DNA of 64,000 nucleotides from Aeriscardovia sp. (GTDB taxonomy: Bacteria; Actinomycetota; Actinomycetes; Actinomycetales; Bifidobacteriaceae). Numbering within the stretch: position 1 is the stretch's first letter; each line of letters starts with the position of its first letter. The notes under the pieces are model-generated. The model was not told the DNA's origin. It was given only the letters and a program-made list of their open reading frames with translations, and searched no databases. The position numbers and the translations under genes are program-made. Positions 1 through 64,000 of the stretch are shown one piece after another. Where the stretch lies: NCBI GenBank assembly GCA_017632945.1, contig JAGBQH010000012.1:62001-126000 (forward strand), read 5' to 3'.

Positions 1-867
1 ACTCGTCACGCTTTGTTTGACGCATGTGAAAGCGTCCTAAAACAGGTGGCTGATATAAAAAAGGAAAGGGAACAAGGTCATAGAGATCTCTTTCTTGCAA
101 GCGGAGAAAAGGAGATGAATGTAATAAATATCCCCCAAAAAGATGAATGGGATAAAAAGACCAAGTTGAACTATGAAAAGGAAATGCTGGGCCTCTATAT
201 AAGCGATCACCCGCTCTCTGGAAGTGCCGATCTTCTCCGCTCTGCCTCCGATATGACCATATCTGAGTTTAAAAAGGACAAGCCTGATGGAAAGGTTAGG
301 CTGGCAGGCCTCATAACTGCGGTAGAGAAAAAAACTTCCAAATCGGGAGACGTGTGGGCCTTGGTAACGCTGGAAGATTTAACTTCAAGCGTGCAGTGCC
401 TTTTGTTTAAAGACGTCTATCAGAAGTTTCAAACATTCTTGGACTCACAGGAGCCTCTGACATTTTTAGGAGTGAAGAAGGAAAAAGAAGACGAGGTGGA
501 GTTGCAGGTAAAAGATATTTGCAGCCTAGAAGATGCCCCTCTTTTAAAGCCATCCCCCTCCCCTGCGCCAAAACCCTTCAAGAAACCCTCCTACGCCCCC
601 TCATCTCCCCTTTCCCCTTCCGCTAGGGGGGGAGAAGCCGATTTGCAGCTTCTCATAGAGGGGTGCCTCGCTACTTCCCAGTCCATAGATAAACTGGTAA
701 CCCTGATGAAAGAACACAAGGGAAATGCGAGGGTAATACTGGAAATTAAAGGCCCCCAGGGGCAGCTGACAAAGATTTGCTGCGGAGAAGGTTTTAAGAT
801 CTCAAGAAGCATGCGTCTGGTGGAAGAAGTAAAAGAACTGTTCGGATCCAACTGCATAGCCCGATAA
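1..867 (+). CDS. dnaE: DNA polymerase III alpha subunit, C-terminal part
   Basis: This is the 3' end of the replicative polymerase gene; the reading frame is open from the first base, so the start lies before the window. The visible 288 residues begin in the helical region where the motif RHALFDAC and a charged helix lead to LGLYISDHPLSG, a well conserved DnaE signature. After it comes an OB-fold domain (RLAGLITAVEKKTSKSGD) thought to bind single-stranded DNA, then a low-complexity Pro/Ser linker and a short C-terminal domain. The next gene starts two bases after the stop, so the two are probably co-transcribed. The polymerase active site is outside the window. Confidence 0.9.
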   Translation, partial: TRHALFDACESVLKQVADIKKEREQGHRDLFLASGEKEMNVINIPQKDEWDKKTKLNYEKEMLGLYISDHPLSGSADLLRSASDMTISEFKKDKPDGKVRLAGLITAVEKKTSKSGDVWALVTLEDLTSSVQCLLFKDVYQKFQTFLDSQEPLTFLGVKKEKEDEVELQVKDICSLEDAPLLKPSPSPAPKPFKKPSYAPSSPLSPSARGGEADLQLLIEGCLATSQSIDKLVTLMKEHKGNARVILEIKGPQGQLTKICCGEGFKISRSMRLVEEVKELFGSNCIAR

Positions 868-869
868 GG

Positions 870-1574
870 ATGAAGATGGAAGAAAGCCCCAGAAACGATC
901 AAAGCATCCTAGGCGAATTGGAAGAAATAGGCGTAAGCGAAGAAGTGCAGGCGGATGGGGGGAAAAAGAAAAGGAAGTTTATCTGGCTCTATATTATCGG
1001 AGCCATACTTCTGCTCATAATAGCCCTTATAATCTATTGGGCCGTCAGTTCCCACTCTTCATATTCCACCCCTAGCTACAAGAGCGCAATAACCGCAGCC
1101 AGGCAGGAAGAGGCCAATCTTAAGGGCATCCTCTCTTCCACCTCTTCAAGCGAAGAGGAGCTTTCCAAAGATCTTCCCTCTTCTTCGAGCGTGCAGGCAT
1201 TTTCTCAGACATGGAACCTGGCCAACACCCTCGTCTCCTCCCTTCCCTCCTACATGACTAAAGCTCCCCAAAACTCCCAGGAGGCCCAAAGTTACACCCA
1301 GTCTTTAAATCAGTGGGTAGAACAGGCAAAAAATTACGGCTACGAGCTTACCCAGCAGGCCCAGGTCGCCGGAATTTACGGGGCCAGATCCCTGTTCTCT
1401 ACGCAAAAGGCAAATCTCGAGGCTACTTTGAAGAAGGCAGGGTCTTCCGCACCTCAGTCGCTTACCTCTGAGGCTCAAAAGCTCCTTGGCCAATCCCAAC
1501 CCTCTTCTCCTTCCGCAATGGTAAATATGGCAGAAGAAATGAAGAGCCTTTCAGCCCAGCTTGCAAAGGAGTGA
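870..1574 (+). CDS. Hypothetical single-pass membrane protein
   Basis: I do not recognise a family. The 234-residue product has a charged N-terminal segment of about 35 residues with KKKRK just before one hydrophobic span (around residues 40-60), then a long Ser/Ala/Gln-rich helical region that should lie outside the cell. That topology (short cytoplasmic tail, one membrane anchor, helical outer part) is shared with the gene after dnaG at 34171-34833, though I see no convincing sequence match between the two. It starts two bases after dnaE and its stop overlaps the ribosome-binding region of the next gene, so it belongs to the dnaE transcript. An alternative ATG lies two codons downstream. 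Confidence 0.7.
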   Translation: MKMEESPRNDQSILGELEEIGVSEEVQADGGKKKRKFIWLYIIGAILLLIIALIIYWAVSSHSSYSTPSYKSAITAARQEEANLKGILSSTSSSEEELSKDLPSSSSVQAFSQTWNLANTLVSSLPSYMTKAPQNSQEAQSYTQSLNQWVEQAKNYGYELTQQAQVAGIYGARSLFSTQKANLEATLKKAGSSAPQSLTSEAQKLLGQSQPSSPSAMVNMAEEMKSLSAQLAKE

Positions 1575-1576
1575 AA

Positions 1577-2164
1577 ATGAAAGACGAATTTGACGATCTT
1601 TTTGGCGAGTACGAAAAAGAGTTTGAAGACGGAGAAAAGCAGGAAGAGGGCAAAGAAGGAGAAAAAGAGGGGGAAGAGAGGGAAGAAAACAAGCAGGCTA
1701 AAGAGGATGAGCTTGGAGATTTAAGCGAACTTTCCAAAATGATGGGAGTAAAGCCCAAGAATGCGGCAATAATAAGCGGCTTGGATAAGATCTCTTTGTG
1801 CAGCATGTGCACATTGTGTGAAATTCCGGCAGACTGCTTTGACGCAAACCATGGCTCCTTTGCGGTGTTAAACGTAAAAGATCGCGATCCGGAAGAAGAT
1901 GCGCGCATCCTCACCCAAACTTTTAGAGGGCTGGAAGTGGTCTTGATCGTAAACAGGGATCAAAACCTTTCGGCAAAAGTGTATAAGGAAGGAAAAGAGA
2001 AAGAGAAGGTTGCCCCTCCCATCATCCTTTTTGAATTTCCAGCCCTTAAGAACTATCTTGTGGGAATCTCAAATCTTTCGGAACTTAAGGGGGAAGGGAC
2101 CTCGGTAAACAGCCTCTCTCTTACCAAGGAAGAGGCCCTCACTCTTTTAAAGCAGATCTTTTAA
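1577..2164 (+). CDS. Hypothetical acidic protein downstream of dnaE
   Basis: The product is about 195 residues. The first 60 residues are almost entirely Glu, Lys and Asp and are probably disordered; the remaining 130 look globular, with two cysteines in CSMCTLC. I cannot name a family. The ATG at 1577 is preferred over the GTG at 1571 because AAAGGAG ends just before it at proper spacing. The gene overlaps the preceding gene region and is the last of the dnaE transcript. Its TAA stop shares the palindromic TTAA at 2161-2164 with the stop of hrpA coming from the other strand, leaving no room for an intergenic terminator. Confidence 0.65.
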   Translation: MKDEFDDLFGEYEKEFEDGEKQEEGKEGEKEGEEREENKQAKEDELGDLSELSKMMGVKPKNAAIISGLDKISLCSMCTLCEIPADCFDANHGSFAVLNVKDRDPEEDARILTQTFRGLEVVLIVNRDQNLSAKVYKEGKEKEKVAPPIILFEFPALKNYLVGISNLSELKGEGTSVNSLSLTKEEALTLLKQIF

Positions 2165-5100
2165 TTATTAAGCTTCTTTAGTCTTTCCAAGCTCACTTTT
2201 TCTTTTGTCCCCATCTCCTGGGCCCAGAGGGAAATCAAAAATTCCTCATACATCCTCTGGGCCTCTTTTTCCTTTTCTCCTCCCTTAAAGGACTGGACTA
2301 TTTTTTGAGCTTCTTTGGCTTCTGTTTGCCATTGCAAATCCCGCGAGGAATTTGTGCGAGCCTTTTTCAGCCTTAAAAGGTCTGCTTCAATATACCTTGG
2401 GACTTCTTTTACTTCCTCGGCGCTCATCTTGAAAAGGTTTGCCGGCTCAAGAAGGGATGAAAGATGGCCAAGCACGTCGTTTACGGTCCTAAGCATGGAA
2501 AGGGGAGAAGAAGAGGCCTGCCTTAAGACTTCTTTTTTCTTTACCGCGATTTTCAGGTAGATTTCCCCCATCTTTTTAATTTCGCTTTCAATATTTCTTT
2601 GGAGCATCTCTTGGGCAAAGTAAAGCTCTTCCTCGCTTGAGGGAAGAGAGGAAATAATCGAAAGAGCAGCCTTTCTCTTTAAATCCCCACAGAGGTCCTT
2701 TTTATCTTCCAAAGAAAAGAGGAGGAGTTTTTCTTTCGGGGTCCATAGGCTCAAAATCCTTTCTTCCGAGATATTGCACCCTTCTACGAGCCCCTCGAGG
2801 ATGACTTCTTCTCCTTTGCCCTTGAGTCCGGCCTCCTTAAGAACGCGCCCTGCCCCAAGGAGGTTTCCTTCCTTCTTAAGCCTTTCTACTTCGGTTTGTA
2901 CCCTTTCTTTTCTCTCGGCCTCATCAATAGGGGCATACTTTTTCTTCAGGTACTTAAGATCCTTTGAAACTTCTAGCGCTTCCTTTCTCTCCCCCCACTT
3001 TTCCACGCTTATGTTGCATAGAAGATAGGGAGGGATTTTGCTCTTCACTTCATCCCAATCTATAGGATCAACGATCTGAAGATTTTCCTTTAAAAGGGAG
3101 GAAAGGGAACTGAAAAATTCCCCCTCCCCCATTTTTTCTTCCACTTTTTTGGCAAAGGAGCTTAGAGGCGAAAGCTGCATCCTAATCTTTTTAGGAAGGG
3201 CCTTCAAAGCGGCAAGTATGAGTTCGGATCTGTAGCCCGGAGGGATAGGGATATCTTTTTGTTCAACTTTGCAAAGGAGGGAGAGGGGAACGTGGAGGGT
3301 GACCCCGTCCAAAGGATCGGATGGGGAAAAAGCGTAGGAGAGAGGGAGGCTGGCCCCGGCCACCGTTGCAAATCCGGGGTACATCTCTTCATTTCTTGTG
3401 CTTTTTACTCTAAAGCGCAGAGCCTTTTTTGCATTTGGATCCTTCTTTTCCCACTCTTGAAGCGATCTTACATCCACTACCTCTTCGGGAAGGGCGGAAT
3501 CGTAGAACTCTTCCAGCGCCCCTGAATCAAAGCTCGTGCGGTTTCTGGCGGCCTCTTCCTCGGCTTCATCTAAAATCTTGAGGTTTTCCTTTATAAACTC
3601 GCCCCCCGCAAAGTTTTTTACGTTTTCCCCCGCGAGGGCCGAAATCAAAAGTTTTCTACTTTCCAAAGGGAAAAGCCTCTTGGCGGATACGGTTTTTTGC
3701 AAAATGTCTAGCCCGTATACGCTAAGCGTACGCTTAGTAACGGCGCTTCCTGCGCTTTGGCTCCACACGGGAGAGGAGTAACGGTATTTACCCCTCCTTC
3801 CAGCGCTTCTTTCTATCCACTCCGGCTTTACTTTTCCCGCTCCCCTTGCCCAGAGGCGTCCGGTGTCCTGGAGGTAAGCCGCAGCCACCCATTCAGCTTT
3901 CTTTTTGTAGAGGCCAGAAGAGGGGGAAATTTCAAATTTTATGCTTCTCGCCCCTTTATAAAGGGTTCTCCGATCCTTTTTGTCCTTTTTGTCTTTAGGC
4001 TCTTCAAGATGGCCTAGGTTCTGAAGGAGGGAAGGGAGGAGGGAAAGGTGGATTCTTTCTTCATCCCACTTAAAGGCCGTAACCTCTCCGGTTTCGCCCG
4101 CAGCCTCCCTCTCTCCCTCGGGAACTACCCTTCCCACTTCCGTCTTTCTTTGCTTCATTACGGAAGAAAGCTGGGAGAAAAGTTCCTTCCATTGGTAAGC
4201 CCTCTGGTAAGAGAGGAAGAACTGGGCGCACTTTTTCCTGAGGCTTTTGCCTTCCGTTTCAAACAGAAAATAGAAAAGATTTAAGGCAGAAAGGAAATCT
4301 GAAGAGGGATCTTGGAACATCTTCTGCATTCTTTTCGCCTTTTCGGGGTCCTGGGCAGATTCCCTGAAAATGTCGTTCACGCTGAAAAAGGAAACTATGG
4401 CAAGGACCTGGGCCAAAATCTTAGGTCCGTATTTTTCCGCTTCCACCACCATTCTGGCCAGCCTGACATCTACCGGCAGCTCTGCCATGAGGTAGCCTAT
4501 GCGGGTAAGGCTTATGTGCCCCTTTTCAACCCGCACCGCCTCCAGATCCTCGAGTTCGTTTAAAGCAGAGAGGAAGTCTTTCATGTTGGGCTTATCTAAA
4601 AACATGAAGCCCTCTATCTCTTCTACGCTCTTTGCAACGCCTGAAAAAAGCATATGAAGCACTACCTGGCATAGATCTGTCCTCAAGATCTCCGGCTCGC
4701 TGTAGCGGGGGCGGGCAAGGTAGTCCTCTTCAGAGTAGAGCCTTATAGCTATTCCTTCGCTTTCCCTGCCACACCTTCCGGCCCTCTGGTCGCATCTGTC
4801 CTGGGAGATTTCTTCAACCGGAAGCCTTTGGATGTGGCTGGATCTAGAGTACCTGCTCACCCTCGCAGTCCCCGGATCCACACAGTATTTAATTCCCGGA
4901 ATTGTGAGGGAGGTTTCTGCGATATTTGTGGCTATAACCACTCTGCGCTTGGAGTGGGGGGCAAAAATGCGCCTCTGATCGCTGGAGCCCAAGCGGGCAA
5001 AGAGGGGGAGGATTTCTATTTCATCTTTGTATCTTGCAGGCAACGCCCCTTCTATGGCATCGGAAAATTCCTGAATCTCCCTTTGTCCGGAAGCAAAGAC

Positions 5101-5892
5101 CAGGATGTCTCCAGAGGGATCAAAGTTGATTTCTTCCATCACGGCCCTGGCCACCTGCTGGGAAAGGTCCAAATCCAGGGATTTAAAGACCCCCGTTTCG
5201 CATAAGGCTTCCTGGCTTCCATAGGGCTCGTAAAGAATCTCTACGGGGTAAGTCTTTCCTTCTATGTTTATCACGGGCACGTTTTGTCCGAGAGCTTTCT
5301 CAAAGAAGGACTGAAATTTTTCAGAGTCTATAGTGGCGCTGGTGACAACGAGTTTTAAATCCGGCCTCTTTTTCAAAATTTTGGCCATAAACCCCAAAAG
5401 AAAGTCTATATTGAGGCTCCTTTCGTGGGCCTCGTCTATTACTACGGCGCCATAACGGCTGAGCAGGGGGTCTTTGCGTATTTCGGAAAGCAGGATGCCA
5501 TCAGTGACAACTTTGAGCTTGGTTCGGGGGCTTAGCTTTTCTTCAAACCTTACCTGGTAACCTACCTCCTCTCCCAGTTCAACTCCGATTTCTTTGGCCA
5601 CCCTTGCTGCAGTCTCTCTGGCTGCAACCCTTCTGGGCTGGGTGTGGACGATCTGGCCTTTGCCTTCAGCTCCCAACTCTAAAAGCATTTTGGGCAGCTG
5701 CGTCGTTTTTCCGCTCCCGGTTTGCCCTGAAAGAATGGAAACCTGATGGGTTGAAATGGCGTTTTTTATAACTCCTCTGGCTTTGGAGACGGGTAGATCG
5801 GGATAAGAAAACTCTACCTGCAAACTTCTATCACCCTGTAACCTTTGCTGCTTTTTATCTTTTGTGCCTTCCATCCCTCTTCTTTCATCCAT
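2161..5892 (-). CDS. hrpA: DEAH-box ATP-dependent RNA helicase HrpA
   Basis: A 1243-residue DEAH-box helicase of the HrpA type, expected to unwind RNA or remodel ribonucleoprotein complexes using ATP. Walker A is GQTGSGKT at residues 56-63, the DEAH box is at 153-156, and the motif SATIDS and the arginine finger region QRAGRCGR follow. The helicase core is followed by the winged-helix/ratchet and OB regions and then the long C-terminal extension typical of HrpA, which makes bacterial members about 1300 residues. The start at 5892 lies inside the end of the methyltransferase gene (79-base overlap); a start at codon 7 is also possible. It converges with the dnaE operon. Confidence 0.9.
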   Translation of the reverse strand: MDERRGMEGTKDKKQQRLQGDRSLQVEFSYPDLPVSKARGVIKNAISTHQVSILSGQTGSGKTTQLPKMLLELGAEGKGQIVHTQPRRVAARETAARVAKEIGVELGEEVGYQVRFEEKLSPRTKLKVVTDGILLSEIRKDPLLSRYGAVVIDEAHERSLNIDFLLGFMAKILKKRPDLKLVVTSATIDSEKFQSFFEKALGQNVPVINIEGKTYPVEILYEPYGSQEALCETGVFKSLDLDLSQQVARAVMEEINFDPSGDILVFASGQREIQEFSDAIEGALPARYKDEIEILPLFARLGSSDQRRIFAPHSKRRVVIATNIAETSLTIPGIKYCVDPGTARVSRYSRSSHIQRLPVEEISQDRCDQRAGRCGRESEGIAIRLYSEEDYLARPRYSEPEILRTDLCQVVLHMLFSGVAKSVEEIEGFMFLDKPNMKDFLSALNELEDLEAVRVEKGHISLTRIGYLMAELPVDVRLARMVVEAEKYGPKILAQVLAIVSFFSVNDIFRESAQDPEKAKRMQKMFQDPSSDFLSALNLFYFLFETEGKSLRKKCAQFFLSYQRAYQWKELFSQLSSVMKQRKTEVGRVVPEGEREAAGETGEVTAFKWDEERIHLSLLPSLLQNLGHLEEPKDKKDKKDRRTLYKGARSIKFEISPSSGLYKKKAEWVAAAYLQDTGRLWARGAGKVKPEWIERSAGRRGKYRYSSPVWSQSAGSAVTKRTLSVYGLDILQKTVSAKRLFPLESRKLLISALAGENVKNFAGGEFIKENLKILDEAEEEAARNRTSFDSGALEEFYDSALPEEVVDVRSLQEWEKKDPNAKKALRFRVKSTRNEEMYPGFATVAGASLPLSYAFSPSDPLDGVTLHVPLSLLCKVEQKDIPIPPGYRSELILAALKALPKKIRMQLSPLSSFAKKVEEKMGEGEFFSSLSSLLKENLQIVDPIDWDEVKSKIPPYLLCNISVEKWGERKEALEVSKDLKYLKKKYAPIDEAERKERVQTEVERLKKEGNLLGAGRVLKEAGLKGKGEEVILEGLVEGCNISEERILSLWTPKEKLLLFSLEDKKDLCGDLKRKAALSIISSLPSSEEELYFAQEMLQRNIESEIKKMGEIYLKIAVKKKEVLRQASSSPLSMLRTVNDVLGHLSSLLEPANLFKMSAEEVKEVPRYIEADLLRLKKARTNSSRDLQWQTEAKEAQKIVQSFKGGEKEKEAQRMYEEFLISLWAQEMGTKEKVSLERLKKLNN

Positions 5893-6401
5893 GCCATAAG
5901 TGAATCGGATCCCAGATGCTTATTTACCACCATGTACGCCTTTCCCCCTTCTTTGAGGCGAGCCATCCATGAACCGATAAGCTTTCTCATGGCTTCTTTT
6001 CCAATCCTTACGGGCGGATTGGAGTAGATAAAATCAAAATCCGGGGTCTTTTGCCCCTCCTCTATTACCCTTATGTTTTTAATGCCCAGTTTTTCGGCGT
6101 TTTTTTTGCACAGCTCTTTTGCCCTCTCATTTACTTCCAAAGCCCAAATTTGGCATGATGGGCTTCTAAGGGCAAGATCCAAGCTTATAGCGCCCCATCC
6201 GCATCCAAGATCTAAAACGCGAGATGAAGGAGGGGGCGTTGGGACTGACTGAAGAAAGACGCTTGTGCCTTTATCCATACCGGAGGCTGAAAAGACTCCC
6301 GAATCTGTAAGGATGGATCTTTCTTTTCCTCCTAAATTAACGTGGATTTCCCTTTCCCGGCTTTGGCAGGAAGGATTTTTTTCAAAATACTGATTTGGCA
6401 A
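5814..6401 (-). CDS. RsmC-like class I SAM methyltransferase
   Basis: A small methyltransferase of the MTS/RsmC type. It carries the SAM-binding motif VLDLGCGWGAISL, an acidic residue after the second strand (ALEVNERA), and the catalytic NPP in the stretch DFIYSNPPVRIG, which is the mark of enzymes that methylate exocyclic amino groups of bases in RNA. A likely role is modification of rRNA guanine, but the exact target is inferred only. I chose TTG at 6401 because conserved family sequence begins there (PNQYFEKNP); the open frame continues to 6506 but the extra residues look unrelated and would overlap the ldh start region. It overlaps hrpA downstream and is divergent from ldh. Confidence 0.75.
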   Translation of the reverse strand: MPNQYFEKNPSCQSREREIHVNLGGKERSILTDSGVFSASGMDKGTSVFLQSVPTPPPSSRVLDLGCGWGAISLDLALRSPSCQIWALEVNERAKELCKKNAEKLGIKNIRVIEEGQKTPDFDFIYSNPPVRIGKEAMRKLIGSWMARLKEGGKAYMVVNKHLGSDSLMAWMKEEGWKAQKIKSSKGYRVIEVCR

Positions 6402-6448
6402 ATTTTCTTTTTCTCTTTTGGCCCCCAAGGGGCGGATTGGGTTAGTAG

Positions 6449-7456
<1,008 letters not shown>

Positions 7457-8323
7457 TTGCCTTTCCCCCGCGCCCACGCCAAGGCGATAATCGTGGGGGA
7501 GCACAGCGTGCTTTACGGATCGCCTGCCATAGCAGTACCCCTATCGGGCCTTGAAATAGAGGTCGACTGTTCCCCTACGCTTTTTGAAAGTTCCATCAAT
7601 ACTGACGGCTTTTGCGGCAGGCTAAGAGACCTTCCCAAAAATTTTGCGGGCATTTCCCTTTTGGCGGGAAGAATGCTGGGATCTCACTGCGTAAACCTCC
7701 ATTTTAAAAGTTCTATACCTCAGGGCGCGGGATTGGGCTCTTCGGCTGCCAGCTCCCTTGCCATGGCGAGATCTATCAATTTTGCACTTCGCATGGGTAT
7801 GGATGAGGAAGAAATTTTGGATCTCTGCTCCGAGGCGGAAGATGCAGTGCATGGAAAAGCCAGCGGCTTAGACCTTTCTACCTGCGCCAGCAAAACCCCA
7901 ATTCTTTTTTCCAAAGGAATTTCTTCTCCCCTTCCGCCTTTAAACGCCTTCCTTCTCGTGGTTTACAGCGGAGAGGGCGGAAGGACGAAAAGCGCTATCA
8001 AAAAAGTGTCCCGCTCCCCCAAGAAGAAAGAAGTCATAGAAGAGCTTTGCAAAGTATGCGGAGAAACTGAGGAAAATTGGGGCAAAGCCGAACAGGTGGG
8101 GAAGAACATGACAAAAGCCCATTCCCTCTTAGGGCAGCTTGGCCTTTCAACTCCAAAACTCGACAAAATAGTGGATAGATGCATGGATGCGGGGGCATTA
8201 GGTGCAAAGCTGACGGGATCTGGCCTGGGGGGATGCGCCATAGGCCTCTTTGAAAATGAGGCTTTGGCCAGGAAAGCGCAAAGAAGTTTTTCAGACTTTG
8301 CTTCATGGATGGAGGAAATCTGA
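7457..8323 (+). CDS. mvk: Mevalonate kinase (GHMP family)
   Basis: Phosphorylates mevalonate to 5-phosphomevalonate, the first dedicated kinase of the lower mevalonate pathway. The 288-residue protein opens with AKAIIVGEHSVLYGSPAIAVPL, the GHMP-kinase N-terminus typical of mevalonate kinases, has the ATP-binding loop GAGLGSSAASSLA near residues 93-105, and the C-terminal motif KLTGSGLGGCAIGL. The start is TTG immediately after the ldh stop, with no separate ribosome site, so translation is probably coupled to ldh. Its own stop overlaps the ATG of the decarboxylase gene. Identity as mevalonate kinase rather than another GHMP kinase is strengthened by the three neighbouring pathway genes. Confidence 0.9.
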   Translation: MPFPRAHAKAIIVGEHSVLYGSPAIAVPLSGLEIEVDCSPTLFESSINTDGFCGRLRDLPKNFAGISLLAGRMLGSHCVNLHFKSSIPQGAGLGSSAASSLAMARSINFALRMGMDEEEILDLCSEAEDAVHGKASGLDLSTCASKTPILFSKGISSPLPPLNAFLLVVYSGEGGRTKSAIKKVSRSPKKKEVIEELCKVCGETEENWGKAEQVGKNMTKAHSLLGQLGLSTPKLDKIVDRCMDAGALGAKLTGSGLGGCAIGLFENEALARKAQRSFSDFASWMEEI

Positions 8324-9288
8324 TGGCCTCTTTTGCCCTGGCCCATACCAATCTGGCGCTCGTAAAGTATTGGGGAAAAGAAAACGAAAAGCTGCGCCTG
8401 CCTTCTGCCCCCAGCCTTTCTTTGACCTTGGATGCCTTCTACACTAAGACCAAACTTTCGTTTTCTAAAGAAGACAGGTTTGTTTTAGATGGAAAGGAAG
8501 AAAAAGGCAAAGAGGCCCAGAGGGTATTTTCCTACCTCTCTGCCCTCCTTTCTTTCTTCCGCCTCCCCCCTTCCCACTTCCTCGTAGATTCGCAAAACTT
8601 CGTCCCTAAAAGCGCGGGTTTTGCCAGCTCCGCTTCCGCTTTTTGCGCCCTGGCTGCAGCTTTTGGCAAAGAGATGGGGCTCTCTCTTTCCAAAAGGGAG
8701 CTTTCCGTCGCATCGAGATTGGGATCGGGCTCGGCCGCCCGCTCCGTCTTTGGGGGCTTTGTGCTGTGGAAGGAAGGAAGGGAAAGCGAAGAAAGTTTTG
8801 CCGTCCCAATAGAAGAAAAACCCTCCATGCCCATCTGCGTCCTTTACCTTTCCTTCGGCGCAGAAAAGAAAAAAGTTTCCTCTACCGAAGGGATGAGGCT
8901 TTCAAAGACCTCTCCTTTCTTTTCCGCCTGGAGGCAGGAATGCCGAAAAGCGTGCAAAGAGGCTAGAAAGGCCATAGAAGACAATTCTTTTGAGAGGCTA
9001 GGGCAAATTTCTGAGAGGAACGCCTGCCAGATGCACGCCCTCACCCTTTCATGCGGCTTTTCCTATCTTTCGAGCTATTCGCTTAAGGCCTTTGATTTGG
9101 CAAAAGAAATAAGGGAGGAAGGAGTTTCCTGCTACTGGAGCTGCGACGCAGGTTCAAACGCGGCGCTTTTGTGCAGAAAAGAAGATCTTAACTTTGTACG
9201 GGAAAAGGCCGAAAGAGCCTTTGAAGGCGCCGTTTCATGCTTCCCTGCATCTTCGGGCCCCGGGGTGGAGGCGTGGAGTGAAGATTGA
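8323..9288 (+). CDS. mvaD: Diphosphomevalonate decarboxylase
   Basis: Converts 5-diphosphomevalonate to isopentenyl diphosphate with ATP hydrolysis and loss of CO2. About 321 residues, a normal length. The start motif AHTNLALVKYWGK is a strong family signature, the loop SAGFASSASAFCALAAA binds ATP phosphates, and SRLGSGSAARSVFGGF carries the conserved serine/arginine region. The ATG at 8323 overlaps the TGA of mevalonate kinase (TGATG type overlap), and GAGGAAA lies at ribosome-site distance; the open frame extends further upstream but this start matches the family N-terminus. The last 11 bases overlap the phosphomevalonate kinase gene. Confidence 0.92.
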   Translation: MASFALAHTNLALVKYWGKENEKLRLPSAPSLSLTLDAFYTKTKLSFSKEDRFVLDGKEEKGKEAQRVFSYLSALLSFFRLPPSHFLVDSQNFVPKSAGFASSASAFCALAAAFGKEMGLSLSKRELSVASRLGSGSAARSVFGGFVLWKEGRESEESFAVPIEEKPSMPICVLYLSFGAEKKKVSSTEGMRLSKTSPFFSAWRQECRKACKEARKAIEDNSFERLGQISERNACQMHALTLSCGFSYLSSYSLKAFDLAKEIREEGVSCYWSCDAGSNAALLCRKEDLNFVREKAERAFEGAVSCFPASSGPGVEAWSED

Positions 9289-10297
9289 AGTGCCAGGAAA
9301 GCTGTACCTGTGCGGAGAATATGCGGTTTTGAGGCCCGGATCCTTTGCCATCATCGCTCCTACGAAAAGAAAGCTTTGGGTGGAGGCAAAAGAGGGGGAA
9401 GAGGGACGCCTATCTTCTTCCCTTTTTTCTCCGATTTCCTTTGAATGGAAAAAGGGGACTTTTACTTCTTCTGTCCCTCCAGAACGCTGTTTTTCTCTTT
9501 TTGCCCTGAGGCTTATCGAGGGGTTTTGCAGGCGTCTTACGCAAAAGAGCCTCACGCTTCAAATTGAAATTGGAAGCGAACTACAGGAAGAAGGAAAAAA
9601 ACTGGGCTTTGGTTCTTCTGCCGCCATGGTTTGCGCCCTTACCCGCGCCATCTGCTTCCTTTACGGGGCAAAAATTAAAGAGGAAGAAATGCTGAAGCTT
9701 TCCATTCTCGCCCACTTTTCATGGCAAAAATCGGGCTCTGGGGGAGATGTGGCTGCCTGCCTTTTAGGGCCCGTCTTTTATTCTTCATTTGATAGAAACT
9801 GGCTTTTAAAGCACCTTTCTTTTGATGCGGTATTTAAAAGCTGGCCTGGCCTTTTTGCCAAAAAACTTTCCTTTCCTTCTTTTATTTCCTCTCTAGCCCT
9901 TTGGACGAGGCATCCCGCTTCTACTCCCTCTCTTATAAGCGGGGTAGACCTTCCTTTGAGGTTTGTGTCCAGATCCGACGAGCTGTGTTTGAGGGCAAAA
10001 GAAGGTATAGAGAAAGAAGATGCGGGGACCCTCTTTAGGGCCATACGGTTGTCTAGGTATAATCTGGAATCATTTAGTAAATTGAACCAGATACCTCTGG
10101 AAGGCAGAGGCGTGAGGCATGCCCTCAAAATCGCAGATTCATTTGAAATCTGCGCCAAGACCTCCGGAGCCGGAGGCGGGGACTGCGCACTGGCAATTGG
10201 AAACGAGGAAGAGTGCTCAAAACTCTCTGAAAGCTGGAAAAGAACCGGATTTAGAGTATTGAGCGAGGTTTTAAGTCTGAAAGAGGAAAATGAGTGA
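9278..10297 (+). CDS. Phosphomevalonate kinase (GHMP family)
   Basis: Phosphorylates 5-phosphomevalonate to the diphosphate, supplying the substrate of the decarboxylase encoded just before it. GHMP-kinase features are visible: the opening VPGKLYLCGEYAVLRPG, the ATP loop KLGFGSSAAMVCALTRA, the SGSGGDVAAC segment, and the C-terminal KTSGAGGGDCALAIG. The GTG at 9278 is chosen because the conserved domain begins there (VKIEVPGK); the frame is open 84 bases further upstream inside mvaD but that translation is unrelated to the family. About 339 residues. The stop overlaps the ATG of the isomerase gene. Confidence 0.87.
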   Translation: MKIEVPGKLYLCGEYAVLRPGSFAIIAPTKRKLWVEAKEGEEGRLSSSLFSPISFEWKKGTFTSSVPPERCFSLFALRLIEGFCRRLTQKSLTLQIEIGSELQEEGKKLGFGSSAAMVCALTRAICFLYGAKIKEEEMLKLSILAHFSWQKSGSGGDVAACLLGPVFYSSFDRNWLLKHLSFDAVFKSWPGLFAKKLSFPSFISSLALWTRHPASTPSLISGVDLPLRFVSRSDELCLRAKEGIEKEDAGTLFRAIRLSRYNLESFSKLNQIPLEGRGVRHALKIADSFEICAKTSGAGGGDCALAIGNEEECSKLSESWKRTGFRVLSEVLSLKEENE

Positions 10298-11384
10298 GGA
10301 AGCTTTGCGCCAAGCTGCAGCGGCCAGAAAAAAGGATCATATAGCCTTGGCGCGCCACAGTAAAAGGCCGGAAGAAAATGATTTCGACAAGATCTTTTTG
10401 GTGAGGCCTACCCTGCCCGAAACCATCTCAAACTCCACGAATACGGAATGCAATTTTTTTGGTTTCCGCGTTCAGGCGCCCTTCTTTATAAACGCCATGA
10501 CGGGGGGGATTGAAGAGGGGGACAGTATAAACCGGAGCCTTTGCAAAGCCAGCGAGGAAAACGGGATTCCGATGGCATTTGGCTCGGCGAGCTTTGTAGA
10601 GATAAACCCGGATGCTCTCGAAGGCTTCGTTGAGGCAAGAAAGCTCACAAATCAGCCTGTGCTCGTAAATGTCAACGCCAATACGGACGTTAAAACCGTA
10701 AAGCTTCTTGTAAAGTCCCTAGACCCCATAGCACTTCAAATTCATGTAAACGCCGTCCAAGAGCTTGTGATGCCCGAGGGAAACAGAAACTGGATATGGA
10801 AAGAAAAAATAGGATCCATACGCGAGGCGGCCGGGGTACCCGTAATAGTCAAAGAAGTGGGATTCGGGTTTGACGTCGCATCCATAAAGGCTTTGGCAGA
10901 GATGGGGATAGAGGCAGTGGATGTGTCTGGAAAGGGGGGAACGAACTTTTGCGACATAGAAAACTGCAGAAGGGAAAAAGGAGACTTTTCCTATCTTTCC
11001 GAATGCGGCTTCTCTACCGTGCAGTCCCTTATAAATGCCCGCTTCGCCCGAGAACTCCTTTCCCTTCCCGAGGAAGAGGCGATTCCGCTTCCTGAAGTGA
11101 TCGCATCGGGAGGAATACGAAATCCTTTGGACATCTTAAAGTCCCTGGCTTTGGGCGCAAAGTGGGTCGGAGTATCGGGCCAATTTCTTTCTACCCTTTT
11201 AAGCAGCGGAGAGGATGCGCTGGTAGAAGAGATTGGGGAGTGGAAAGACCAGCTTTCAGGCCTCATCTCTCTTTACGGCCAGTCTTCTACAGATTCGTGC
11301 CAGTACATACCATGGATTTGCGATGCGGAGCTCGAGTCGTATGCAAGGCAGATGGCCAGGCTGATAAGCCCTGGAGAAATTTAA
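10290..11384 (+). CDS. fni: Type 2 isopentenyl-diphosphate delta-isomerase
   Basis: An FMN- and NADPH-dependent enzyme that interconverts isopentenyl and dimethylallyl diphosphate, completing the lower mevalonate pathway. At 364 residues it is slightly longer than most family members. Recognisable parts are the N-terminal RKKDHIALA, the FINAMTGGIEEG segment, VNVNANTD, the catalytic and FMN-binding region VIVKEVGFG, VDVSGKGGTNF, and the phosphate-binding glycine-rich stretch VIASGGIRNPLDILKSLALG. It overlaps phosphomevalonate kinase by eight bases and its stop overlaps the nrdR start (TAATG), so it sits inside one continuous operon. Confidence 0.92.
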   Translation: MSEEALRQAAAARKKDHIALARHSKRPEENDFDKIFLVRPTLPETISNSTNTECNFFGFRVQAPFFINAMTGGIEEGDSINRSLCKASEENGIPMAFGSASFVEINPDALEGFVEARKLTNQPVLVNVNANTDVKTVKLLVKSLDPIALQIHVNAVQELVMPEGNRNWIWKEKIGSIREAAGVPVIVKEVGFGFDVASIKALAEMGIEAVDVSGKGGTNFCDIENCRREKGDFSYLSECGFSTVQSLINARFARELLSLPEEEAIPLPEVIASGGIRNPLDILKSLALGAKWVGVSGQFLSTLLSSGEDALVEEIGEWKDQLSGLISLYGQSSTDSCQYIPWICDAELESYARQMARLISPGEI

Positions 11385-11830
11385 TGCAGTGTCCTTTTTG
11401 TAAGTCCCCCTCAACTGAAGTAATAGATACCCGCGAGTGCGAAAACGGCACCTCAGTAAAAAGGAGGAGGAGGTGCAGAAAGTGCGACAGAAGGTTTACT
11501 ACAGTAGAGTCGACCCAGCTTTTAGTGAGCAAAAAAAGTGGAAGGTTTGAACTCTTTGACGAGGGGAAAATAGTAAAGGGACTGAAGAAAGCCTGCAAAG
11601 GAAGGCCCGTAACAACCGAAGACATATTGGCCATAGCCCAGCAGGTGGAAGATTCCATCCGCTCCGAAGGAGTTGTAAGGGTGTCTAGCAGGCAGATAGG
11701 ACTGGCCATATTGGAACCCTTAAAAAAACTGGACGCCGTAGCTTACTTAAGATTTGCAAGCGTGTATGAGAACTTTACCTGCGCTGAAGACTTTAAAAGA
11801 GCTGCCGCTGATTTGCAGACTTCTAAATAA
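11384..11830 (+). CDS. nrdR: Transcriptional repressor NrdR
   Basis: NrdR represses ribonucleotide reductase genes by binding NrdR boxes in response to dATP/ATP bound to its ATP-cone. The 148-residue length is standard. The zinc ribbon has CPFC near the start and CRKCDRRF further on; the ATP-cone follows (GRFELFDEGKIVKGLKKAC ... VVRVSSRQIG). The ATG at 11384 overlaps the stop of fni and is the start that gives the family N-terminus MQCPFCKS; the frame is open much further upstream but only as a shadow. Its last eight bases overlap the convergent helicase gene. Coupling of nrdR to a mevalonate operon is unusual. Confidence 0.92.
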   Translation: MQCPFCKSPSTEVIDTRECENGTSVKRRRRCRKCDRRFTTVESTQLLVSKKSGRFELFDEGKIVKGLKKACKGRPVTTEDILAIAQQVEDSIRSEGVVRVSSRQIGLAILEPLKKLDAVAYLRFASVYENFTCAEDFKRAAADLQTSK

Positions 11831-14066
11831 ATAAGCGGGCGCCTTTTCTCTTTACGATTACCAGCTTTTGAGTGGGCCGGGTCATGGCCACATACAGTCT
11901 GCTTGCCGCTATTTTCCTCTCTTCCCCATTCTTTTCAGATGGCTGTGGGGGATCTATGAGTACCACAGCGTCATACTCTATTCCTTTTATGTCCTCTATG
12001 CTTCGCACGGCAATTTGGCTTTTCCATCCACCCTGGGTAAGTTTTTCAGCCTCCGCTTTTCCAAATTCCTTTTCCAGCGCGGACTGTACCTTTTCCCTTA
12101 TTTCCTTTTCCAACTTTTTCCCTGTTATCAGGGCAACCGTCCCCCTAGATGAATGCACAAACTCTTTGGCGCATTCTACAAGCTTTTCTACCCCTTCTTC
12201 TTGCGGGTCATCGCATTCTATTTCTTCCAGCGAATCTTTAACGCTTCTGACGGCCCGTATCTCTCCCGAATTTAGGCCCTCTTTCTGGGCAAATTCACAT
12301 GCTTTTTCCGCTACTTCTTTGGGGTTTCTGTAGTCAATGTCTAGAGGGCAAAGCACCCAGTCTTTGCCAAAAACCGGCGAAAGCCGCTTTTTCCAGCTTC
12401 TGGTTCCCGCAAGGGAAGTGGTTTGGGCGATATCTCCCACTATGGTAAAGGAGCGGGCGGTGGACCGCTTTTTAAGCATTCTCCACTGCATGGGGGTAAG
12501 TTCTTGGGCCTCGTCTACTATGATGTGGCCAAACTGCCACTTTCGATCCTCTGCAGCGCGCTCCGGGAGCGATTTTTGTTCGGAAGGGGAGAGAGAAGAG
12601 AGGAGGTAGGATGTGGGAACGAGGGAAGAAGAGACGCCGAACAAATCCATCGTGGCCTTCGCAAACTCCTCTTCCTCGCTTTTCCGATTCGTATTTTTAA
12701 GCACCAGATCTTCTCCCAGAAGATCCATTGCGGTATCCAGCAGAGGTATGTCTCCTTCGCTCGTCTTTCCCTTTTCCCTTATAAGGCTTGCCACTTCTTC
12801 CTCGCTCATCCACGGCGCCAGCGCTTTTAATTTGGCGGGCTTAGAAAACAGATCGTCTAAAAGCCAGCGGGAGGAAATGGGAAGCCAGCAGAGGTTAAGG
12901 GCGTAGCGGACCTGGGAGTTGGTGCGTATGCGCAGGCGGATGAAATCAGCATCCTCTCCCGATAAAATCCCCTCCACTTGGTTTTCGTATTTGTTGAAAA
13001 GAAGGGAGCACATGGAGTCCAAAAAAACGCGCCTTCCCACTTCATAAGGGCCTGCTGCTTTTGCCATTTCCTGAGCCCGCTCTATTTCTTCCCTTTTTAG
13101 CTTCAGCTCTACCCCGTTTAGGAAAATAGCGGGGATCTGCTTGGGGATCCTAATGCACCTTTGGATTGCCGACTTTAAGACGTGGACCATGCGGAGGTCG
13201 CCCTTAACTTTGGAAGCGAGAGGCGAATCTGAGTAATTTACTTTTACCCCGGGCAGCATTTCGCTCATAGTGCGGATAAGGATATCGGTTTCTCCCAGAC
13301 ACGGAAGGACATCGTCTATGTAGTGCACGAAAGCTTGGGAGGGGCCTATGATAAGCACGCCGCTGTTTTGAAGTTTTTCCCTGTAGGTATAAAGGAGATA
13401 GGCAGCGCGGTGAAGCGCAACCGCGCTCTTGCCTGTGCCCGGGGCCCCCTGTACCACTACGGTAGATTCGAGAGGCATTCGTATGATCTTATCTTGCTCG
13501 CGCTGAATGGTGGAAACTATATCCCCCATCTTTCCAGTGCGCCCTTCTTCCAGGGAGGCCAGAAGGGCTCCCTCTCCGCTTAAAAGCCCTTCTTCGAGCT
13601 CCTTTTCAGATTCTGCAGGTGTGAGATCCAAAAGCTCGTCTTCAAGTTTTACTACCTCCCTGTTTTGGGTTGTGATGTGTCGCCTGAGGCGCACCCCCAT
13701 ATTGTCTAAAAAGGTAGCCTCATAGAACGCGCTGGCAGCTTTCGTCCTCCAATCGAGAAGAAGAGGCTCTTGGCCTTCCAAAAGGCCCATACGCCCTATA
13801 TATCTTTCCCCTCCCTCTTTCATGGCCAGTTTTCCGAAAACCAGTCTGTATTCTCCGGCCCGGAGCAGAGAAAGCCTGTCTTCGTACATGGCTGCAAAAG
13901 AATCTCTTTCAGTCATGGAAGTTAGGTTTAGGTCTTTTTGGGTTCTGGTTGAACTCAGCCTTTTTTTGACCAGTTTTTTTACTTCGTCAAACCGGCCGTA
14001 TATACGATCGACCCTCTTCTGTTCCAACTCGTACGGATCCGAGTTTCCCATCCCTTTATTTGTCAT
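11823..14066 (-). CDS. HelD-like superfamily 1 helicase
   Basis: A 747-residue UvrD/Rep-type ATPase of the HelD group, whose characterised members remove RNA polymerase from stalled complexes. The N-terminal 60 residues can form a coiled coil, as in HelD; Walker A is GAPGTGKS at residues 207-214, Walker B is IIVDEAQELTPMQW, and the later motifs VGDIAQTTS and YVAMTRPTQKLVIV are intact. The long insertion before the ATPase core (WRTKAASAFYEA) is characteristic of HelD rather than UvrD/PcrA. The gene converges on nrdR with overlapping 3' ends and is divergent from rsmH, with a 47-base intergenic space holding both start regions. Confidence 0.85.
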   Translation of the reverse strand: MTNKGMGNSDPYELEQKRVDRIYGRFDEVKKLVKKRLSSTRTQKDLNLTSMTERDSFAAMYEDRLSLLRAGEYRLVFGKLAMKEGGERYIGRMGLLEGQEPLLLDWRTKAASAFYEATFLDNMGVRLRRHITTQNREVVKLEDELLDLTPAESEKELEEGLLSGEGALLASLEEGRTGKMGDIVSTIQREQDKIIRMPLESTVVVQGAPGTGKSAVALHRAAYLLYTYREKLQNSGVLIIGPSQAFVHYIDDVLPCLGETDILIRTMSEMLPGVKVNYSDSPLASKVKGDLRMVHVLKSAIQRCIRIPKQIPAIFLNGVELKLKREEIERAQEMAKAAGPYEVGRRVFLDSMCSLLFNKYENQVEGILSGEDADFIRLRIRTNSQVRYALNLCWLPISSRWLLDDLFSKPAKLKALAPWMSEEEVASLIREKGKTSEGDIPLLDTAMDLLGEDLVLKNTNRKSEEEEFAKATMDLFGVSSSLVPTSYLLSSLSPSEQKSLPERAAEDRKWQFGHIIVDEAQELTPMQWRMLKKRSTARSFTIVGDIAQTTSLAGTRSWKKRLSPVFGKDWVLCPLDIDYRNPKEVAEKACEFAQKEGLNSGEIRAVRSVKDSLEEIECDDPQEEGVEKLVECAKEFVHSSRGTVALITGKKLEKEIREKVQSALEKEFGKAEAEKLTQGGWKSQIAVRSIEDIKGIEYDAVVLIDPPQPSEKNGEERKIAASRLYVAMTRPTQKLVIVKRKGARLFI

Positions 14067-14113
14067 GATTTATTAGAATGCCTCTTAATATAACCGGATT
14101 CTGAAAGTAAATT

Positions 14114-15094
14114 ATGGAACAAGACTTTACACATCAGCCCGTAATGCTAGACAAATGCTTGGAAATTTTAGATCACAGTTTGGACACCCCTCGCTTTGCA
14201 ATCGACTGCACTTTGGGCCTGGGCGGACACAGCGAGGCCTTTTTGCAAAAGTTCCCATCCTTGTTCCTTGTAGGCATCGATAAAGACCAAGAGGCGCTTG
14301 AAATAGCCAAAAAAAGACTGAATAAAACCGGCAGGATCGCTTTTGTGCACGATTCTTTCGCCAATATAGCTTCCATCGCCTCTTCTTTCGGCAGGAGCCC
14401 TGACTTTATCTTTGCAGACCTTGGCCTCTCCAGCCTTCAAATCGATAAGACGGCGAGGGGGTTTAGCTATATGTCATCTGGGGACCTGGATATGCGGATG
14501 GACAGCTCTTCTCCGCTTTCTGCAAAGGAAATCATAAATTTTTGGAGCCAGGAAGAACTGGAAAGGGTTTTTAAGTCATGCCAGGAGCCCCGGGCCCGCT
14601 ACCTTGCAAAAGTTATTGCCGAAGAAAGAAAAAACGGGGAAATTTCAACCACGGGGGAACTCTCCAGCATTCTGGATGCCCACACTCCTTTTAAAGAAAG
14701 ATTGCAAACTAAAAAGCGGGTCTTTCAGGCGGTAAGGATGGAAGTAAACGGGGAAAAATCGGATTTGGAAAAACTATTAACTTCTTCTCTAAAGATATGC
14801 CATCCGGGTTCGGTCATCATGGTCGAGTCCTACCATTCTGGGGAGGACAAGATTGTAAAAAGCTTCTTTCAGGAAGGAATTTGCCCTAAAGTGCCTCCAA
14901 AATTCCCCCTCGAACCCGAACCTTATTTCAAAGATTTAACCCGGGGGGCGCTCAAAGCCGGAGAGGAAGAGACAAAGAAAAATTCTCGCTCCCATTCAGT
15001 GCGCCTCAGGGCGGTGGAGGTGCTTGAGGCTTCAAAAAGAATAAAAATCAAAGATTATAATCGGAAGAGTTTGAATAAAAAGGTGAGAGGATGA
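14114..15094 (+). CDS. rsmH: 16S rRNA m4C1402 methyltransferase RsmH
   Basis: Methylates N4 of cytidine 1402 in 16S rRNA (formerly MraW). The N-terminus HQPVMLDKCLEIL and the SAM-binding region AIDCTLGLGGHSEAFL are family signatures, with DFIFADLGLSSLQID following and a C-terminal NSRSHSVRLRAVE. About 326 residues, normal. In most bacteria this gene follows mraZ and precedes ftsL and ftsI at the head of the division and cell-wall cluster. Here mraZ is absent (the helicase gene lies upstream in the other direction) and the next gene, overlapping by four bases, is a MurE-like gene. Confidence 0.93.
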   Translation: MEQDFTHQPVMLDKCLEILDHSLDTPRFAIDCTLGLGGHSEAFLQKFPSLFLVGIDKDQEALEIAKKRLNKTGRIAFVHDSFANIASIASSFGRSPDFIFADLGLSSLQIDKTARGFSYMSSGDLDMRMDSSSPLSAKEIINFWSQEELERVFKSCQEPRARYLAKVIAEERKNGEISTTGELSSILDAHTPFKERLQTKKRVFQAVRMEVNGEKSDLEKLLTSSLKICHPGSVIMVESYHSGEDKIVKSFFQEGICPKVPPKFPLEPEPYFKDLTRGALKAGEEETKKNSRSHSVRLRAVEVLEASKRIKIKDYNRKSLNKKVRG

Positions 15095-16062
15095 ATAGGC
15101 TGGCAGATATTTCTTATCTACGTCTGACTATCGGATACATAGTGCACACTTTTGACGCCGTCTGCGACAAGCCCTTCGCCTCATGCGTTACTTTTACTTC
15201 CATTGCCACAAAACCCGAAGAAGTTACCCAGGGTTCTCTTTTCGTTCCGCCTTCGCCCCTTTCGGACAACCAAGAACTGTTAAGGGCCCAAGACATGGGA
15301 GCTTACGGAATCGGCCTTGAAAAAAGTGAACAGAAATCTGGACTGTCTTTCGATATCCCAATCATCTACATGAACAACTGGAGGGAAAATCTGGGCCTCA
15401 TAGCTTCCTTCCTTCTGGGCGACCCGTCTTTAAAAATGGCGATGTTTGCGTGTTTTAGCATGGACGCCAAAGATGTGGCCCCTGTTTTGGCCTCCCTTCT
15501 GCACATACTCGGGAACCCCGTATGCCTCATAGACCACGACAATTCCTCTATCCTCGACCGGCCCCTAGAACTTAGCTATCCCTTGGATGCTGTGGATTTG
15601 CAAAAGACCGAAGCCCAGGCGGTAGAGGAGGGCGCAAGCGCCATGGTGATTTCGGCCAATCCTTCAACTCTTTCGCGCCTTGCCCTTACGGGAACCCACG
15701 TGGATGTGTGTACGGGGAGCAAAGTATTGAACCTTGTCTCAAAGCCGGGAAACCCCAAAACCCTCCAGCCCCAGGAAGAGCCGCTCTATGGAGCCGTCTT
15801 TGACACCTCCACCCGGATTGTGGCTCACACCCTGGACCCCTTAGAAGTTTTAGACAAGGATGTATTCAACCAGCTAATCGACGTGGTTCCCATGGGGAAA
15901 GCCTCGGTGAGAACCGCCATTTCCATGGCCCTGTCGGCGGGAATTACCACAGCTTCCATAAGGAAAGCCGTAAGCATATCGGAAGAATTTCAAAGGTCTT
16001 TGGCAGAGCCGGAGAAAGAAAAAAAGCGGCCCGAGGAGAGCCATGATAAAAACAAGTCTTGA
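15091..16062 (+). CDS. MurE-like protein lacking the ATP-binding loop
   Basis: This 323-residue protein aligns by eye with the N-terminal and central parts of MurE-type Mur ligases: the KPEEVTQGSLFVPPSP segment matches the substrate-binding domain, and WRENLGLIASFLLGDPS matches the helix before the central domain. At residues 119-129, where active ligases have GTNGKTT, it reads FACFSMDAKDV, so the nucleotide-binding loop is gone. It is also shorter than real MurE (about 450-500 residues) and lacks a recognisable C-terminal ligase domain. It overlaps rsmH and murF, so it is kept in the operon. I infer a non-catalytic role, or erosion; a true murE would have to be elsewhere. Confidence 0.6.
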   Translation: MNRLADISYLRLTIGYIVHTFDAVCDKPFASCVTFTSIATKPEEVTQGSLFVPPSPLSDNQELLRAQDMGAYGIGLEKSEQKSGLSFDIPIIYMNNWRENLGLIASFLLGDPSLKMAMFACFSMDAKDVAPVLASLLHILGNPVCLIDHDNSSILDRPLELSYPLDAVDLQKTEAQAVEEGASAMVISANPSTLSRLALTGTHVDVCTGSKVLNLVSKPGNPKTLQPQEEPLYGAVFDTSTRIVAHTLDPLEVLDKDVFNQLIDVVPMGKASVRTAISMALSAGITTASIRKAVSISEEFQRSLAEPEKEKKRPEESHDKNKS

Positions 16063-17452
16063 GCAAGTAGCCCGTGAAGCGGGGGGAAAACTGATAGGGG
16101 ATGGAAAAGCGGAAATTGAAAGCGTGTCGATTTCCACTCTTCACCCCGCCGATCTTTTCGTAGCAGTTAAGGGAGAAAAGACGGATGGCGCCCTTTTCAT
16201 AAAAGAGGCCTACAGAAAGGGCTTTAAAGCGGCTTTAACCCACGCTTTAGATTCTTCCTGTCCCCTCCCCCAAATCTTGGTGGAAAATTCTGTAGACGCC
16301 CTTTCATCTCTTGCCAAGGCAAACCTTGAAAAACGGAGGCAGAAGCCCGGCTTTACCGAAATCGCCCTCACGGGATCTGTCGGCAAGACCACCACAAAAG
16401 ACATCCTTTCCCAGATCTTTTCCCCCTTCGCCCCTACCGTCTCCAACACCGGATCTTTTAACAATGAGCTTGGCCTTCCTTTAACCTGCCTTAAAGTAAA
16501 GAGCGACACCAACTTCCTTATAGCAGAGATGGGAGCCAACAAAATAGGGGACATAGCCCACCTCTTTTCGATAGCTCCCTGCGATGTGGCACTGGAACTT
16601 AGGGTAGGGTTTGCCCATGAAGGCGAATTTGGATCGCGGGAAAACATTTTCCGAGCCAAAAGCGAACTTGTGCAAAACCTAAAACCCTCCGATACGGCGG
16701 TTTTAAATGTCCAAGACAGGCGCGTGCGCGAAATGGCCTCCCTCACTAAGGCAAAGGTGTGCTACTTTTCTTTAAAGTTTGAACCCGGAATGGAAGCGTG
16801 CGCCAAAAATCTGAAGCTAGATAACTTCGGCAGACCCAGTTTTGATCTTTTCCTCGAAGGGAAAAATGTCGGGCAGGTCAGCCTTCCCCTCCTGGGGGAG
16901 CACAGCGCCTCAAACGCCATCGCGGCCGCAGCCTGCGCAAAAATATGCAAGATACCCGACGAAGAAATCAGGAAGGCCTTATCATCACTTTCGCAGATAA
17001 GCCCCCACAGGCTTAGCCTTTTTGAAAGCGAAGAGCTTGGCAAAAAATGCCTTGTTTTGGACGACACTTTCAACGCCAACCCAGACTCCATGCTTAACTG
17101 CATAAAAATTGCGCAAAGGATTTGCAGGGCCGGATCCTTCAGGCCCCTCTTCATTCTTTCCCCTATGCTGGAATTGGGTGAGAAAGGGGAAGAATACCAC
17201 AGGCAGGTAGGAAAGGCGGTCAGGGATGCGTCGGGATCTTTGATAGTGGTTTGCCAAGACGAGTCAAAAGACTTTCTGGCCAAAAGTTACCTCCAAGAGG
17301 TGCCCGGATCCCTACTGGTAAGAAGCCTGGAGGAGGCGAGAGCGGAAGCTGAAAGAAGAGTGAAAGAAGAAGAAAAGACCCTCGTGGTTCTCAAAGGATC
17401 GCATGCCTTCCACCTCGATTCTTTGGCACAGGACCTCGAAAAGGGGATTTAA
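16043..17452 (+). CDS. murF: UDP-MurNAc-tripeptide:D-Ala-D-Ala ligase MurF
   Basis: Adds D-alanyl-D-alanine to the UDP-MurNAc-tripeptide, completing the cytoplasmic pentapeptide precursor. The 469-residue length is normal. The ATP-binding loop is ALTGSVGKTTTKDIL, the central-domain motif NTGSFNNELGLPLT is strongly conserved in MurF, and the C-terminal domain has LDDTFNANPDSM, which marks MurF among Mur ligases, followed by LELGEKGEEYH. It overlaps the MurE-like gene by 20 bases and is followed without gap by mraY, whose GTG starts at the next base. Alanine racemase, which feeds D-alanine to this step, is encoded at 29.5 kb. Confidence 0.93.
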   Translation: MIKTSLEQVAREAGGKLIGDGKAEIESVSISTLHPADLFVAVKGEKTDGALFIKEAYRKGFKAALTHALDSSCPLPQILVENSVDALSSLAKANLEKRRQKPGFTEIALTGSVGKTTTKDILSQIFSPFAPTVSNTGSFNNELGLPLTCLKVKSDTNFLIAEMGANKIGDIAHLFSIAPCDVALELRVGFAHEGEFGSRENIFRAKSELVQNLKPSDTAVLNVQDRRVREMASLTKAKVCYFSLKFEPGMEACAKNLKLDNFGRPSFDLFLEGKNVGQVSLPLLGEHSASNAIAAAACAKICKIPDEEIRKALSSLSQISPHRLSLFESEELGKKCLVLDDTFNANPDSMLNCIKIAQRICRAGSFRPLFILSPMLELGEKGEEYHRQVGKAVRDASGSLIVVCQDESKDFLAKSYLQEVPGSLLVRSLEEARAEAERRVKEEEKTLVVLKGSHAFHLDSLAQDLEKGI

Positions 17453-18556
17453 GTGGTAGCCTACATAATAGCATTCGTCTGTTCGCTGGCGGCCTCTTTT
17501 GGCCTGACTCCCGCAGTTATGGCTCTAGTAAACAAGCTTCACTATGGACAGTACATCAGGCAGGACGGCCCTCAAAGCCACCAGGTGAAAAGGGGAACCC
17601 CCACATTGGGGGGAGTGGCCATAATCCTTTCCATCCTCATAGGCTGGGGTGCAGCGGCTATTTTCCGCTACGCCGCCCACAGAACATCTCCCACCCCTTC
17701 AGCCCTCCTGGCGCTGTTTTGTCTGGTAGGATTTGGCCTAATAGGCTTTATAGATGACTTTTTAAAGGTAAAAAAGAAAAGGAATCTGGGTCTTACAATC
17801 CACGCCAAATTAATCCTCCAGGTCCTTGTAGCTTCGGGCTATGCCGTGCTTTCCCTGCTTTTTCCAAGGAAAGCTCCGGTAAGAGTGGGTAGAACTTCCA
17901 TTTCATGGATTGCCGATTCTTCAATCAACCTGGCTTTCGCAGGAAACGTCCTGGGAATAATTTTGTTCATAATCTGGGTGAACTTTCTAATGGCTGCGTG
18001 GACGAACGCCATTAACCTTACAGACGGCTTGGATGGGCTTGCAGCGGGCTCGGGAATTTCCGCCTTTATAGGCTTTGCCGTCATAGCCTTCTGGGAAAGC
18101 TACCACCTTATAGGATCTTCTGCTCCGGGTTTTCGTTATGTGGCATCCGATCCCCAAGATCTTGTGATAATAGCACTTTCCTGCGTGGCCGCCCTCATGG
18201 GATTTTTGTGGTACAACGTGCACCCTGCTGAGATCTTTATGGGAGACACCGGCTCTCTTGCCCTCGGAGGCCTGTTTGCGGCGATGTCGGTAAGCCTACA
18301 CATAGAGATTTTGTCCGTCATTCTCGGGGGCCTGTTTGTAATGGAAACCATGTCGGATGTGATACAGATTGGAGCGTTCCATATGTTTCACAAAAGGGTT
18401 TTCAAGATGGCTCCCCTCCACCATCACTTTGAACTGATGGGATGGCCTGAAACCCGAGTCGTTACAAGGTTTTGGATGATAGAGTGCGGGTACGTAATAA
18501 TAGCCCTAATTATCTTCTATTCTGACTGGCTCATTAAGAGCGGACCCATACACTAA
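17453..18556 (+). CDS. mraY: Phospho-MurNAc-pentapeptide transferase MraY
   Basis: Integral membrane enzyme that moves phospho-MurNAc-pentapeptide from UDP to undecaprenyl phosphate, forming lipid I. It has about ten hydrophobic spans in 367 residues. Conserved catalytic and binding motifs are visible: FIDDFLKVKKKRNLGL, NAINLTDGLDGLAAGSG, FMGDTGSLALGG, and the histidine cluster MAPLHHHFELMGW. The start is GTG directly after the murF stop. The undecaprenyl carrier it uses is built from isoprenoids, supplied in this organism at least in part through the mevalonate operon at 7.5-11.4 kb. Confidence 0.94.
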   Translation: MVAYIIAFVCSLAASFGLTPAVMALVNKLHYGQYIRQDGPQSHQVKRGTPTLGGVAIILSILIGWGAAAIFRYAAHRTSPTPSALLALFCLVGFGLIGFIDDFLKVKKKRNLGLTIHAKLILQVLVASGYAVLSLLFPRKAPVRVGRTSISWIADSSINLAFAGNVLGIILFIIWVNFLMAAWTNAINLTDGLDGLAAGSGISAFIGFAVIAFWESYHLIGSSAPGFRYVASDPQDLVIIALSCVAALMGFLWYNVHPAEIFMGDTGSLALGGLFAAMSVSLHIEILSVILGGLFVMETMSDVIQIGAFHMFHKRVFKMAPLHHHFELMGWPETRVVTRFWMIECGYVIIALIIFYSDWLIKSGPIH

Positions 18557-18572
18557 GACTTAAGGAGGCAAT

Positions 18573-19979
18573 ATGGCAATTATAGGAAGAGGCGAATTTC
18601 TAGACACAGTCCTTGTGGCAGGGCTTGGAGTTTCGGGCTTAGCCGTGAAGGATCTTTTGGAAAAAGAGGGGGTGAAGTGCGAAACCTTTGACGAGAAGGG
18701 AAAGGGCGATTTTTCTAATCCCAGCCAGGTAGATTGGGAAAATATAACGACCGTGGTAACTTCCCCCGGCTTTGCCCCCACTTCCAAGCTTATGAAGGCA
18801 ATTGAAGAAAATCACGTTCCCCTTATGAGCGAAGTGGAATTTGCATGGAAAACGCGCCCGCGCGACAAAGAAGGCCGCTCAATTCCGTGGATTGGTGTCA
18901 CAGGCACTAATGGCAAAACGACCACGGTGAAGATGATAACCAAGATTTTCGAGGAATGCGGAATCTGCGTCGCCGAGGGGGGAAATACCGGCTACCCCCT
19001 CACTTTGGCCTGCAGAAAGCCCGGCGCCCAAGTAGTGGTAGTGGAGCTTTCCAGCAGTCAGCTTCACTTTACCCATTCTCTTGCTTTGGAAGTTGCAGTC
19101 TGGACCAACTTTGCCCAAGATCACCTCGATTGGCACAGATCCATGGAAGAATACCGCAGGGATAAGGCCAAGGTATTTGAAAATGCGAAAAGGGCGGTAA
19201 TCTACAACGCTTCCGATCCCGTCACTGCGGCAGCTGCCAAAAGCGCAAATGTAAATATGGGATGCATCGAAGTGGGCTTTTCACTTAAAAAACCCGCCCC
19301 GGCCCAGGTTGGAATAGAAGACGGCTGGATCTTCGACAACGCCTTTGCGTACGGAAGGGTGTGCAAAGAAGATGCCCTTTCGGGCCTAAAGCTTGCAGGA
19401 AGCGTTCCTCCCCACAGGCTTGAAAACGCTCTGGCAGCCTGCGCGGCAACTCTGGCGATGGGGGTAAAACCCGAAGACGTCGCCATGGGCCTCTTCAAGT
19501 TCAGGCCCGAAGCCCACAGGCTCGAAGACGGGCCGAGAGTGAGAAAAGAAGGGGGAGAAGTGGAATTTATAGACGATTCTAAAGCCACCAACCCCGCTTC
19601 GGCCCTGGCGGCCTTAAAGGCCTTTGATGGCAAAGGGATAATCTGGATAGTGGGAGGAGAAGCCAAGAACTGCGATATGCGCCCCCTTCTTGAAAAAGCC
19701 TACGGAAAGGTAAAAGAAGCCATTTTGATAGGCAAAGACAGGGAAGGCTTTGCAAAGGCGCTTTTAGAGGCTCAAATTCCCTTTACTGAAATAAAAGAGG
19801 AAGACGGATCTAGCGCGATGAAAAAGGCGGTAGATGAGGCCTACAGCGCAGCCGAACCCGGAGACATAGTGCTTCTGGCCCCTGCTTGCGCTTCCAGAGA
19901 TCAGTTCAGCGATATGGGAGAGCGCGGAGACAAGTTCAGGGAATTTGCAAAGGCCCTCAAGGGAGAACTGCGTGCATGA
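18573..19979 (+). CDS. murD: UDP-MurNAc-L-alanine:D-glutamate ligase MurD
   Basis: Adds D-glutamate to UDP-MurNAc-L-alanine. The 468-residue protein has the N-terminal UDP-binding motif VLVAGLGVSGLAVKDLL, the ATP loop GVTGTNGKTTTVKM, and the MurD-type TNFAQDHLDWH followed by the C-terminal FIDDSKATNPASALAAL. AAGGAGG sits at good distance before the ATG. In most actinobacteria ftsW lies directly between murD and murG; here the murG ATG overlaps the murD stop codon, so no ftsW can be present at this place. Confidence 0.94.
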   Translation: MAIIGRGEFLDTVLVAGLGVSGLAVKDLLEKEGVKCETFDEKGKGDFSNPSQVDWENITTVVTSPGFAPTSKLMKAIEENHVPLMSEVEFAWKTRPRDKEGRSIPWIGVTGTNGKTTTVKMITKIFEECGICVAEGGNTGYPLTLACRKPGAQVVVVELSSSQLHFTHSLALEVAVWTNFAQDHLDWHRSMEEYRRDKAKVFENAKRAVIYNASDPVTAAAAKSANVNMGCIEVGFSLKKPAPAQVGIEDGWIFDNAFAYGRVCKEDALSGLKLAGSVPPHRLENALAACAATLAMGVKPEDVAMGLFKFRPEAHRLEDGPRVRKEGGEVEFIDDSKATNPASALAALKAFDGKGIIWIVGGEAKNCDMRPLLEKAYGKVKEAILIGKDREGFAKALLEAQIPFTEIKEEDGSSAMKKAVDEAYSAAEPGDIVLLAPACASRDQFSDMGERGDKFREFAKALKGELRA

Positions 19980-21178
19980 AAGATAAGCTCTCCGTAGTAC
20001 TGGCCGGCGCCGGGACTGCAGGCCATATAAATACCCTCATCTCTATAGCCGAGCAGATAAAAATCCTTTCCCCAGAAGCCAAGATTACGGTTATAGGAGC
20101 CACGGGCGGGATGGAAGAGACGCTGGTGCCCGCCAGCGGCCTGACGCTTAAAACCATTCCAAAACTCGCCTTCCCTCGCTCCATCTCTCCTTCCACCGCC
20201 CTATTTCCTGCAAAGTGGGCCAAGGAAGTGAGGGATGCGGAAAAGATACTGAAGGCGGTAGATGCAGACTGCGTTGCCGGAGTGGGGGGGTACGTATCTG
20301 CTCCCTGCTACAGAGCTGCCAAAAAACTCAAGATCCCCATCGCCATCCATGAGCAAAACGCCATGGCCGGCATAGCAAATAAGCTTGGGGCCAGATGGGC
20401 CGATTACATAGGCACGGCCTACGACAGCGCGAAACTTAAACCCGGGCGCGGCAAGACCGTCGAGAGGGTGGGCCTTCCCTTAAAGGCAGAAGTCATAGAG
20501 GCCGCCAGAGCCAGAAGGGAAAACCCTGAAGAATGCAGAAGGGACGCTATAGAGGCGCTGGGCTTAAAGCCGGAACTTCCAGTGCTACTTGTGACGGGGG
20601 GATCTTTGGGGGCCCTAAGCATCAACAAGGCGGTGGCAGGAGCATCCAGAGAGCTTTTGCAGGTGTGCCAGGTGGTGCATTTGTGCGGAAAAGGCAAAAG
20701 CGAGATAGTTTCCGAACTGGTTACAAAACTTGCGGGCAAAGACGCCGTAGGAGAACTCCTCCCCTCTCAGGCCGGCCAATACTTTGCGCAGGACGGAAAT
20801 TACAGGATTGTAGATTATTTCCCGCATATGGCCCTGCTTTATAAAGCCGCCTCCCTTGTCATATGCCGCTCCGGGGCGGCGACGGTAAACGAGATGGAAG
20901 CCATGGGGATGCCTGCCGTTTACGTTCCTCTTCCAATAGGCAATGGAGAACAAAAGTTCAATGCCAAGCCCGTCGTAGATAACGGAGGGGGGGTAATGGT
21001 GCAAGACTCCAGGTTCACCGAAGAATTTGTAAAGAAGTACATCCCCCCCCTCATCACCAATAAAAAGAAACTGGAAGAAATGGGTCAGAAGGCCAGGGAA
21101 CTTTCAGGAGAAAATGCTGCTCTCGTCATGGCGGAGGAAATTTTACAGCTCGCAAACTACCATAGGTACCATGAGTAG
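19976..21178 (+). CDS. murG: Lipid II synthase MurG (N-acetylglucosaminyltransferase)
   Basis: Transfers GlcNAc from UDP-GlcNAc to lipid I on the inner face of the membrane, giving lipid II. About 400 residues, slightly longer than usual. The N-terminal membrane/lipid-binding loop is AGAGTAGHINTLISIA, HEQNAMAGIANKLGAR is the conserved central motif, and the UDP-GlcNAc site shows VTGGSLGALSINKA and CRSGAATVNEMEAMGMPAVYVPLP. The ATG at 19976 overlaps the murD stop and matches the family N-terminus; the upstream open frame inside murD is a shadow. It overlaps the murC start by eight bases. Confidence 0.93.
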   Translation: MKDKLSVVLAGAGTAGHINTLISIAEQIKILSPEAKITVIGATGGMEETLVPASGLTLKTIPKLAFPRSISPSTALFPAKWAKEVRDAEKILKAVDADCVAGVGGYVSAPCYRAAKKLKIPIAIHEQNAMAGIANKLGARWADYIGTAYDSAKLKPGRGKTVERVGLPLKAEVIEAARARRENPEECRRDAIEALGLKPELPVLLVTGGSLGALSINKAVAGASRELLQVCQVVHLCGKGKSEIVSELVTKLAGKDAVGELLPSQAGQYFAQDGNYRIVDYFPHMALLYKAASLVICRSGAATVNEMEAMGMPAVYVPLPIGNGEQKFNAKPVVDNGGGVMVQDSRFTEEFVKKYIPPLITNKKKLEEMGQKARELSGENAALVMAEEILQLANYHRYHE

Positions 21179-22655
21179 CCTTCCTTCTCCTGCTTTTCCT
21201 TCACTTGAAGGGAAAAGCGTAAAAGATCTGAAATCCGTCTTCTTTTCCGGCATTGGCGGTCACGGCATGAGCGTTTTGGCCAGGCTGCTGAATGCTGAAG
21301 GCATAAAAGTTTCCGGAAGCGATATTGCAGAAACCGAAATTACAAAAGAGCTAAAAGACGCTAAAATCCCCGTCTACCCCCAGGACGGATCGCATATGGA
21401 CGGCAGCGCCGTTCTAGTATGGTCAAGCGCCATAAAAGAAGGAAATCCCGATCTTGTCTCTGCCAAAAAAAGCGGCATGACCCTAGCCCACAGAAGCGAC
21501 ATCTTAGATCTTTTGATGAGGGAAAAAGAGGGAATTGCGGTTTCCGGAACGCATGGGAAAACTACCACTTCGTCTCTCATCTCATCCATCCTCCTTGTCG
21601 TGGGGAGAGATCCCAGCTGGGCCCTGGGCAGCTCCTTTAGAACCAAGGAAGGAAACGAAGAGGCCTGGAGGAAGGGGGAAGGAGCGGTATTTGTGGCTGA
21701 AGCTGACGAGTCTGACAGCAGCCTTCTAAAGTACAGGCCAAAAATTTCAGTAATTACCAACAGCGACGGAGATCACTTCGACCACTTTGGAACCATTGAA
21801 AATTACAGGAAAGACTTCCTTAGTTTTATAAAGCACTCCGAAAAATGCGTTATGTGCATGGATGACGAGGGAAACAGGAAACTTTTTGGGATGCTTTGCG
21901 AAGCAGAAAAGGGAAAGATTCTGGGCTACGGCGTAAAAGAGTTTAAGGATCTGGAGCTTGAAGGCTTCAGGGAAGAAAAGTACGCCATGCTAAACAATAT
22001 CCGCTTTTTCCCGGCATCTTCCCCCGTTTCTTCTTCCTTCTCTCTGAGCCTTGCAGGAAAAAAGACAGAAGTCGAGCTTAGAATTCCGGGGCTGCATAAC
22101 TGCTTGAACGCCTCTGCCGCTATTTTAGCCTGCACGCAAGTTGGAGTAGACTTTGGTTCCGCCGCCCATGCCTCCTCCCTCTTTTTGGGATGCTCCAGGC
22201 GTTTTGAATTGCTGGGGTGCGAAAACGGAATTAGGCTTTTTACAGACTACGGGCACCACCCCACGGAATTAAAGGCTCTTCTTTCTTCCCTTAAATCCAG
22301 TTATCCCTCTTCCCGAATTGGAGCGCTCTTTCAGCCCTTTGACTATTCAAGGGTGCAAGATTTTGCCAAAGGATACGCCCAATCCCTTTGCGCGGCCGAT
22401 AAAGTGGTAGTGCTACCCATTTACGGAGCCAGGCAAGATCCGGCAAATTTCCCGGGGGTAACCGCCAACCGAATGAAAGAAGCCGCAGAAGCTTTAGGGG
22501 AAGGCGAAAAATTTGAAATGGCTGAAAGCCTTGAAGACGGGGCGAAGAGACTTGCCTCATGGAGCCATAAAGGAGACGTTTTAGTCACCATAGGAGCCGG
22601 GAGCGTGGTGAAGACTAATACTCTGATACTTAAACTTCTTAAGGAAAAGTTATAA
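21171..22655 (+). CDS. murC: UDP-MurNAc:L-alanine ligase MurC
   Basis: Adds L-alanine to UDP-MurNAc, the first amino acid step of peptidoglycan precursor synthesis. About 494 residues. FFSGIGGHGMSVLARLL is the UDP-binding motif, SGTHGKTTTSSLIS the ATP loop, and the DYGHHPTELKALL motif with its tandem histidines is typical of MurC. I take ATG 21171, which overlaps the murG stop; 57 further bases are open upstream but fall within murG. In related genomes ftsQ follows murC; here the stop is followed after 14 bases by the tmRNA gene, so the cluster ends without ftsQ. Confidence 0.93.
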   Translation: MSSLPSPAFPSLEGKSVKDLKSVFFSGIGGHGMSVLARLLNAEGIKVSGSDIAETEITKELKDAKIPVYPQDGSHMDGSAVLVWSSAIKEGNPDLVSAKKSGMTLAHRSDILDLLMREKEGIAVSGTHGKTTTSSLISSILLVVGRDPSWALGSSFRTKEGNEEAWRKGEGAVFVAEADESDSSLLKYRPKISVITNSDGDHFDHFGTIENYRKDFLSFIKHSEKCVMCMDDEGNRKLFGMLCEAEKGKILGYGVKEFKDLELEGFREEKYAMLNNIRFFPASSPVSSSFSLSLAGKKTEVELRIPGLHNCLNASAAILACTQVGVDFGSAAHASSLFLGCSRRFELLGCENGIRLFTDYGHHPTELKALLSSLKSSYPSSRIGALFQPFDYSRVQDFAKGYAQSLCAADKVVVLPIYGARQDPANFPGVTANRMKEAAEALGEGEKFEMAESLEDGAKRLASWSHKGDVLVTIGAGSVVKTNTLILKLLKEKL

Positions 22656-22669
22656 AATCTCACTAGATT

Positions 22670-23037
22670 GGGGCCGACAGGTTTCGACGGCGGTTTACTT
22701 CATCCAGCTGGCATGTCGGGAATGCAGAGTAGCCCGTAAAAGACCTCTGCAAAACTATAAGTGCCAAGAATACAAATCGCACTGAGTTTGTGCTTGCTGC
22801 CTAATTAGGCGGCGCCTTACTCCCTCCGCTCATCAAAGCCTTGGAAAAAGCGGAGATGATAATTTAAAGGCTTGCCTCCGCGCCGGAGCTTACGGGCGCG
22901 GACGGGACTTTTGAAAGCTAAGCCGTCTGTAGATTGTCTATAGAGATACAGAGGCTGAAAAACTGTGTATATAGACTACGCATGTAGAAGGCTGGATAGG
23001 GAACCGTCGGACCCGGGTTCAATTCCCGGCGACTCCA
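22670..23037 (+). ncRNA. ssrA: Transfer-messenger RNA (tmRNA)
   Basis: The 5' end GGGGCCGACAGGTTTCGACG and the 3' T-arm CCGGGTTCAATTCCCGG followed by CGACTCCA form the tRNA-like half; CCA is not encoded. The acceptor stem has one C-A mismatch. The tag reading frame is at 22763-22804 and reads AKNTNRTEFVLAA then TAA, a tag of actinobacterial type with hydrophobic LAA end recognised by proteases. Its 368-base length is normal. It releases ribosomes stalled on broken mRNA. The gene begins 14 bases after murC, with TATAAA at 22651-22656 as a possible promoter element inside or after murC; co-transcription with the mur genes is equally possible. Confidence 0.93.
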
Positions 23038-23101
23038 CTTTAAGGCAGTATTAGCCTTGGCTTTGTTAAAGCCGGATTTGGTTGCAATAGCAGATAAGAA
23101 T

Positions 23102-23131
23102 AAAAGCCAGCCCTCTCGGCCGGCTTTTTTA
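23102..23131 (+). terminator. Rho-independent terminator after tmRNA
   Basis: AAAAGCCAGCC and GGCCGGCTTTT form a stem with one internal mismatch around a CTCTC loop, followed by a run of six T. It lies 65 bases after the tmRNA and closes the mur-ssrA transcript. Confidence 0.75.
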
Positions 23132-23413
23132 ATTTGTCTGGAGAATTTTTCCACGGCGCAAATTTCCCGTTAGGGTGGGGCGACTTATACTCCCTTTCAA
23201 TTTGCCTGTCTCGCTCTGTACCTTATAAACGGATCGCAATGATAAAGCGATGCTCAGAGGCTATTTAAAGGCTTAATTTTGCACTTTTGCAAAGGAAGCT
23301 CGCCCAGTGCCCCCAGAGGAAATATGATAATTCGGTTTCTATTGCCTTCCAGAATATAAACTTCAGACTAGGGATGGCTTGAGTGTAGAGCTTCACATCA
23401 AGTGGGGAGAAAC
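23132..23413. other. Intergenic, AT-rich edge of accessory island
   Basis: Nothing with convincing coding potential is visible here; only very short open frames occur. This is where base composition changes from the housekeeping cluster to the AT-richer island that runs to about 28.5 kb. I looked for a repeated copy of the tmRNA 3' end downstream, as would be left by site-specific integration, and did not find one. Confidence 0.5.
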
Positions 23414-23455
23414 ATGCCTAGGATTTTAATAAAGCATTCTGCAGCGGAGAAATGA
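23414..23455 (+). CDS. Possible 13-codon leader ORF upstream of the acetyltransferase
   Basis: An ATG preceded by GGGGAGAAAC reads MPRILIKHSAAEK and ends in a TGA that overlaps the ATG of the acetyltransferase gene (AATGA). The strong ribosome site belongs to this short frame, although GCGGAG also precedes the acetyltransferase start. It may act as a translational coupler or leader peptide, or be the residue of an original N-terminus in another frame. Confidence 0.3.
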   Translation: MPRILIKHSAAEK

Positions 23456-23934
23456 AATTGAAAAAACGAATTGTAGATAATGAAATCAAATTGATTCCCT
23501 ATTACAAAAATGATGAAGCTTCTTTACCCTGGTACCAAGATGTAGACGTATGCAAACAGGTCGACAACAGGGACAGCCCCTATGATCTAAATCTTTTGCA
23601 CCGCATGTATGAGTTTCTTTGTTCGCATGGAGAGTGTTATTTCATCGAATACAGGGGAAAATTAGTTGGGGACGTTTCTTTAAGAGAGAATGCGGAAATT
23701 GCCATTATAGTCTGCAAGGAATTTCAAAATCGACATATTGGACGCCGCTGCGCAAAGGAAATGCTAAAACTTGCCCGCGAAAAAAAGATGGATTTTGTTA
23801 AAGCAAATATTTATTCTTTTAACTCTCAAAGCAGACATATGTTTGAATCAATCGGCTTTTACCAAACGGGCAAGGAGTGGTACAGGTATGATTTGAGGCA
23901 AGGAGATTTTAAATGTGAAGAGAGTGACAACTAA
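23452..23934 (+). CDS. GNAT-family N-acetyltransferase
   Basis: A 160-residue acetyl-CoA-dependent acetyltransferase. The central beta strand AEIAIIVCKEFQNRHIGRR carries the acetyl-CoA pyrophosphate-binding turn (Q/R-x-x-G-x-R/G type, here QNRHIGRR), followed by a helix (AKEMLKLAREK) and the C-terminal FNSQSRHMFESIGFYQTGKEW, all standard for GNAT enzymes similar to ribosomal-protein or aminoglycoside acetyltransferases. The substrate cannot be told. It is the first gene of the AT-rich island after tmRNA and overlaps a possible 13-codon leader frame. Confidence 0.8.
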   Translation: MKLKKRIVDNEIKLIPYYKNDEASLPWYQDVDVCKQVDNRDSPYDLNLLHRMYEFLCSHGECYFIEYRGKLVGDVSLRENAEIAIIVCKEFQNRHIGRRCAKEMLKLAREKKMDFVKANIYSFNSQSRHMFESIGFYQTGKEWYRYDLRQGDFKCEESDN

Positions 23935-24333
23935 GAAAGCACTAAGAAAGCAAGAGTAATATCAGCAAAATTTTCTGTTGCCCCATGAAGGCCTTGTATA
24001 GCAAAATATCTAACGCCGACAGATTTTCGATTGATAATACTGGCAAGAATCCAAATAAAATCTGTAAATTTCAAAAGATATAAACAGGGGTCTGAAGATG
24101 CTCCCATGTAAAACGCCCATGAAGTGACTATGGTATCGGAGATCGCCATAGGAAGCGTAATTGCATCCGACTTTGATAACAAATCTTATTCATCATGAGA
24201 AATACATGCTCTCAGATGGGGAATTGCTGCAAGTAAACCAGGGGGAAGATCAGCAAAATTAGCGCGGATATACGAGCCACTTTACAATTAAAAGCAGTTT
24301 GCAACAGGCATTTGCAGATAAAATGGGAGGGGT
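23935..24333. other. Intergenic region without a supported gene
   Basis: A frame on the minus strand (23931-24182, TTG start) is open for 83 codons but has no ribosome site and no recognised family, so I do not call it. A GGGAGGGG ribosome site lies at the right end for the HNH gene. No repeats or RNA structure stand out. Confidence 0.4.
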
Positions 24334-25038
24334 ATGTTTATAGCAATAAGTTGCATAATACTGGTCGCGATCGCAGCTCCCATCATCCTCTACCTTGTAC
24401 TTAAATCTCCCTTCGGAGGCTATCCCTACTTTACCGCCACTATAGATATTTCCGGCAGAAAAAAGCCCGACACACAGGATTTGGTAGACGAGTACCTTAT
24501 CGAACACGGCATGAGGGATATAGAAAAAGAACATGCCAGAATAAGGGAATGGAAGAAAGAGTGTAGAAGGCAAATAGAAAACAGCCATTTAAAAGGAAGG
24601 CGGGAAAAACAATTTAAAGCCCTTGTAGACGACGATCATGCTTATCGCTTTGTAGTCTTCCGCCTTCAGACAAGGTATCAGCAGAGAAACTATCAGAGGA
24701 CGGCTTATAAGGTCAAAAATAGGGTAGGAGGCTTTGCCTGCAATTACACATATCTTGCGCAAAGAGATGAAATGCTGGCCTCCATAAATTACGAAACTAC
24801 CCTAAAAAAGTGGGACAGCGCTAACCAAAGGAAGCTGCTCACTCCAAAACTTAGGGAAGAAATCATGAAGAGGGACAACTACACCTGTCAGATATGCGGG
24901 AAGTATATGCCGGATAGAGTGGGGCTTCAAATAGATCACATCATCCCCATTGCAAAGGGCGGGAAAACCGTGCCCTCAAATCTTCAGGTGCTATGTTCCA
25001 GGTGTAATGGAAGCAAGCACGATAAGCTGGAAATCTAA
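24334..25038 (+). CDS. Membrane-anchored HNH endonuclease
   Basis: A 234-residue protein with a hydrophobic N-terminal span (residues 3-23, IAISCIILVAIAAPIILYLV) and a C-terminal HNH nuclease domain (about 180-234). The domain shows RDNYTCQICG, the catalytic core QIDHIIPIAKGG, PSNLQVLC and SRCNGSKHDK, i.e. two zinc-binding cysteine pairs around the IDHIIP histidine-metal motif, all intact. The middle is charged and helical. A nuclease fixed to the membrane is odd; comparable designs are seen in proteins thought to act on DNA entering the cell, but that role is only inference. GGGAGG lies very close to the ATG. It converges on the split membrane gene with a 3-base gap. Confidence 0.75.
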   Translation: MFIAISCIILVAIAAPIILYLVLKSPFGGYPYFTATIDISGRKKPDTQDLVDEYLIEHGMRDIEKEHARIREWKKECRRQIENSHLKGRREKQFKALVDDDHAYRFVVFRLQTRYQQRNYQRTAYKVKNRVGGFACNYTYLAQRDEMLASINYETTLKKWDSANQRKLLTPKLREEIMKRDNYTCQICGKYMPDRVGLQIDHIIPIAKGGKTVPSNLQVLCSRCNGSKHDKLEI

Positions 25039-25233
25039 TATCTATGGTTTTTGGCTTGTAATGCCAAAACTAGCGAGCCATGCACCAGCTGGGTCTGCAG
25101 GTCCGCTATATCCAAGATAAATTTTAGAGCCATCACTTAGATTCCAACTTGTATAAATTTGTTGTAAATCAGAAAATGAAATTTTAATCTTACCTTCTAT
25201 CGCTAGGACAGCTTGAGCTATAGCAGCCTTTAA

Positions 25234-25264
25234 TTCTGTTTCGACGGAACTGGGCATATGAAGT
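25234..25264 (-). repeat. Direct repeat copy 1 within duplicated domain
   Basis: These 31 bases are identical to 25741-25771, 507 bases away (a multiple of three). They encode the SSVETEL motif in the second domain copy. Base-level identity in a segment whose surroundings have diverged suggests gene conversion or a recent tandem duplication. Confidence 0.85.
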
Positions 25265-25740
25265 ACCTGTGCAACACACGTCATCATTGGATCCCATGTA
25301 TTAGCCCCACTGACATTTACTACTGGACCTCCTCCTGTTGAACCTATAAACGACAAATCATTGTTTGAAATCTCATTTTGCGTTTCGTAATTTGAACACA
25401 CAGTAGTTGTGGAATCGATATCCATAAGTGCGTCTTGATATGAACTTTCTTGAGTAGTTGCATTGCTATTGATAGAACTAGAATTTGAATTTCCATTTGC
25501 ATTGGTGCTACTTTCGGATGGTGATGAAGATGTTCCAGACAAAATGCTTTTGGTAACGCCAATTAATGCAGACCATGAACCTAGCGGAATAGCGGGTGGC
25601 CCATAACTTAAATAAATAGTGGATCCATCTTTTAGATTCCAGCTCGTATTGATATTCGGCAACCCTGAAAGTTTGGTTAGGAGATTAGAATTTTGACTTT
25701 CTTGTAGGACAGATACAACCTGGGCTATATCCGCTTTTAG

Positions 25741-25771
25741 TTCTGTTTCGACGGAACTGGGCATATGAAGT
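25741..25771 (-). repeat. Direct repeat copy 2 within duplicated domain
   Basis: Identical over 31 bases to 25234-25264 and encodes the same SSVETEL motif in the first domain copy of the split membrane protein. Confidence 0.85.
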
Positions 25772-26613
25772 TCCTGTATAATACAGTTCATTATTGGATC
25801 TAATGGAGTAGGTCCGCCAACTAAAATAGATGGTCCTCCATTCCCTGAATTATTGAAAAATGCCAAATCATCGTTGGAAATTTGACTTTTAGTTTCATAT
25901 TTTGTACATGTAGCTGCAAGAGTTACAGCTACGACAGCATCTGAAGCTGTATGGCTAGGCATTAAAGATGCTGATAGGTTATCCGTACTAGAATCCGAGT
26001 TTCCATTTTGCTGTTGTAAGGCTTCATTTATATAGAAGTTGTCAGCCTTGTAATCAGCGTCAATGTGGTTGTAATATGCTTTCCCTCCAACTAAGCCTAC
26101 AATAATGCAAATGATAACTGATGCGACAAATGGAATGGAGAATCTAGCAAATAGGAGTCTCTTCAAAGGGCTGACTCGTTTTGCGCCCTTTAAAATAAGT
26201 AGCGTAATCAAATCTACAAGAAATATGATCGCGGCAAGTATCGCACATATCCAGATCCATTAGAAATTACGTGTAACGATAAATTTGTATTGAGTATAAG
26301 CATATTCGGTGAATGAGGCAAAACAGAATCCGAAAGCTGCCGCAGAAAGGCTTATAAGCCCTATAAGGTAAAATGGGGGAACTGGTTTCATTTTCGAATT
26401 TTTAGCTGTAGATTTGACTCTCTCCGCGTTGGTGCTGCCTATTATTTGACTAGCGTTTTTCGTTTCAGTCGGTTTCTTTTCTTGTTCAGGATCCTCTCCG
26501 TCTTTTACAGAAATAGAATCTTCCCCTTGTTTTAGTTGATTATCAATCTTGTTGCTCTTTGCACTTTTCTCAAAAGGCTTGTCACCATGAGGCTCTTCAT
26601 CCTCTGAATTCAT

Positions 26614-27140
26614 TCTTCTTCTCTCCTGGCCTATTTTTAAGACTGCTAAAGTTTATCAAATGTCATATCAGTAAACAATTAGATAATCAATTTAAATAAA
26701 TTCATTCAATTTAAGAAAGGCTCAATGTGAAAAAAGAAAAACGGAAAAGTGAACAAAAATTCTTTGCAGAAAAAATTAAAATTCAACGTAAAATCTTTTA
26801 ATTCTGGGATATTTGGCTAAGCATAAATCAGCATGCTGGATCAAGAATCGGCTATATGATCGCGGCTTTTTTGCAACTCTGAAAAGGCGGCAATACTAAT
26901 CGAGCGTAAATCAGAGAAGGCAACTTATCATTTGAAAAAGATAGATGAGGGTGAAATGATCGAGTATACCTGTTTCCAAAATAAAATTGCATTATTCTAA
27001 TCAAATACTTTTTGAAGATCTCCATCAAACCCTGCGTTAAGGCTGTCAGGTTTCGTTGTTTAAACGCAATGTAAGCAGGCATGGAAATCTAGAGGATTTA
27101 CAGCATATACAGGTATTGCAATAAACGTAAAATTAGAAGT
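26614..27140. other. AT-rich intergenic region between divergent accessory genes
   Basis: About 530 bases with very low GC. It must contain the divergent promoters of the split membrane gene and the restriction-type gene. A 76-codon frame on the minus strand (27082-26852) starts MPAYIAFKQRN and could be an eroded fragment, but I recognise no family. No terminal repeats of an insertion sequence were found. Confidence 0.4.
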
Positions 27141-28315
27141 ATGGAACAAGAACAATTTTCCGAATTAAAGTCGAAACTGGATACGCTCAAGGATAGGATT
27201 ACTTCTCAATATGAGGCGCAATCCGCGAGAGTTACCCCCCCCCTTCGGAATGGAATGAGAAGCAGACTGAAAATTATATAGTAGAGCCCTTGTTACGCGA
27301 TCTGGGCTTTAACCTTCAAGATCCGAACAGCCCCGAGGCCGCTGTCCCGGAATTTGACAGGGGCGTACGGAGCAGTAACACCCGTGTCGATTACGCCCTG
27401 TTTTTAAATTCTCAGCCTGTAATGCTTGTTGAGTGCAAGCAGCTGGGCGAACCTTTGGATAAGCATGTAAATCAGTTAGACGAATATTTCCGAGTACCCG
27501 GTGGCCAAATTAATACCGTAAAAATCGGGATTTTATCCAATGGAGATGAGTTTAGATTTTACACCGATAGCAAAGATCCGAATGTGATGGATCCCGAACC
27601 CTACTGGGTGTTTAAATTGTCCAAACTTTCTGATGGTGATGTCGAAACCTTATTACACTACACCGTTAAAAATTTGAAGGAAACTTTAAACGACCTTCCA
27701 GCAACCGTGTACGCTTCCCGACTTAAGCGCTGGCTGCTTGAACGGAATAAAGAGGAACTTGATTGGTTATACAGGGCCACTGCCAAAGAAATAAAAAGTG
27801 GCCAAAGAATTGGAAGTGAAGATACGACAAATGCGGAGAAAATCTGGACGTTAATCTTCCCGGTAAATAAAACGAAAGAAGGACCGACTGCGCTTGAGGT
27901 TGAGCAAAAAGATGGCGAACCTGAATCGGGTCAGGAAGAGTTTGATAAGGAAATAAGTTTGGCAGATTGTCCGAACAATATTTCTTCACTCCATCTGAAA
28001 ATTTCCGGATACAAAATTGAGGGTTCGGAGGTTAAAGATGTAAAAAAATGGTCTGATATGTTTGCTGATGTCATTAAAATCCTCTGTGAAAAATATGACT
28101 TGCCGGCCCATCTGAATCTTTCTGAAGAATCTACATGGCTTCGTTATAGTGTTGACGAACCATCCGGTAAAGTCGGCAGTCAGAATTGGATCAAGGTGAC
28201 AAATGATTACGAAATTAATGTTCATACGGATGCTAATGGGATAACCAGCAAACTAAAAAAGTGTTTTGCAGCAGTAGGTATCAGCGCAAACCAGCTAGTC
28301 TTTTATCTCCGATAG
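27141..28315 (+). pseudogene. Type I restriction R-subunit N-terminal-like nuclease, frameshifted at a C tract
   Basis: The coding sequence starts at ATG 27141 and runs in one frame to GTTACC; after the C9 tract (27235-27243) the protein continues in another frame as SEWNEKQTENYIVEPLLRDLGF and runs to 28315. With one more C (or two fewer) the product would be about 391 residues. It is an HSDR_N-type nuclease domain: the PD-(D/E)xK core is D34...E48-C-K50 of the downstream frame (DYALFLNSQPVMLVECK, about 27389-27439). No helicase, methylase or specificity gene is nearby, so it is a lone nuclease. As it stands the ATG frame ends after about 45 codons; a start at TTG 27290 would lose the N-terminal helix. 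Confidence 0.75.
27235..27243 (+). repeat. C9 homopolymer tract inside nuclease gene
   Basis: Nine consecutive C bases lie 94 bases after the ATG. The downstream conserved sequence is out of frame by one base at this point, so a tract of 10 (or 7) would restore the gene. Such tracts mutate by slipped-strand mispairing and are a classic phase-variation switch; a sequencing error at the homopolymer would look the same. Confidence 0.8.
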
Positions 28316-28630
28316 TTGCTATATAGCAATAATTTAGCAATGCGCTTTGCTTTTAGTATTTGAAACTCTGCTGCAAATAATTTGAGAAAGTATCAAAATC
28401 TGATTGAACTTTCTTAACTCATTTATTTCAGAGGCAAAATTTATCTCTTTATTGCAACCGATTTTTGGCCGCTGCATAGAAATTCATTTCAATTTTTGAG
28501 TGTTTTAGACAGCAAAAACCAACAAAATCCATATTAATTTCAAAGACGTTCATATGGTTAAGATAAAACAATGTGGTCACCCTTTAAAACGTATACGGCA
28601 AACTGTGATGCAGAGAAAAGGGGAGCAGGT
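28316..28630. other. AT-rich intergenic region, right edge of island
   Basis: No open frame with supporting features. The frame of the next gene is open from 28571, but that stretch does not resemble the family. Composition returns to that of the core genes at about 28.6 kb, marking the right edge of the accessory region. Confidence 0.45.
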
Positions 28631-29497
28631 ATGGAAATTAGCGCAAATGAAGTTGCTTCTTTTATCGTTTACCCCGATAAGGAATCCAACAAGTATTCCA
28701 GAGGCATAGTTGGACTTCTTACGGGATCCAATCGCTTTCCTGGGGCCGGAGTCTTATCCTCTAAGGGAGCCCTAAGGAGCGGAGCTGGATTTTGCAGATA
28801 CATTGGAGAAAGCCAATTTTGCAATTCTTTAGTTTTAAACAGTTGCCCTGAAATGGTTATGGGCATAGGAAAGTGCGACAGTTTCCTTGTGGGTTCCGGC
28901 ATTTCTGATATCTCCCAAGACCCTAGAGGTGATCTGGTAAGGCGCCTGCTTACCGATCCTTCCATGTACCGCGAGCAAAGGGGGTGGCTAGTTTTAGATG
29001 CGGGGGCTATGGATCTAATTCTCGACTTCACTTCCCTCGTCCCTACGGTAATCACCCCCCACTCCGGAGAACTGCAGCGGCTTTTTAAAAAGAGGGGAAT
29101 AGAGGTCGAAGCACAGGCTATTCTCAAAGATCCCGTCCACTTTGCAAAACTGGCCTCGGGTCTTTTTTCATGCGCTGTGCTTTTAAAGGGATCTTGCACG
29201 GTAGTTGCCGACAGAAATTTTGTAGAAGAAGTAAATGCCGACTGTCATTTTCTAGCCTGTGCCGGCACTGGAGACGTGTTGGCGGGATTTCTTGCAGGGT
29301 TTCTAGCTTCCTGCAAACCGGAAGGGAAGGAAGAATTTGTAAAAGCTTGTGCCACTGCGGTCTATCTTCACAATCTAGCGGCCAAGATCGCAAGCGAAAG
29401 CTTTGAAGGACCGGGTCATCCCATCATTGCAAGTGATGTTGCGGATAACTTACCAAACGCTTATTTATGGGCAGCTCGAAAAGATAAACTAGAGTAA
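28631..29497 (+). CDS. nnrD: ADP-dependent NAD(P)HX dehydratase
   Basis: Repairs hydrated NADH and NADPH, using ADP to dehydrate the S-form. Ribokinase-like fold: the N-terminal segment DKESNKYSRGIVGLLTGS matches the D-K-Y-S-R-G-x-V motif of the family, TPHSGELQRLF is the conserved TPHxGE loop, and CAGTGDVLAGFLAG is the nucleotide-binding motif with catalytic aspartate. I chose ATG 28631 because GGGGAGCAGG precedes it and the family N-terminus begins nearby; the frame is open from 28571. About 288 residues, the stand-alone NnrD length without the NnrE epimerase domain. It precedes alr, the usual neighbourhood in actinobacteria. Confidence 0.88.
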   Translation: MEISANEVASFIVYPDKESNKYSRGIVGLLTGSNRFPGAGVLSSKGALRSGAGFCRYIGESQFCNSLVLNSCPEMVMGIGKCDSFLVGSGISDISQDPRGDLVRRLLTDPSMYREQRGWLVLDAGAMDLILDFTSLVPTVITPHSGELQRLFKKRGIEVEAQAILKDPVHFAKLASGLFSCAVLLKGSCTVVADRNFVEEVNADCHFLACAGTGDVLAGFLAGFLASCKPEGKEEFVKACATAVYLHNLAAKIASESFEGPGHPIIASDVADNLPNAYLWAARKDKLE

Positions 29498-29538
29498 GAA
29501 TTGAAATTACAAATGAAGACCACAAGGATTGCGTCAGA

Positions 29539-30909
29539 ATGTCTTTTCCAGTCATCAGCCCCCGCCAAAAACACAGCATGGCGGGAAGCGTAGTTGACTT
29601 CAAAAATCTAAGTAGCGAGGGCCAAAATAACTATTTAAGGGCCCTAGAATCTTTCCCGGGACAGGCGATAATAGACTTTTCCGCCCTTATTAAAAATATG
29701 CGCCTTATGTGTTCCCGTTTCGCACCGGCCCAAGTAATGGGGATAGTCAAAGCCAACGCCTATGGGCACGGCCTCATTCCTTCCTGCCTGGCTGCCATAA
29801 AGGCAGGCTGCACTTGGATAGGAGTAGCCAAGGCCCAGGAAGCTCTTGCGATCCGAAAAGGGGGAATCGGCAAAGGCATGTGCCACATTTTGGCATGGCT
29901 TGCCAACTGCGTTTGGTCACCTTATGAGGAGATGATTGAAGAAGACATAGATATAGCTCTGGGATCCATAGATGAAATAGAGGCCGTAGCCCAAGCCGCA
30001 ATGAAGGAAGGCAGGAGGGCCAGAGTTCACATTGTAGTCGACACAGGTTTTAGCAGAAACGGATTTCTGCCGGAAAAATTTGAAGATGCGCTTTTTCTTT
30101 TAAAGAGGCTTTCAGAGGAAGGCAGGCTAGAAATCGTAGGCATTATGAGCCATTTTTCCTCAGCCGATCTTCTTGATAGTGAAAGCGAAAAATATACCGA
30201 CTTTCAGCTAAAAAACTTTTCGGAGTTTGTAAAAAAAGCCGAGTCTTTCGGTTTTAAAGGTCTGTTGAAGCATATATCCAACAGCGCTTCCAGTTTTTCC
30301 ATGCCCCTTTCCCGCTTCGACATGGTCAGGCCCGGAAACAGCTTTTATGGATATGCCGCAGATTATTCTTTGGGGTCACCGCAGGATTTCGGACTCACTC
30401 CGGCCCTTACTTTAGAGGCGCAACTGGCAAAAGTAAAAGACGTGGAGGGTGAAAGAAGCGTTTCTTACGGGAGGACTTATAGAACGAAGGGCGAAACATC
30501 TCTTGCCATAGTTCCCCTGGGGTACGCTGACGGCATTTTGCGCACGGCCGGCGGGAGTAACAACGGAAGCGAAAAAATGGGCGCCCCCGTAAGAATCCTT
30601 TCTTCCTCAGGCCCAAAAATAGCCAGGGCCTGCGGGAAAGTATGCATGGATCAGTTCATGATAGATCTGGGATCTCCTGCAGAAAGTCTTGGAATTTTGG
30701 AGGGGGACACCGTGCGCCTCTTTGGAGCAGGGGCTGGGGAAGAAAAAGGAGAGCCTACCGCCGATGATTGGGCCAAAAGATCGGAAAATATAAGCTACGT
30801 GATCTACACTAATCTCTCTTTAAAGATTCCCAGGCTCTACCTGAATGCCAAAAAAGAGCTAGGAGAAAAGGAGCTTTCCCTTCTCAGCCCCGAATGCGTG
30901 CTTTCTTAG
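29539..30909 (+). CDS. alr: Alanine racemase
   Basis: PLP enzyme that makes D-alanine for peptidoglycan. The PLP-binding lysine is K71 in VKANAYGHGL; the strand IIDFSALIKNM precedes it. The second catalytic residue is the tyrosine in SYGRTYRT, and VPLGYADGI and KVCMDQFMIDLG are conserved C-terminal motifs. At 456 residues it is longer than typical Alr (360-380); about 40 extra residues sit at the N-terminus and an insertion of the type KGEPTADDWAKRSENISY is in the C-terminal domain. An N-terminal start further in is possible. The next gene begins seven bases after its stop. Confidence 0.92.
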   Translation: MSFPVISPRQKHSMAGSVVDFKNLSSEGQNNYLRALESFPGQAIIDFSALIKNMRLMCSRFAPAQVMGIVKANAYGHGLIPSCLAAIKAGCTWIGVAKAQEALAIRKGGIGKGMCHILAWLANCVWSPYEEMIEEDIDIALGSIDEIEAVAQAAMKEGRRARVHIVVDTGFSRNGFLPEKFEDALFLLKRLSEEGRLEIVGIMSHFSSADLLDSESEKYTDFQLKNFSEFVKKAESFGFKGLLKHISNSASSFSMPLSRFDMVRPGNSFYGYAADYSLGSPQDFGLTPALTLEAQLAKVKDVEGERSVSYGRTYRTKGETSLAIVPLGYADGILRTAGGSNNGSEKMGAPVRILSSSGPKIARACGKVCMDQFMIDLGSPAESLGILEGDTVRLFGAGAGEEKGEPTADDWAKRSENISYVIYTNLSLKIPRLYLNAKKELGEKELSLLSPECVLS

Positions 30910-30916
30910 GAGTGAA

Positions 30917-32197
30917 ATGGAAGAACAAAAGTCAGAGGCCTCTTCTAAAAGATCGGTACCTGCAGGATACAGCGCCCATGATCTGGAAAGGCTGCATCCC
31001 GAAGAGGAAAAGTCACAGCTGCGCACAGAATTTGAAAGGGACAGGGCCCGAATTATCCACTCTTCCGCCTTCAGAAGGCTGGGAGGGAAAACTCAGGTGC
31101 GAGTGGCCGGCTATAACGATTTTGTGCGGAACCGTCTTACCCACTCCTTAGAGGTGGCACAAATAGGCAGGCAGATTGGGAGCCTGTTGGGGTGCAACCC
31201 GGATGTGGTGGACTGCGCCTGCCTCGCTCACGACCTGGGCCACCCTCCCTTTGGCCATAACGGTGAAAAAGTTCTGGCCAAGGTATGCGAAGACATAGGC
31301 GGATTTGAAGGGAACGCCCAGACCTTCAGAATTTTGACGAGGCTGGAACCCAAAGTTTTTGAGAGGGGAAGAAGTTACGGCCTGAACCTCACAAGAGCTT
31401 CCTTAGATGCCTGCACGAAGTATCCGTGGACTAAAAGCGAGGCTCCCGAGTACATAAAGGGAGGAAAGAAGTTTTGCGTATACCCGGAAGACATGGAGGC
31501 TTTCCTTTGGGTAAAGCAGGAGGGAAGAGAGCACAGCCGGCCCATGGAATGCCAGGTTATGGACATTTCCGACGACATAGCCTACAGCGTTCATGACTTT
31601 GAAGACGCCTTGGAATGCGGCACGAATTTTTCAAAATTTAAGCCTGACAACATGGCTCCCTTGGAAGAAGGAATGAAGGAATGGTACAACAAAGAGGAAG
31701 ATCCTGAGGGCCTAAAGGAGGCGTTTTTGCGTCTTGCTTCCTTTAATTCCTTTTTTGGGAAAAAAGTGGATGGAAGCAGGAAATCTTTAGCCCATCTTAA
31801 AAATTTGACCAGCGCCCTTATAGGCCGCTTTGCCTATTCCATTGTCGAAGCTACTAAAGAAAAAGAGGGCGGAGAGCCTTTGGTAAGGTACAAGGGGAGC
31901 CTTGAAGTTCCGGAAGACACCAAAATGGAAATAGAACTTTTAAAGAGCCTTGCAGCCTACGCCGCCACATCGGATGAAAGCTACAAAAAAAAGCAGGTTG
32001 AAGAGCAAGACATCATAAAAACCGTCATTACGACGCTGGCGGAAACCAAAACTCCCGAAAAGTATTTTGAAAAACAGTACCTAGACGATCTGAAAAAAGC
32101 GGATTGCGAAAATGAGAAGTTGAGGTGCGCCTGCGATCAGACAGCTAGCCTAACCGATGCCTCACTCATAAGCCTTTACGAAAAGATAAAGGGATAG
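30917..32197 (+). CDS. dgt: Deoxyguanosinetriphosphate triphosphohydrolase-like protein
   Basis: HD-domain hydrolase that splits dNTPs (typically dGTP) to nucleoside and triphosphate. The conserved opening RDRARIIHSSAFRRLGGKTQV is followed by the metal-binding H...HD signature: RNRLTHSLEVAQIGRQIG and CLAHDLGHPPFGHNGE; the later aspartate is in MDISDDIAYSVHDFEDA. The 426 residues match the actinobacterial type. It is followed directly by dnaG, whose ATG begins at the base after the stop, the same order as in many actinobacteria, suggesting coordination of nucleotide pools with replication. Confidence 0.92.
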   Translation: MEEQKSEASSKRSVPAGYSAHDLERLHPEEEKSQLRTEFERDRARIIHSSAFRRLGGKTQVRVAGYNDFVRNRLTHSLEVAQIGRQIGSLLGCNPDVVDCACLAHDLGHPPFGHNGEKVLAKVCEDIGGFEGNAQTFRILTRLEPKVFERGRSYGLNLTRASLDACTKYPWTKSEAPEYIKGGKKFCVYPEDMEAFLWVKQEGREHSRPMECQVMDISDDIAYSVHDFEDALECGTNFSKFKPDNMAPLEEGMKEWYNKEEDPEGLKEAFLRLASFNSFFGKKVDGSRKSLAHLKNLTSALIGRFAYSIVEATKEKEGGEPLVRYKGSLEVPEDTKMEIELLKSLAAYAATSDESYKKKQVEEQDIIKTVITTLAETKTPEKYFEKQYLDDLKKADCENEKLRCACDQTASLTDASLISLYEKIKG

Positions 32198-34174
32198 ATG
32201 GCTTATTCTATTCCAAAAGATGAAGTGGAAGAGGTCAGGGAAGCTGCCGACCTTTATGATTTGATCTCTGAAACCGTCACCCTAAAGAGGAGCGGCTCGG
32301 AGATGTATATGGGGCTGTGCCCTTTTCATGACGAAAAAACCCCCAGCTTCTCTGTGCGCCCCTCCCTTGGCACATGGCACTGCTTTGGATGCGGAGAAGG
32401 AGGGGATGTATTTGACTACATAGAGAAAAGAGACGGCGTAGATTTCCAGGAAGCGGTGAAAATTCTCGCCGACCGCTATTCCATCCCCCTCCACTTAGAG
32501 CAGAGATCTGGACCCACAAAGTTTTCTACCCGCTCCAGGCTTTTGGAAGCATGTGCTGAAGCCGAGAGCTTTTTTAAGCAAAGCGCAAAAGACGATCCTG
32601 CCAGGCACCTTGAAAACTTCCTTTCAGGAAGGCAATTTTCCCTGGAACAAGGAGAGGAATTTGGCTGCGGATGGGCTCCCAACAGTTACGATGCACTCCT
32701 TTCACATCTTGTCTCAAAGGGATTTACCGTCCAGGAGGCAATAGATGCGGGACTGGCCAGAAAAAAAGAAGGCGGAGGCGCTTACGACTACTTCAGGGGG
32801 AGAGTGACCTGGCCCATTTTTGATTCGGCAGGCAGGGTTATAGGTTTTGGAGCCAGAAGGGTGCTTGAAGAAGACAAGATAGAGGCCAAATACATCAATA
32901 CCCCCGAAACTCCGCTCTATAAAAAATCCAGGGTTCTTTTCGGTTTGAACCTGGCAAAAGAAGAGATAGCGAGTTCAAGATCGGCAGTGGTGGTGGAGGG
33001 GTATACCGACGTTATGGCCATGCGCTTTTCCGGAGTAAAAAATGCCGTTGCAGCCTGCGGAACCGCGTTTGGCTATGAGCACGCCCAGATCCTGCGCAGG
33101 CTCATACAAGATGACGCTGTAGGAAAAATCCAGCTAAAGTCTGAAAAGCAAAGCCGCGTGGTTTTCGCTTTTGACGGAGATGAGGCCGGAAAAAAGGCAA
33201 CCTTGAAAGCCATGGAGTTAGACTCTGCCTTCCTTTCTCAAACCTTTGTAGCCAGGACGGAAAACGGCATGGATCCCTGCGATCTGCGCATGGAAGAAGG
33301 AGAGGGGGCGCTAAAAGGACTTGTTGAAAGGGCCAAGCCTATATATGAGTTCATAATCGACGGAATTTTAAATAACTTCGAGAAAAAAGAGGATGTGGAA
33401 AAAGCGGAAAAAATAGAGGCTGCAACCAGCGTGGTTTCAAGCATAAAGGACGCATTTTTGCGAGAGCTCTATACCCAGTACCTTGTGCGTAAGCTCTCTT
33501 CCCTGCTTTTGCCTTATTTGGATTCCAAACTGACCAAGAGCATGCTTCTAGCTTTTAAAAATAAGTCCGTAGATTCTCCCGAGCTTTCAGAGCGCATCGG
33601 GATTTTGGTAGAAAGATCCATAAAAAACCTGGAACGGAAAAAAGAGGAGGGCCGCCTTAAAGAGCGGGAGGCCAAAGAGCCCGAAAAACACAAAGAAAGC
33701 GTACAGGATCCGGTTTTTGCCTGCGAGCAGCAGCTTATGGCAGAAGTCGTACAGAGGCCGGAGGACATAGATTCCGACCTGTGGAAAAATCTGGAAGAAG
33801 ATAATTTTAAAGCTCCCGTTTTTAAGGATTTTTTCATGGCGGTGGAAGCTGCCGGCGGAATAGAGGCGGCAAAAGAAGCGGGATCCAAAGAATGGGTAAG
33901 GAGGCTTATGGAATCTGTGCCTTCGGCCCTTTACCCCACCGTGCCGGCTCTGGCATCCATTCCTCTTCCCCCCGCTTCGGACGGCACAGTTTTTTCCACC
34001 TCCTTAATAGCAAAGATCTTAGAGTTGGCAATAATGGAAAAAGAGGTCTTTTACAAAAAGGAGCTTACCGAGGGGAGAGGAAGCGTAGAAGAAATTCTTA
34101 GCCAAATACAGAATTTAGAGGAAAAAAAGCAGGATTTAAGGAGAATCATGGCCGGAAAGAATGAAGAAAGATGA
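32198..34174 (+). CDS. dnaG: DNA primase DnaG
   Basis: Synthesises RNA primers at the replication fork. The CHC2 zinc finger has ligands C41, H44, C62 and C65 (CPFHDEKTPS ... WHCFGCGEGGD). The catalytic core follows with VIGFGARR, and the TOPRIM motifs VVVEGYTDVMAM and VFAFDGDEAGKKAT are intact. The last part, which binds DnaB, is helical and weakly conserved. At 658 residues it is normal for actinobacteria. It begins immediately after dgt and overlaps the following membrane-protein gene by four bases (ATGA). Confidence 0.94.
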   Translation: MAYSIPKDEVEEVREAADLYDLISETVTLKRSGSEMYMGLCPFHDEKTPSFSVRPSLGTWHCFGCGEGGDVFDYIEKRDGVDFQEAVKILADRYSIPLHLEQRSGPTKFSTRSRLLEACAEAESFFKQSAKDDPARHLENFLSGRQFSLEQGEEFGCGWAPNSYDALLSHLVSKGFTVQEAIDAGLARKKEGGGAYDYFRGRVTWPIFDSAGRVIGFGARRVLEEDKIEAKYINTPETPLYKKSRVLFGLNLAKEEIASSRSAVVVEGYTDVMAMRFSGVKNAVAACGTAFGYEHAQILRRLIQDDAVGKIQLKSEKQSRVVFAFDGDEAGKKATLKAMELDSAFLSQTFVARTENGMDPCDLRMEEGEGALKGLVERAKPIYEFIIDGILNNFEKKEDVEKAEKIEAATSVVSSIKDAFLRELYTQYLVRKLSSLLLPYLDSKLTKSMLLAFKNKSVDSPELSERIGILVERSIKNLERKKEEGRLKEREAKEPEKHKESVQDPVFACEQQLMAEVVQRPEDIDSDLWKNLEEDNFKAPVFKDFFMAVEAAGGIEAAKEAGSKEWVRRLMESVPSALYPTVPALASIPLPPASDGTVFSTSLIAKILELAIMEKEVFYKKELTEGRGSVEEILSQIQNLEEKKQDLRRIMAGKNEER

Positions 34175-34833
34175 GCGAAAAAGAAAAAGAAGAGCCAAAA
34201 GATGAGGAGGATGAGGAAGGAGAAAAAAGAAAATCCAAAACCGCCCTGCTTGCAGGAATAGCCCTTGGATTTTGCCTTATTTTGGGGGGAATATGGGCCA
34301 TTGCTTTTTACCATGGAAAAAAGGCAATAGAAGAAAAGTGCTCGCAGACTTATTCCCAGGCCCGTGACGCCTCCATATCTTTTGAAAACGAAAGGACCTC
34401 GGCTACAAACATCTTAAATACCTCGTCTGCCAAGTCGTCTCAGGCTTATTCAAATCTTGAAAAAGCTCTGGCTGCAAAAACTGACTCTTCTCCGGCGCTT
34501 TGCAGTGCAGGGACCCATGAAGCGATAGAGGCAAACGAGGCCCTCATAAAAACCTTGGGCTCCAAGCAGGAAAATCTATCCTACCTTTCCGTTTCCCTCC
34601 TCTCCCAGGAAAACGTCTCAAATTTGCAGGAAGAAAAGTCTTTGGCCCAGGAGGCTATCCAGAGCGCAAACAGCTCCCTTTCCTCTCTTTCTTCTTCCTC
34701 TAAAACGGAAGTTGAGTCCAGGATTTCAGATCTTCAAAACGAATTAAACTCCCAAACTCCCTCTCTTTCGGGAATTAAGGATGCAATGCTCGCCCTTGAC
34801 GGGAGCCTTAAGATGTCACAAAGTACAAAATAA
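34171..34833 (+). CDS. Hypothetical single-pass membrane protein after dnaG
   Basis: A 220-residue product with a strongly charged cytoplasmic N-terminus (about 25 residues of Glu, Asp and Lys), one hydrophobic span (LLAGIALGFCLILGGIWAIAFY, split over about residues 27-48) and an outer part rich in Ser, Ala, Gln and Glu likely to form long helices. I cannot assign a family. It overlaps the end of dnaG by four bases and so shares its transcript. Its topology is like that of the gene after dnaE at 870-1574, which also follows a replication gene. It is followed by tRNA-Arg on the other strand. Confidence 0.7.
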   Translation: MSEKEKEEPKDEEDEEGEKRKSKTALLAGIALGFCLILGGIWAIAFYHGKKAIEEKCSQTYSQARDASISFENERTSATNILNTSSAKSSQAYSNLEKALAAKTDSSPALCSAGTHEAIEANEALIKTLGSKQENLSYLSVSLLSQENVSNLQEEKSLAQEAIQSANSSLSSLSSSSKTEVESRISDLQNELNSQTPSLSGIKDAMLALDGSLKMSQSTK

Positions 34834-34838
34834 AAAAG

Positions 34839-34911
34839 TGCCCTGAGCCGGATTCGAACCGGCGACACGAAGATTAGAAGTCATCTGCTCTATCCCCTGA
34901 GCTACCAGGGC
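34839..34911 (-). tRNA. tRNA-Arg (anticodon TCT)
   Basis: Cloverleaf read on the minus strand: acceptor GCCCTGG pairs with TCAGGGC, D-stem GCTC/GAGC, anticodon loop CTTCTAA with anticodon TCT, and T-arm GCCGG-TTCGAAT-CCGGC. The anticodon stem GATGA/TCTTC has one T-T mismatch. CCA is not encoded. 73 bases. Confidence 0.93.
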
Positions 34912-34931
34912 GCCCCTAAATTATAGCATTT

Positions 34932-36341
34932 TTAGAATGAGATAATGCCCATGCAGATTAAAATCACGGCCAAAATAGCCAGGGCAAGGATACAAATCAT
35001 GGCTATAATTTGGCCTTTTTTAAGTTCTTTTCGCCTTCTGTAAATGAAAAGGGCAAATCCCGGAACATAGCAAATCGAAAGAAGCAAAACTTCCTGCCAG
35101 CCGGAAATCACCAGTCCCAGAATTTCAAAGAGGCCGGAAATTATCCCCATAACCAAGCCCAGAGGCTTTTTATTTTTTGCCGAGTACATGATTTCATATA
35201 TGCTCACGAATGCATAACAGGCCAAAGCAGTAGTAGAGGATATGGCGCTGGCAAAGTTATAGGCGTTGGAAGTTATAAGGAAACTGAAAAGAAACAGGGT
35301 CTCCAAAAGCGCCGTAATTATTAGCGAAAACAGGGGGGCGCCGTGCTTATTTGATTTGGACCAGACCTTGGGAAGAAGGCTGTCTTGAGACAAAAGGGTG
35401 GTAGTTTCCACAGGAAGAAGGGTCCAGGAAAGGAGGCCTCCCAGGCAGGAGATTATGAGCCCCACATCTACCAAGCCTTCTCCCCACACTCCCACAGTGT
35501 TTGCCAAAATTCCGCTCATGGCGGGCTGGGGAAGTGCGGCCAACTGGGCCCTTGTCATAACCCCGTAGGGCAAAAGGGAAATAAACCCATAGATGAGGAT
35601 TAAGGCTATAAGGCTCATGACGGTGGCAAAGGTGGCGTCGCTTTTCTTTTTTGCCCTAGATCCCATCACGCTTGCACCTTCGATACCTACAAATACGAAA
35701 ACGAGGTATATGAGGCTGCCCTGAATTTGGGTAAAAAGCGATTTTGCGGTAAAAGGCGATCCTGATGAAGCCACATTTTCCCAAAAATGAGAGGTAAACA
35801 TCCCGGCCTTAAAGGCTGCAAACATAACTATGAGGAATACCAGAAGCGGGATAAGTTTGCAAAAAGTGACCAAAGCGTTTACAAAGGATGCGCTTTTAAG
35901 GCCCAGCATCACCAAAAGCGTTATCAGCCACACTACGGCGCAGGACAAGAGCACTGAAGGCAGGTTTTGCCCTCCCTTAAAAGCGGGAAGGAAATTGCCC
36001 AAAGCGCTCATAATCATCGTGCAAAAGGCGATATTGCTCACCCAGCTGGCCAGCCAGTACCCCCATCCGGATATAAACTCCCCCAGAGGGCCGAAAGCCG
36101 CGCCTGCATAGGAAAAGATCCCGGAGTCCAGATCCGGCCTGGCCTGGGACAGGTGGTTTAAGCAATAAACCAGAGCTGCAAATCCTACGTCAACTATTAC
36201 CCACGCCACTATCGCAGATCCCGGACTAGCTTCTGAAGCCAGCTGGCTCATAAGTCCAAAGATCCCCGTACCGATAGCCGAACTAATTATTAGGGCCGAA
36301 AGCCCCGTTTTTCCAATTTTTTGAGATTTTTCCTGGCTCAT
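34932..36341 (-). CDS. Amino acid antiporter of the APC superfamily, basic amino acid type
   Basis: A 469-residue permease with about twelve hydrophobic spans. The opening KTGLSALIISSAIGTGIFGL contains the GxGIF-type unwound helix that holds the substrate amino group. Overall sequence, including GAAFGPLGEFISGWGYWLA and GIEGASVMGSRAKKKSDA, resembles arginine/ornithine and related basic amino acid antiporters (ArcD/AdiC group). The exact substrate pair is inference; no arginine deiminase genes are visible in the window. It stands between tRNA-Arg and xseB, with only 12 bases separating it from the xseB stop upstream, so it may be read from the xse transcript. Confidence 0.8.
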   Translation of the reverse strand: MSQEKSQKIGKTGLSALIISSAIGTGIFGLMSQLASEASPGSAIVAWVIVDVGFAALVYCLNHLSQARPDLDSGIFSYAGAAFGPLGEFISGWGYWLASWVSNIAFCTMIMSALGNFLPAFKGGQNLPSVLLSCAVVWLITLLVMLGLKSASFVNALVTFCKLIPLLVFLIVMFAAFKAGMFTSHFWENVASSGSPFTAKSLFTQIQGSLIYLVFVFVGIEGASVMGSRAKKKSDATFATVMSLIALILIYGFISLLPYGVMTRAQLAALPQPAMSGILANTVGVWGEGLVDVGLIISCLGGLLSWTLLPVETTTLLSQDSLLPKVWSKSNKHGAPLFSLIITALLETLFLFSFLITSNAYNFASAISSTTALACYAFVSIYEIMYSAKNKKPLGLVMGIISGLFEILGLVISGWQEVLLLSICYVPGFALFIYRRRKELKKGQIIAMICILALAILAVILICMGIISF

Positions 36342-36353
36342 TAAAACTGCCTG

Positions 36354-36623
36354 TTACCTACCAAGATTGAGCTGCGTTCCAGCCGCCTGACCTGCCGCCT
36401 GTTGTTCCTTTTGTACCTTTTCTATCTTTTCTTTCACTCCATCCAGCATCTTTTCCGCTCTTTTGGCCAGGTACTCCCCTTTTTCCCATGCGTGCACGCT
36501 CTCTTCCAAGCTAAGCCCACCTGTCTGGAGCGCCGAGACCACTCTTTCCAGCTCGTCTCTGGTTTCTTCGTAGTTTAAAGAGTCCATAGCTTCTTTTTCT
36601 TCTTCCGTCAGCTCTTCTTTCAT
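36354..36623 (-). CDS. xseB: Exodeoxyribonuclease VII small subunit
   Basis: An 89-residue helical protein that joins XseA in exonuclease VII, which degrades single-stranded DNA. The core motif NYEETRDELERVVSALQTGGLSLEESVHAWEKG (given here in pieces: NYEETRDELERVV and GGLSLEESVHAWEKGE) is diagnostic. It overlaps the end of xseA by four bases, the usual coupled arrangement that keeps subunit ratio. Confidence 0.9.
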   Translation of the reverse strand: MKEELTEEEKEAMDSLNYEETRDELERVVSALQTGGLSLEESVHAWEKGEYLAKRAEKMLDGVKEKIEKVQKEQQAAGQAAGTQLNLGR

Positions 36624-37855
36624 CTTTTGACCTCTATTTCTTCTACTTTCAGCTTCATTTCTCCGTCCTGCATTACAATCTTCACTTCATCTCCCTGTTT
36701 CAGGTTTTTAACTCCCGAGAGGATCCCCCCTCCCTTTTCCACCAGGGCATAGCCCCTGGAGAGGGTCGAAAAGGGGGAAAGGGACTTTAAGGAAGCGGAG
36801 AAGGCAAATACTTTAGACATCTCTTCGTCCAACTTCATGGAAAGCGCTACAGACATATCTTTTCTGGCATCTTTTAGCTCCCTTTTGGGATTTTCTATAA
36901 GCCTGTAGGGATCCTGCATAAAGGGAGAAGAAGTGAGGCGAAACAGCTTTCCATCCTCCAAGGCCACTATCCTCTCCATCAGGGTTGTGAGCATGGAGCG
37001 GGCGTTTTTTACCCTTTCTTTTTCCTGAATAAAATCGGGAATGATTGTCTTTGCCACATCCGTTGGGGTAGAGCAGCGCCTGTCGGCTACAAGGTCTAAA
37101 AGCGTCCAGTCACCCTCATGGCCTATGGCTGAAACCAGGGGGGTTTTACACTCAGCTGCAGCCCTTACCACCTGTTCGCTTGAAAAGCCTACAAGATCCT
37201 CGTACGATCCTCCTCCTCTGGCCACGATTATGACGTCAAGGTTCATCTCATCTAGTTTTTTAATTGCGGCCGCCACTTCAGAGGGGCAGTTTTTCCCCTG
37301 CACTGCTGCATGCTCTATGTAAAAGTCGAGATCCGGCCAGCGAAGAAGGGAATTTGTGACTATGTCTCCTTCAGCTCTGGCGCCTGCCCCGCATACGAGG
37401 CCTATTTTTCTCGGGAAAGAGGGAATGGGCAGCTTTCTAGAGGAATCAAAAAGGCCCTCCTCGGCAAACTTTTGCTTCAGGGCCTCTATGACTTTTACAA
37501 GCGGCCCCTCGCCTGATTTTTCTACTTCGTAGGCCTGCAGGGAGAACTGGCACTTGGCCACCCACAGATCAGGCTGGCCATACACTACAATTTTGTCCCC
37601 CTGGGAGAGCTCCGCTTTTCTGCACTGGGCAGCGGCGGCGGAAAAGGCTGTGACCTGCATCGAGACATTTTGCTGCAAGTCTTTAAGAGTTATATAAACG
37701 GCCGTCCTCTTTGAGTCTATTTGGGCAATCTGCCCCTCTACCCAAAGGAAGGGCCATTTTTTTACAGCTTCTGAAAATTTAGATACGGCCCATGCTACGG
37801 GCCATGGATGCTCCGATGTGGTATCTTTAGCCTTTTCAGGCGTAAAATTATCCAT
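36620..37855 (-). CDS. xseA: Exodeoxyribonuclease VII large subunit
   Basis: Catalytic subunit of exonuclease VII. The N-terminal OB-fold binds single-stranded DNA (LWVEGQIAQIDSKRTAVYITLKD in this region), and the catalytic domain shows VARGGGSYEDLVGF, SAIGHEGDWTLLDLVADRR and CSTPTDVAK, all conserved. At 411 residues it is normal for actinobacterial XseA, with a shortened C-terminal coiled coil. It is divergent from the lipase-like gene; the 68-base space between them should hold both promoters. Confidence 0.92.
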   Translation of the reverse strand: MDNFTPEKAKDTTSEHPWPVAWAVSKFSEAVKKWPFLWVEGQIAQIDSKRTAVYITLKDLQQNVSMQVTAFSAAAAQCRKAELSQGDKIVVYGQPDLWVAKCQFSLQAYEVEKSGEGPLVKVIEALKQKFAEEGLFDSSRKLPIPSFPRKIGLVCGAGARAEGDIVTNSLLRWPDLDFYIEHAAVQGKNCPSEVAAAIKKLDEMNLDVIIVARGGGSYEDLVGFSSEQVVRAAAECKTPLVSAIGHEGDWTLLDLVADRRCSTPTDVAKTIIPDFIQEKERVKNARSMLTTLMERIVALEDGKLFRLTSSPFMQDPYRLIENPKRELKDARKDMSVALSMKLDEEMSKVFAFSASLKSLSPFSTLSRGYALVEKGGGILSGVKNLKQGDEVKIVMQDGEMKLKVEEIEVKR

Positions 37856-37923
37856 GGATTTAAGCTTACAGATAGACGTATAAAGTCTCTTGTTAAAATC
37901 TGTCTACAAAATAACAGGATCAT

Positions 37924-39039
37924 ATGATGCTAAATAGATCTCCCTTACCTATTTTTCCTATTTCTCCCTTAAAAGTAATAGAGCCGTCGAAATTTGAAGA
38001 AAAAATGAAAATGCAAGTGCTCCCCTCCTTAAAAAAATGCAGAAGCGATGAGTGGACGCCTATAAGGGGAAAGTTTTGCAGGGTAAAGGGGATAAAAGAA
38101 GGAAAGCCGGGCACGGGTTTTGTGCACTGGGTCTTTTATAACGCGGCATCTTTTGACAAGTCTATGCGGGAAGTGTCATTTGATTTGCCCCTGGGAACGG
38201 TAGTGATTTTTGTAGGCTTTACGCAGTCTGAAATGAGATTTTCAGAGCTGGCCTGGTACTTTTTAAAGTACGGCCTTAACGTGCTGATTGTAGAGCATAG
38301 GGGCCACGGCTTCTCCTCCAGGGAAATTTCCGATCCTGAGGTTGTGAAAGTATTGCACTGGAAAGACTACAAAAGAGACTTTGCAGCCGTAGTGGAGGAT
38401 GCGAGGAAAAAGGGCTACCTTTCCCGTCCCCTTTTTCTGTTTGCCCACTCCATGGGGGGAGCCATCGGGGCGGCGGTGGAAGAAGCGTTTCCCCTTCTTT
38501 TTGACAGGGCTGTTCTTTCTTCCCCTATGCTTCTTCCCAAAATGCAGTTTCCGGCCTTTATCATGCAGGCTGCCGCTGAAGTTATGTGCCTCATAGGAAA
38601 AGAGGACATGAGGATTCCGGGAAGCACGGGATTTATCCCTCCCTCCTCGGCCGCTCCTTCCTCCTACAAGGTAAGAGATGAGTGGTATTTTTCAAAGCGC
38701 CTCCCCTCCCCCCTCTTTCATCTTTCTGACCCTTGCTGCAGGTGGAGCAGAGAAGCTTTGAGAATGGACTGGGATATTTCAAGAGAAGGGCAGATAAGGA
38801 AAATTGTGACTCCAACATTAATTTTTCAGGCAGAAAAAGACTGTCTGGTAGACCCAGGGGCGCAAGATGAATTTGTAAGAAAGGCAAAAAGAGAAGGAAG
38901 GCTAGTGTGGATACGCAAAGTGAAAGGTGCAAGGCACGAAATCTTCTGCTCGGCTTCCCCCACTCTTTCCCGATACCTGGCCACGGTAATAGGTTTCTAT
39001 TTTTCCGCATGCCCTGACAAACCGCGGTTGGTAGAATAA
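37924..39039 (+). CDS. Alpha/beta hydrolase, lysophospholipase-like
   Basis: A 371-residue serine hydrolase of the monoglyceride lipase/lysophospholipase group. HRGHGFSS is the oxyanion-region motif, the nucleophile elbow is FAHSMGGAIG (serine within HSMGG), the acid is probably the aspartate in AEKDCLVDPGAQ, and the base is the histidine in KGARHEIFC. No signal peptide is visible, so a cytoplasmic location is likely. The substrate could be lysophospholipid or monoacylglycerol. It is divergent from xseA and followed by a small FmdB gene. Confidence 0.82.
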   Translation: MMLNRSPLPIFPISPLKVIEPSKFEEKMKMQVLPSLKKCRSDEWTPIRGKFCRVKGIKEGKPGTGFVHWVFYNAASFDKSMREVSFDLPLGTVVIFVGFTQSEMRFSELAWYFLKYGLNVLIVEHRGHGFSSREISDPEVVKVLHWKDYKRDFAAVVEDARKKGYLSRPLFLFAHSMGGAIGAAVEEAFPLLFDRAVLSSPMLLPKMQFPAFIMQAAAEVMCLIGKEDMRIPGSTGFIPPSSAAPSSYKVRDEWYFSKRLPSPLFHLSDPCCRWSREALRMDWDISREGQIRKIVTPTLIFQAEKDCLVDPGAQDEFVRKAKREGRLVWIRKVKGARHEIFCSASPTLSRYLATVIGFYFSACPDKPRLVE

Positions 39040-39096
39040 ATTCGTAATTTATCTTGTTAAAAACCTAAGAACTCAAAATACGGAAGGGAGAAAAAT

Positions 39097-39300
39097 TTGC
39101 CAGTTTACAGGTATAAATGCAGCGACTGCGGATACGAGTTTAGCCAGTACCAGAGTTTCGACGATAAGCCGATAACGGTATGCCCTAAATGCGGAGGAAA
39201 GGTCCACAAGGTTTACACCCCCGCCTCCATTCAATTTAAAGGAAGCGGCTTTTACAGGACAGACAGCTCTAAAAGCAAATCCTCTAAAAAAGGAGACTGA
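39097..39300 (+). CDS. FmdB-type zinc ribbon protein
   Basis: A 67-residue protein with one zinc ribbon: MPVYRYKCSDCGYEF then CPKCGGKVHKVYTP, giving two CxxC pairs. The C-terminus GSGFYRTD with a Lys/Ser tail matches the FmdB/CxxC_CxxC_SSSS family, whose molecular role is not settled. TTG is used as start, preceded by GGAAGGGAG. In bifidobacteria this gene usually lies close to mscL, as here. Confidence 0.85.
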   Translation: MPVYRYKCSDCGYEFSQYQSFDDKPITVCPKCGGKVHKVYTPASIQFKGSGFYRTDSSKSKSSKKGD

Positions 39301-39312
39301 TTTTATGAGGGC

Positions 39313-39332
39313 CATACTTTAATTAAAGTATG
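39313..39332. promoter_or_regulatory. Perfect 20-base palindrome covering the mscL start codon
   Basis: CATACTTTAATTAAAGTATG is a perfect inverted repeat. Its right arm ends with the ATG of mscL (39330-39332), so in mRNA the start codon would be in a hairpin, and as DNA it could be an operator. No good ribosome site lies at normal distance from this ATG; the nearest purine run GAGGG is 18 bases upstream, before the palindrome. Confidence 0.5.
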
Positions 39333-39905
39333 ACTTCTTACCATATTTCTTCCTTCCACGATCTGGGCGTTTTTTCCGGATTTAAAAAATTTATCACACG
39401 GGGAAGCATAGTTGACATGGCCATAGGCGTGGTCATGGGCACGGCCATCTCTTCGGTCGTAAGTACGTTTGTCTCCAGCATCGTAAACCCCTTAATCTCC
39501 ATGCTCTTCGGAAAGAAGAACATGCAAGACATCCTGACATTTACCTATAACGGAGCCACTGTATCTTTTGGGGCTGTTTTAAATGCCATAATTCAATTTT
39601 TGACTATTTCTTTAGCTATCTATTTTCTTGTTATAGTTCCTATCAACAAGATGTATGACGTATCGAAAAAACTGGCAAAATCCAAATATCGCAGTCAGGA
39701 GTTAAATGTCATAGAACAGGCTGCCCAATCTCAGGGGACGGACACCGATGAAAGAATCATAACTTTGCTTTCACAGATAAAAGATGAACTGGAAAAACAG
39801 GAAAAGCCCGTTACCATCACAGATCTAGTAGAGAGCGGATTTACGAAAAAGAACCTTTCCGGTAAGCAAATGAATCAAAATGAGGAGGAAGCTCAAGATA
39901 TTTGA
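39330..39905 (+). CDS. mscL: Large-conductance mechanosensitive channel MscL
   Basis: Opens under membrane tension to release solutes during osmotic downshock. The N-terminal amphipathic segment and first span are SGFKKFITRGSIVDMAIGVVMG; the second span is NAIIQFLTISLAIYFLVIVP, followed by the cytoplasmic basic segment. The length of 191 residues exceeds the usual 130-150: the extra residues are at the C-terminus (KDELEKQEKPVTITDLVESG) and about a dozen at the N-terminus (MTSYHISSFHDLG). The start codon is embedded in a palindrome. Converges on the DUF4011-type gene. Confidence 0.9.
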   Translation: MTSYHISSFHDLGVFSGFKKFITRGSIVDMAIGVVMGTAISSVVSTFVSSIVNPLISMLFGKKNMQDILTFTYNGATVSFGAVLNAIIQFLTISLAIYFLVIVPINKMYDVSKKLAKSKYRSQELNVIEQAAQSQGTDTDERIITLLSQIKDELEKQEKPVTITDLVESGFTKKNLSGKQMNQNEEEAQDI

Positions 39906-39985
39906 GCCTTTCCGGTTCAAAGCCGCAATTTACGCAAAATTCGCTTTTCGTTTCCCCTCCTTCTCTAAAGCTCTTTTTGTATTTT

Positions 39986-42900
39986 CTACCCTTTATCATC
40001 TTCCAAGTCTCCAATCCCCATCGAACGAGTTTCAGGATTTGCGGCATTGAGGGCTTTTGTCACTTTTTCTATTTCCCTGTCCGGATCTATAAACATTCCC
40101 ACCGACCATGAGAATATAGAGCTCCAGCCCATTGGTTTAATGAGATCGGCAAACCCTCTGTAGCGTAGGCGCATAGACGGTATAGACATAAATTTGGCAT
40201 CATCTGTGAAAACGGCCAAATCGGGCTGATCTTCCTTTTTTCCTACAGCCAAGGGAATTTTTATTCCATCTTTGTATCCTAAATAGTCTTTTGCCCCATA
40301 CCCCTCGCGTTTTACCCTCTCTTTCAGATCTTTTATCAGGGTATTTGAAGGGGCGCAGCTGGAGGGGGGAATAAAATTAGGAAGATTTTGCGACCATGAA
40401 ACCAAATCCTTTAAAAGCCTGGTGCCCTCGGTTAGTCTAGATTCATCCAGATCTTCAGCCTTAAAGGAAGAGACGATATCTAGTCTCCTTTCCGATAGGC
40501 ACAGCGCCGAAAGAAGGAGCTTTTCTCCGCCCTCTTCTTGCACTTTCCCAAATTGCTGCACAAGCCTCCCGTCGCCCATTTTTGCGTAGCCTGCCGTAAT
40601 TATTACATCCCCCTCCCGGGCGGCGGCCACATTTGAGATATCTTCAACGGATATGTACGAACCTATAAGTTCGGGGCATTTTTCCCTGACGCCTATCTTT
40701 TTTATAGCTTCTGCCACATTTTCTGCATGAACCGGATTTAAAGCTATGACGGTGAGGTGGTAGGAAGGCAGAAGCGCGGTCTGGCTCAGTCTAAATGCTG
40801 CAAGTTTTGCCACATACTCTGCTTCCTGGCTTGTGCTTTCCACAAGATCTTGGGAACGGGCCGGGACCCCCCATCCGGAAAGCGCGTGGCCTGCCACTTC
40901 CGGCCTGTTTTTGAAGGAAGGGGGAAGAAGCATCCTCTCAACTCCGCAGTTAGAGAGGAAGTCCTGCAACCTTTCATCGCATTTCGCCCATCTTTTAACT
41001 TCCACTCTCTGCATGAATGGGGCTAAAGAGCAGAGGATGGGTGAAGAAGAAAGAGAAAGGTCAGAAACCACGACGCAGCTTTTGGCCAAAGGAAGGAGGG
41101 AGAGGATATCTGCGCTTTTGGCATTTTGGCATGCGTCTATTATCAAAACGTCGGCCAGAGGTTTATTGGGAAGTGTAGTGGCTATGGAGGCGGGGGTGGA
41201 AACCATTATGGGTTTGGCAAGTTTTAAAAGATTGGAACCCTTCGCCTCAAATTGGGCAAGTGAAAAATCGAAAGAGGGGGAAGAGAGGCGGGAGTGCCAG
41301 TCGTTAGCTTCTTTGGTGTTTGAATAAAGAAACTCAGAGAGCCTTGACATGCATGAACTCTCTACCAGAGAAGACGTGGATCTAACGTGCGATCTGTCTA
41401 ATTCCACAAACCTTTGCGCGGTTTCCCCCAAAAGGTGGCCGTCCTGGCTGGCAATGAGGGGGGAAGACTGCACTATAAGATCGAATACGCTCGCGTACCA
41501 TGCCAATTCCAGCTCATCTCCCGCAAAGGCGGGATCGAGCTTTCTGGATTTAAGATCCTCTAACAGATCCTCCAACCCCATATCCCTGAGATCTTTTTCA
41601 AGGCTTTCCCTTTCGGGAAGAGTTTCCAAAGATTTTTCGGATTTCTTCAAATTGGAAATTTTTGACTCTATTGCATCAAAATTTCCGTTTGAAAGAACGC
41701 CGTCGGGAGATGAGGTCGGGAGTATGGTGTCTAAAGCCGTCAAATCTGAATTTAAGGCTTCCAGGTTTGACACCATAGACGGCAGCTCTTCGGGTATCGT
41801 TACTTTTGGAACAGAACTGTAAGTACGCCACCTTTGGTATTGGAGGGACACGGCCTGAAGCGTTCCATGAAGATCTTCGACTTTCGCCCCAGGTTTTATA
41901 CAGCTTTTAACCTCCTTTATAAGCTTTTTTCTTTCCCAAAATCCCATCTGGGAATCTTTTCTTTCCTCTTTGCTTTCTGTGGCCTCAAGTACGGAGGGAA
42001 AATCCAAGTCAAAAACTGCGGGCGAAAAGAGATCGAGGGCCTTGCGAAGGTTGTTTAGCATGGTTACATTCTTTCCCCACTCTTCTACTGTGGAAGCGTC
42101 GGGAAATCCGCATTCTTTTACTGCCAAGGCTGCCTCTTTTCTTATTTCAGGCAAAAGAGTGGAAGAAATCCTTTCCACCCTCTCCTCGGCCGCCTTTGCC
42201 TCTTGGGTCGTAAAGATGAGGGCCTTATACCAGGGGGTATCTTGAGGCGTGAGCGAAAAACCTCCAAGTTCTCCAAAGCGCTCAATCTTTTGCGAAGCTT
42301 CACTTAATCTGTCTTTTAAGTTTTTTGCCACATCTTCATCCAGCCTCACCCTATTGCTGGGCCTGCTTTTTTTAGAGCTGAGAAGAAGGAGTTTTTCGAG
42401 AACCTGGTAGGCAGAGAGGTCCCAGGGTTCAACTTTTTTATGCAGATCTCCAAAGTACTTGGAAAGGCGAGACTTTACACCCACCAACTCGTCTGCAATG
42501 CGATTGAAATTTGTAACGGCTTCTTCGCTTTGAAAACTTAAAGAATTGGAAAGCTGGGCATCTATTTCTTTTGCAAAATTGTGATCGTCTACATCCAAGA
42601 CGAGGTTTGAAATTCCTTCGTCTTTAGCGCACTTTAGAAAAGCCTCTTTCTGCTCGCCCAAAGGAGATGAATAGATAACGCTTTTTCCCTCGCAGGCGCA
42701 TCTTGAAGCGATGGCTAAAGCCAGAGAAACTGAAGCGGAAGATGTCGGGCTGTCCAGAAAGATGCACTGTCCCAAGGAAGCCAATTTAGCAGCCCTTCTG
42801 GTGCTGTTGGACACGTCCCCCACTTCTTTTTCGTCATGTGGGTCCAAATCTTCATTTTCTACAGGCCTTTGAAGGGCCTGCTTTCCTTCAAGGAAGTCTT

Positions 42901-43594
42901 TCAGGAGCTTTACTTCGCATTTCCCCTGTTCAACTTCTTCTATGAGGCGGGAAGTCCTGTCTTGAATCAACACTTCCGGATTGATAAAGCAGCCTATTAT
43001 GAATCTAAGTTCTGCGCTGAAGCCGTAAACCATTTCCCCGACTTCTTTTGCCACCTGATTTATAAATTGTTCGCGTCCGGAATCCAGGTTTAAAGAAAGG
43101 GAGGAAAAATCGAATTCTATTCCAAAGTCATCTCGCATTGCCCTGATGAAAGCGGGATTTACCATGGGCCTTTTCCCCAACTTTATGGCGACCTTTGAAA
43201 GATCCTCTTCTCCCTCTTCAATTTCGAGGGGATAAATCAGGATCGGCATCTGCCTGCTAGATCCATTCCATCTGGCTATACCTGCCGCGAGGTTGATTTT
43301 TCCAAATCCGCATTGCTTTATTTCGGATTTGCATTGATTAAGAATCTGGGAAAACGCCCTTTTGGCTATCGTAAAGAGGGTGGGATTTGGAAAAAGCATG
43401 GGGAGAGTGACTTTGACATTTGAAAGCAGCCTTGACTTTCCATTGGGACTTGCATTGGAAAGATCCAAACCGGCTTTCAAACTCGCTATATTGCTGAGGG
43501 GATCTGGCGTTTTCTTTTCTAAATTAGAGCTGCCCCACTCTTTCAACTTCTCCAGAGCTTCAGGCTTCCATGGCAGCTTTTCAGATTTTTCCAT
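39986..43594 (-). CDS. DUF4011/helicase/Vsr-architecture protein with degenerate catalytic motifs
   Basis: About 1202 residues. By eye it follows the layout of large DUF4011 proteins: an N-terminal DUF4011-like region (GKINLAAGIARWNG, YPLEIE, RPMVNPAFIRAM), a superfamily 1 helicase core, and a small C-terminal Vsr-like nuclease domain. Key motifs look lost. Where Walker A GPPGTGKS is expected (residues 280-290) it reads LDSPTSSASVS; the Walker B site reads LIIDACQNAKSAD; helicase motif VI region reads ALCLSERRLDIVSSFKAEDLD; and the nuclease IECDG position reads MSIPSMRLRYRG. The start has GGAGGG, located in the end of the FHA gene; ATG 43597 is one codon earlier. It overlaps the FHA gene by 14 bases, so the two are translated together. 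Confidence 0.7.
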   Translation of the reverse strand: MEKSEKLPWKPEALEKLKEWGSSNLEKKTPDPLSNIASLKAGLDLSNASPNGKSRLLSNVKVTLPMLFPNPTLFTIAKRAFSQILNQCKSEIKQCGFGKINLAAGIARWNGSSRQMPILIYPLEIEEGEEDLSKVAIKLGKRPMVNPAFIRAMRDDFGIEFDFSSLSLNLDSGREQFINQVAKEVGEMVYGFSAELRFIIGCFINPEVLIQDRTSRLIEEVEQGKCEVKLLKDFLEGKQALQRPVENEDLDPHDEKEVGDVSNSTRRAAKLASLGQCIFLDSPTSSASVSLALAIASRCACEGKSVIYSSPLGEQKEAFLKCAKDEGISNLVLDVDDHNFAKEIDAQLSNSLSFQSEEAVTNFNRIADELVGVKSRLSKYFGDLHKKVEPWDLSAYQVLEKLLLLSSKKSRPSNRVRLDEDVAKNLKDRLSEASQKIERFGELGGFSLTPQDTPWYKALIFTTQEAKAAEERVERISSTLLPEIRKEAALAVKECGFPDASTVEEWGKNVTMLNNLRKALDLFSPAVFDLDFPSVLEATESKEERKDSQMGFWERKKLIKEVKSCIKPGAKVEDLHGTLQAVSLQYQRWRTYSSVPKVTIPEELPSMVSNLEALNSDLTALDTILPTSSPDGVLSNGNFDAIESKISNLKKSEKSLETLPERESLEKDLRDMGLEDLLEDLKSRKLDPAFAGDELELAWYASVFDLIVQSSPLIASQDGHLLGETAQRFVELDRSHVRSTSSLVESSCMSRLSEFLYSNTKEANDWHSRLSSPSFDFSLAQFEAKGSNLLKLAKPIMVSTPASIATTLPNKPLADVLIIDACQNAKSADILSLLPLAKSCVVVSDLSLSSSPILCSLAPFMQRVEVKRWAKCDERLQDFLSNCGVERMLLPPSFKNRPEVAGHALSGWGVPARSQDLVESTSQEAEYVAKLAAFRLSQTALLPSYHLTVIALNPVHAENVAEAIKKIGVREKCPELIGSYISVEDISNVAAAREGDVIITAGYAKMGDGRLVQQFGKVQEEGGEKLLLSALCLSERRLDIVSSFKAEDLDESRLTEGTRLLKDLVSWSQNLPNFIPPSSCAPSNTLIKDLKERVKREGYGAKDYLGYKDGIKIPLAVGKKEDQPDLAVFTDDAKFMSIPSMRLRYRGFADLIKPMGWSSIFSWSVGMFIDPDREIEKVTKALNAANPETRSMGIGDLEDDKG

Positions 43595-44663
43595 CATTCC
43601 CTCCGTCCTTTTTAAAAGTTTGGTATCCCCTATTGGTTTGCAAAGCAGCATTTATTACTGGATCTCCCAGAGCCTCTAGCCACATGTACAGATCCGAATA
43701 AAGATAAGGATTTAAGGCCAGGAAGGGAAGCATTTCGCGATGCTTTGCAAGTTCAAACTGCCTGGCAAAACTTTCCGTTCTCTCCGCCTCTTCCGAAGTC
43801 ATGCCGTTGCTTAGCCTTATGATTTCAGAGCGGCCCCTGTTTGCGCGGGTTAGCCTTTCAAATAGGGAGCTTTCAGTGGATCTTGCCTTGGGAAGGGGAA
43901 CGGTGGCCGAAGGGATGGACAGCGGAGAGTCGCCTTTTTCCAGCCTTTCTTCTATGGCTTTATCTACAAGCTTTGCCTTTTGCCTGTTCTCCTCCTGAAT
44001 TTTTTCGACTTTTTCGCTTTCTTCGGCCTCTTCCTCTTCCTCTTTCTTTTCTTCTTCTCTTCCGGGTTCTTTGTCTTTGTCTTCCGGAGCGGCCTTGGCC
44101 TTAGCTTCTTCTTTTTCTTTTTCCTGCTTCTCTTTGACTTTTTCCGCGACGCTGCCAGCATCTATCAGAAAGGTAGGCTCACCCTCCCTTTCTTCCATAG
44201 CTTCCCTTATATCCTTGACGCTCCTCGGAGCTGACGGGGATGAAGGGGAATTTGCAAACAAATCCCCATTTTTTTTGTCATCATTTCCTTCCTTTGACTG
44301 ATCTTCTGTCTTTTCAAGGATGATTCCGACATTTCCCAGCTGCAGTCTTACGGGAGACTTGTCCAGGAGGAATTCTTCCCCTACCGGAAGTTTTACCAGA
44401 GCTCCATTTTTTTTCACCAGGTATGTCCCGTTGGTAGATCCCAGATCCTTTATCCTCGCCCCGCTTGAGTCTATTTGAAGGGAAACATGCCTTTTGCTCA
44501 TAGATTTTTGGGGATTGTCTATATTAAAGCGCACAAAAGAAGATCCGGGAGTAGGCAAATGCTTAGGAGTCCTACCTATGATTACAAGGTCTCCGGGTTT
44601 AAATATTCCCTTTTGTCCTGTGCCTACAACGGTTACGAGCCAATTGTGCTCACTGCTTTCCAT
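43581..44663 (-). CDS. FHA-domain protein
   Basis: A 360-residue cytoplasmic protein. The FHA domain takes the first 120 residues: VIIGRTPKH, then SMSKRHVSLQ and DLGSTNGTYL contain the arginine, serine, histidine and asparagine that contact phosphothreonine peptides, all intact. The middle (about 130-250) is an acidic Lys/Glu repeat region, probably disordered. The last 110 residues are more conserved-looking and end FQLAKHREMLPFLALNPYLYSDLYMWLEA, of unknown function. It is followed by the DUF4011-type gene with overlapping frames. In actinobacteria FHA proteins read Ser/Thr kinase signals, so the pair may be controlled by phosphorylation; this is inference. Confidence 0.82.
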   Translation of the reverse strand: MESSEHNWLVTVVGTGQKGIFKPGDLVIIGRTPKHLPTPGSSFVRFNIDNPQKSMSKRHVSLQIDSSGARIKDLGSTNGTYLVKKNGALVKLPVGEEFLLDKSPVRLQLGNVGIILEKTEDQSKEGNDDKKNGDLFANSPSSPSAPRSVKDIREAMEEREGEPTFLIDAGSVAEKVKEKQEKEKEEAKAKAAPEDKDKEPGREEEKKEEEEEAEESEKVEKIQEENRQKAKLVDKAIEERLEKGDSPLSIPSATVPLPKARSTESSLFERLTRANRGRSEIIRLSNGMTSEEAERTESFARQFELAKHREMLPFLALNPYLYSDLYMWLEALGDPVINAALQTNRGYQTFKKDGGNDGKI

Positions 44664-44762
44664 GCGGCCCCCAAATTTCAGGATGGATATTTGCTACCGT
44701 CAAAACAATTTTTAGTATATCTATTTATTTTTTCCCTACTTTTAAGGGATCTAATTAGAAAA

Positions 44763-44789
44763 TAGGCAACTACCTAAAGTAGTTGCCTA
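44763..44789 (-). terminator. Terminator of the rplJ-rplL operon
   Basis: TAGGCAACTAC and GTAGTTGCCTA form a perfect 11-base-pair stem around a five-base loop, 23 bases after the rplL stop, flanked by T-rich sequence on the minus strand and an A run on the other side. It separates the ribosomal genes from the FHA gene, which starts 100 bases further on. Confidence 0.8.
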
Positions 44790-44811
44790 AAAAATATTTA
44801 AAGGAAGGAAA

Positions 44812-45195
44812 TTACTTAAGTTCTACTGTTCCACCGGCATCTTCGAGGGCCTTCTTAGCCTTCTCCGCATCTTCCTTGGAAGCTCCGGAGAGAATGGTGG
44901 AAGGAACGCCGTCGGCCAGAGCCTTGGAGTCGCCCAGGCTCTTCTTGGTCAGCTCGCGGATGGCCTTGATTACCTGGATCTTCTTGTCTCCGGCAGAAGT
45001 GAGAACTACATCAAATTCGCTCTTCTCATCTTCGGCGTTGCTCTCGGCAGCGGCGGCAGGAGCTGCAGCCACGGCCACGGGGGCAGCAGCGGTGACGTCA
45101 AATTCTTCCTCGAATGCCTTTACGAACTCGTTGAGTTCCACGAGGGTCATTTCCTTGAAAACATCAAGAAGTTCTTCTGTAGTCATCTTAGCCAT
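44812..45195 (-). CDS. rplL: 50S ribosomal protein L7/L12
   Basis: Stalk protein that recruits translation factors. N-terminal dimerisation segment [16 protein letters not shown], an alanine-rich hinge ([14 protein letters not shown]), and the C-terminal globular domain with [20 protein letters not shown] and [13 protein letters not shown]. 127 residues, normal. The frame extends five codons upstream to 45210, but AAAGGA at the right spacing supports the ATG at 45195. It follows rplJ closely and is closed by a strong terminator. Confidence 0.96.
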
Positions 45196-45222
45196 GAAAA
45201 ATCCTTTCAATTATCCCTATAG

Positions 45223-45756
45223 CTAGTTTTCTGATTTCTTTTCACCCAAAGCATCTACCGTTCTGACTGCTTTGGTAGGAACAGCTACCAGCACTCTGGC
45301 GAGCTTTCCTATGCTGGCCTTCATGGCTCCGGCAAACATAGACAGAACTTCGGGCCTTGTCTTGAGATCTGCGAGCTGCTTTACTTCCTCGACGCTCATC
45401 ACGCTGCCGTCTACATAGCCGCCCTTAACCTTCAACTTAGGCTCGGACTTGGAGAAATCACGCAAAATCCTTGCGTTCTCTACGTAGTTTTCTCCCATTA
45501 CGACTATTGCAGAAGGGCCGGTGAGTTGGTCGTCTACCCCGTTCATTCCGGCTTCTTTGGCTGCTATGCGGGCTAGAGTGTTCTTTGCCACAATGTAGTC
45601 GCAGTCTTTAAGTTCGGAACGCAGTCGGGTTACCTGTGCGACGGAAAGTCCACGATACTCAGTGAATATCACAGCTTGGGAAGCTTTAAATTTCTCTGCC
45701 AGATCTTTAACTACTTCTTCTTTTGCTGACTTTTTCACAAGTTTCCTTCCTGGCAT
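45223..45756 (-). CDS. rplJ: 50S ribosomal protein L10
   Basis: Anchors the L7/L12 dimers to the ribosome; L10 with L12 normally represses its own mRNA. Features: KEEVVKDLAEKFKASQAVIFTEYRGLS (split, the VIFTEYRGL segment is diagnostic), YIVAKNTLARIAA, and the C-terminal helix binding L12. 177 residues. The leader upstream contains a likely L10-binding structure. rplK and rplA, which often precede it, are absent here; the upstream gene is an MTA/SAH nucleosidase. Confidence 0.95.
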   Translation of the reverse strand: MPGRKLVKKSAKEEVVKDLAEKFKASQAVIFTEYRGLSVAQVTRLRSELKDCDYIVAKNTLARIAAKEAGMNGVDDQLTGPSAIVVMGENYVENARILRDFSKSEPKLKVKGGYVDGSVMSVEEVKQLADLKTRPEVLSMFAGAMKASIGKLARVLVAVPTKAVRTVDALGEKKSEN

Positions 45757-45895
45757 ATATCCGATCCTCGGGAAACTTACACTGACAGATTCGCCTATTT
45801 ACAAAACGATTGAGCCTGTGATGGCGTTCCTTGGCGAGGAAGTTTGGAAAACAAAGTGTTTTACCAACGGTCTTCGGCTTATGCGCAAGTTTATT
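45757..45895 (-). promoter_or_regulatory. Probable L10 leader (autoregulatory mRNA element)
   Basis: The 139 bases before rplJ are not coding. Read on the minus strand they contain GCCGAAGACCGTTGGTAAAAC (first twenty bases are the key part), matching the GAAGACCGxxGGT core that I associate with the L10-binding kink-turn of ribosomal L10 leaders. A -10-like TATAAAAT lies just upstream, at the end of the nucleosidase gene. The assignment rests on position and this short motif. Confidence 0.5.
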
Positions 45896-46597
45896 TTATA
45901 ACTTTCCCCCAACTTTTTCAGAAGATAAAAGTTCGAGTATCTTTAGCACCACTTTGTTTGACTGGTGGGAGTAGGAAGAAGTGTCAAAGTGGTGGAAGGA
46001 AGCATACTGCGTGCACGCTCCGTCGCTTATGGTTCTTAGTACAAGGGCAGGCAAATCATTTTTAGAACAAATCTGCAAAAATGCCGCTCCCTCCATCTCC
46101 ACAGCATCCGCCCCCGACTGGCTTTTCGCTTTTTCTTTCGCTTCGCTAGATCCTATAAAGCGGTTGCTGCTAGCCAATTTGCCGGTTATATGCGGGATAA
46201 GCAGGCTTTTTAGGGCGAGGGAGGCGAGATCTGCCAAATGGGGATCGGAAGAAAATTGGTCAAGATGTGGCTTGTCTTGGCTTATCAACTCCATATCGGC
46301 ATCAAGGAAGACGGCGCTGTTTCCAATTACCACTTCCCCGATTCCGCATTCATTTGACAAAGCCCCCGCAATTCCGGAAAAAATAAGGGCGTCCGGGGCA
46401 AAGGAATCTATCAAAAACTGCGTAGCCGCGGCCGCGGCTACAAGGCCCATCCCGCTTTTGGCGCATTCTACTCTAATTCCGTCAAAAGACCCCTCAAAAA
46501 CTTCCATCCCGGCTTTTTCAAAAGAGCAAGTTCCTTCAAGGCAGGACTTTAAAAGCTCGATTTCTTCTTCCAGAGCTCCTAAGACGGCTACTTTCAC
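45896..46597 (-). CDS. mtnN: 5'-methylthioadenosine/S-adenosylhomocysteine nucleosidase
   Basis: Cleaves adenine from methylthioadenosine and S-adenosylhomocysteine, clearing the products of methyltransferases and polyamine synthesis. 233 residues. The opening VAVLGALEEEIELL has the base-site glutamate, FSGIAGAL is the phosphorylase-fold loop, VEMEGAAFLQIC carries the catalytic glutamate/methionine ribose contacts, and RTISDGA has the catalytic aspartate. Its start overlaps the end of the coiled-coil gene by four bases, so it is translated with it. Its 3' end carries the promoter-like sequence for rplJ. Confidence 0.9.
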   Translation of the reverse strand: MKVAVLGALEEEIELLKSCLEGTCSFEKAGMEVFEGSFDGIRVECAKSGMGLVAAAAATQFLIDSFAPDALIFSGIAGALSNECGIGEVVIGNSAVFLDADMELISQDKPHLDQFSSDPHLADLASLALKSLLIPHITGKLASSNRFIGSSEAKEKAKSQSGADAVEMEGAAFLQICSKNDLPALVLRTISDGACTQYASFHHFDTSSYSHQSNKVVLKILELLSSEKVGGKL

Positions 46598-48051
46598 TGC
46601 TGCTTTTGACCCTCTTTAGGCGCAGCGGGGGCTCCCCCCTTCTCCTCCCCGGAAGCGGGCTGGGCGTTGGGGGCGGGAGTTTGGCTCTTCTGGGAGTTGG
46701 AAGCGGCATCTCCTGCCTTCTTAGCCCTATCGGCAGACTCCGCCTTATCTCCATTAGCCTTTTCGTCTTTTTCTTCCTCATCGGGGGCGGGAGTGGCGAT
46801 GGGGGAGAAGTTTCCAAAGGTCTGGGAGAACATGGTCCTTATTTCTTCTACTCTTGAAGTCAACTCCGTTTCGGTGGCATGAAGATGATTTATCTGTGCT
46901 TTCAGGCCCTCGATCTCGCTCTTAGCTGCTTTTCTTTGGGCATCTATCTCGTTTTTGGCGTCATTTCTCGCCTTTTCGAGTATTTGTGAAGCCTGGGTCT
47001 CAGCATCTTTGCGCTTGGAATCGGCATAGGCTTCGGCATCCTGCTTTGCCTTTTGAGCTGCCAAAAGCAAATCATCGCTTTCTTTTTGGGTTTTTTGCCT
47101 GTGCTGCTCCAACTGGGCTAAAAGATCGTTTATCTTTTGGGTGGTTTCGGATTGCTGGGTCTGGATTTGCTTTCGCGTGTCATCGTATTCTTTTGCAGCC
47201 TTGGCGAGAGTTTGAGACCTTTGCACCGTAGCATCGTCTTCAATTTGTCCGGCCTTAGCTTTGGCCTGATCTATTATTTCTCCCGCCTGCCTTTGAGCTG
47301 CAGCAAGAACATTGCTGGCTTCCTGTTCAATTTGAGCGCGCTTCTGGGCCGCTGCGGCGAGATCCTGCTGAATTTGATCGTGGGCGGCGCTCTTTTGCTT
47401 CATTATCTCTTCGTTTGCGCTTTTGCGCTTATCGGCAATCTGGCTGTCGGCCTGAGCCTGTTTATTGGCTATGGCCTGCTCCTGGGAGCTTTTCCAGCTC
47501 GCCATTTTCTTTTCGTGCTCCTGCCTGGAGTTTTCCAGCTCTATCGCCAAACTCTGCCTTTGGTTGTCGCATTCTCTGGTGGTTTGGCTCGAAAGCTGGG
47601 TGGCCTTTTCCTTGGCTTCAGCTACCAGATCCTGGGACTGCTTGGTGGCCTGGTTAAGCATGGAAGAAGCCTGGGCCTTAGCTTCGGAAAGGAGCCTGTT
47701 GGATTCGTTTTTCGCGTTGTTTAAAAGTGTTTCCGATTCATGGGTGGCAGACTCTTTAATGGTATTGGCATCCGCCTTCGCCCTGTTTAAAAGCTCCACG
47801 CTTGTCTGTTCTGCGCTAGCCAAAAGAGCCTGGGCATTGGCCCCTAGAGATGCAAAAGAGTTCTTATTGTTTGTGTCCTTTTTCGCCTTTTCCTTTGCCA
47901 GTTCGGCTTCCAGATTTAATATTCTGTCATCATAATTTCGGATTTGCTCGCGCAGCAGACTGATAGTCTGCTCATTTTCTTCCATGGCATGGTCTACTTG
48001 CTCTTTGTTGTAACCGCCTCCGAAAGCGGTTGATTTGAATCGTTCTGCCAT
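46594..48051 (-). CDS. DivIVA-like coiled-coil protein
   Basis: A 485-residue, almost wholly helical protein. The first 40 residues (FKSTAFGGGYNKEQVDHAMEE) resemble the membrane-curvature-sensing N-terminus of DivIVA/Wag31-type proteins. Residues 45-400 are a long coiled coil with repeats rich in Ala, Gln, Lys and Glu of the type LL(N/S)xAK(A/N)xA. The C-terminal 70 residues are a disordered Pro/Ala/Glu/Asp tail. Such proteins organise poles, septum or wall synthesis in actinobacteria; the exact role here is inference. It overlaps the nucleosidase gene by four bases. Since the dcw cluster here lacks division genes, this is the only clear division/polarity candidate in the window. Confidence 0.75.
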   Translation of the reverse strand: MAERFKSTAFGGGYNKEQVDHAMEENEQTISLLREQIRNYDDRILNLEAELAKEKAKKDTNNKNSFASLGANAQALLASAEQTSVELLNRAKADANTIKESATHESETLLNNAKNESNRLLSEAKAQASSMLNQATKQSQDLVAEAKEKATQLSSQTTRECDNQRQSLAIELENSRQEHEKKMASWKSSQEQAIANKQAQADSQIADKRKSANEEIMKQKSAAHDQIQQDLAAAAQKRAQIEQEASNVLAAAQRQAGEIIDQAKAKAGQIEDDATVQRSQTLAKAAKEYDDTRKQIQTQQSETTQKINDLLAQLEQHRQKTQKESDDLLLAAQKAKQDAEAYADSKRKDAETQASQILEKARNDAKNEIDAQRKAAKSEIEGLKAQINHLHATETELTSRVEEIRTMFSQTFGNFSPIATPAPDEEEKDEKANGDKAESADRAKKAGDAASNSQKSQTPAPNAQPASGEEKGGAPAAPKEGQKQQ

Positions 48052-48201
48052 CTCTGCCTTTCAAGGGATGTGAAAAAGAAGCCTATGATTAAGTCTAGTT
48101 AAGTTACTTTAAATATAATGCATTCGGAAAAAATTTTATTTTGGCGAAACCCGGATCTGTTTTTCAGTACCTTTAAATCTGGAAACTTGCGCATAAAAAA
48201 T

Positions 48202-48225
48202 CCGCCTCCATAAATCGGCAGGCGG
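48202..48225 (-). terminator. Terminator after GadC-like gene
   Basis: CCGCCT and AGGCGG pair (with an inner loop) between T-rich runs on both strands: GGTTTTT on the plus strand and GGATTTTTT on the minus strand. It ends the transcript of the permease gene at 48251 and is probably bidirectional. Confidence 0.65.
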
Positions 48226-48250
48226 TTTTTCTAATCAGCTTGCTCGCTTT

Positions 48251-49966
48251 TTATGCAGCGTTCTTTGCACCCTCGATTATTTCAGCCGGCACTTCGCTTA
48301 GCTTGGCGTCCTTGCCCCAGACGTGCTTTATTTCCATACCCATGGGGTTCTGGTCGTAGCTAAGTACTTCCGTAGGAATATCTGAAAGGCTCTTGCCAGG
48401 CTTCTTCAGTCCTTCAATCTGCCAGGTGAAGGGGGTGAACACGTTATTAGGATCTGCCCACTTGCTCTTGCGGGAAATCAGGTAAATAATCCAGCTCAAA
48501 ATGATCACGAACGCCGTAATGGCCAAAATCACCACTATGTAAGTGACGGGAGAGCCTACCTCTTGAGCGACCTGAGCAGGAGGCCAAACGGCAAGAACCA
48601 TACCAAATCCGCAGGCTATGAGGCCTACTATGCACACTATCCAGCCTCCGACTTTTCCTCCCGGAATCTTGAAGGCCCTGGGCCTGTTGGGCTGATCATA
48701 TTTCAACCTCAGGTAAGCTATGAACATCAAGACGTAGTAGAAGAGGTAAAGAAGGGTGATGGCCTGGGTAATCAAAATTACGAAGCCCTCGACGTTTGGA
48801 AGCAGCGTCACCAAGAATGCGATTATCGTCATGAATATACATTGGATATACATGAGTTTGGAAGGCATTCCGTGCTTGTTGTAGTTTTGGCTCCACTTGG
48901 GAAGGAAGCCGGCCTTGCCGACCTGTCCCAGCATAAAGGAGGGGCCTGCGAAGTTAGTTACGGTCATGGCTATGGTGTTGCAAAGCAGAGCCCAAGTAAA
49001 CACCATGTAGAGCCATGGGAACCCGAAGGTCGCGCCCAGGACCCTGAAAGTGGCAAATAGCGTGTAAAGCACGTTGAGCTGTCCATAGGGGATCACGGTG
49101 GCGATAATCAGAGTTCCCACAACAAAGATGAGGAAGGCCAAAATCATAGCGATAATGATGGCCTGCGGGAATTCCTTTTCAGGCTTCTTTAGTTCCTTAA
49201 TGTGAGCTGCGTTCATATCTACGCCCGCATAGCTGAAAAGCACGCCTGCAGCCAACGAAAGAGTTGAAAGGCCCTGCCACTTAGGAATCAGGTTAGCCCC
49301 GTTCCAGCTCATGGCAGAGTGGTGTCCTTCGCAGAACCAGACTATGAGCAGGACAATCATCAAGCCCAGAGGGATAAGGCTTCCTATCATCACGCCGTAC
49401 TTTGCTACAGAGGCGAAGATCTTAAGGCCTTTGGTAGCTAGGAAAGCTAGGAACCAGTAGAAGCAGAGCCAGCCTATTACAATCCAAATTTCAAACTGCG
49501 GGTTTTCTGCAAAAGCGACAGCCTTATTGAAGTAAGGACCGTAGAAGAGAATGGTGGCTGCGCCGGAAGCCGGGGCCACGCCGAAGTTGATGGAGCACTC
49601 CATCCAAAGGATAAATAGGCAACAGAACGCCCAGCCTTTGCCAATTCCTTCTCCTACCCACCTAAAGATGCCTCCTCTTCGAGGCCAGCCTGTAGCGAGC
49701 TCTGCCGTTACCAAAGCCGTAGGGATGAAGAATACTATGGCCCCAATTGCGAAGAATGTAATTGAGGAAAGACCGTAGAAAGCTTGCTGGGGGTCATTTG
49801 CCAAGCCGGCAATAGTAGCCACGTTCATCATGGCCAATGCGAACATGGACATGTACTGGCGCTTGGCAGCCTTTGAAATCTTAGGATAATTCGAGGCGTC
49901 AGGCACTCCCACGCTTCCGCTTGTTCCCTGAGCGGCAACGCTCGAGGAACTGTCTGTATCTGTCAT
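48251..49966 (-). CDS. GadC-like amino acid antiporter (APC superfamily), copy 1
   Basis: About 571 residues with twelve hydrophobic spans and long soluble ends. It resembles the glutamate:GABA antiporter group: SMFALAMMNVATIAGLAND in span 1, ELATGWPRRGGIFRWVGEG in span 3, and SYAGVDMNAAHIKELKKPEKEFP in a loop are typical. The C-terminus extends about 80 residues after the last span and contains FTWQIEGLKKPGKSLSDIP, the place where GadC has its pH-sensing plug; that function here is inferred. I take ATG 49966 (AAGGTG at good distance) rather than 49999. No glutamate decarboxylase is in the window, so the exchanged pair is unknown. A close paralogue precedes it. Confidence 0.8.
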   Translation of the reverse strand: MTDTDSSSSVAAQGTSGSVGVPDASNYPKISKAAKRQYMSMFALAMMNVATIAGLANDPQQAFYGLSSITFFAIGAIVFFIPTALVTAELATGWPRRGGIFRWVGEGIGKGWAFCCLFILWMECSINFGVAPASGAATILFYGPYFNKAVAFAENPQFEIWIVIGWLCFYWFLAFLATKGLKIFASVAKYGVMIGSLIPLGLMIVLLIVWFCEGHHSAMSWNGANLIPKWQGLSTLSLAAGVLFSYAGVDMNAAHIKELKKPEKEFPQAIIIAMILAFLIFVVGTLIIATVIPYGQLNVLYTLFATFRVLGATFGFPWLYMVFTWALLCNTIAMTVTNFAGPSFMLGQVGKAGFLPKWSQNYNKHGMPSKLMYIQCIFMTIIAFLVTLLPNVEGFVILITQAITLLYLFYYVLMFIAYLRLKYDQPNRPRAFKIPGGKVGGWIVCIVGLIACGFGMVLAVWPPAQVAQEVGSPVTYIVVILAITAFVIILSWIIYLISRKSKWADPNNVFTPFTWQIEGLKKPGKSLSDIPTEVLSYDQNPMGMEIKHVWGKDAKLSEVPAEIIEGAKNAA

Positions 49967-50147
49967 AAGTTCACCTTCTTGAAACGAGGGACGCTTCAAT
50001 AAAAAAGTGTTTTTGGTGCACTTGTTTACTCTATTTAATTTAAGAATAGATAGACTTAACCAAATATTAAAATGAAAAAAATGAAAACGTTACCAAATTA
50101 GATATGTCAACTCCCCTATGGGAGGAGTTGAATTTGCTTAATTCAAA

Positions 50148-51905
50148 TTAGGCAGCGCTGCCTACGGCCTTAACATCGTCTACCAGTTGAGTAGGCAGAT
50201 TTGCCAAGCGATCATCAGGGCTGAAGGGGTGCTTGATAGGCATTCCCATCGGGTTTTGATCATAGGAAAGAATAGTTGTAGGTATATTGGACAGAGACTT
50301 GGTGGGCTTGGTAAAGCCTTCGATTTGCCAAGTAAGAGGAGCGAACTTGTTTTTAGGATCTACCCAGTTGTGTTTGCGAGCCGCCCAATAAATGAGGAAC
50401 GGTATTGCAAGAATTATGCAGCAGATGACGATTATCGTCCACACATAAACCTCAGGAGATCCAACTTCCTGAGCCACCTGGGCAGGAGGCCATACAGACA
50501 TCAAAATTCCAAGGCAGGAAGCGGCAATGCCGATGATTGCCACGATCCATGCGCCGGTCTTTCCTCCGGGGCACTTGAAGGCCCTGGGCCTATTGGGCTG
50601 GGTGTACTTGAGGCGCACGAAGGTGATAAACATCAGTATGTAGTAGACAAGGTAGAGGACCGTCATAGCCTGCGTCAGCAGTATGACAAAGCCCTCTACA
50701 TTTGGTATCAGCTCTATGACAAACGATAAAATCGTCAAAATCACGCACTGAACGAACATGAGGCCGGAAGGCATTCCGTGCTTGTTGGTGCGCTGAAGCC
50801 ACTTGGGAAGCATTCCCGCCCTGCCGGACTGGCCGAGCATAAGGGAAGGAGCTGCAAAAGCGGTAATGTTTCCCGCTATCATATTGAAAAGACCGAGGTA
50901 GACCACTACCAAGTACAGCATCGGGAAGCCGATTGTGGCGCCCAAATCCTTAAATACGGCGTTCAGAGTATAAATAACGTTAATCTGACCCTCAGGTATC
51001 ATTGCTGCTACCACGAGAGTGCTGAAGATGAATATGCACAGGCAAATGAAAATGGTGAGAAGCAGAGCCCTAGGATACTGCTTTTCAGGATTCTTAAGCT
51101 GCTTTACATAGGCCGCATTCATATCAATGCCGGCGTAACTGAAGAACACGCTGGCGGCCAGCGCTATGGTCGACATTCCCTGCCACTGCGGAACTAATGC
51201 CGAACCAGCAAAAGAGCAGGCGGGCTTATTTCCTTCTCCTAGCCAGACAAATATAAAAATGACCATGAAAAGGAGAGGCAGGATGGTTCCAAGGGTAACG
51301 CCCCAGGAAGCGATCCTATCGAAGGCCTTAACGCCTCGGCTGGCGAGCCATGCCAGCGCATAAAGGAATAGCAGCCAGGCAATCATTATGCCTATAAAAC
51401 CGCCTTCCCCAAGATACTGAGTGGGGTTTTCCGCAAAGGCGATGGCCTTATTGAAGTTCGGGCTAAAGAACAGGATGGTAGAAGTATAGGAGGCAGGGAG
51501 TTGGGCTAATACCAAAGCCTGCTGAATCCAGAGGATGAAGACGCACATGAATCCCCATCCCCTTCCGACTCCTTCACTTACCCATCGGAAAATTCCGCCG
51601 TTTTCGGCCCACCCGGTGGCGAGCTCCGCTGCTACAAGAGCTGTTGGGATGAAGAATACTATGGCCCCGATTATGAAGAACGTGATAGAGGAGAATCCAT
51701 AGAAAGCCATCTGAACGGAGTTGCCAATGCCTGCAATAATGGCAACGTTCATCATTGCCAAAGAGAGCATCGAAACGTAGGCCTTTTTCGTTTTTGGATT
51801 CAAATGCAGAACCGGATAATTCGATCCGTGATCGGGGACCGAATAACTTTCCGACTGCGCCACAGTGGGAGTGTTACTACTTACACCACCATCTCCACTG
51901 TCCAT
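50148..51905 (-). CDS. GadC-like amino acid antiporter (APC superfamily), copy 2
   Basis: 585 residues, strongly similar to the next gene along its whole length, e.g. AYVSMLSLAMMNVAIIAGIG, ELATGWAENGGIFRWVSEG, FFSYAGIDMNAAYVKQLKNPE and the soluble C-terminal tail (LTWQIEGFTKPTKSLSNIP, SYDQNPMGM). The two genes are a tandem duplication, already diverged. The N-terminal 35 residues are a polar disordered tail. The 180-base gap to copy 1 suggests separate transcription signals. Substrate could be glutamate/GABA or another amino acid pair; the SYDQNPMGM tail motif shared by both copies is a notable conserved element. Confidence 0.8.
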   Translation of the reverse strand: MDSGDGGVSSNTPTVAQSESYSVPDHGSNYPVLHLNPKTKKAYVSMLSLAMMNVAIIAGIGNSVQMAFYGFSSITFFIIGAIVFFIPTALVAAELATGWAENGGIFRWVSEGVGRGWGFMCVFILWIQQALVLAQLPASYTSTILFFSPNFNKAIAFAENPTQYLGEGGFIGIMIAWLLFLYALAWLASRGVKAFDRIASWGVTLGTILPLLFMVIFIFVWLGEGNKPACSFAGSALVPQWQGMSTIALAASVFFSYAGIDMNAAYVKQLKNPEKQYPRALLLTIFICLCIFIFSTLVVAAMIPEGQINVIYTLNAVFKDLGATIGFPMLYLVVVYLGLFNMIAGNITAFAAPSLMLGQSGRAGMLPKWLQRTNKHGMPSGLMFVQCVILTILSFVIELIPNVEGFVILLTQAMTVLYLVYYILMFITFVRLKYTQPNRPRAFKCPGGKTGAWIVAIIGIAASCLGILMSVWPPAQVAQEVGSPEVYVWTIIVICCIILAIPFLIYWAARKHNWVDPKNKFAPLTWQIEGFTKPTKSLSNIPTTILSYDQNPMGMPIKHPFSPDDRLANLPTQLVDDVKAVGSAA

Positions 51906-52034
51906 ATCGATTTCCTTCCAAGAACGTTGTTAATTTGGAAAATTTAACAAGGTAGATAAACAAGTCCGATTTCTACGATGAAGTCTGACTAAATAATTGT
52001 ACTAAATCCCGCGGGTTTCAAAGGATACAAAAAA

Positions 52035-52055
52035 GGCGCGCATTGTCTGCGCGCC
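52035..52055 (-). terminator. Terminator of rpsO-pnp
   Basis: GGCGCGCA and TGCGCGCC pair perfectly around a five-base loop. On the minus strand the stem is followed by TTTTTTG, 19 bases after the pnp stop, so it is a standard Rho-independent terminator; a T run is also present in the other direction. Confidence 0.9.
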
Positions 52056-52073
52056 TTTTAAAACGTTTAGAGA

Positions 52074-54680
52074 CTAATTTTCGTCATCATAACGGTCATG
52101 AGAAATATGCCTGCGGGGGCGCGTCATCCGCTCATCTCTATCCTGCCTGTACTGGGAATAGAGGTTGTTGTCTTCTGAAAAGTCGGCAAAGCGGGAAGAA
52201 GATCCTGAGTTATAGCGTCCTTGAGACCTTTCCCTGCGCGGGAAAGAGGAACGGCGATCCTGTGAATCTCTGTCAAAATCCGGCGAATACCTGTATCCGC
52301 CCCCTCTTCGTTCGCCCCTGTCATAAAGGCGCTCGCGAGAGTCCCTGTAGGGCGAGAACTCTTCTCTGTTTTCAGAGAACCTGGATTGCCTCCGGAAGCT
52401 TCTGGAAGGCTCCTGGTATTCGTAAGAATCCTGGTACCTATTCGCCTTTGCCTGACGCTTAAATCTTTGAGACGGTGCGGAAGAAGACTTAGGAAGTGCA
52501 AGCGTGACCCTTCCATGCGAATCTATGCTCTTTACCACGACTTCTATCTTTTGCCCCTCATGGAACAAGCTCTCTATCCCATCTTTGGAAGTTGCAAGAC
52601 GGTCGGAAAGCTGGGAAATGTGCAGAAGGCCGTCAAGTCCGGGGGCGAGGTTTACAAATACGCCGATGCTTGTAACCCTCTCCACCTCTCCTTCCATTTC
52701 CTCTCCAACTTCCGGGATCTTGGAAGCGGTGATAGCCTCTATGGCATCGGAGGCCTTCTTGGCATCGGAGGCATTTTGGGAGGTTATGTAAATCGTACCG
52801 TCCTTTTCCACCGTTATTTCACAGTGGTAGTCAGACTGGAACTGATTTATATTTTTGCCTCTGGCCCCTATAACTTCTCCGATCTTGTCTTCCGGAATAT
52901 GAAGGGTGAGAATTACGGGCACGAGATCGCTGATTTCAGCCGGCTCATCTATGCACTCATCCATGACGGACAGTATTTCCATCCTGGCCTTTTTAGCCTT
53001 ATAAAGGGCTGAGGCTAGCACGTCTTCCGGAATGGCGTCGAGCTTGGTGTCGAGCTGGAGGGCGGTTAGAAACTCGGGAGTGCCTGCGACTTTAAAGTCC
53101 ATGTCTCCGAAGGCATCTTCAATGCCCAAAATATCGGTGAGGACCTTGTAGACGGTCTTGTTTCCGACTTTCCCGCATATAAGGCCCATGGCAACCCCCG
53201 CTACCGAAGCCTTGAGGGGGACGCCGGCATCCAGCAGGGAAAGGGTGGAGGCGCAGACAGATCCCATGGAAGTGGACCCGTTCGATCCTATAGCCTCGGA
53301 CACCTGCCTTATGGCGTAGGGGAACTCATCTTCTTCCGGAAGGACCGGGGCGAGCGCCTTTCTTACAAGAGCCCCGTGCCCTATTTCCCTGCGCTTGGGA
53401 GAACCCAGATGTCCGGTCTCACCAGTGGAGAAGGGAGGCATATTGTACTGATGAATGAAGCGGCGGGATTCTGGACCTGAAATGGAATCTAGCTGCTGGG
53501 CCATGCGCAAGGTTCCTAGGGTGGTAACTCCTAGAACCTGGGTTTCCCCTCTCTGGAAGAGGGAAGATCCGTGGGTTCTGGGAATGATGTCAATTTCAGC
53601 CGTGATGGAGCGCAAATCGTCCAGGCCTCTTCCATCCACCCTTTCTTCACTCTTCAAAATATGATCCCTCAGGATTTCTTTTTGGATCTCCTTAATGGAG
53701 GCGTCTATCTGCCTCTCTTTTTCTTCTGGATCCATATCCTTGAACGCTTCGGCCATTTCGACGTGCACATGCTCTAAGATTTCATTGAGCTTTTCACGCC
53801 TTTCTAATTTGCCCGGAATTAAGAGGGCCTCATCTAAATCCCTCGAGCAGATTTTGCTTACCTGCTTAAAAAGCTGCTCTCCGTATTCAGGGAAGAGCAC
53901 GACTTCCCTTCTGGGCTTTCCAGCCTTTCGCTTAAGTTCTATTTGAGCCTCGCAAAGCATTCGTATGAAGGGCTTTGCCAATTCCACGCCTTCGGCCACA
54001 AGCTCCTCGTCAGGCTTGGGCTGGTTTTCATTGTGTATAAGGTTCCACGCATCTTTTCCTGCGCTGGCCTCTATGGTAGTTACGGCCACCTGTCCTTTTT
54101 CGGTCAGCCTTCCAGCCAGCGTCAGCTCAAAAACAGCCCTCTTCCTTTCCGAAAGGCGCGGAAAAGCGAGCCATTCTCCGTCGATTAAAGCCAGCCTTAC
54201 CGCTCCTACCGGTCCCCTAAAGGGCAGACCTGCTATGCATGTTGAAGCTGAGGCGGCATTCAGGGAGAGGATGTCATAACTGTCTTCGGGGTCTACCGAC
54301 AGAACCGTATCTATAATCTGAAGTTCGTTTCTAAGCGTGTGAGGAAAGAGGGGGCGCAAAGATCGGTCTATGAGCCTGCATACCAAAACCGCCTCTTCAG
54401 TGGGCTTTCCTTCTCTTCTAAAGACAGAACCCGGTATCTGGCCGCAGGCGTACATCTTTTCAACTACATCCACCGTGAGGGGCAGAAAGTCGCACCTCTC
54501 TTTTGGAAGGTTTCCTACGGTAGTGGTTGAAAGCACCATGGACTTTCCGTCCAAATATGCCACCACCGACCCATCAGCTTGCTGGGCCAGAGAGCCTGTT
54601 TCCAGTCTCATGACTCTCTTGCCGTATTTGCCATTGTCTATTTCAGCTTCAACGGCTACGACCTTGCCGTTATCTTTCAC
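52074..54680 (-). CDS. pnp: Polyribonucleotide nucleotidyltransferase (PNPase)
   Basis: 3'-5' phosphorolytic RNase of mRNA decay. Domain order: first RNase PH domain (residues about 10-145, CDFLPLTVDVVEKMYACGQIPG), helical linker, second RNase PH domain (PFSTGETGHLGSPKRREIGHG, SNGSTSMGSVCASTLSLLDAG), KH domain (EDKIGEVIGARGKNI) and S1 domain (EVERVTSIGVFVNLAPGLDG). After S1 comes an extra tail of about 130 residues rich in Arg, Ser, Tyr and Asp, probably disordered and RNA-binding; most PNPases end near 700-730 residues. Total 868. It follows rpsO in the widely conserved order. Confidence 0.95.
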   Translation of the reverse strand: MKDNGKVVAVEAEIDNGKYGKRVMRLETGSLAQQADGSVVAYLDGKSMVLSTTTVGNLPKERCDFLPLTVDVVEKMYACGQIPGSVFRREGKPTEEAVLVCRLIDRSLRPLFPHTLRNELQIIDTVLSVDPEDSYDILSLNAASASTCIAGLPFRGPVGAVRLALIDGEWLAFPRLSERKRAVFELTLAGRLTEKGQVAVTTIEASAGKDAWNLIHNENQPKPDEELVAEGVELAKPFIRMLCEAQIELKRKAGKPRREVVLFPEYGEQLFKQVSKICSRDLDEALLIPGKLERREKLNEILEHVHVEMAEAFKDMDPEEKERQIDASIKEIQKEILRDHILKSEERVDGRGLDDLRSITAEIDIIPRTHGSSLFQRGETQVLGVTTLGTLRMAQQLDSISGPESRRFIHQYNMPPFSTGETGHLGSPKRREIGHGALVRKALAPVLPEEDEFPYAIRQVSEAIGSNGSTSMGSVCASTLSLLDAGVPLKASVAGVAMGLICGKVGNKTVYKVLTDILGIEDAFGDMDFKVAGTPEFLTALQLDTKLDAIPEDVLASALYKAKKARMEILSVMDECIDEPAEISDLVPVILTLHIPEDKIGEVIGARGKNINQFQSDYHCEITVEKDGTIYITSQNASDAKKASDAIEAITASKIPEVGEEMEGEVERVTSIGVFVNLAPGLDGLLHISQLSDRLATSKDGIESLFHEGQKIEVVVKSIDSHGRVTLALPKSSSAPSQRFKRQAKANRYQDSYEYQEPSRSFRRQSRFSENREEFSPYRDSRERLYDRGERRGGGYRYSPDFDRDSQDRRSSFPRRERSQGRYNSGSSSRFADFSEDNNLYSQYRQDRDERMTRPRRHISHDRYDDEN

Positions 54681-54728
54681 AACTGCTCCTTACCTTGCCC
54701 TTATAAACTTTTAAGGGCAACCATGCGC

Positions 54729-54998
54729 CTAGTGGCGCAACCCCAGGCTCCCTATAAGGGTGCGGTAACGATTTATATCTTCCTTCTTCAGGTAGGCCAA
54801 AAGGCGCCTACGCTTTCCAATCATCAATAGCAAACCGCGCTGGGAGTGATAATCATGCTTGTTTGCCTTCATGTGCTCAGTCAGATTGATAATCCTCTTG
54901 GTCAATAGGGCTATTTGGACTTCAGGCGAACCTGTGTCACCCTCATGAGTTGCATATTCGGCGATTATTTCTTGTTTTGATTTGTCGACGAGTGCCAC
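54729..54998 (-). CDS. rpsO: 30S ribosomal protein S15
   Basis: 89 residues, the exact normal length. Motifs [35 protein letters not shown] and the end [17 protein letters not shown] are diagnostic. It binds the central domain of 16S rRNA. It precedes pnp with a 48-base gap, the classic arrangement in which RNase processing and PNPase autoregulation occur. Confidence 0.96.
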
Positions 54999-55105
54999 AA
55001 TGTCTCCTTAAAATCTGGTAATGCGATGTCGGCCTCCATTATGGCCGGCTCTCTCCATTCGCAGACGATACACGTCATTTTCATAATATCAATTAAGAGT
55101 AACAA

Positions 55106-55726
55106 TCAGATGGTTGTAGGAGGAACAAACCCAAAAAGCACTACAAGGCAGATGAGGATAAGTTCGCAGACTAGAAAGAACGCGCATGCGGACCATCCCT
55201 TTAAAAGCAGGGAAAAACGCGAGTTTTTTTTGGCAAAAATTAAAAGCACCATAAAAACTATGGCAAAAATAAACATCCCTAAGACGCCGGTTATTATCCC
55301 CACATTTAAGGCGTTGGGAAAAAGGCTGTAACGCTTGTATACAACGTAGGTGGCGTACCAGAAATTACTTTTTAAAAGCGAAGATCCCGATAAGAATTGC
55401 ACCACGCAGTAAAGGATTAAGGCTGACAGGAGCCACCAGATCTTCTTTTTAAATATCAGAGCTCCGCCCATGCATATGAATATGGACGTAACTATGAGCC
55501 ATCCTATAAGGGCCCAACCCATAGGGGAGATCTGTTTGAAAAACTCTATGAGCAGCGCAGTGCGCATTATGGCCATCCTTCTGCCAATCCAGTAGGGAAG
55601 GATGGTTGCCACAAGCAGTAAGACGATTGTGGAAATGACTTTTAATTTGGTATGCCTGCCGCTGGCCTTTTCAGGCAAAGATATGGGATCTGGAGAGAAG
55701 CTCTGACCGCTCTCTTCAGATCCCAT
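55106..55726 (-). CDS. Hypothetical polytopic membrane protein
   Basis: 206 residues with about five hydrophobic spans (VISTIVLLLVATILPYWIG, GWALIGWLIVTSIFICMGG, WLLSALILYCVVQFLSG, VGIITGVLGMFIFAIVFMVL, ACAFFLVCELILICLVVLFG). A polar N-terminal tail of about 30 residues precedes them. I do not recognise a family and see no catalytic motif. It begins 16 bases after the pepC stop on the same strand, so it is likely co-transcribed with pepC and may serve a related membrane role. Confidence 0.65.
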   Translation of the reverse strand: MGSEESGQSFSPDPISLPEKASGRHTKLKVISTIVLLLVATILPYWIGRRMAIMRTALLIEFFKQISPMGWALIGWLIVTSIFICMGGALIFKKKIWWLLSALILYCVVQFLSGSSLLKSNFWYATYVVYKRYSLFPNALNVGIITGVLGMFIFAIVFMVLLIFAKKNSRFSLLLKGWSACAFFLVCELILICLVVLFGFVPPTTI

Positions 55727-55742
55727 AAAAAACCTCCAGAAC

Positions 55743-57092
55743 CTACTTAGTAGGCTGCATTCCGTTGTAGAACGGAAGTACCGTAGGCTCAGTCTGGAAG
55801 GCTGCCTTCTGTTCGTCGGTGAGGTACTTCTTGTTCACCACTACTTCGTAGGTGTATTCCTCAAACCAAGCCTGGCTCATGACCATGTAGCCCTTCTTGC
55901 CAATCTTGTCGCCCCAGGAGTTTTCAACCTTCCACCTTACAGGCTCTCCATTTTGAAGATCCACTCCGGCCAGAACCATGGCGTGGGTGGGAAGGGACTC
56001 TCTGGTGGAGAACATGTCTCCCTTGCGGAAGTTGAAGTCAGTTCCAAACAGGTCGTTGAAGCCATAAAGATCGAGGTCCATTATGCCCTTATCCCTGTCG
56101 AACTGCTGAAGGACATCGCATCCGTACCAAACGGGAATGCCATCCTTTACCTGGGCCAGAGCGGCTTTGGTCAGCTCGCAAATAGGCTCGTTGAGGTAAA
56201 GGTTGGGGCGTCCGCCCACCATGTTTCCGGAATCCTCAATGGTGTAGAGCTTTCCGAAAGGCATGTCGTCTACGTCAGGCACGTTCATAAGAATGACGTA
56301 GTCGTTAAGGTCTTCTCCTATGAAGTCCTTGTAGAACTCGTGAGGAGTGAGGGGTCCGCACTGGTGGAATTCCTTCTTATCGGTGGTGTCCCTATATTCA
56401 AATTCCACCTTGCAGGGCGGAACGCCGAGAGCGATGGCGAGGATTCTGTAGTCCTCCTCCATCATTTCAGCTCTTACGGTGGAAATTTCGTCATCGCTGG
56501 AGCCGGAAGCAACCATGGCCCTGAGCTTTAGGCCATCCTTGCGAAGCTTCCTGTTGAGGATGGTGTTGAGTTCAGCTGAAGTTATAGAGCAGCTGGTTTC
56601 GCCCATAGCGTCCTTGGGTACGACGCCGTATTTGTCGATGAGCGCGCATACCAGGCACCAGTCGCCGCCATCCTGCTGGGGAGTGGCGAAGATGTACCAC
56701 ACTTCCCTGTCATCCATGGGCTTCTTGGCGGTACGGATTACGTTTTCGTAGAAGTAGTTGCTCTTCTCAAGCTTGTCGTAGAAGTTAAGGTAATTCTGGG
56801 AGAGCTCGAAGTCGTCGGCCATCTTGTAGGTCTTAATCATGTGCTGCCTGAGGGTATTAAGGCAAGCGTAGATCCAGCATCTTCCGGACTTGTTCTGGTT
56901 GGAAGCCCCAATAGAAACGTTGTCGATAAAGAAGGTGAAGTTGGAATCTCCATCCCTGTCTATGGCGTTCATATCCTCGGCTGCTTTGTAAATGCCATTG
57001 GTGGTTACAGCCCTTTGGGCTACCTTGTTGAACTTGCAGGAGCAGTATTTGTCCGCATAGGACTTAATGTCGTCTGCCGTTAGTTCTTTCAT
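55743..57092 (-). CDS. pepC: Aminopeptidase C (bleomycin hydrolase family C1B)
   Basis: Papain-fold cytoplasmic aminopeptidase that takes residues from peptides. The catalytic cysteine is C72 in NQNKSGRCWIYACLNTLR; the histidine is in LPTHAMVLAGVDL; the asparagine in WKVENSWGDKIGKKGYMVM. 449 residues and a C-terminal tail ending in KPTVLPFYN-type sequence, as expected for the hexameric family. AAGGAAG precedes the ATG at good distance. Adjacent permease and the M13 peptidase at the window end fit with peptide and amino acid use. Confidence 0.94.
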   Translation of the reverse strand: MKELTADDIKSYADKYCSCKFNKVAQRAVTTNGIYKAAEDMNAIDRDGDSNFTFFIDNVSIGASNQNKSGRCWIYACLNTLRQHMIKTYKMADDFELSQNYLNFYDKLEKSNYFYENVIRTAKKPMDDREVWYIFATPQQDGGDWCLVCALIDKYGVVPKDAMGETSCSITSAELNTILNRKLRKDGLKLRAMVASGSSDDEISTVRAEMMEEDYRILAIALGVPPCKVEFEYRDTTDKKEFHQCGPLTPHEFYKDFIGEDLNDYVILMNVPDVDDMPFGKLYTIEDSGNMVGGRPNLYLNEPICELTKAALAQVKDGIPVWYGCDVLQQFDRDKGIMDLDLYGFNDLFGTDFNFRKGDMFSTRESLPTHAMVLAGVDLQNGEPVRWKVENSWGDKIGKKGYMVMSQAWFEEYTYEVVVNKKYLTDEQKAAFQTEPTVLPFYNGMQPTK

Positions 57093-57204
57093 TGGACACT
57101 TCCTTTTTGTCCCAATTGTCAGAGACGCTTTTTCTCTAACACCTATACCCTAACCCTTTAAAATTGGAGACTGTTGCAATTTTACTCAAAGAAAAAAGTT
57201 TGCA

Positions 57205-58680
57205 TCATTTAGATGCGGGAGCCTGTGTGGGCGGATTCGGCTTTGAATTGTCCTTGGAAGAAGAGAGCTTAAGCTGGAGATCTTTCTCCTTTTTCTCTAT
57301 CTTCTTTTCCCTTCTCTTTAGCTCCGCTTCCCTCTTCATTTCTATGTTCTTTTTTATCTCTTCAAGGGAGAAACCTTTAAACATCTTCCTATCATCTAGG
57401 AATACGAAGAGTATGGCCGCGGCCGCGGCTACGCATACCCCCAAAATTATCGTCTTCAGGGTGAATTGGAAAACCATATAGAAAGCGATTAGGAGGGCGA
57501 TTATTGGGATGGTGTATCCACCCTTCAGGCTAAAGCCGTGGTTGGGGAATTTTTTGTCGTGCTTAAATTTCATAACGGCCATAATGCTGGGGACGTACTG
57601 AACAAAGGAAGCGAAGACAATCATTCCCACCAAGAATAGGTAGGACTGGGTGACAAGAAAACAGCTGATGATGGTTGTGATTATCACAGCTACCCACGGG
57701 GCTTCAAACCGGTTCGTCTTTCCAAAGAATTTGGGAAGCATGGCGTGCTCGTTGGAAAGAGAGGACATAAGGGCCGGGGTATTGAAGCTGGTGGCAAAGC
57801 CCACTCCAAAGATTGACATCAGCATTCCTATTATCACCACTATGTAGCCCCAAGTTCCTACGGCTTTCCTAAAGGCCACGGCTATTGGAAGGGAGTAGTT
57901 GACCATGCTCGCTCCTAACACGCCTATGGCAAAAAGCATCATAAGGCCATAAAGGATGGTGACGGTTATCATGACCCCTATAAGCACCCTGGGGATGTTC
58001 TTTTCGGGATCTACCATCTGGCTTGCGGCGATAGGGATAAAGGAAAAGCCGGTAAACATATAGAAGACTACGCTGAAGGCATTGCCAAAGTGCGAAGAAA
58101 AGGCGCCAATCCCCTTAGAGGCGGCCACGGGAAGAACTGGATGGAAGTTTGCTCCGTGCATAAAGAAGGCGGCAACCACTATAAAGAGGATGATGACGCC
58201 GATTTTGGCGCCCGAAGAGATATTGTCGACCCACTTTACAAGGGTGCGCCCAAAGATATTAATAATTCCGAAAACTACAACCAGGCCTATGCAGGACCAG
58301 ACGCGGATCTGGGCGTTATTAAAAGCGGGAACGAAAGCCTGAAGAGTTGTGAAGAGGGCTACGGTTTCAGCTGCGACTGTGCAGCATCCCAGGAACCATA
58401 CAAAAATCCCAAGTTCATAGCCTACAAAAGGCCCGAAGGCGTGGTAAGAATAAAGCCACGCGGCTCCAGCTCCGGAAAACCTACTAGCAAGATCTGCATA
58501 ACACAAAGCTATCAGGCTCACGGTTATAGCGGCTGCTATGAGAACCACAATGCTCATCAAATCCATGTACTGGTAGATGGTTTGCGGTAAAAGAAAGGCT
58601 CCGGAACCTATTACCCCGTTTATACCAAGAAGGTAGATTGACCAAAACCCCAGTTGTTTTGGTTTTTTTGCAGCATTCAT
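57205..58680 (-). CDS. APC-superfamily amino acid permease
   Basis: About 491 residues, twelve spans. The opening LGFWSIYLLGINGVIGSGAF holds the GxGxF substrate loop, and SRFSGAGAAWLYSYHAFGPF follows in span 3. The last 60 residues are a charged helical tail (KREAELKRREKKIEKKEKD) ending in a Pro-rich stretch, likely cytoplasmic. I take the ATG at 58680 (MNAAKKPK) rather than 58704. It belongs to the general amino acid transporter group without a firm substrate. It lies upstream of pepC with a 112-base gap on the same strand. Confidence 0.78.
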   Translation of the reverse strand: MNAAKKPKQLGFWSIYLLGINGVIGSGAFLLPQTIYQYMDLMSIVVLIAAAITVSLIALCYADLASRFSGAGAAWLYSYHAFGPFVGYELGIFVWFLGCCTVAAETVALFTTLQAFVPAFNNAQIRVWSCIGLVVVFGIINIFGRTLVKWVDNISSGAKIGVIILFIVVAAFFMHGANFHPVLPVAASKGIGAFSSHFGNAFSVVFYMFTGFSFIPIAASQMVDPEKNIPRVLIGVMITVTILYGLMMLFAIGVLGASMVNYSLPIAVAFRKAVGTWGYIVVIIGMLMSIFGVGFATSFNTPALMSSLSNEHAMLPKFFGKTNRFEAPWVAVIITTIISCFLVTQSYLFLVGMIVFASFVQYVPSIMAVMKFKHDKKFPNHGFSLKGGYTIPIIALLIAFYMVFQFTLKTIILGVCVAAAAAILFVFLDDRKMFKGFSLEEIKKNIEMKREAELKRREKKIEKKEKDLQLKLSSSKDNSKPNPPTQAPASK

Positions 58681-58836
58681 ATGAAAACTTCCCTCTTTAG
58701 GCATGCTGTCTAAAAACTACTTACACATTCTAAAACCGCCCTGATCTGGTAATTCACATGCTTTACCAATGAGCACAAAGTACAATGACGCTTCGATTGC
58801 AGAAAAATCTATTGAAAATTACAGGGCATAAAAAAG

Positions 58837-58909
58837 TACCCCCGAAGAGAATCGAACTCTTGTTGTCAGAGTGAAAGTCTGATGTCCTGACCATTAGACG
58901 ACGGGGGCG
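58837..58909 (-). tRNA. tRNA-Glu (anticodon TTC)
   Basis: Minus-strand cloverleaf: acceptor GCCCCCG with CGGGGGT (one G-T pair), anticodon loop CTTTCAC with TTC, and T-arm AAGAG-TTCGATT-CTCTT. CCA is not encoded. 73 bases. It lies between the permease and the exporter gene. Confidence 0.92.
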
Positions 58910-58981
58910 AAACCATGAATCATTCTACTAGACAGCTGCAACCAATGCAAGGGGTAAAAAGCAATTGCTGGGAGGGAAATT

Positions 58982-60403
58982 ATGCATGCCTCCAAAGATA
59001 GGTGGATGGTCTACCTGGGAATAATGGCCTGTACGATTTTGGCTGTTACTTCGACTTTTGCAAATAAGTGCATAAACGTGATGTACCCGAAAATTGCGGC
59101 AGACTTCAGTGTGAGCGTAAACGCCACAGAATGGATGACGACAGGCTACATGCTCGCCCAGGCTGTGGTAGCGGCCTCCACTGCCTACATACTTAAAAAG
59201 GTACACGCAAAGAAAGTGGAAATAGTCGGATGCTCCTTGTATTTGGGGGCTACGATTTTGTGCGCCCTCTCACCTTCCTTCGCGCCTCTGGTAATTGGCA
59301 GGATTTTTCAGGGCATGGCAGTAGGACTCGAATACCCCACAACGCTTTTTCTGATTCTCACCCAAATTTCTCCCCACAAAAGAGCTACCGCCTCCGGAAT
59401 CCTGGGGGGCCTCATCGGGGTAGCTGTTGCATTGGGACCCATGTGGGCAGGCTGGCTTGAAAATTTCACAAGCTGGCGCTGGATCTTTTGGAGCCTTGTG
59501 CCTTTTGTAGTCATTTCCCTCATTATGACCGTGCCCTTCGTTAAAAATAAGCCTCAGGGCACTGACAGTAAATTTAGCTTCCTTTCCCTTGCCCTCATGG
59601 CTCTCGGGCTTGCGGTTTTGGATTTTGCAATTTCCTCTGCGGGTTCATCCGGATTTGACTGGAAGTTCTGGCTCCTTTTGGTAGGGGGAGTGGTCATCAT
59701 GGCCATATTCGTCCTAACGAACCGCAACAAGAGAAGGCGCCTGTTTGAATTGGATCTCTTCCTGCTTCCGGTCATTGCCTGCGGCGCTGCAATTTACTTT
59801 TTGTCGGAAGGGATAAATATCGGAATGCAGGCCCTTATTCCCACCTATGCCCAGTACGCCCTCAAAAGTTCCCCCTTCATATCCGGTCTGATTTTGGCCC
59901 CCGGAAGCCTCTTGGGATCTATAGGGGCCATAGCCTCCGGAAAGTGGGCTGACAAAAAAGGATATGGGGCACCTCTCCTGGCTGGATCGGTAATGATGTG
60001 TGTCGGAACGGCCCTAGTCTATTTCCTCCAACCCTTTTTGAATGCCGGTCTTACCTGCTTTTTCTATCTCTTCCAAAGAGTGGGGTTTGCCTTCCTATTT
60101 ACCAACACCATAGCGGGAGCCTGCAGCATGCTTCCCGAATCCAAAACCCCTGACATCAACGCAATGTTTAGCGTTATAAACAACTACTCCGCTTCCGTGG
60201 GAAGCGCTGTCATGCTTTCATCTTTTTCGCTTACCGTAGGAAAAAGAACGGGATTTGCTGCAGTTTTTGAAGGAGGTAAGGTTTCCTTCGGGCTGGGATT
60301 TTGGCTGACCCTAGCCATGGTGGCAATAGCCGTAGTCTTTTACTTCCTGACTAAAAAAGGAAAAGCCGGAAAAACCGGCCTGAAAAAACTGGGGAGAAAT
60401 TAA
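58982..60403 (+). CDS. MFS exporter of the DHA2 type
   Basis: 473 residues with 13-14 hydrophobic spans, typical of proton-driven multidrug exporters of the DHA2 family. TEWMTTGYMLAQAVVAA in span 2, GRIFQGMAVGLEYPTT as the MFS motif of span 4, and GGLIGVAVALGPMWAGWL as the antiporter motif C-like segment support export. Substrate unknown. It is read from the plus strand between two tRNA genes on the minus strand (Glu and Gly), a position common for acquired genes, although its composition looks like the core. Confidence 0.83.
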   Translation: MHASKDRWMVYLGIMACTILAVTSTFANKCINVMYPKIAADFSVSVNATEWMTTGYMLAQAVVAASTAYILKKVHAKKVEIVGCSLYLGATILCALSPSFAPLVIGRIFQGMAVGLEYPTTLFLILTQISPHKRATASGILGGLIGVAVALGPMWAGWLENFTSWRWIFWSLVPFVVISLIMTVPFVKNKPQGTDSKFSFLSLALMALGLAVLDFAISSAGSSGFDWKFWLLLVGGVVIMAIFVLTNRNKRRRLFELDLFLLPVIACGAAIYFLSEGINIGMQALIPTYAQYALKSSPFISGLILAPGSLLGSIGAIASGKWADKKGYGAPLLAGSVMMCVGTALVYFLQPFLNAGLTCFFYLFQRVGFAFLFTNTIAGACSMLPESKTPDINAMFSVINNYSASVGSAVMLSSFSLTVGKRTGFAAVFEGGKVSFGLGFWLTLAMVAIAVVFYFLTKKGKAGKTGLKKLGRN

Positions 60404-60421
60404 ATCAGCCCCGAATCTTAG

Positions 60422-60492
60422 AGCGGATGACGGGAATTGAACCCGCGTCATCAGTTTGGAAGACTGAGACTCTACCATTGAGCTACATCCGC
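60422..60492 (-). tRNA. tRNA-Gly (anticodon TCC)
   Basis: Minus-strand cloverleaf: acceptor GCGGATG with CATCCGC, D-arm GCTCAATGGTAGAGT, anticodon loop CTTCCAA with TCC, and T-arm GCGGG-TTCAATT-CCCGT. CCA is not encoded. 71 bases. Confidence 0.93.
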
Positions 60493-60533
60493 AGCAAGTA
60501 AGATTGTACCACACCCTTTCTTACTTTTGCACT

Positions 60534-63500
60534 CTATTCCCTTTTCTCTCTTTTGTAGAAAATAACTCCCATTAAAGAGCAGGTAAGAAGCGACAAACTC
60601 AAAACCACGATAGGCCCTACTTTAGATCCGCCTGTGAAGGGGAGGAGCGAAGGGAGATCAGCTGCATTTTTGACTATGTCAAAGTTAAGCGGTCTTCGCC
60701 ATCCCATCCTGGGCGTTTTGACCCCAAAATACCGTGACTTTCACTAGGTTTCCGGTTTCGGTGGAATCAGAATTCAGGTATACGGGAAGCTTTAGGGAAA
60801 ATTGCTTTCCGGGCTTCACGCCTGATGCCCAGGTAGGAGGACGGGTAGTAGTAGCGGCTAGCTGGCCCGACTGCTGGATATAGTTCAACTCAGGAATCCC
60901 CAAAGCCACGTTCCAGCTCTCTTTGCTCCCTCCGGTTATCCACTCATTTCCTTCATAGGGGTAGATGGTGTAGAGGACCCCATGATTTTGCCAGGACCAC
61001 AAGTTGCTGCCCACAAGATAAATGTCGTTCCAGTTGTCGACATTGTAATTTATGCATCCTACTTGGCAAGGGGCCCAGCTCATCGCCGTCACGCCTTTTT
61101 CAGGCTGTACTTCAATGGTCATACGTTTATAGGCCTGAATTTCTTCTTCGGTGGGCATCGTAATGGAAATCTGAAGCGTTTCGCGAACCCCTTCGCTTGC
61201 CACACCCCATCCCGACATCTCTCTGGTCTGGTAGTAGCCGTCCTTTATAAAGTGGGTTTCTACATTTATGGGAGAAGTGCGTACCAAATTTACCGTAGTC
61301 TTGTCTGTCGTATAAGAAGAGTTGTTTAGGCCTGTAACTATCCATCCCGTTACATTGTTTGGAGTAATCACGGCTTTTTCGTTTAAATACCCCCAGATTG
61401 TCAAAGCAAAATCTGATCCGTATTCCACCCCCGTATTCTTTCCTTGGGGGTTGGAAGTCGTTGCAGGCAAAGCCCCGTGAGAATTTATATAGGCTAAATC
61501 TGCACTGTCGATCTTAAACTCTAAGGGTGGGTCTTTCCGACCTAAAGCTACATCCTGAGGATTTGAGGTCACCTGCAAAGGATCGGGCAATTCTGAAGCT
61601 GGAATCCCCCCTACCTCCACTTCCCCCTTAGCAATTTGGTCGTCTACTGTAACCCCCTCTGAGGGGTCTATGAAAAATTCCATGGAAGAGACGCCCTTTA
61701 TGAGGGTGGTAGAGAGCTGAAGCTTGAAAGAATTTTCCACGCTGGAAGAAGGAGGAAGGGCCGAAGGAACGTGGGTGGCATAAATCTGGGATGCCGTAGT
61801 TCCCGAAGACTTTACAATCTGCAGATTCCCGTCAGGAACCGGATGCAGAACGGTTTGTACCTGGTAAGGGGTATTTGTCCAGTTTGCAGTTAGGGCATTA
61901 TTTGAAGCAAACGGCATTTCCCCCACCTTCACCGTTACCGGATTGTCTTCTACCGCCTGATTATTCATCTCAACATAGCATAGAATGTCACGGCAAATTT
62001 TCCGCCCGGGGATATCCCTTCAGGGTATTGCCCCTGAGGGGAAGTAGTGGTTGCGGGAGAAAGACCTTGAGGTTCTACAGAATCCTGCAGTACGTCTCCA
62101 GGAATGGAAAGGGTGTAGGTTTTAATGTTGGATTCGGGGTTTCCGCTGCTGTCTAAGGCGACATTTTGCAACTGGGGGGTACAGTTGCTTTTTTCGACTA
62201 AAGAGGCCCATATTAGCCCCGCAATTTTTATATTCGGCTGACTGCTGTAATATTCGGATCCATACTGGAAGTCCAAGTTAATTCCATTAGATGCTTCCAC
62301 TGTAATTGCAAGGGTGTGGGGGTAGCGGAGAGTGGCAGGAGTGGGCATTGTGACCAAAGCCTGCATTTTTTCCACTTGTTTTCCGGGAAATAGGTATTGG
62401 ATGTCACAAGTCCGGAAGAGTCCAGCACCTCAAGCCTGCTTTCCTTTTCGGTATCGTCTATCTTGTACGTCTTTCCTGTGGCCATGTTGATTACAAGAGT
62501 TGAAACGGAGGAAGAAAGGCTGATGTTTCCGGTGGGACCCGAATAAATGACCTGGACGTTATTGAAGACCTGCGCTATCTCAGCATTGGCATAGGCCTGG
62601 AAAGTGATCGCAAACTCGTCTCCCGGAGAGAGGGATTTTGGTTTTGAAGCTTCTTTGTCGCTGGTTGCAGGAGAAAGGCCGTGGTTTTCTATATAAGTGA
62701 TGTCTTGAGAGGTGAGGGTGATCTCATTAAAGACTTTGTTGTTTCCTGCCAGGGTCCCTGACGAATCCTGGGTTCCGCTTATTTTGCATCCGGAAGGAAG
62801 ATCTTTGCACTCTATTCCCGCTATCTCATAGGAGGAGATCACGGTAAGACCCGCAGAAGGCTGAATCTTAAAAGAAAAATTGGAATAGACTCCGCTCATA
62901 AGGGAGGGGTTGGGAAGCTGGGTCTGGGCCTGAATATAAACCTTCTCATTTACCTTTAGAGAGTCGGGATTCCCATCTCTTGCAAATGTAGCTGTATTCG
63001 GAAATACGTTTGGATTCGACACTATCCTGGGGTCTACCCTTCCGTCTATAAGTACTGCCTGGGTTACTACAGGCTGCAGAGGAAGGTTTCCAGTAGTACT
63101 TTCAATGGTTACGCTTTCCTGATCGGAGGCCTGGCTTCCAACGTACACCTTGGAGGATAAAACGTTGTTTTGGGTTGCGGCATCGTTTAGCATAATCTGA
63201 AACGTCAGTGCGATTTGCCCTCCAGCCTTAATCCCAGCAGTACTTGACTGATCTGTAGAGGAAGTAGCGGGTGCAAAGCCATTTTTTTCGATATAGGAAT
63301 AGGAATCTTTCGTAAGCCAGACTTCAAAATCCTTTCCGCTTCCCCCCGTAAAAATGGGGTTCCCTCCGTTGGAGCGGATACTAATCCCGGGTATGCTGCT
63401 TGCCGGAAGCCCCGCAATTTCTAAAGGCTCCGTCCATCTAAGCTTTGTGGGAAGATCGGAGGAATTGTCCTGAAGCTGGGCCGTAATGCCCTCGCTTGGA

Positions 63501-63748
63501 ACGCTGATTTCAAAATGAAGCTCGGAATTGTCGGAAGGAAGGCTTGTGACAACCTGGAGCGTGACGGGCTGCTTCCATTGTGCCTTCGTGCCGTTTCCAT
63601 CTTTAAGCCCGTTTTTCAGTATTGAAAAACTATTGCCGATTTTCCCGTCCCCCCAAGCGGTGACGGAAAATAAAGCCACGATGCATAAAACCGTAAAGGC
63701 GGCCGCAATGGACAAAAAGGATCTATATTCTTTTCTTTTTTGTTTCAT
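60534..63748 (-). pseudogene. LPXTG-anchored repeat surface protein broken by three frameshifts
   Basis: Four overlapping frames make one protein: 63748-62380 (511-residue frame incl. signal peptide RSFLSIAAAFTVLCIVALFS), 62375-61965, 61968-60685, then a tail to 60534. The tail encodes LPFTGG (60630-60644 for LPFTG), a hydrophobic span and KREKRE, a classic sortase signal. Five tandem domains share a motif of the form YI(E/N/Q)xxGxxPATT followed by (S/K)PGxxFA(L/V)TF; the third is in the middle frame, the fourth and fifth in the next, so the series continues across the breaks. Breaks lie near 62381-62400, 61965-61980 and 60685-60710. The third fits one extra G in a GGG. Intact length would be about 1070 residues. 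As it stands only fragments can be made. Confidence 0.75.
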
Positions 63749-63802
63749 ACGCTTTAAATCCAAGCCTTATTAAGATCTGGCAGTAATAAATAGAATGGTA
63801 AC

Positions 63803-64000
63803 ATGCGAACAAAATCAGATAAAACTTATAGACCGCAAGATGACTTTTATCGCTATATAAATCATGAATGGCTTGACACCTACGTCCTTCCCCCCGACAA
63901 ATCCAGGTTTGGCACCTTCGACAAGCTCGCCGAGCAAAGTGACGAAGACATCCATTCCATCCTCGAAGATCCGGCTAACAAGGATCTAAAATCCTCCATC
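63803..64000 (+). CDS. M13-family metallopeptidase (PepO-like), N-terminal part
   Basis: The first 66 codons of a gene that runs out of the window. The start RPQDDFYRYINHEWLDTYVLPPDK followed by FGTFDKLAEQSDE (quoted in two pieces) is the typical N-terminus of neprilysin-like peptidases of family M13, such as PepO, which cut oligopeptides. The zinc motif HExxH lies beyond the window, so activity cannot be judged. It is divergent from the broken surface protein gene with a 54-base space. Confidence 0.8.
   Translation, partial: MRTKSDKTYRPQDDFYRYINHEWLDTYVLPPDKSRFGTFDKLAEQSDEDIHSILEDPANKDLKSSI

Follow-up and report, generated by a model that had tools for sequence, protein, structure and literature searches.

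The C9 tract at 27235-27243 (plus strand) of the window, the 64,000-nucleotide stretch of an Aeriscardovia genome analyzed here, very probably acts as a slipped-strand on/off switch within the coding sequence of an HsdR-type nuclease. The window is part of a 271,588-base contig, one of the 12 that make up a 788 kb genome of 99% completeness; close relatives of this genome were found among Aeriscardovia assemblies from metagenomes of the goat and water-buffalo abomasum. Direct inspection and translation place the tract between two intact plus-strand coding parts: an N-terminal part (27141-27234), comprising the ATG and 31 codons ahead of the tract and kept in four genomes, and the core frame 3' of the tract (27245-28315, including the stop at 28313-28315), which is conserved and contains zero further stops or frameshifts. 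With nine C residues, the frame opened by the ATG at 27141, which reads MEQEQFSELKSKLDTLKDRITSQYEAQSARVTPPLRNGMRSRLKII, is lost to the core at the tract and closes after 46 codons at the TAG at 27279-27281. The core frame, beginning PPPSEWNEKQTENYIVEPLLRDLGF..., offers no usable start codon 5' of the tract in the translated window. The tract itself encodes a proline run. A preliminary description of this locus had located its single frame change exactly at the nine C residues and calculated that ten would yield one frame of about 391 codons; both the placement and the arithmetic are correct.

To place the tract in its genus, we used seven Aeriscardovia genomes (G000, the source of the window, to G006), five of which carry the nuclease gene (G000, G001, G002, G003 and G006). 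The G006 ortholog is intact and has no tract, and the other four feature it at the same codons, as C9 in G000, C10 in G001, C9 in G002 and C9 in G003, these lengths being metagenome-assembly consensus values of a kind that can err in homopolymers. Each of the four copies with a tract is out of frame, with the core offset from the N-terminal part by −1 in G000 and G003 and by +1 in G001 and G002; no in-frame allele carrying the tract was found at this locus among the four. Such a uniformly off set would arise by chance with a probability of about 0.2, and may alternatively mean that the on state is costly. CCC accounts for 46% of the proline codons and ACC for 44% of the threonine codons in a sample of genes from the window, such that the chance of the three tract codons all ending in C in four genomes is about (0.46 × 0.46 × 0.44)^4, or near 1e-4, a rough figure that assumes free third-position drift and treats the genomes as independent. 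We had also considered a surplus of C runs as evidence for a switch and dropped it: C8 occurs 3 times in the window against 5.8 expected from shuffled windows, runs of nine C/G number 5 across the 788 kb genome, and the counts match the shuffled expectation. The significance of the tract is thus its conservation at the same codons in four species and not its length, which composition alone allows.

Comparable tracts interrupt further restriction genes in Aeriscardovia. In G000, an Eco57I-like adenine methyltransferase (PF07669) is split at a G9 that lies a little beyond the window, at contig position 129,233; its orthologs have a G10 in G001 and a G9 in G002, both out of frame, and a G8 in G003, where it forms a single frame of 659 codons, i.e., the on state. 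A second methylase is split at a G10 in G002. A Type III-like Mod (PF01555; MTase_III in PADLOC) reads through in frame at its G9 in both G001 and G006 and is out of frame at a G10 in G004, and an MmeI-like Type IIG enzyme is split at a G9 in G005 (L041, G005:C5:948) and intact in G003 (L062:349-3273). By our own count across the seven genomes, 12 of the 35 C/G runs of at least nine lie inside such restriction genes. These differences in length and frame between species indicate that the slippage device is general among the restriction genes of Aeriscardovia. Searches of G000 with MutS_V and NucS_C returned no match, whereas control genomes gave matches, a pattern that fits a slippage-tolerant cell and is no proof of one.

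Several further observations accompany this survey. In G000 the Eco57I-like methyltransferase is followed by a 1150-aa ResIII/T5orf172 protein, the two together spanning about 128,070-133,480 of the contig labeled C9 (L108:8074-13476), and the methyltransferase stop overlaps the start of the second gene as TGATG; this overlap may couple translation of the nuclease to that of the methylase, so that both would be off together. In G005 a G11 comes after the signal-peptide-like beginning of a large secreted protein that looks coiled-coil-like, and throws its body out of frame (L025, G005:C1:5980); this is possibly a phase-variable surface protein. G001 has a G11 just ahead of where a McrB-like AAA protein probably starts (L055, G001:C3:59628). 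G003 also codes for a second, tractless HSDR_N paralog (L062:3623-4777), which immediately follows the MmeI-like gene and precedes the copy with the tract by a few kilobases. The G002 assembly breaks inside the HSDR gene (contigs C42/C43) and that of G005 beside the place expected for it (contig C24); mixed populations there might have produced these breaks.

The coding parts on both sides of the tract have diverged mainly at synonymous positions. Between G000 and G002, dN/dS is 0.03 across the first 60 codons of the core and reaches 0.08 across 289 of its codons, and between G000 and G001 the core shows a synonymous difference of 0.75 against a nonsynonymous one of 0.15. For the N-terminal part, dN/dS is 0.055-0.059 (G000 versus G001 and G002). 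Comparisons with G003, a more distant genome, are weaker and gave 0.11-0.17 for the longer unsaturated core pieces and up to 0.47 for short stretches. With synonymous sites near saturation in the comparisons of this gene, these ratios indicate that purifying selection acts on it 5' and 3' of the tract alike and that it is thus no pseudogene. The HSDR gene is also far more divergent between G000 and G001 than its neighbors, whose synonymous distances are 0.15 for murC, 0.20 for alr, 0.36 for dnaG, 0.44 for the HNH gene and 0.95 for nnrD; therefore, HSDR alleles have probably been swapped between lineages, with the tract retained in the swapped alleles.

The selection data bear directly on the simplest alternative, that the gene was permanently killed by a frameshift of the ordinary kind in a long run of C. 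All four tract-bearing copies being out of frame would agree with such a loss, as would the G003 copy, which is also missing about 70 internal residues, in frame. A dead gene is nevertheless hard to reconcile with dN/dS values well below 1 on both sides at saturated synonymous sites, with a core free of more stops or frameshifts and with a tract that is itself conserved, and we consider this explanation very unlikely. The preliminary description had named a uniform C9 and further decay in the relatives as the marks of a plain pseudogene; what we found instead are C9, C10, C9 and C9 tracts set between differing flanking frames, with low dN/dS to either side, and the cross-species comparison of tract, frame and conservation supports its reading of a phase-variation switch.

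Conservation of four off copies would also be accounted for if the full protein were made by recoding at the C run, either through programmed ribosomal frameshifting or through transcriptional slippage, the latter being favored by homopolymers. The direction of the required shift is not constant among the orthologs (−1, +1, +1, −1 in G000, G001, G002 and G003), which argues against a fixed programmed ribosomal shift, although this argument bears on ribosomal frameshifting and not on transcriptional slippage; in-frame tract alleles at the sister loci likewise count against recoding, which we regard as unlikely. Penno et al. (PMC9187656) stress that G/C homopolymer tracts are hard to measure, and the frame change could in principle be a sequencing or assembly error. 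Such an error could alter the reported length but not the conserved tract, and independent assemblies from four species are all out of frame here, whereas the same kind of assembly yields in-frame tracts in the Mod and Eco57I-like genes. As the assemblies share the tract and the sister restriction genes show both on and off lengths, an isolated error is the most improbable of these explanations. A start-like codon in the core frame (TTG at 27290 of the window), whose position G000, G001 and G002 share, might instead initiate a shorter, always-on core protein. That product would lack helix 1 of the nuclease fold, which is conserved and contains the nearly invariant E14, a good ribosome-binding site was not seen by eye, and the conservation of the N-terminal part and tract would be left unexplained; internal initiation thus seems highly improbable, and a slippage switch is the reading we adopt.

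The protein under this putative control has the PD-(D/E)XK core that the preliminary description had recognized. Its HsdR-type nuclease domain (27245-27709, plus strand) matches HSDR_N in Pfam (PF04313, E 1.6e-11), and D58, E72-x-K74 and Q86-xxx-Y90 (numbered from window position 27218) are retained across 13 aligned relatives; we take these residues to be the PD-(D/E)XK and QxxxY motifs of HsdR. In a predicted structure (mean pLDDT 75.7), residues 1-164 find their best structural matches in HsdR structures (3h1t, Z 12.2; EcoR124I, about 9.6) and in the enzymes DrdV, BpuSI and BsaXI; the fold matches fall on HsdR and Type IIG enzymes. The 391-codon gene gave no match to an SF2 helicase, and hsdM and hsdS are absent alongside it; because all three are lacking, the protein, judged by gene content, is not a Type I HsdR subunit. 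A match to phrog_4225 (E 2.3e-31) places it with the stand-alone HsdR_N endonucleases, a group also found in phages; no relatives were confirmed on viral contigs.

The C-terminal domain (28013-28306, plus strand) has a predicted SeqA-like fold. Modeled alone, and with high confidence (pLDDT 89.7, pTM 0.85), it matches SeqA with a Z of 7.5-7.9 over 94-96 residues, below the guide line of Z 8, and the next fold follows at Z 2.6; Foldseek likewise placed SeqA first, at an E-value that is not significant. Sequence methods gave no corresponding signal: the Pfam SeqA model (PF03925) did not match the domain at E up to 5, and hhalign with the E. coli SeqA returned a probability of 0.3%. Sequence searches against solved structures had no hits for either the core or the C-terminal domain, and a plasmid search with the latter had no match. 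We describe the likeness at the fold level only and claim no residue-level identity with the DNA contacts of SeqA. SeqA is a binder of hemimethylated GATC, and the modeled fold raises the possibility that the nuclease may sense DNA through this domain and, more speculatively, that it may be a methylation-sensing nuclease. An HSDR_N relative from another genus of the family (L092, g13) carries at its C-terminus a RAMA domain (PF18755, E 8.8e-18). This is another candidate for reading methylation within the nuclease family, RAMA being a proposed, though disputed, reader of adenine methylation (PMC11037411). Together, the SeqA-like fold and the RAMA-bearing relative are at most suggestive of modification-dependent cleavage of a Type IV-like kind.

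The preliminary description had called this a lone HsdR-like nuclease. That term falls short in two respects, the predicted SeqA-like domain and the surroundings of the gene: an HNH nuclease gene with a hydrophobic N-terminus (24334-25038, plus strand; PF01844) lies upstream of the nuclease in 5 of the 5 genomes carrying it. The HSDR ATG follows the HNH stop by about 23 bases in G006, and the two genes are also close in G002 and G003. A syntenic membrane-protein gene on the opposite strand separates them in G000 (25042-26613, minus strand), where it has one in-frame internal stop, and in G001, where a diverged 573-aa homolog at the same place is intact (L019:3643-5364); we do not think that it is part of the switch. 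Other genes in the neighborhood code for a GNAT protein, nnrD, alr, dgt and dnaG. A scan for promoters detected sites no more often than chance. A pairing of the HNH protein with the nuclease is plausible on the basis of these five related genomes; around distant HSDR homologs of other genera, no HNH gene was seen within flanks of roughly 1.5 kb on each side. The joint absence of HNH and HSDR from G004 and G005 was dropped as proof of the pairing: the G005 contig extends about 270 bases beyond nnrD and the neighboring alr is missing from G004, so that a gap in the assembly may account for it.

The switch would then operate as follows. In the C9 state of G000, translation from the ATG at 27141 ends early, as described above; gain or loss of C units at replication would restore the full-length frame in some cells, and the population would be a mix of cells with and without the nuclease. 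As judged from its family, the enzyme most likely limits foreign DNA, such as that of phages, and it may act with the adjacent HNH nuclease. Switching within a population, together with its benefit, is what we infer from the comparison of sequences. A reason for such a device might lie in the independently switched adenine methyltransferases of the genus. In Pectobacterium, a methylation-dependent enzyme conflicts with an R-M system (PMC8989522); by analogy, and speculatively, a cell with phase-variable adenine methylases would be in conflict with a methylation-reading nuclease of its own, a switch being one solution. The fullest version of this idea is an undescribed methylation-sensing nuclease that joins an HsdR-type PD-(D/E)XK domain to a SeqA-like reader, is paired with a membrane-anchored HNH protein and relies on the tract to keep some cells with a compatible writer and cutter alongside those methyltransferases; we put it forward tentatively, as a scenario that is more doubtful than probable.

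The proposed switch has precedents at several levels. Within the same bacterial family, the pilus genes bbr_0113 and bbr_1889 of Bifidobacterium breve UCC2003 undergo G-tract replication slippage with measured mixtures of lengths (PMC9187656). There, too, two frames of one coding sequence are separated by an internal G/C tract of comparable length, although that switch controls pili and its slippage was measured, whereas here it is deduced across species. Homopolymer tracts likewise toggle restriction genes in Helicobacter pylori, where the C tract of the phase-variable enzyme JHP1272/HP1353-1354 codes for PPPP (PMC3936762), a proline run as in our nuclease, and in Campylobacter jejuni, which has a phase-variable Type IIG restriction enzyme (PMC4889913); both are methylase-nuclease fusions, whereas the Aeriscardovia protein has no methylase domain. 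Phase variation by a poly(A) frameshift was proposed for the hsdR of Mycoplasma agalactiae (PMC9465063), similarly a change of tract length in a restriction nuclease gene, but with an A tract rather than a C tract and in a full Type I HsdR with HsdM and HsdS, neither of which is present here. The stand-alone HsdR_N endonucleases of phrog_4225, with copies in phages and Bifidobacterium, share the length of 350-400 aa and an HSDR_N domain without a helicase; the other members examined are tractless and have different C-terminal domains, RAMA in one case. Finally, DpnI-like fusions of a PD-(D/E)XK domain with a winged helix are m6A-dependent Type IV enzymes (PMC11037411) and offer a parallel for a nuclease joined to a domain whose predicted fold resembles an adenine-methylation reader; their reader is a winged helix, whereas the SeqA-like one is a candidate by model only. 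The proposed switch is of a known kind, here in a nuclease with a candidate sensor domain.

For the Bifidobacteriaceae, the literature we found on homopolymer switching describes the pili of Bifidobacterium. In Aeriscardovia, whose genomes are smaller than 1 Mb, much of the restriction repertoire appears to be governed by switches of this type, and annotation pipelines would tend to label genes split by these tracts as pseudogenes. If confirmed, the SeqA-like domain on a restriction nuclease would represent a new type of sensor for methylation-dependent defense. If the restriction repertoire is indeed switched in this way, phage resistance, DNA uptake and methylation patterns would differ from cell to cell in a gut commensal.
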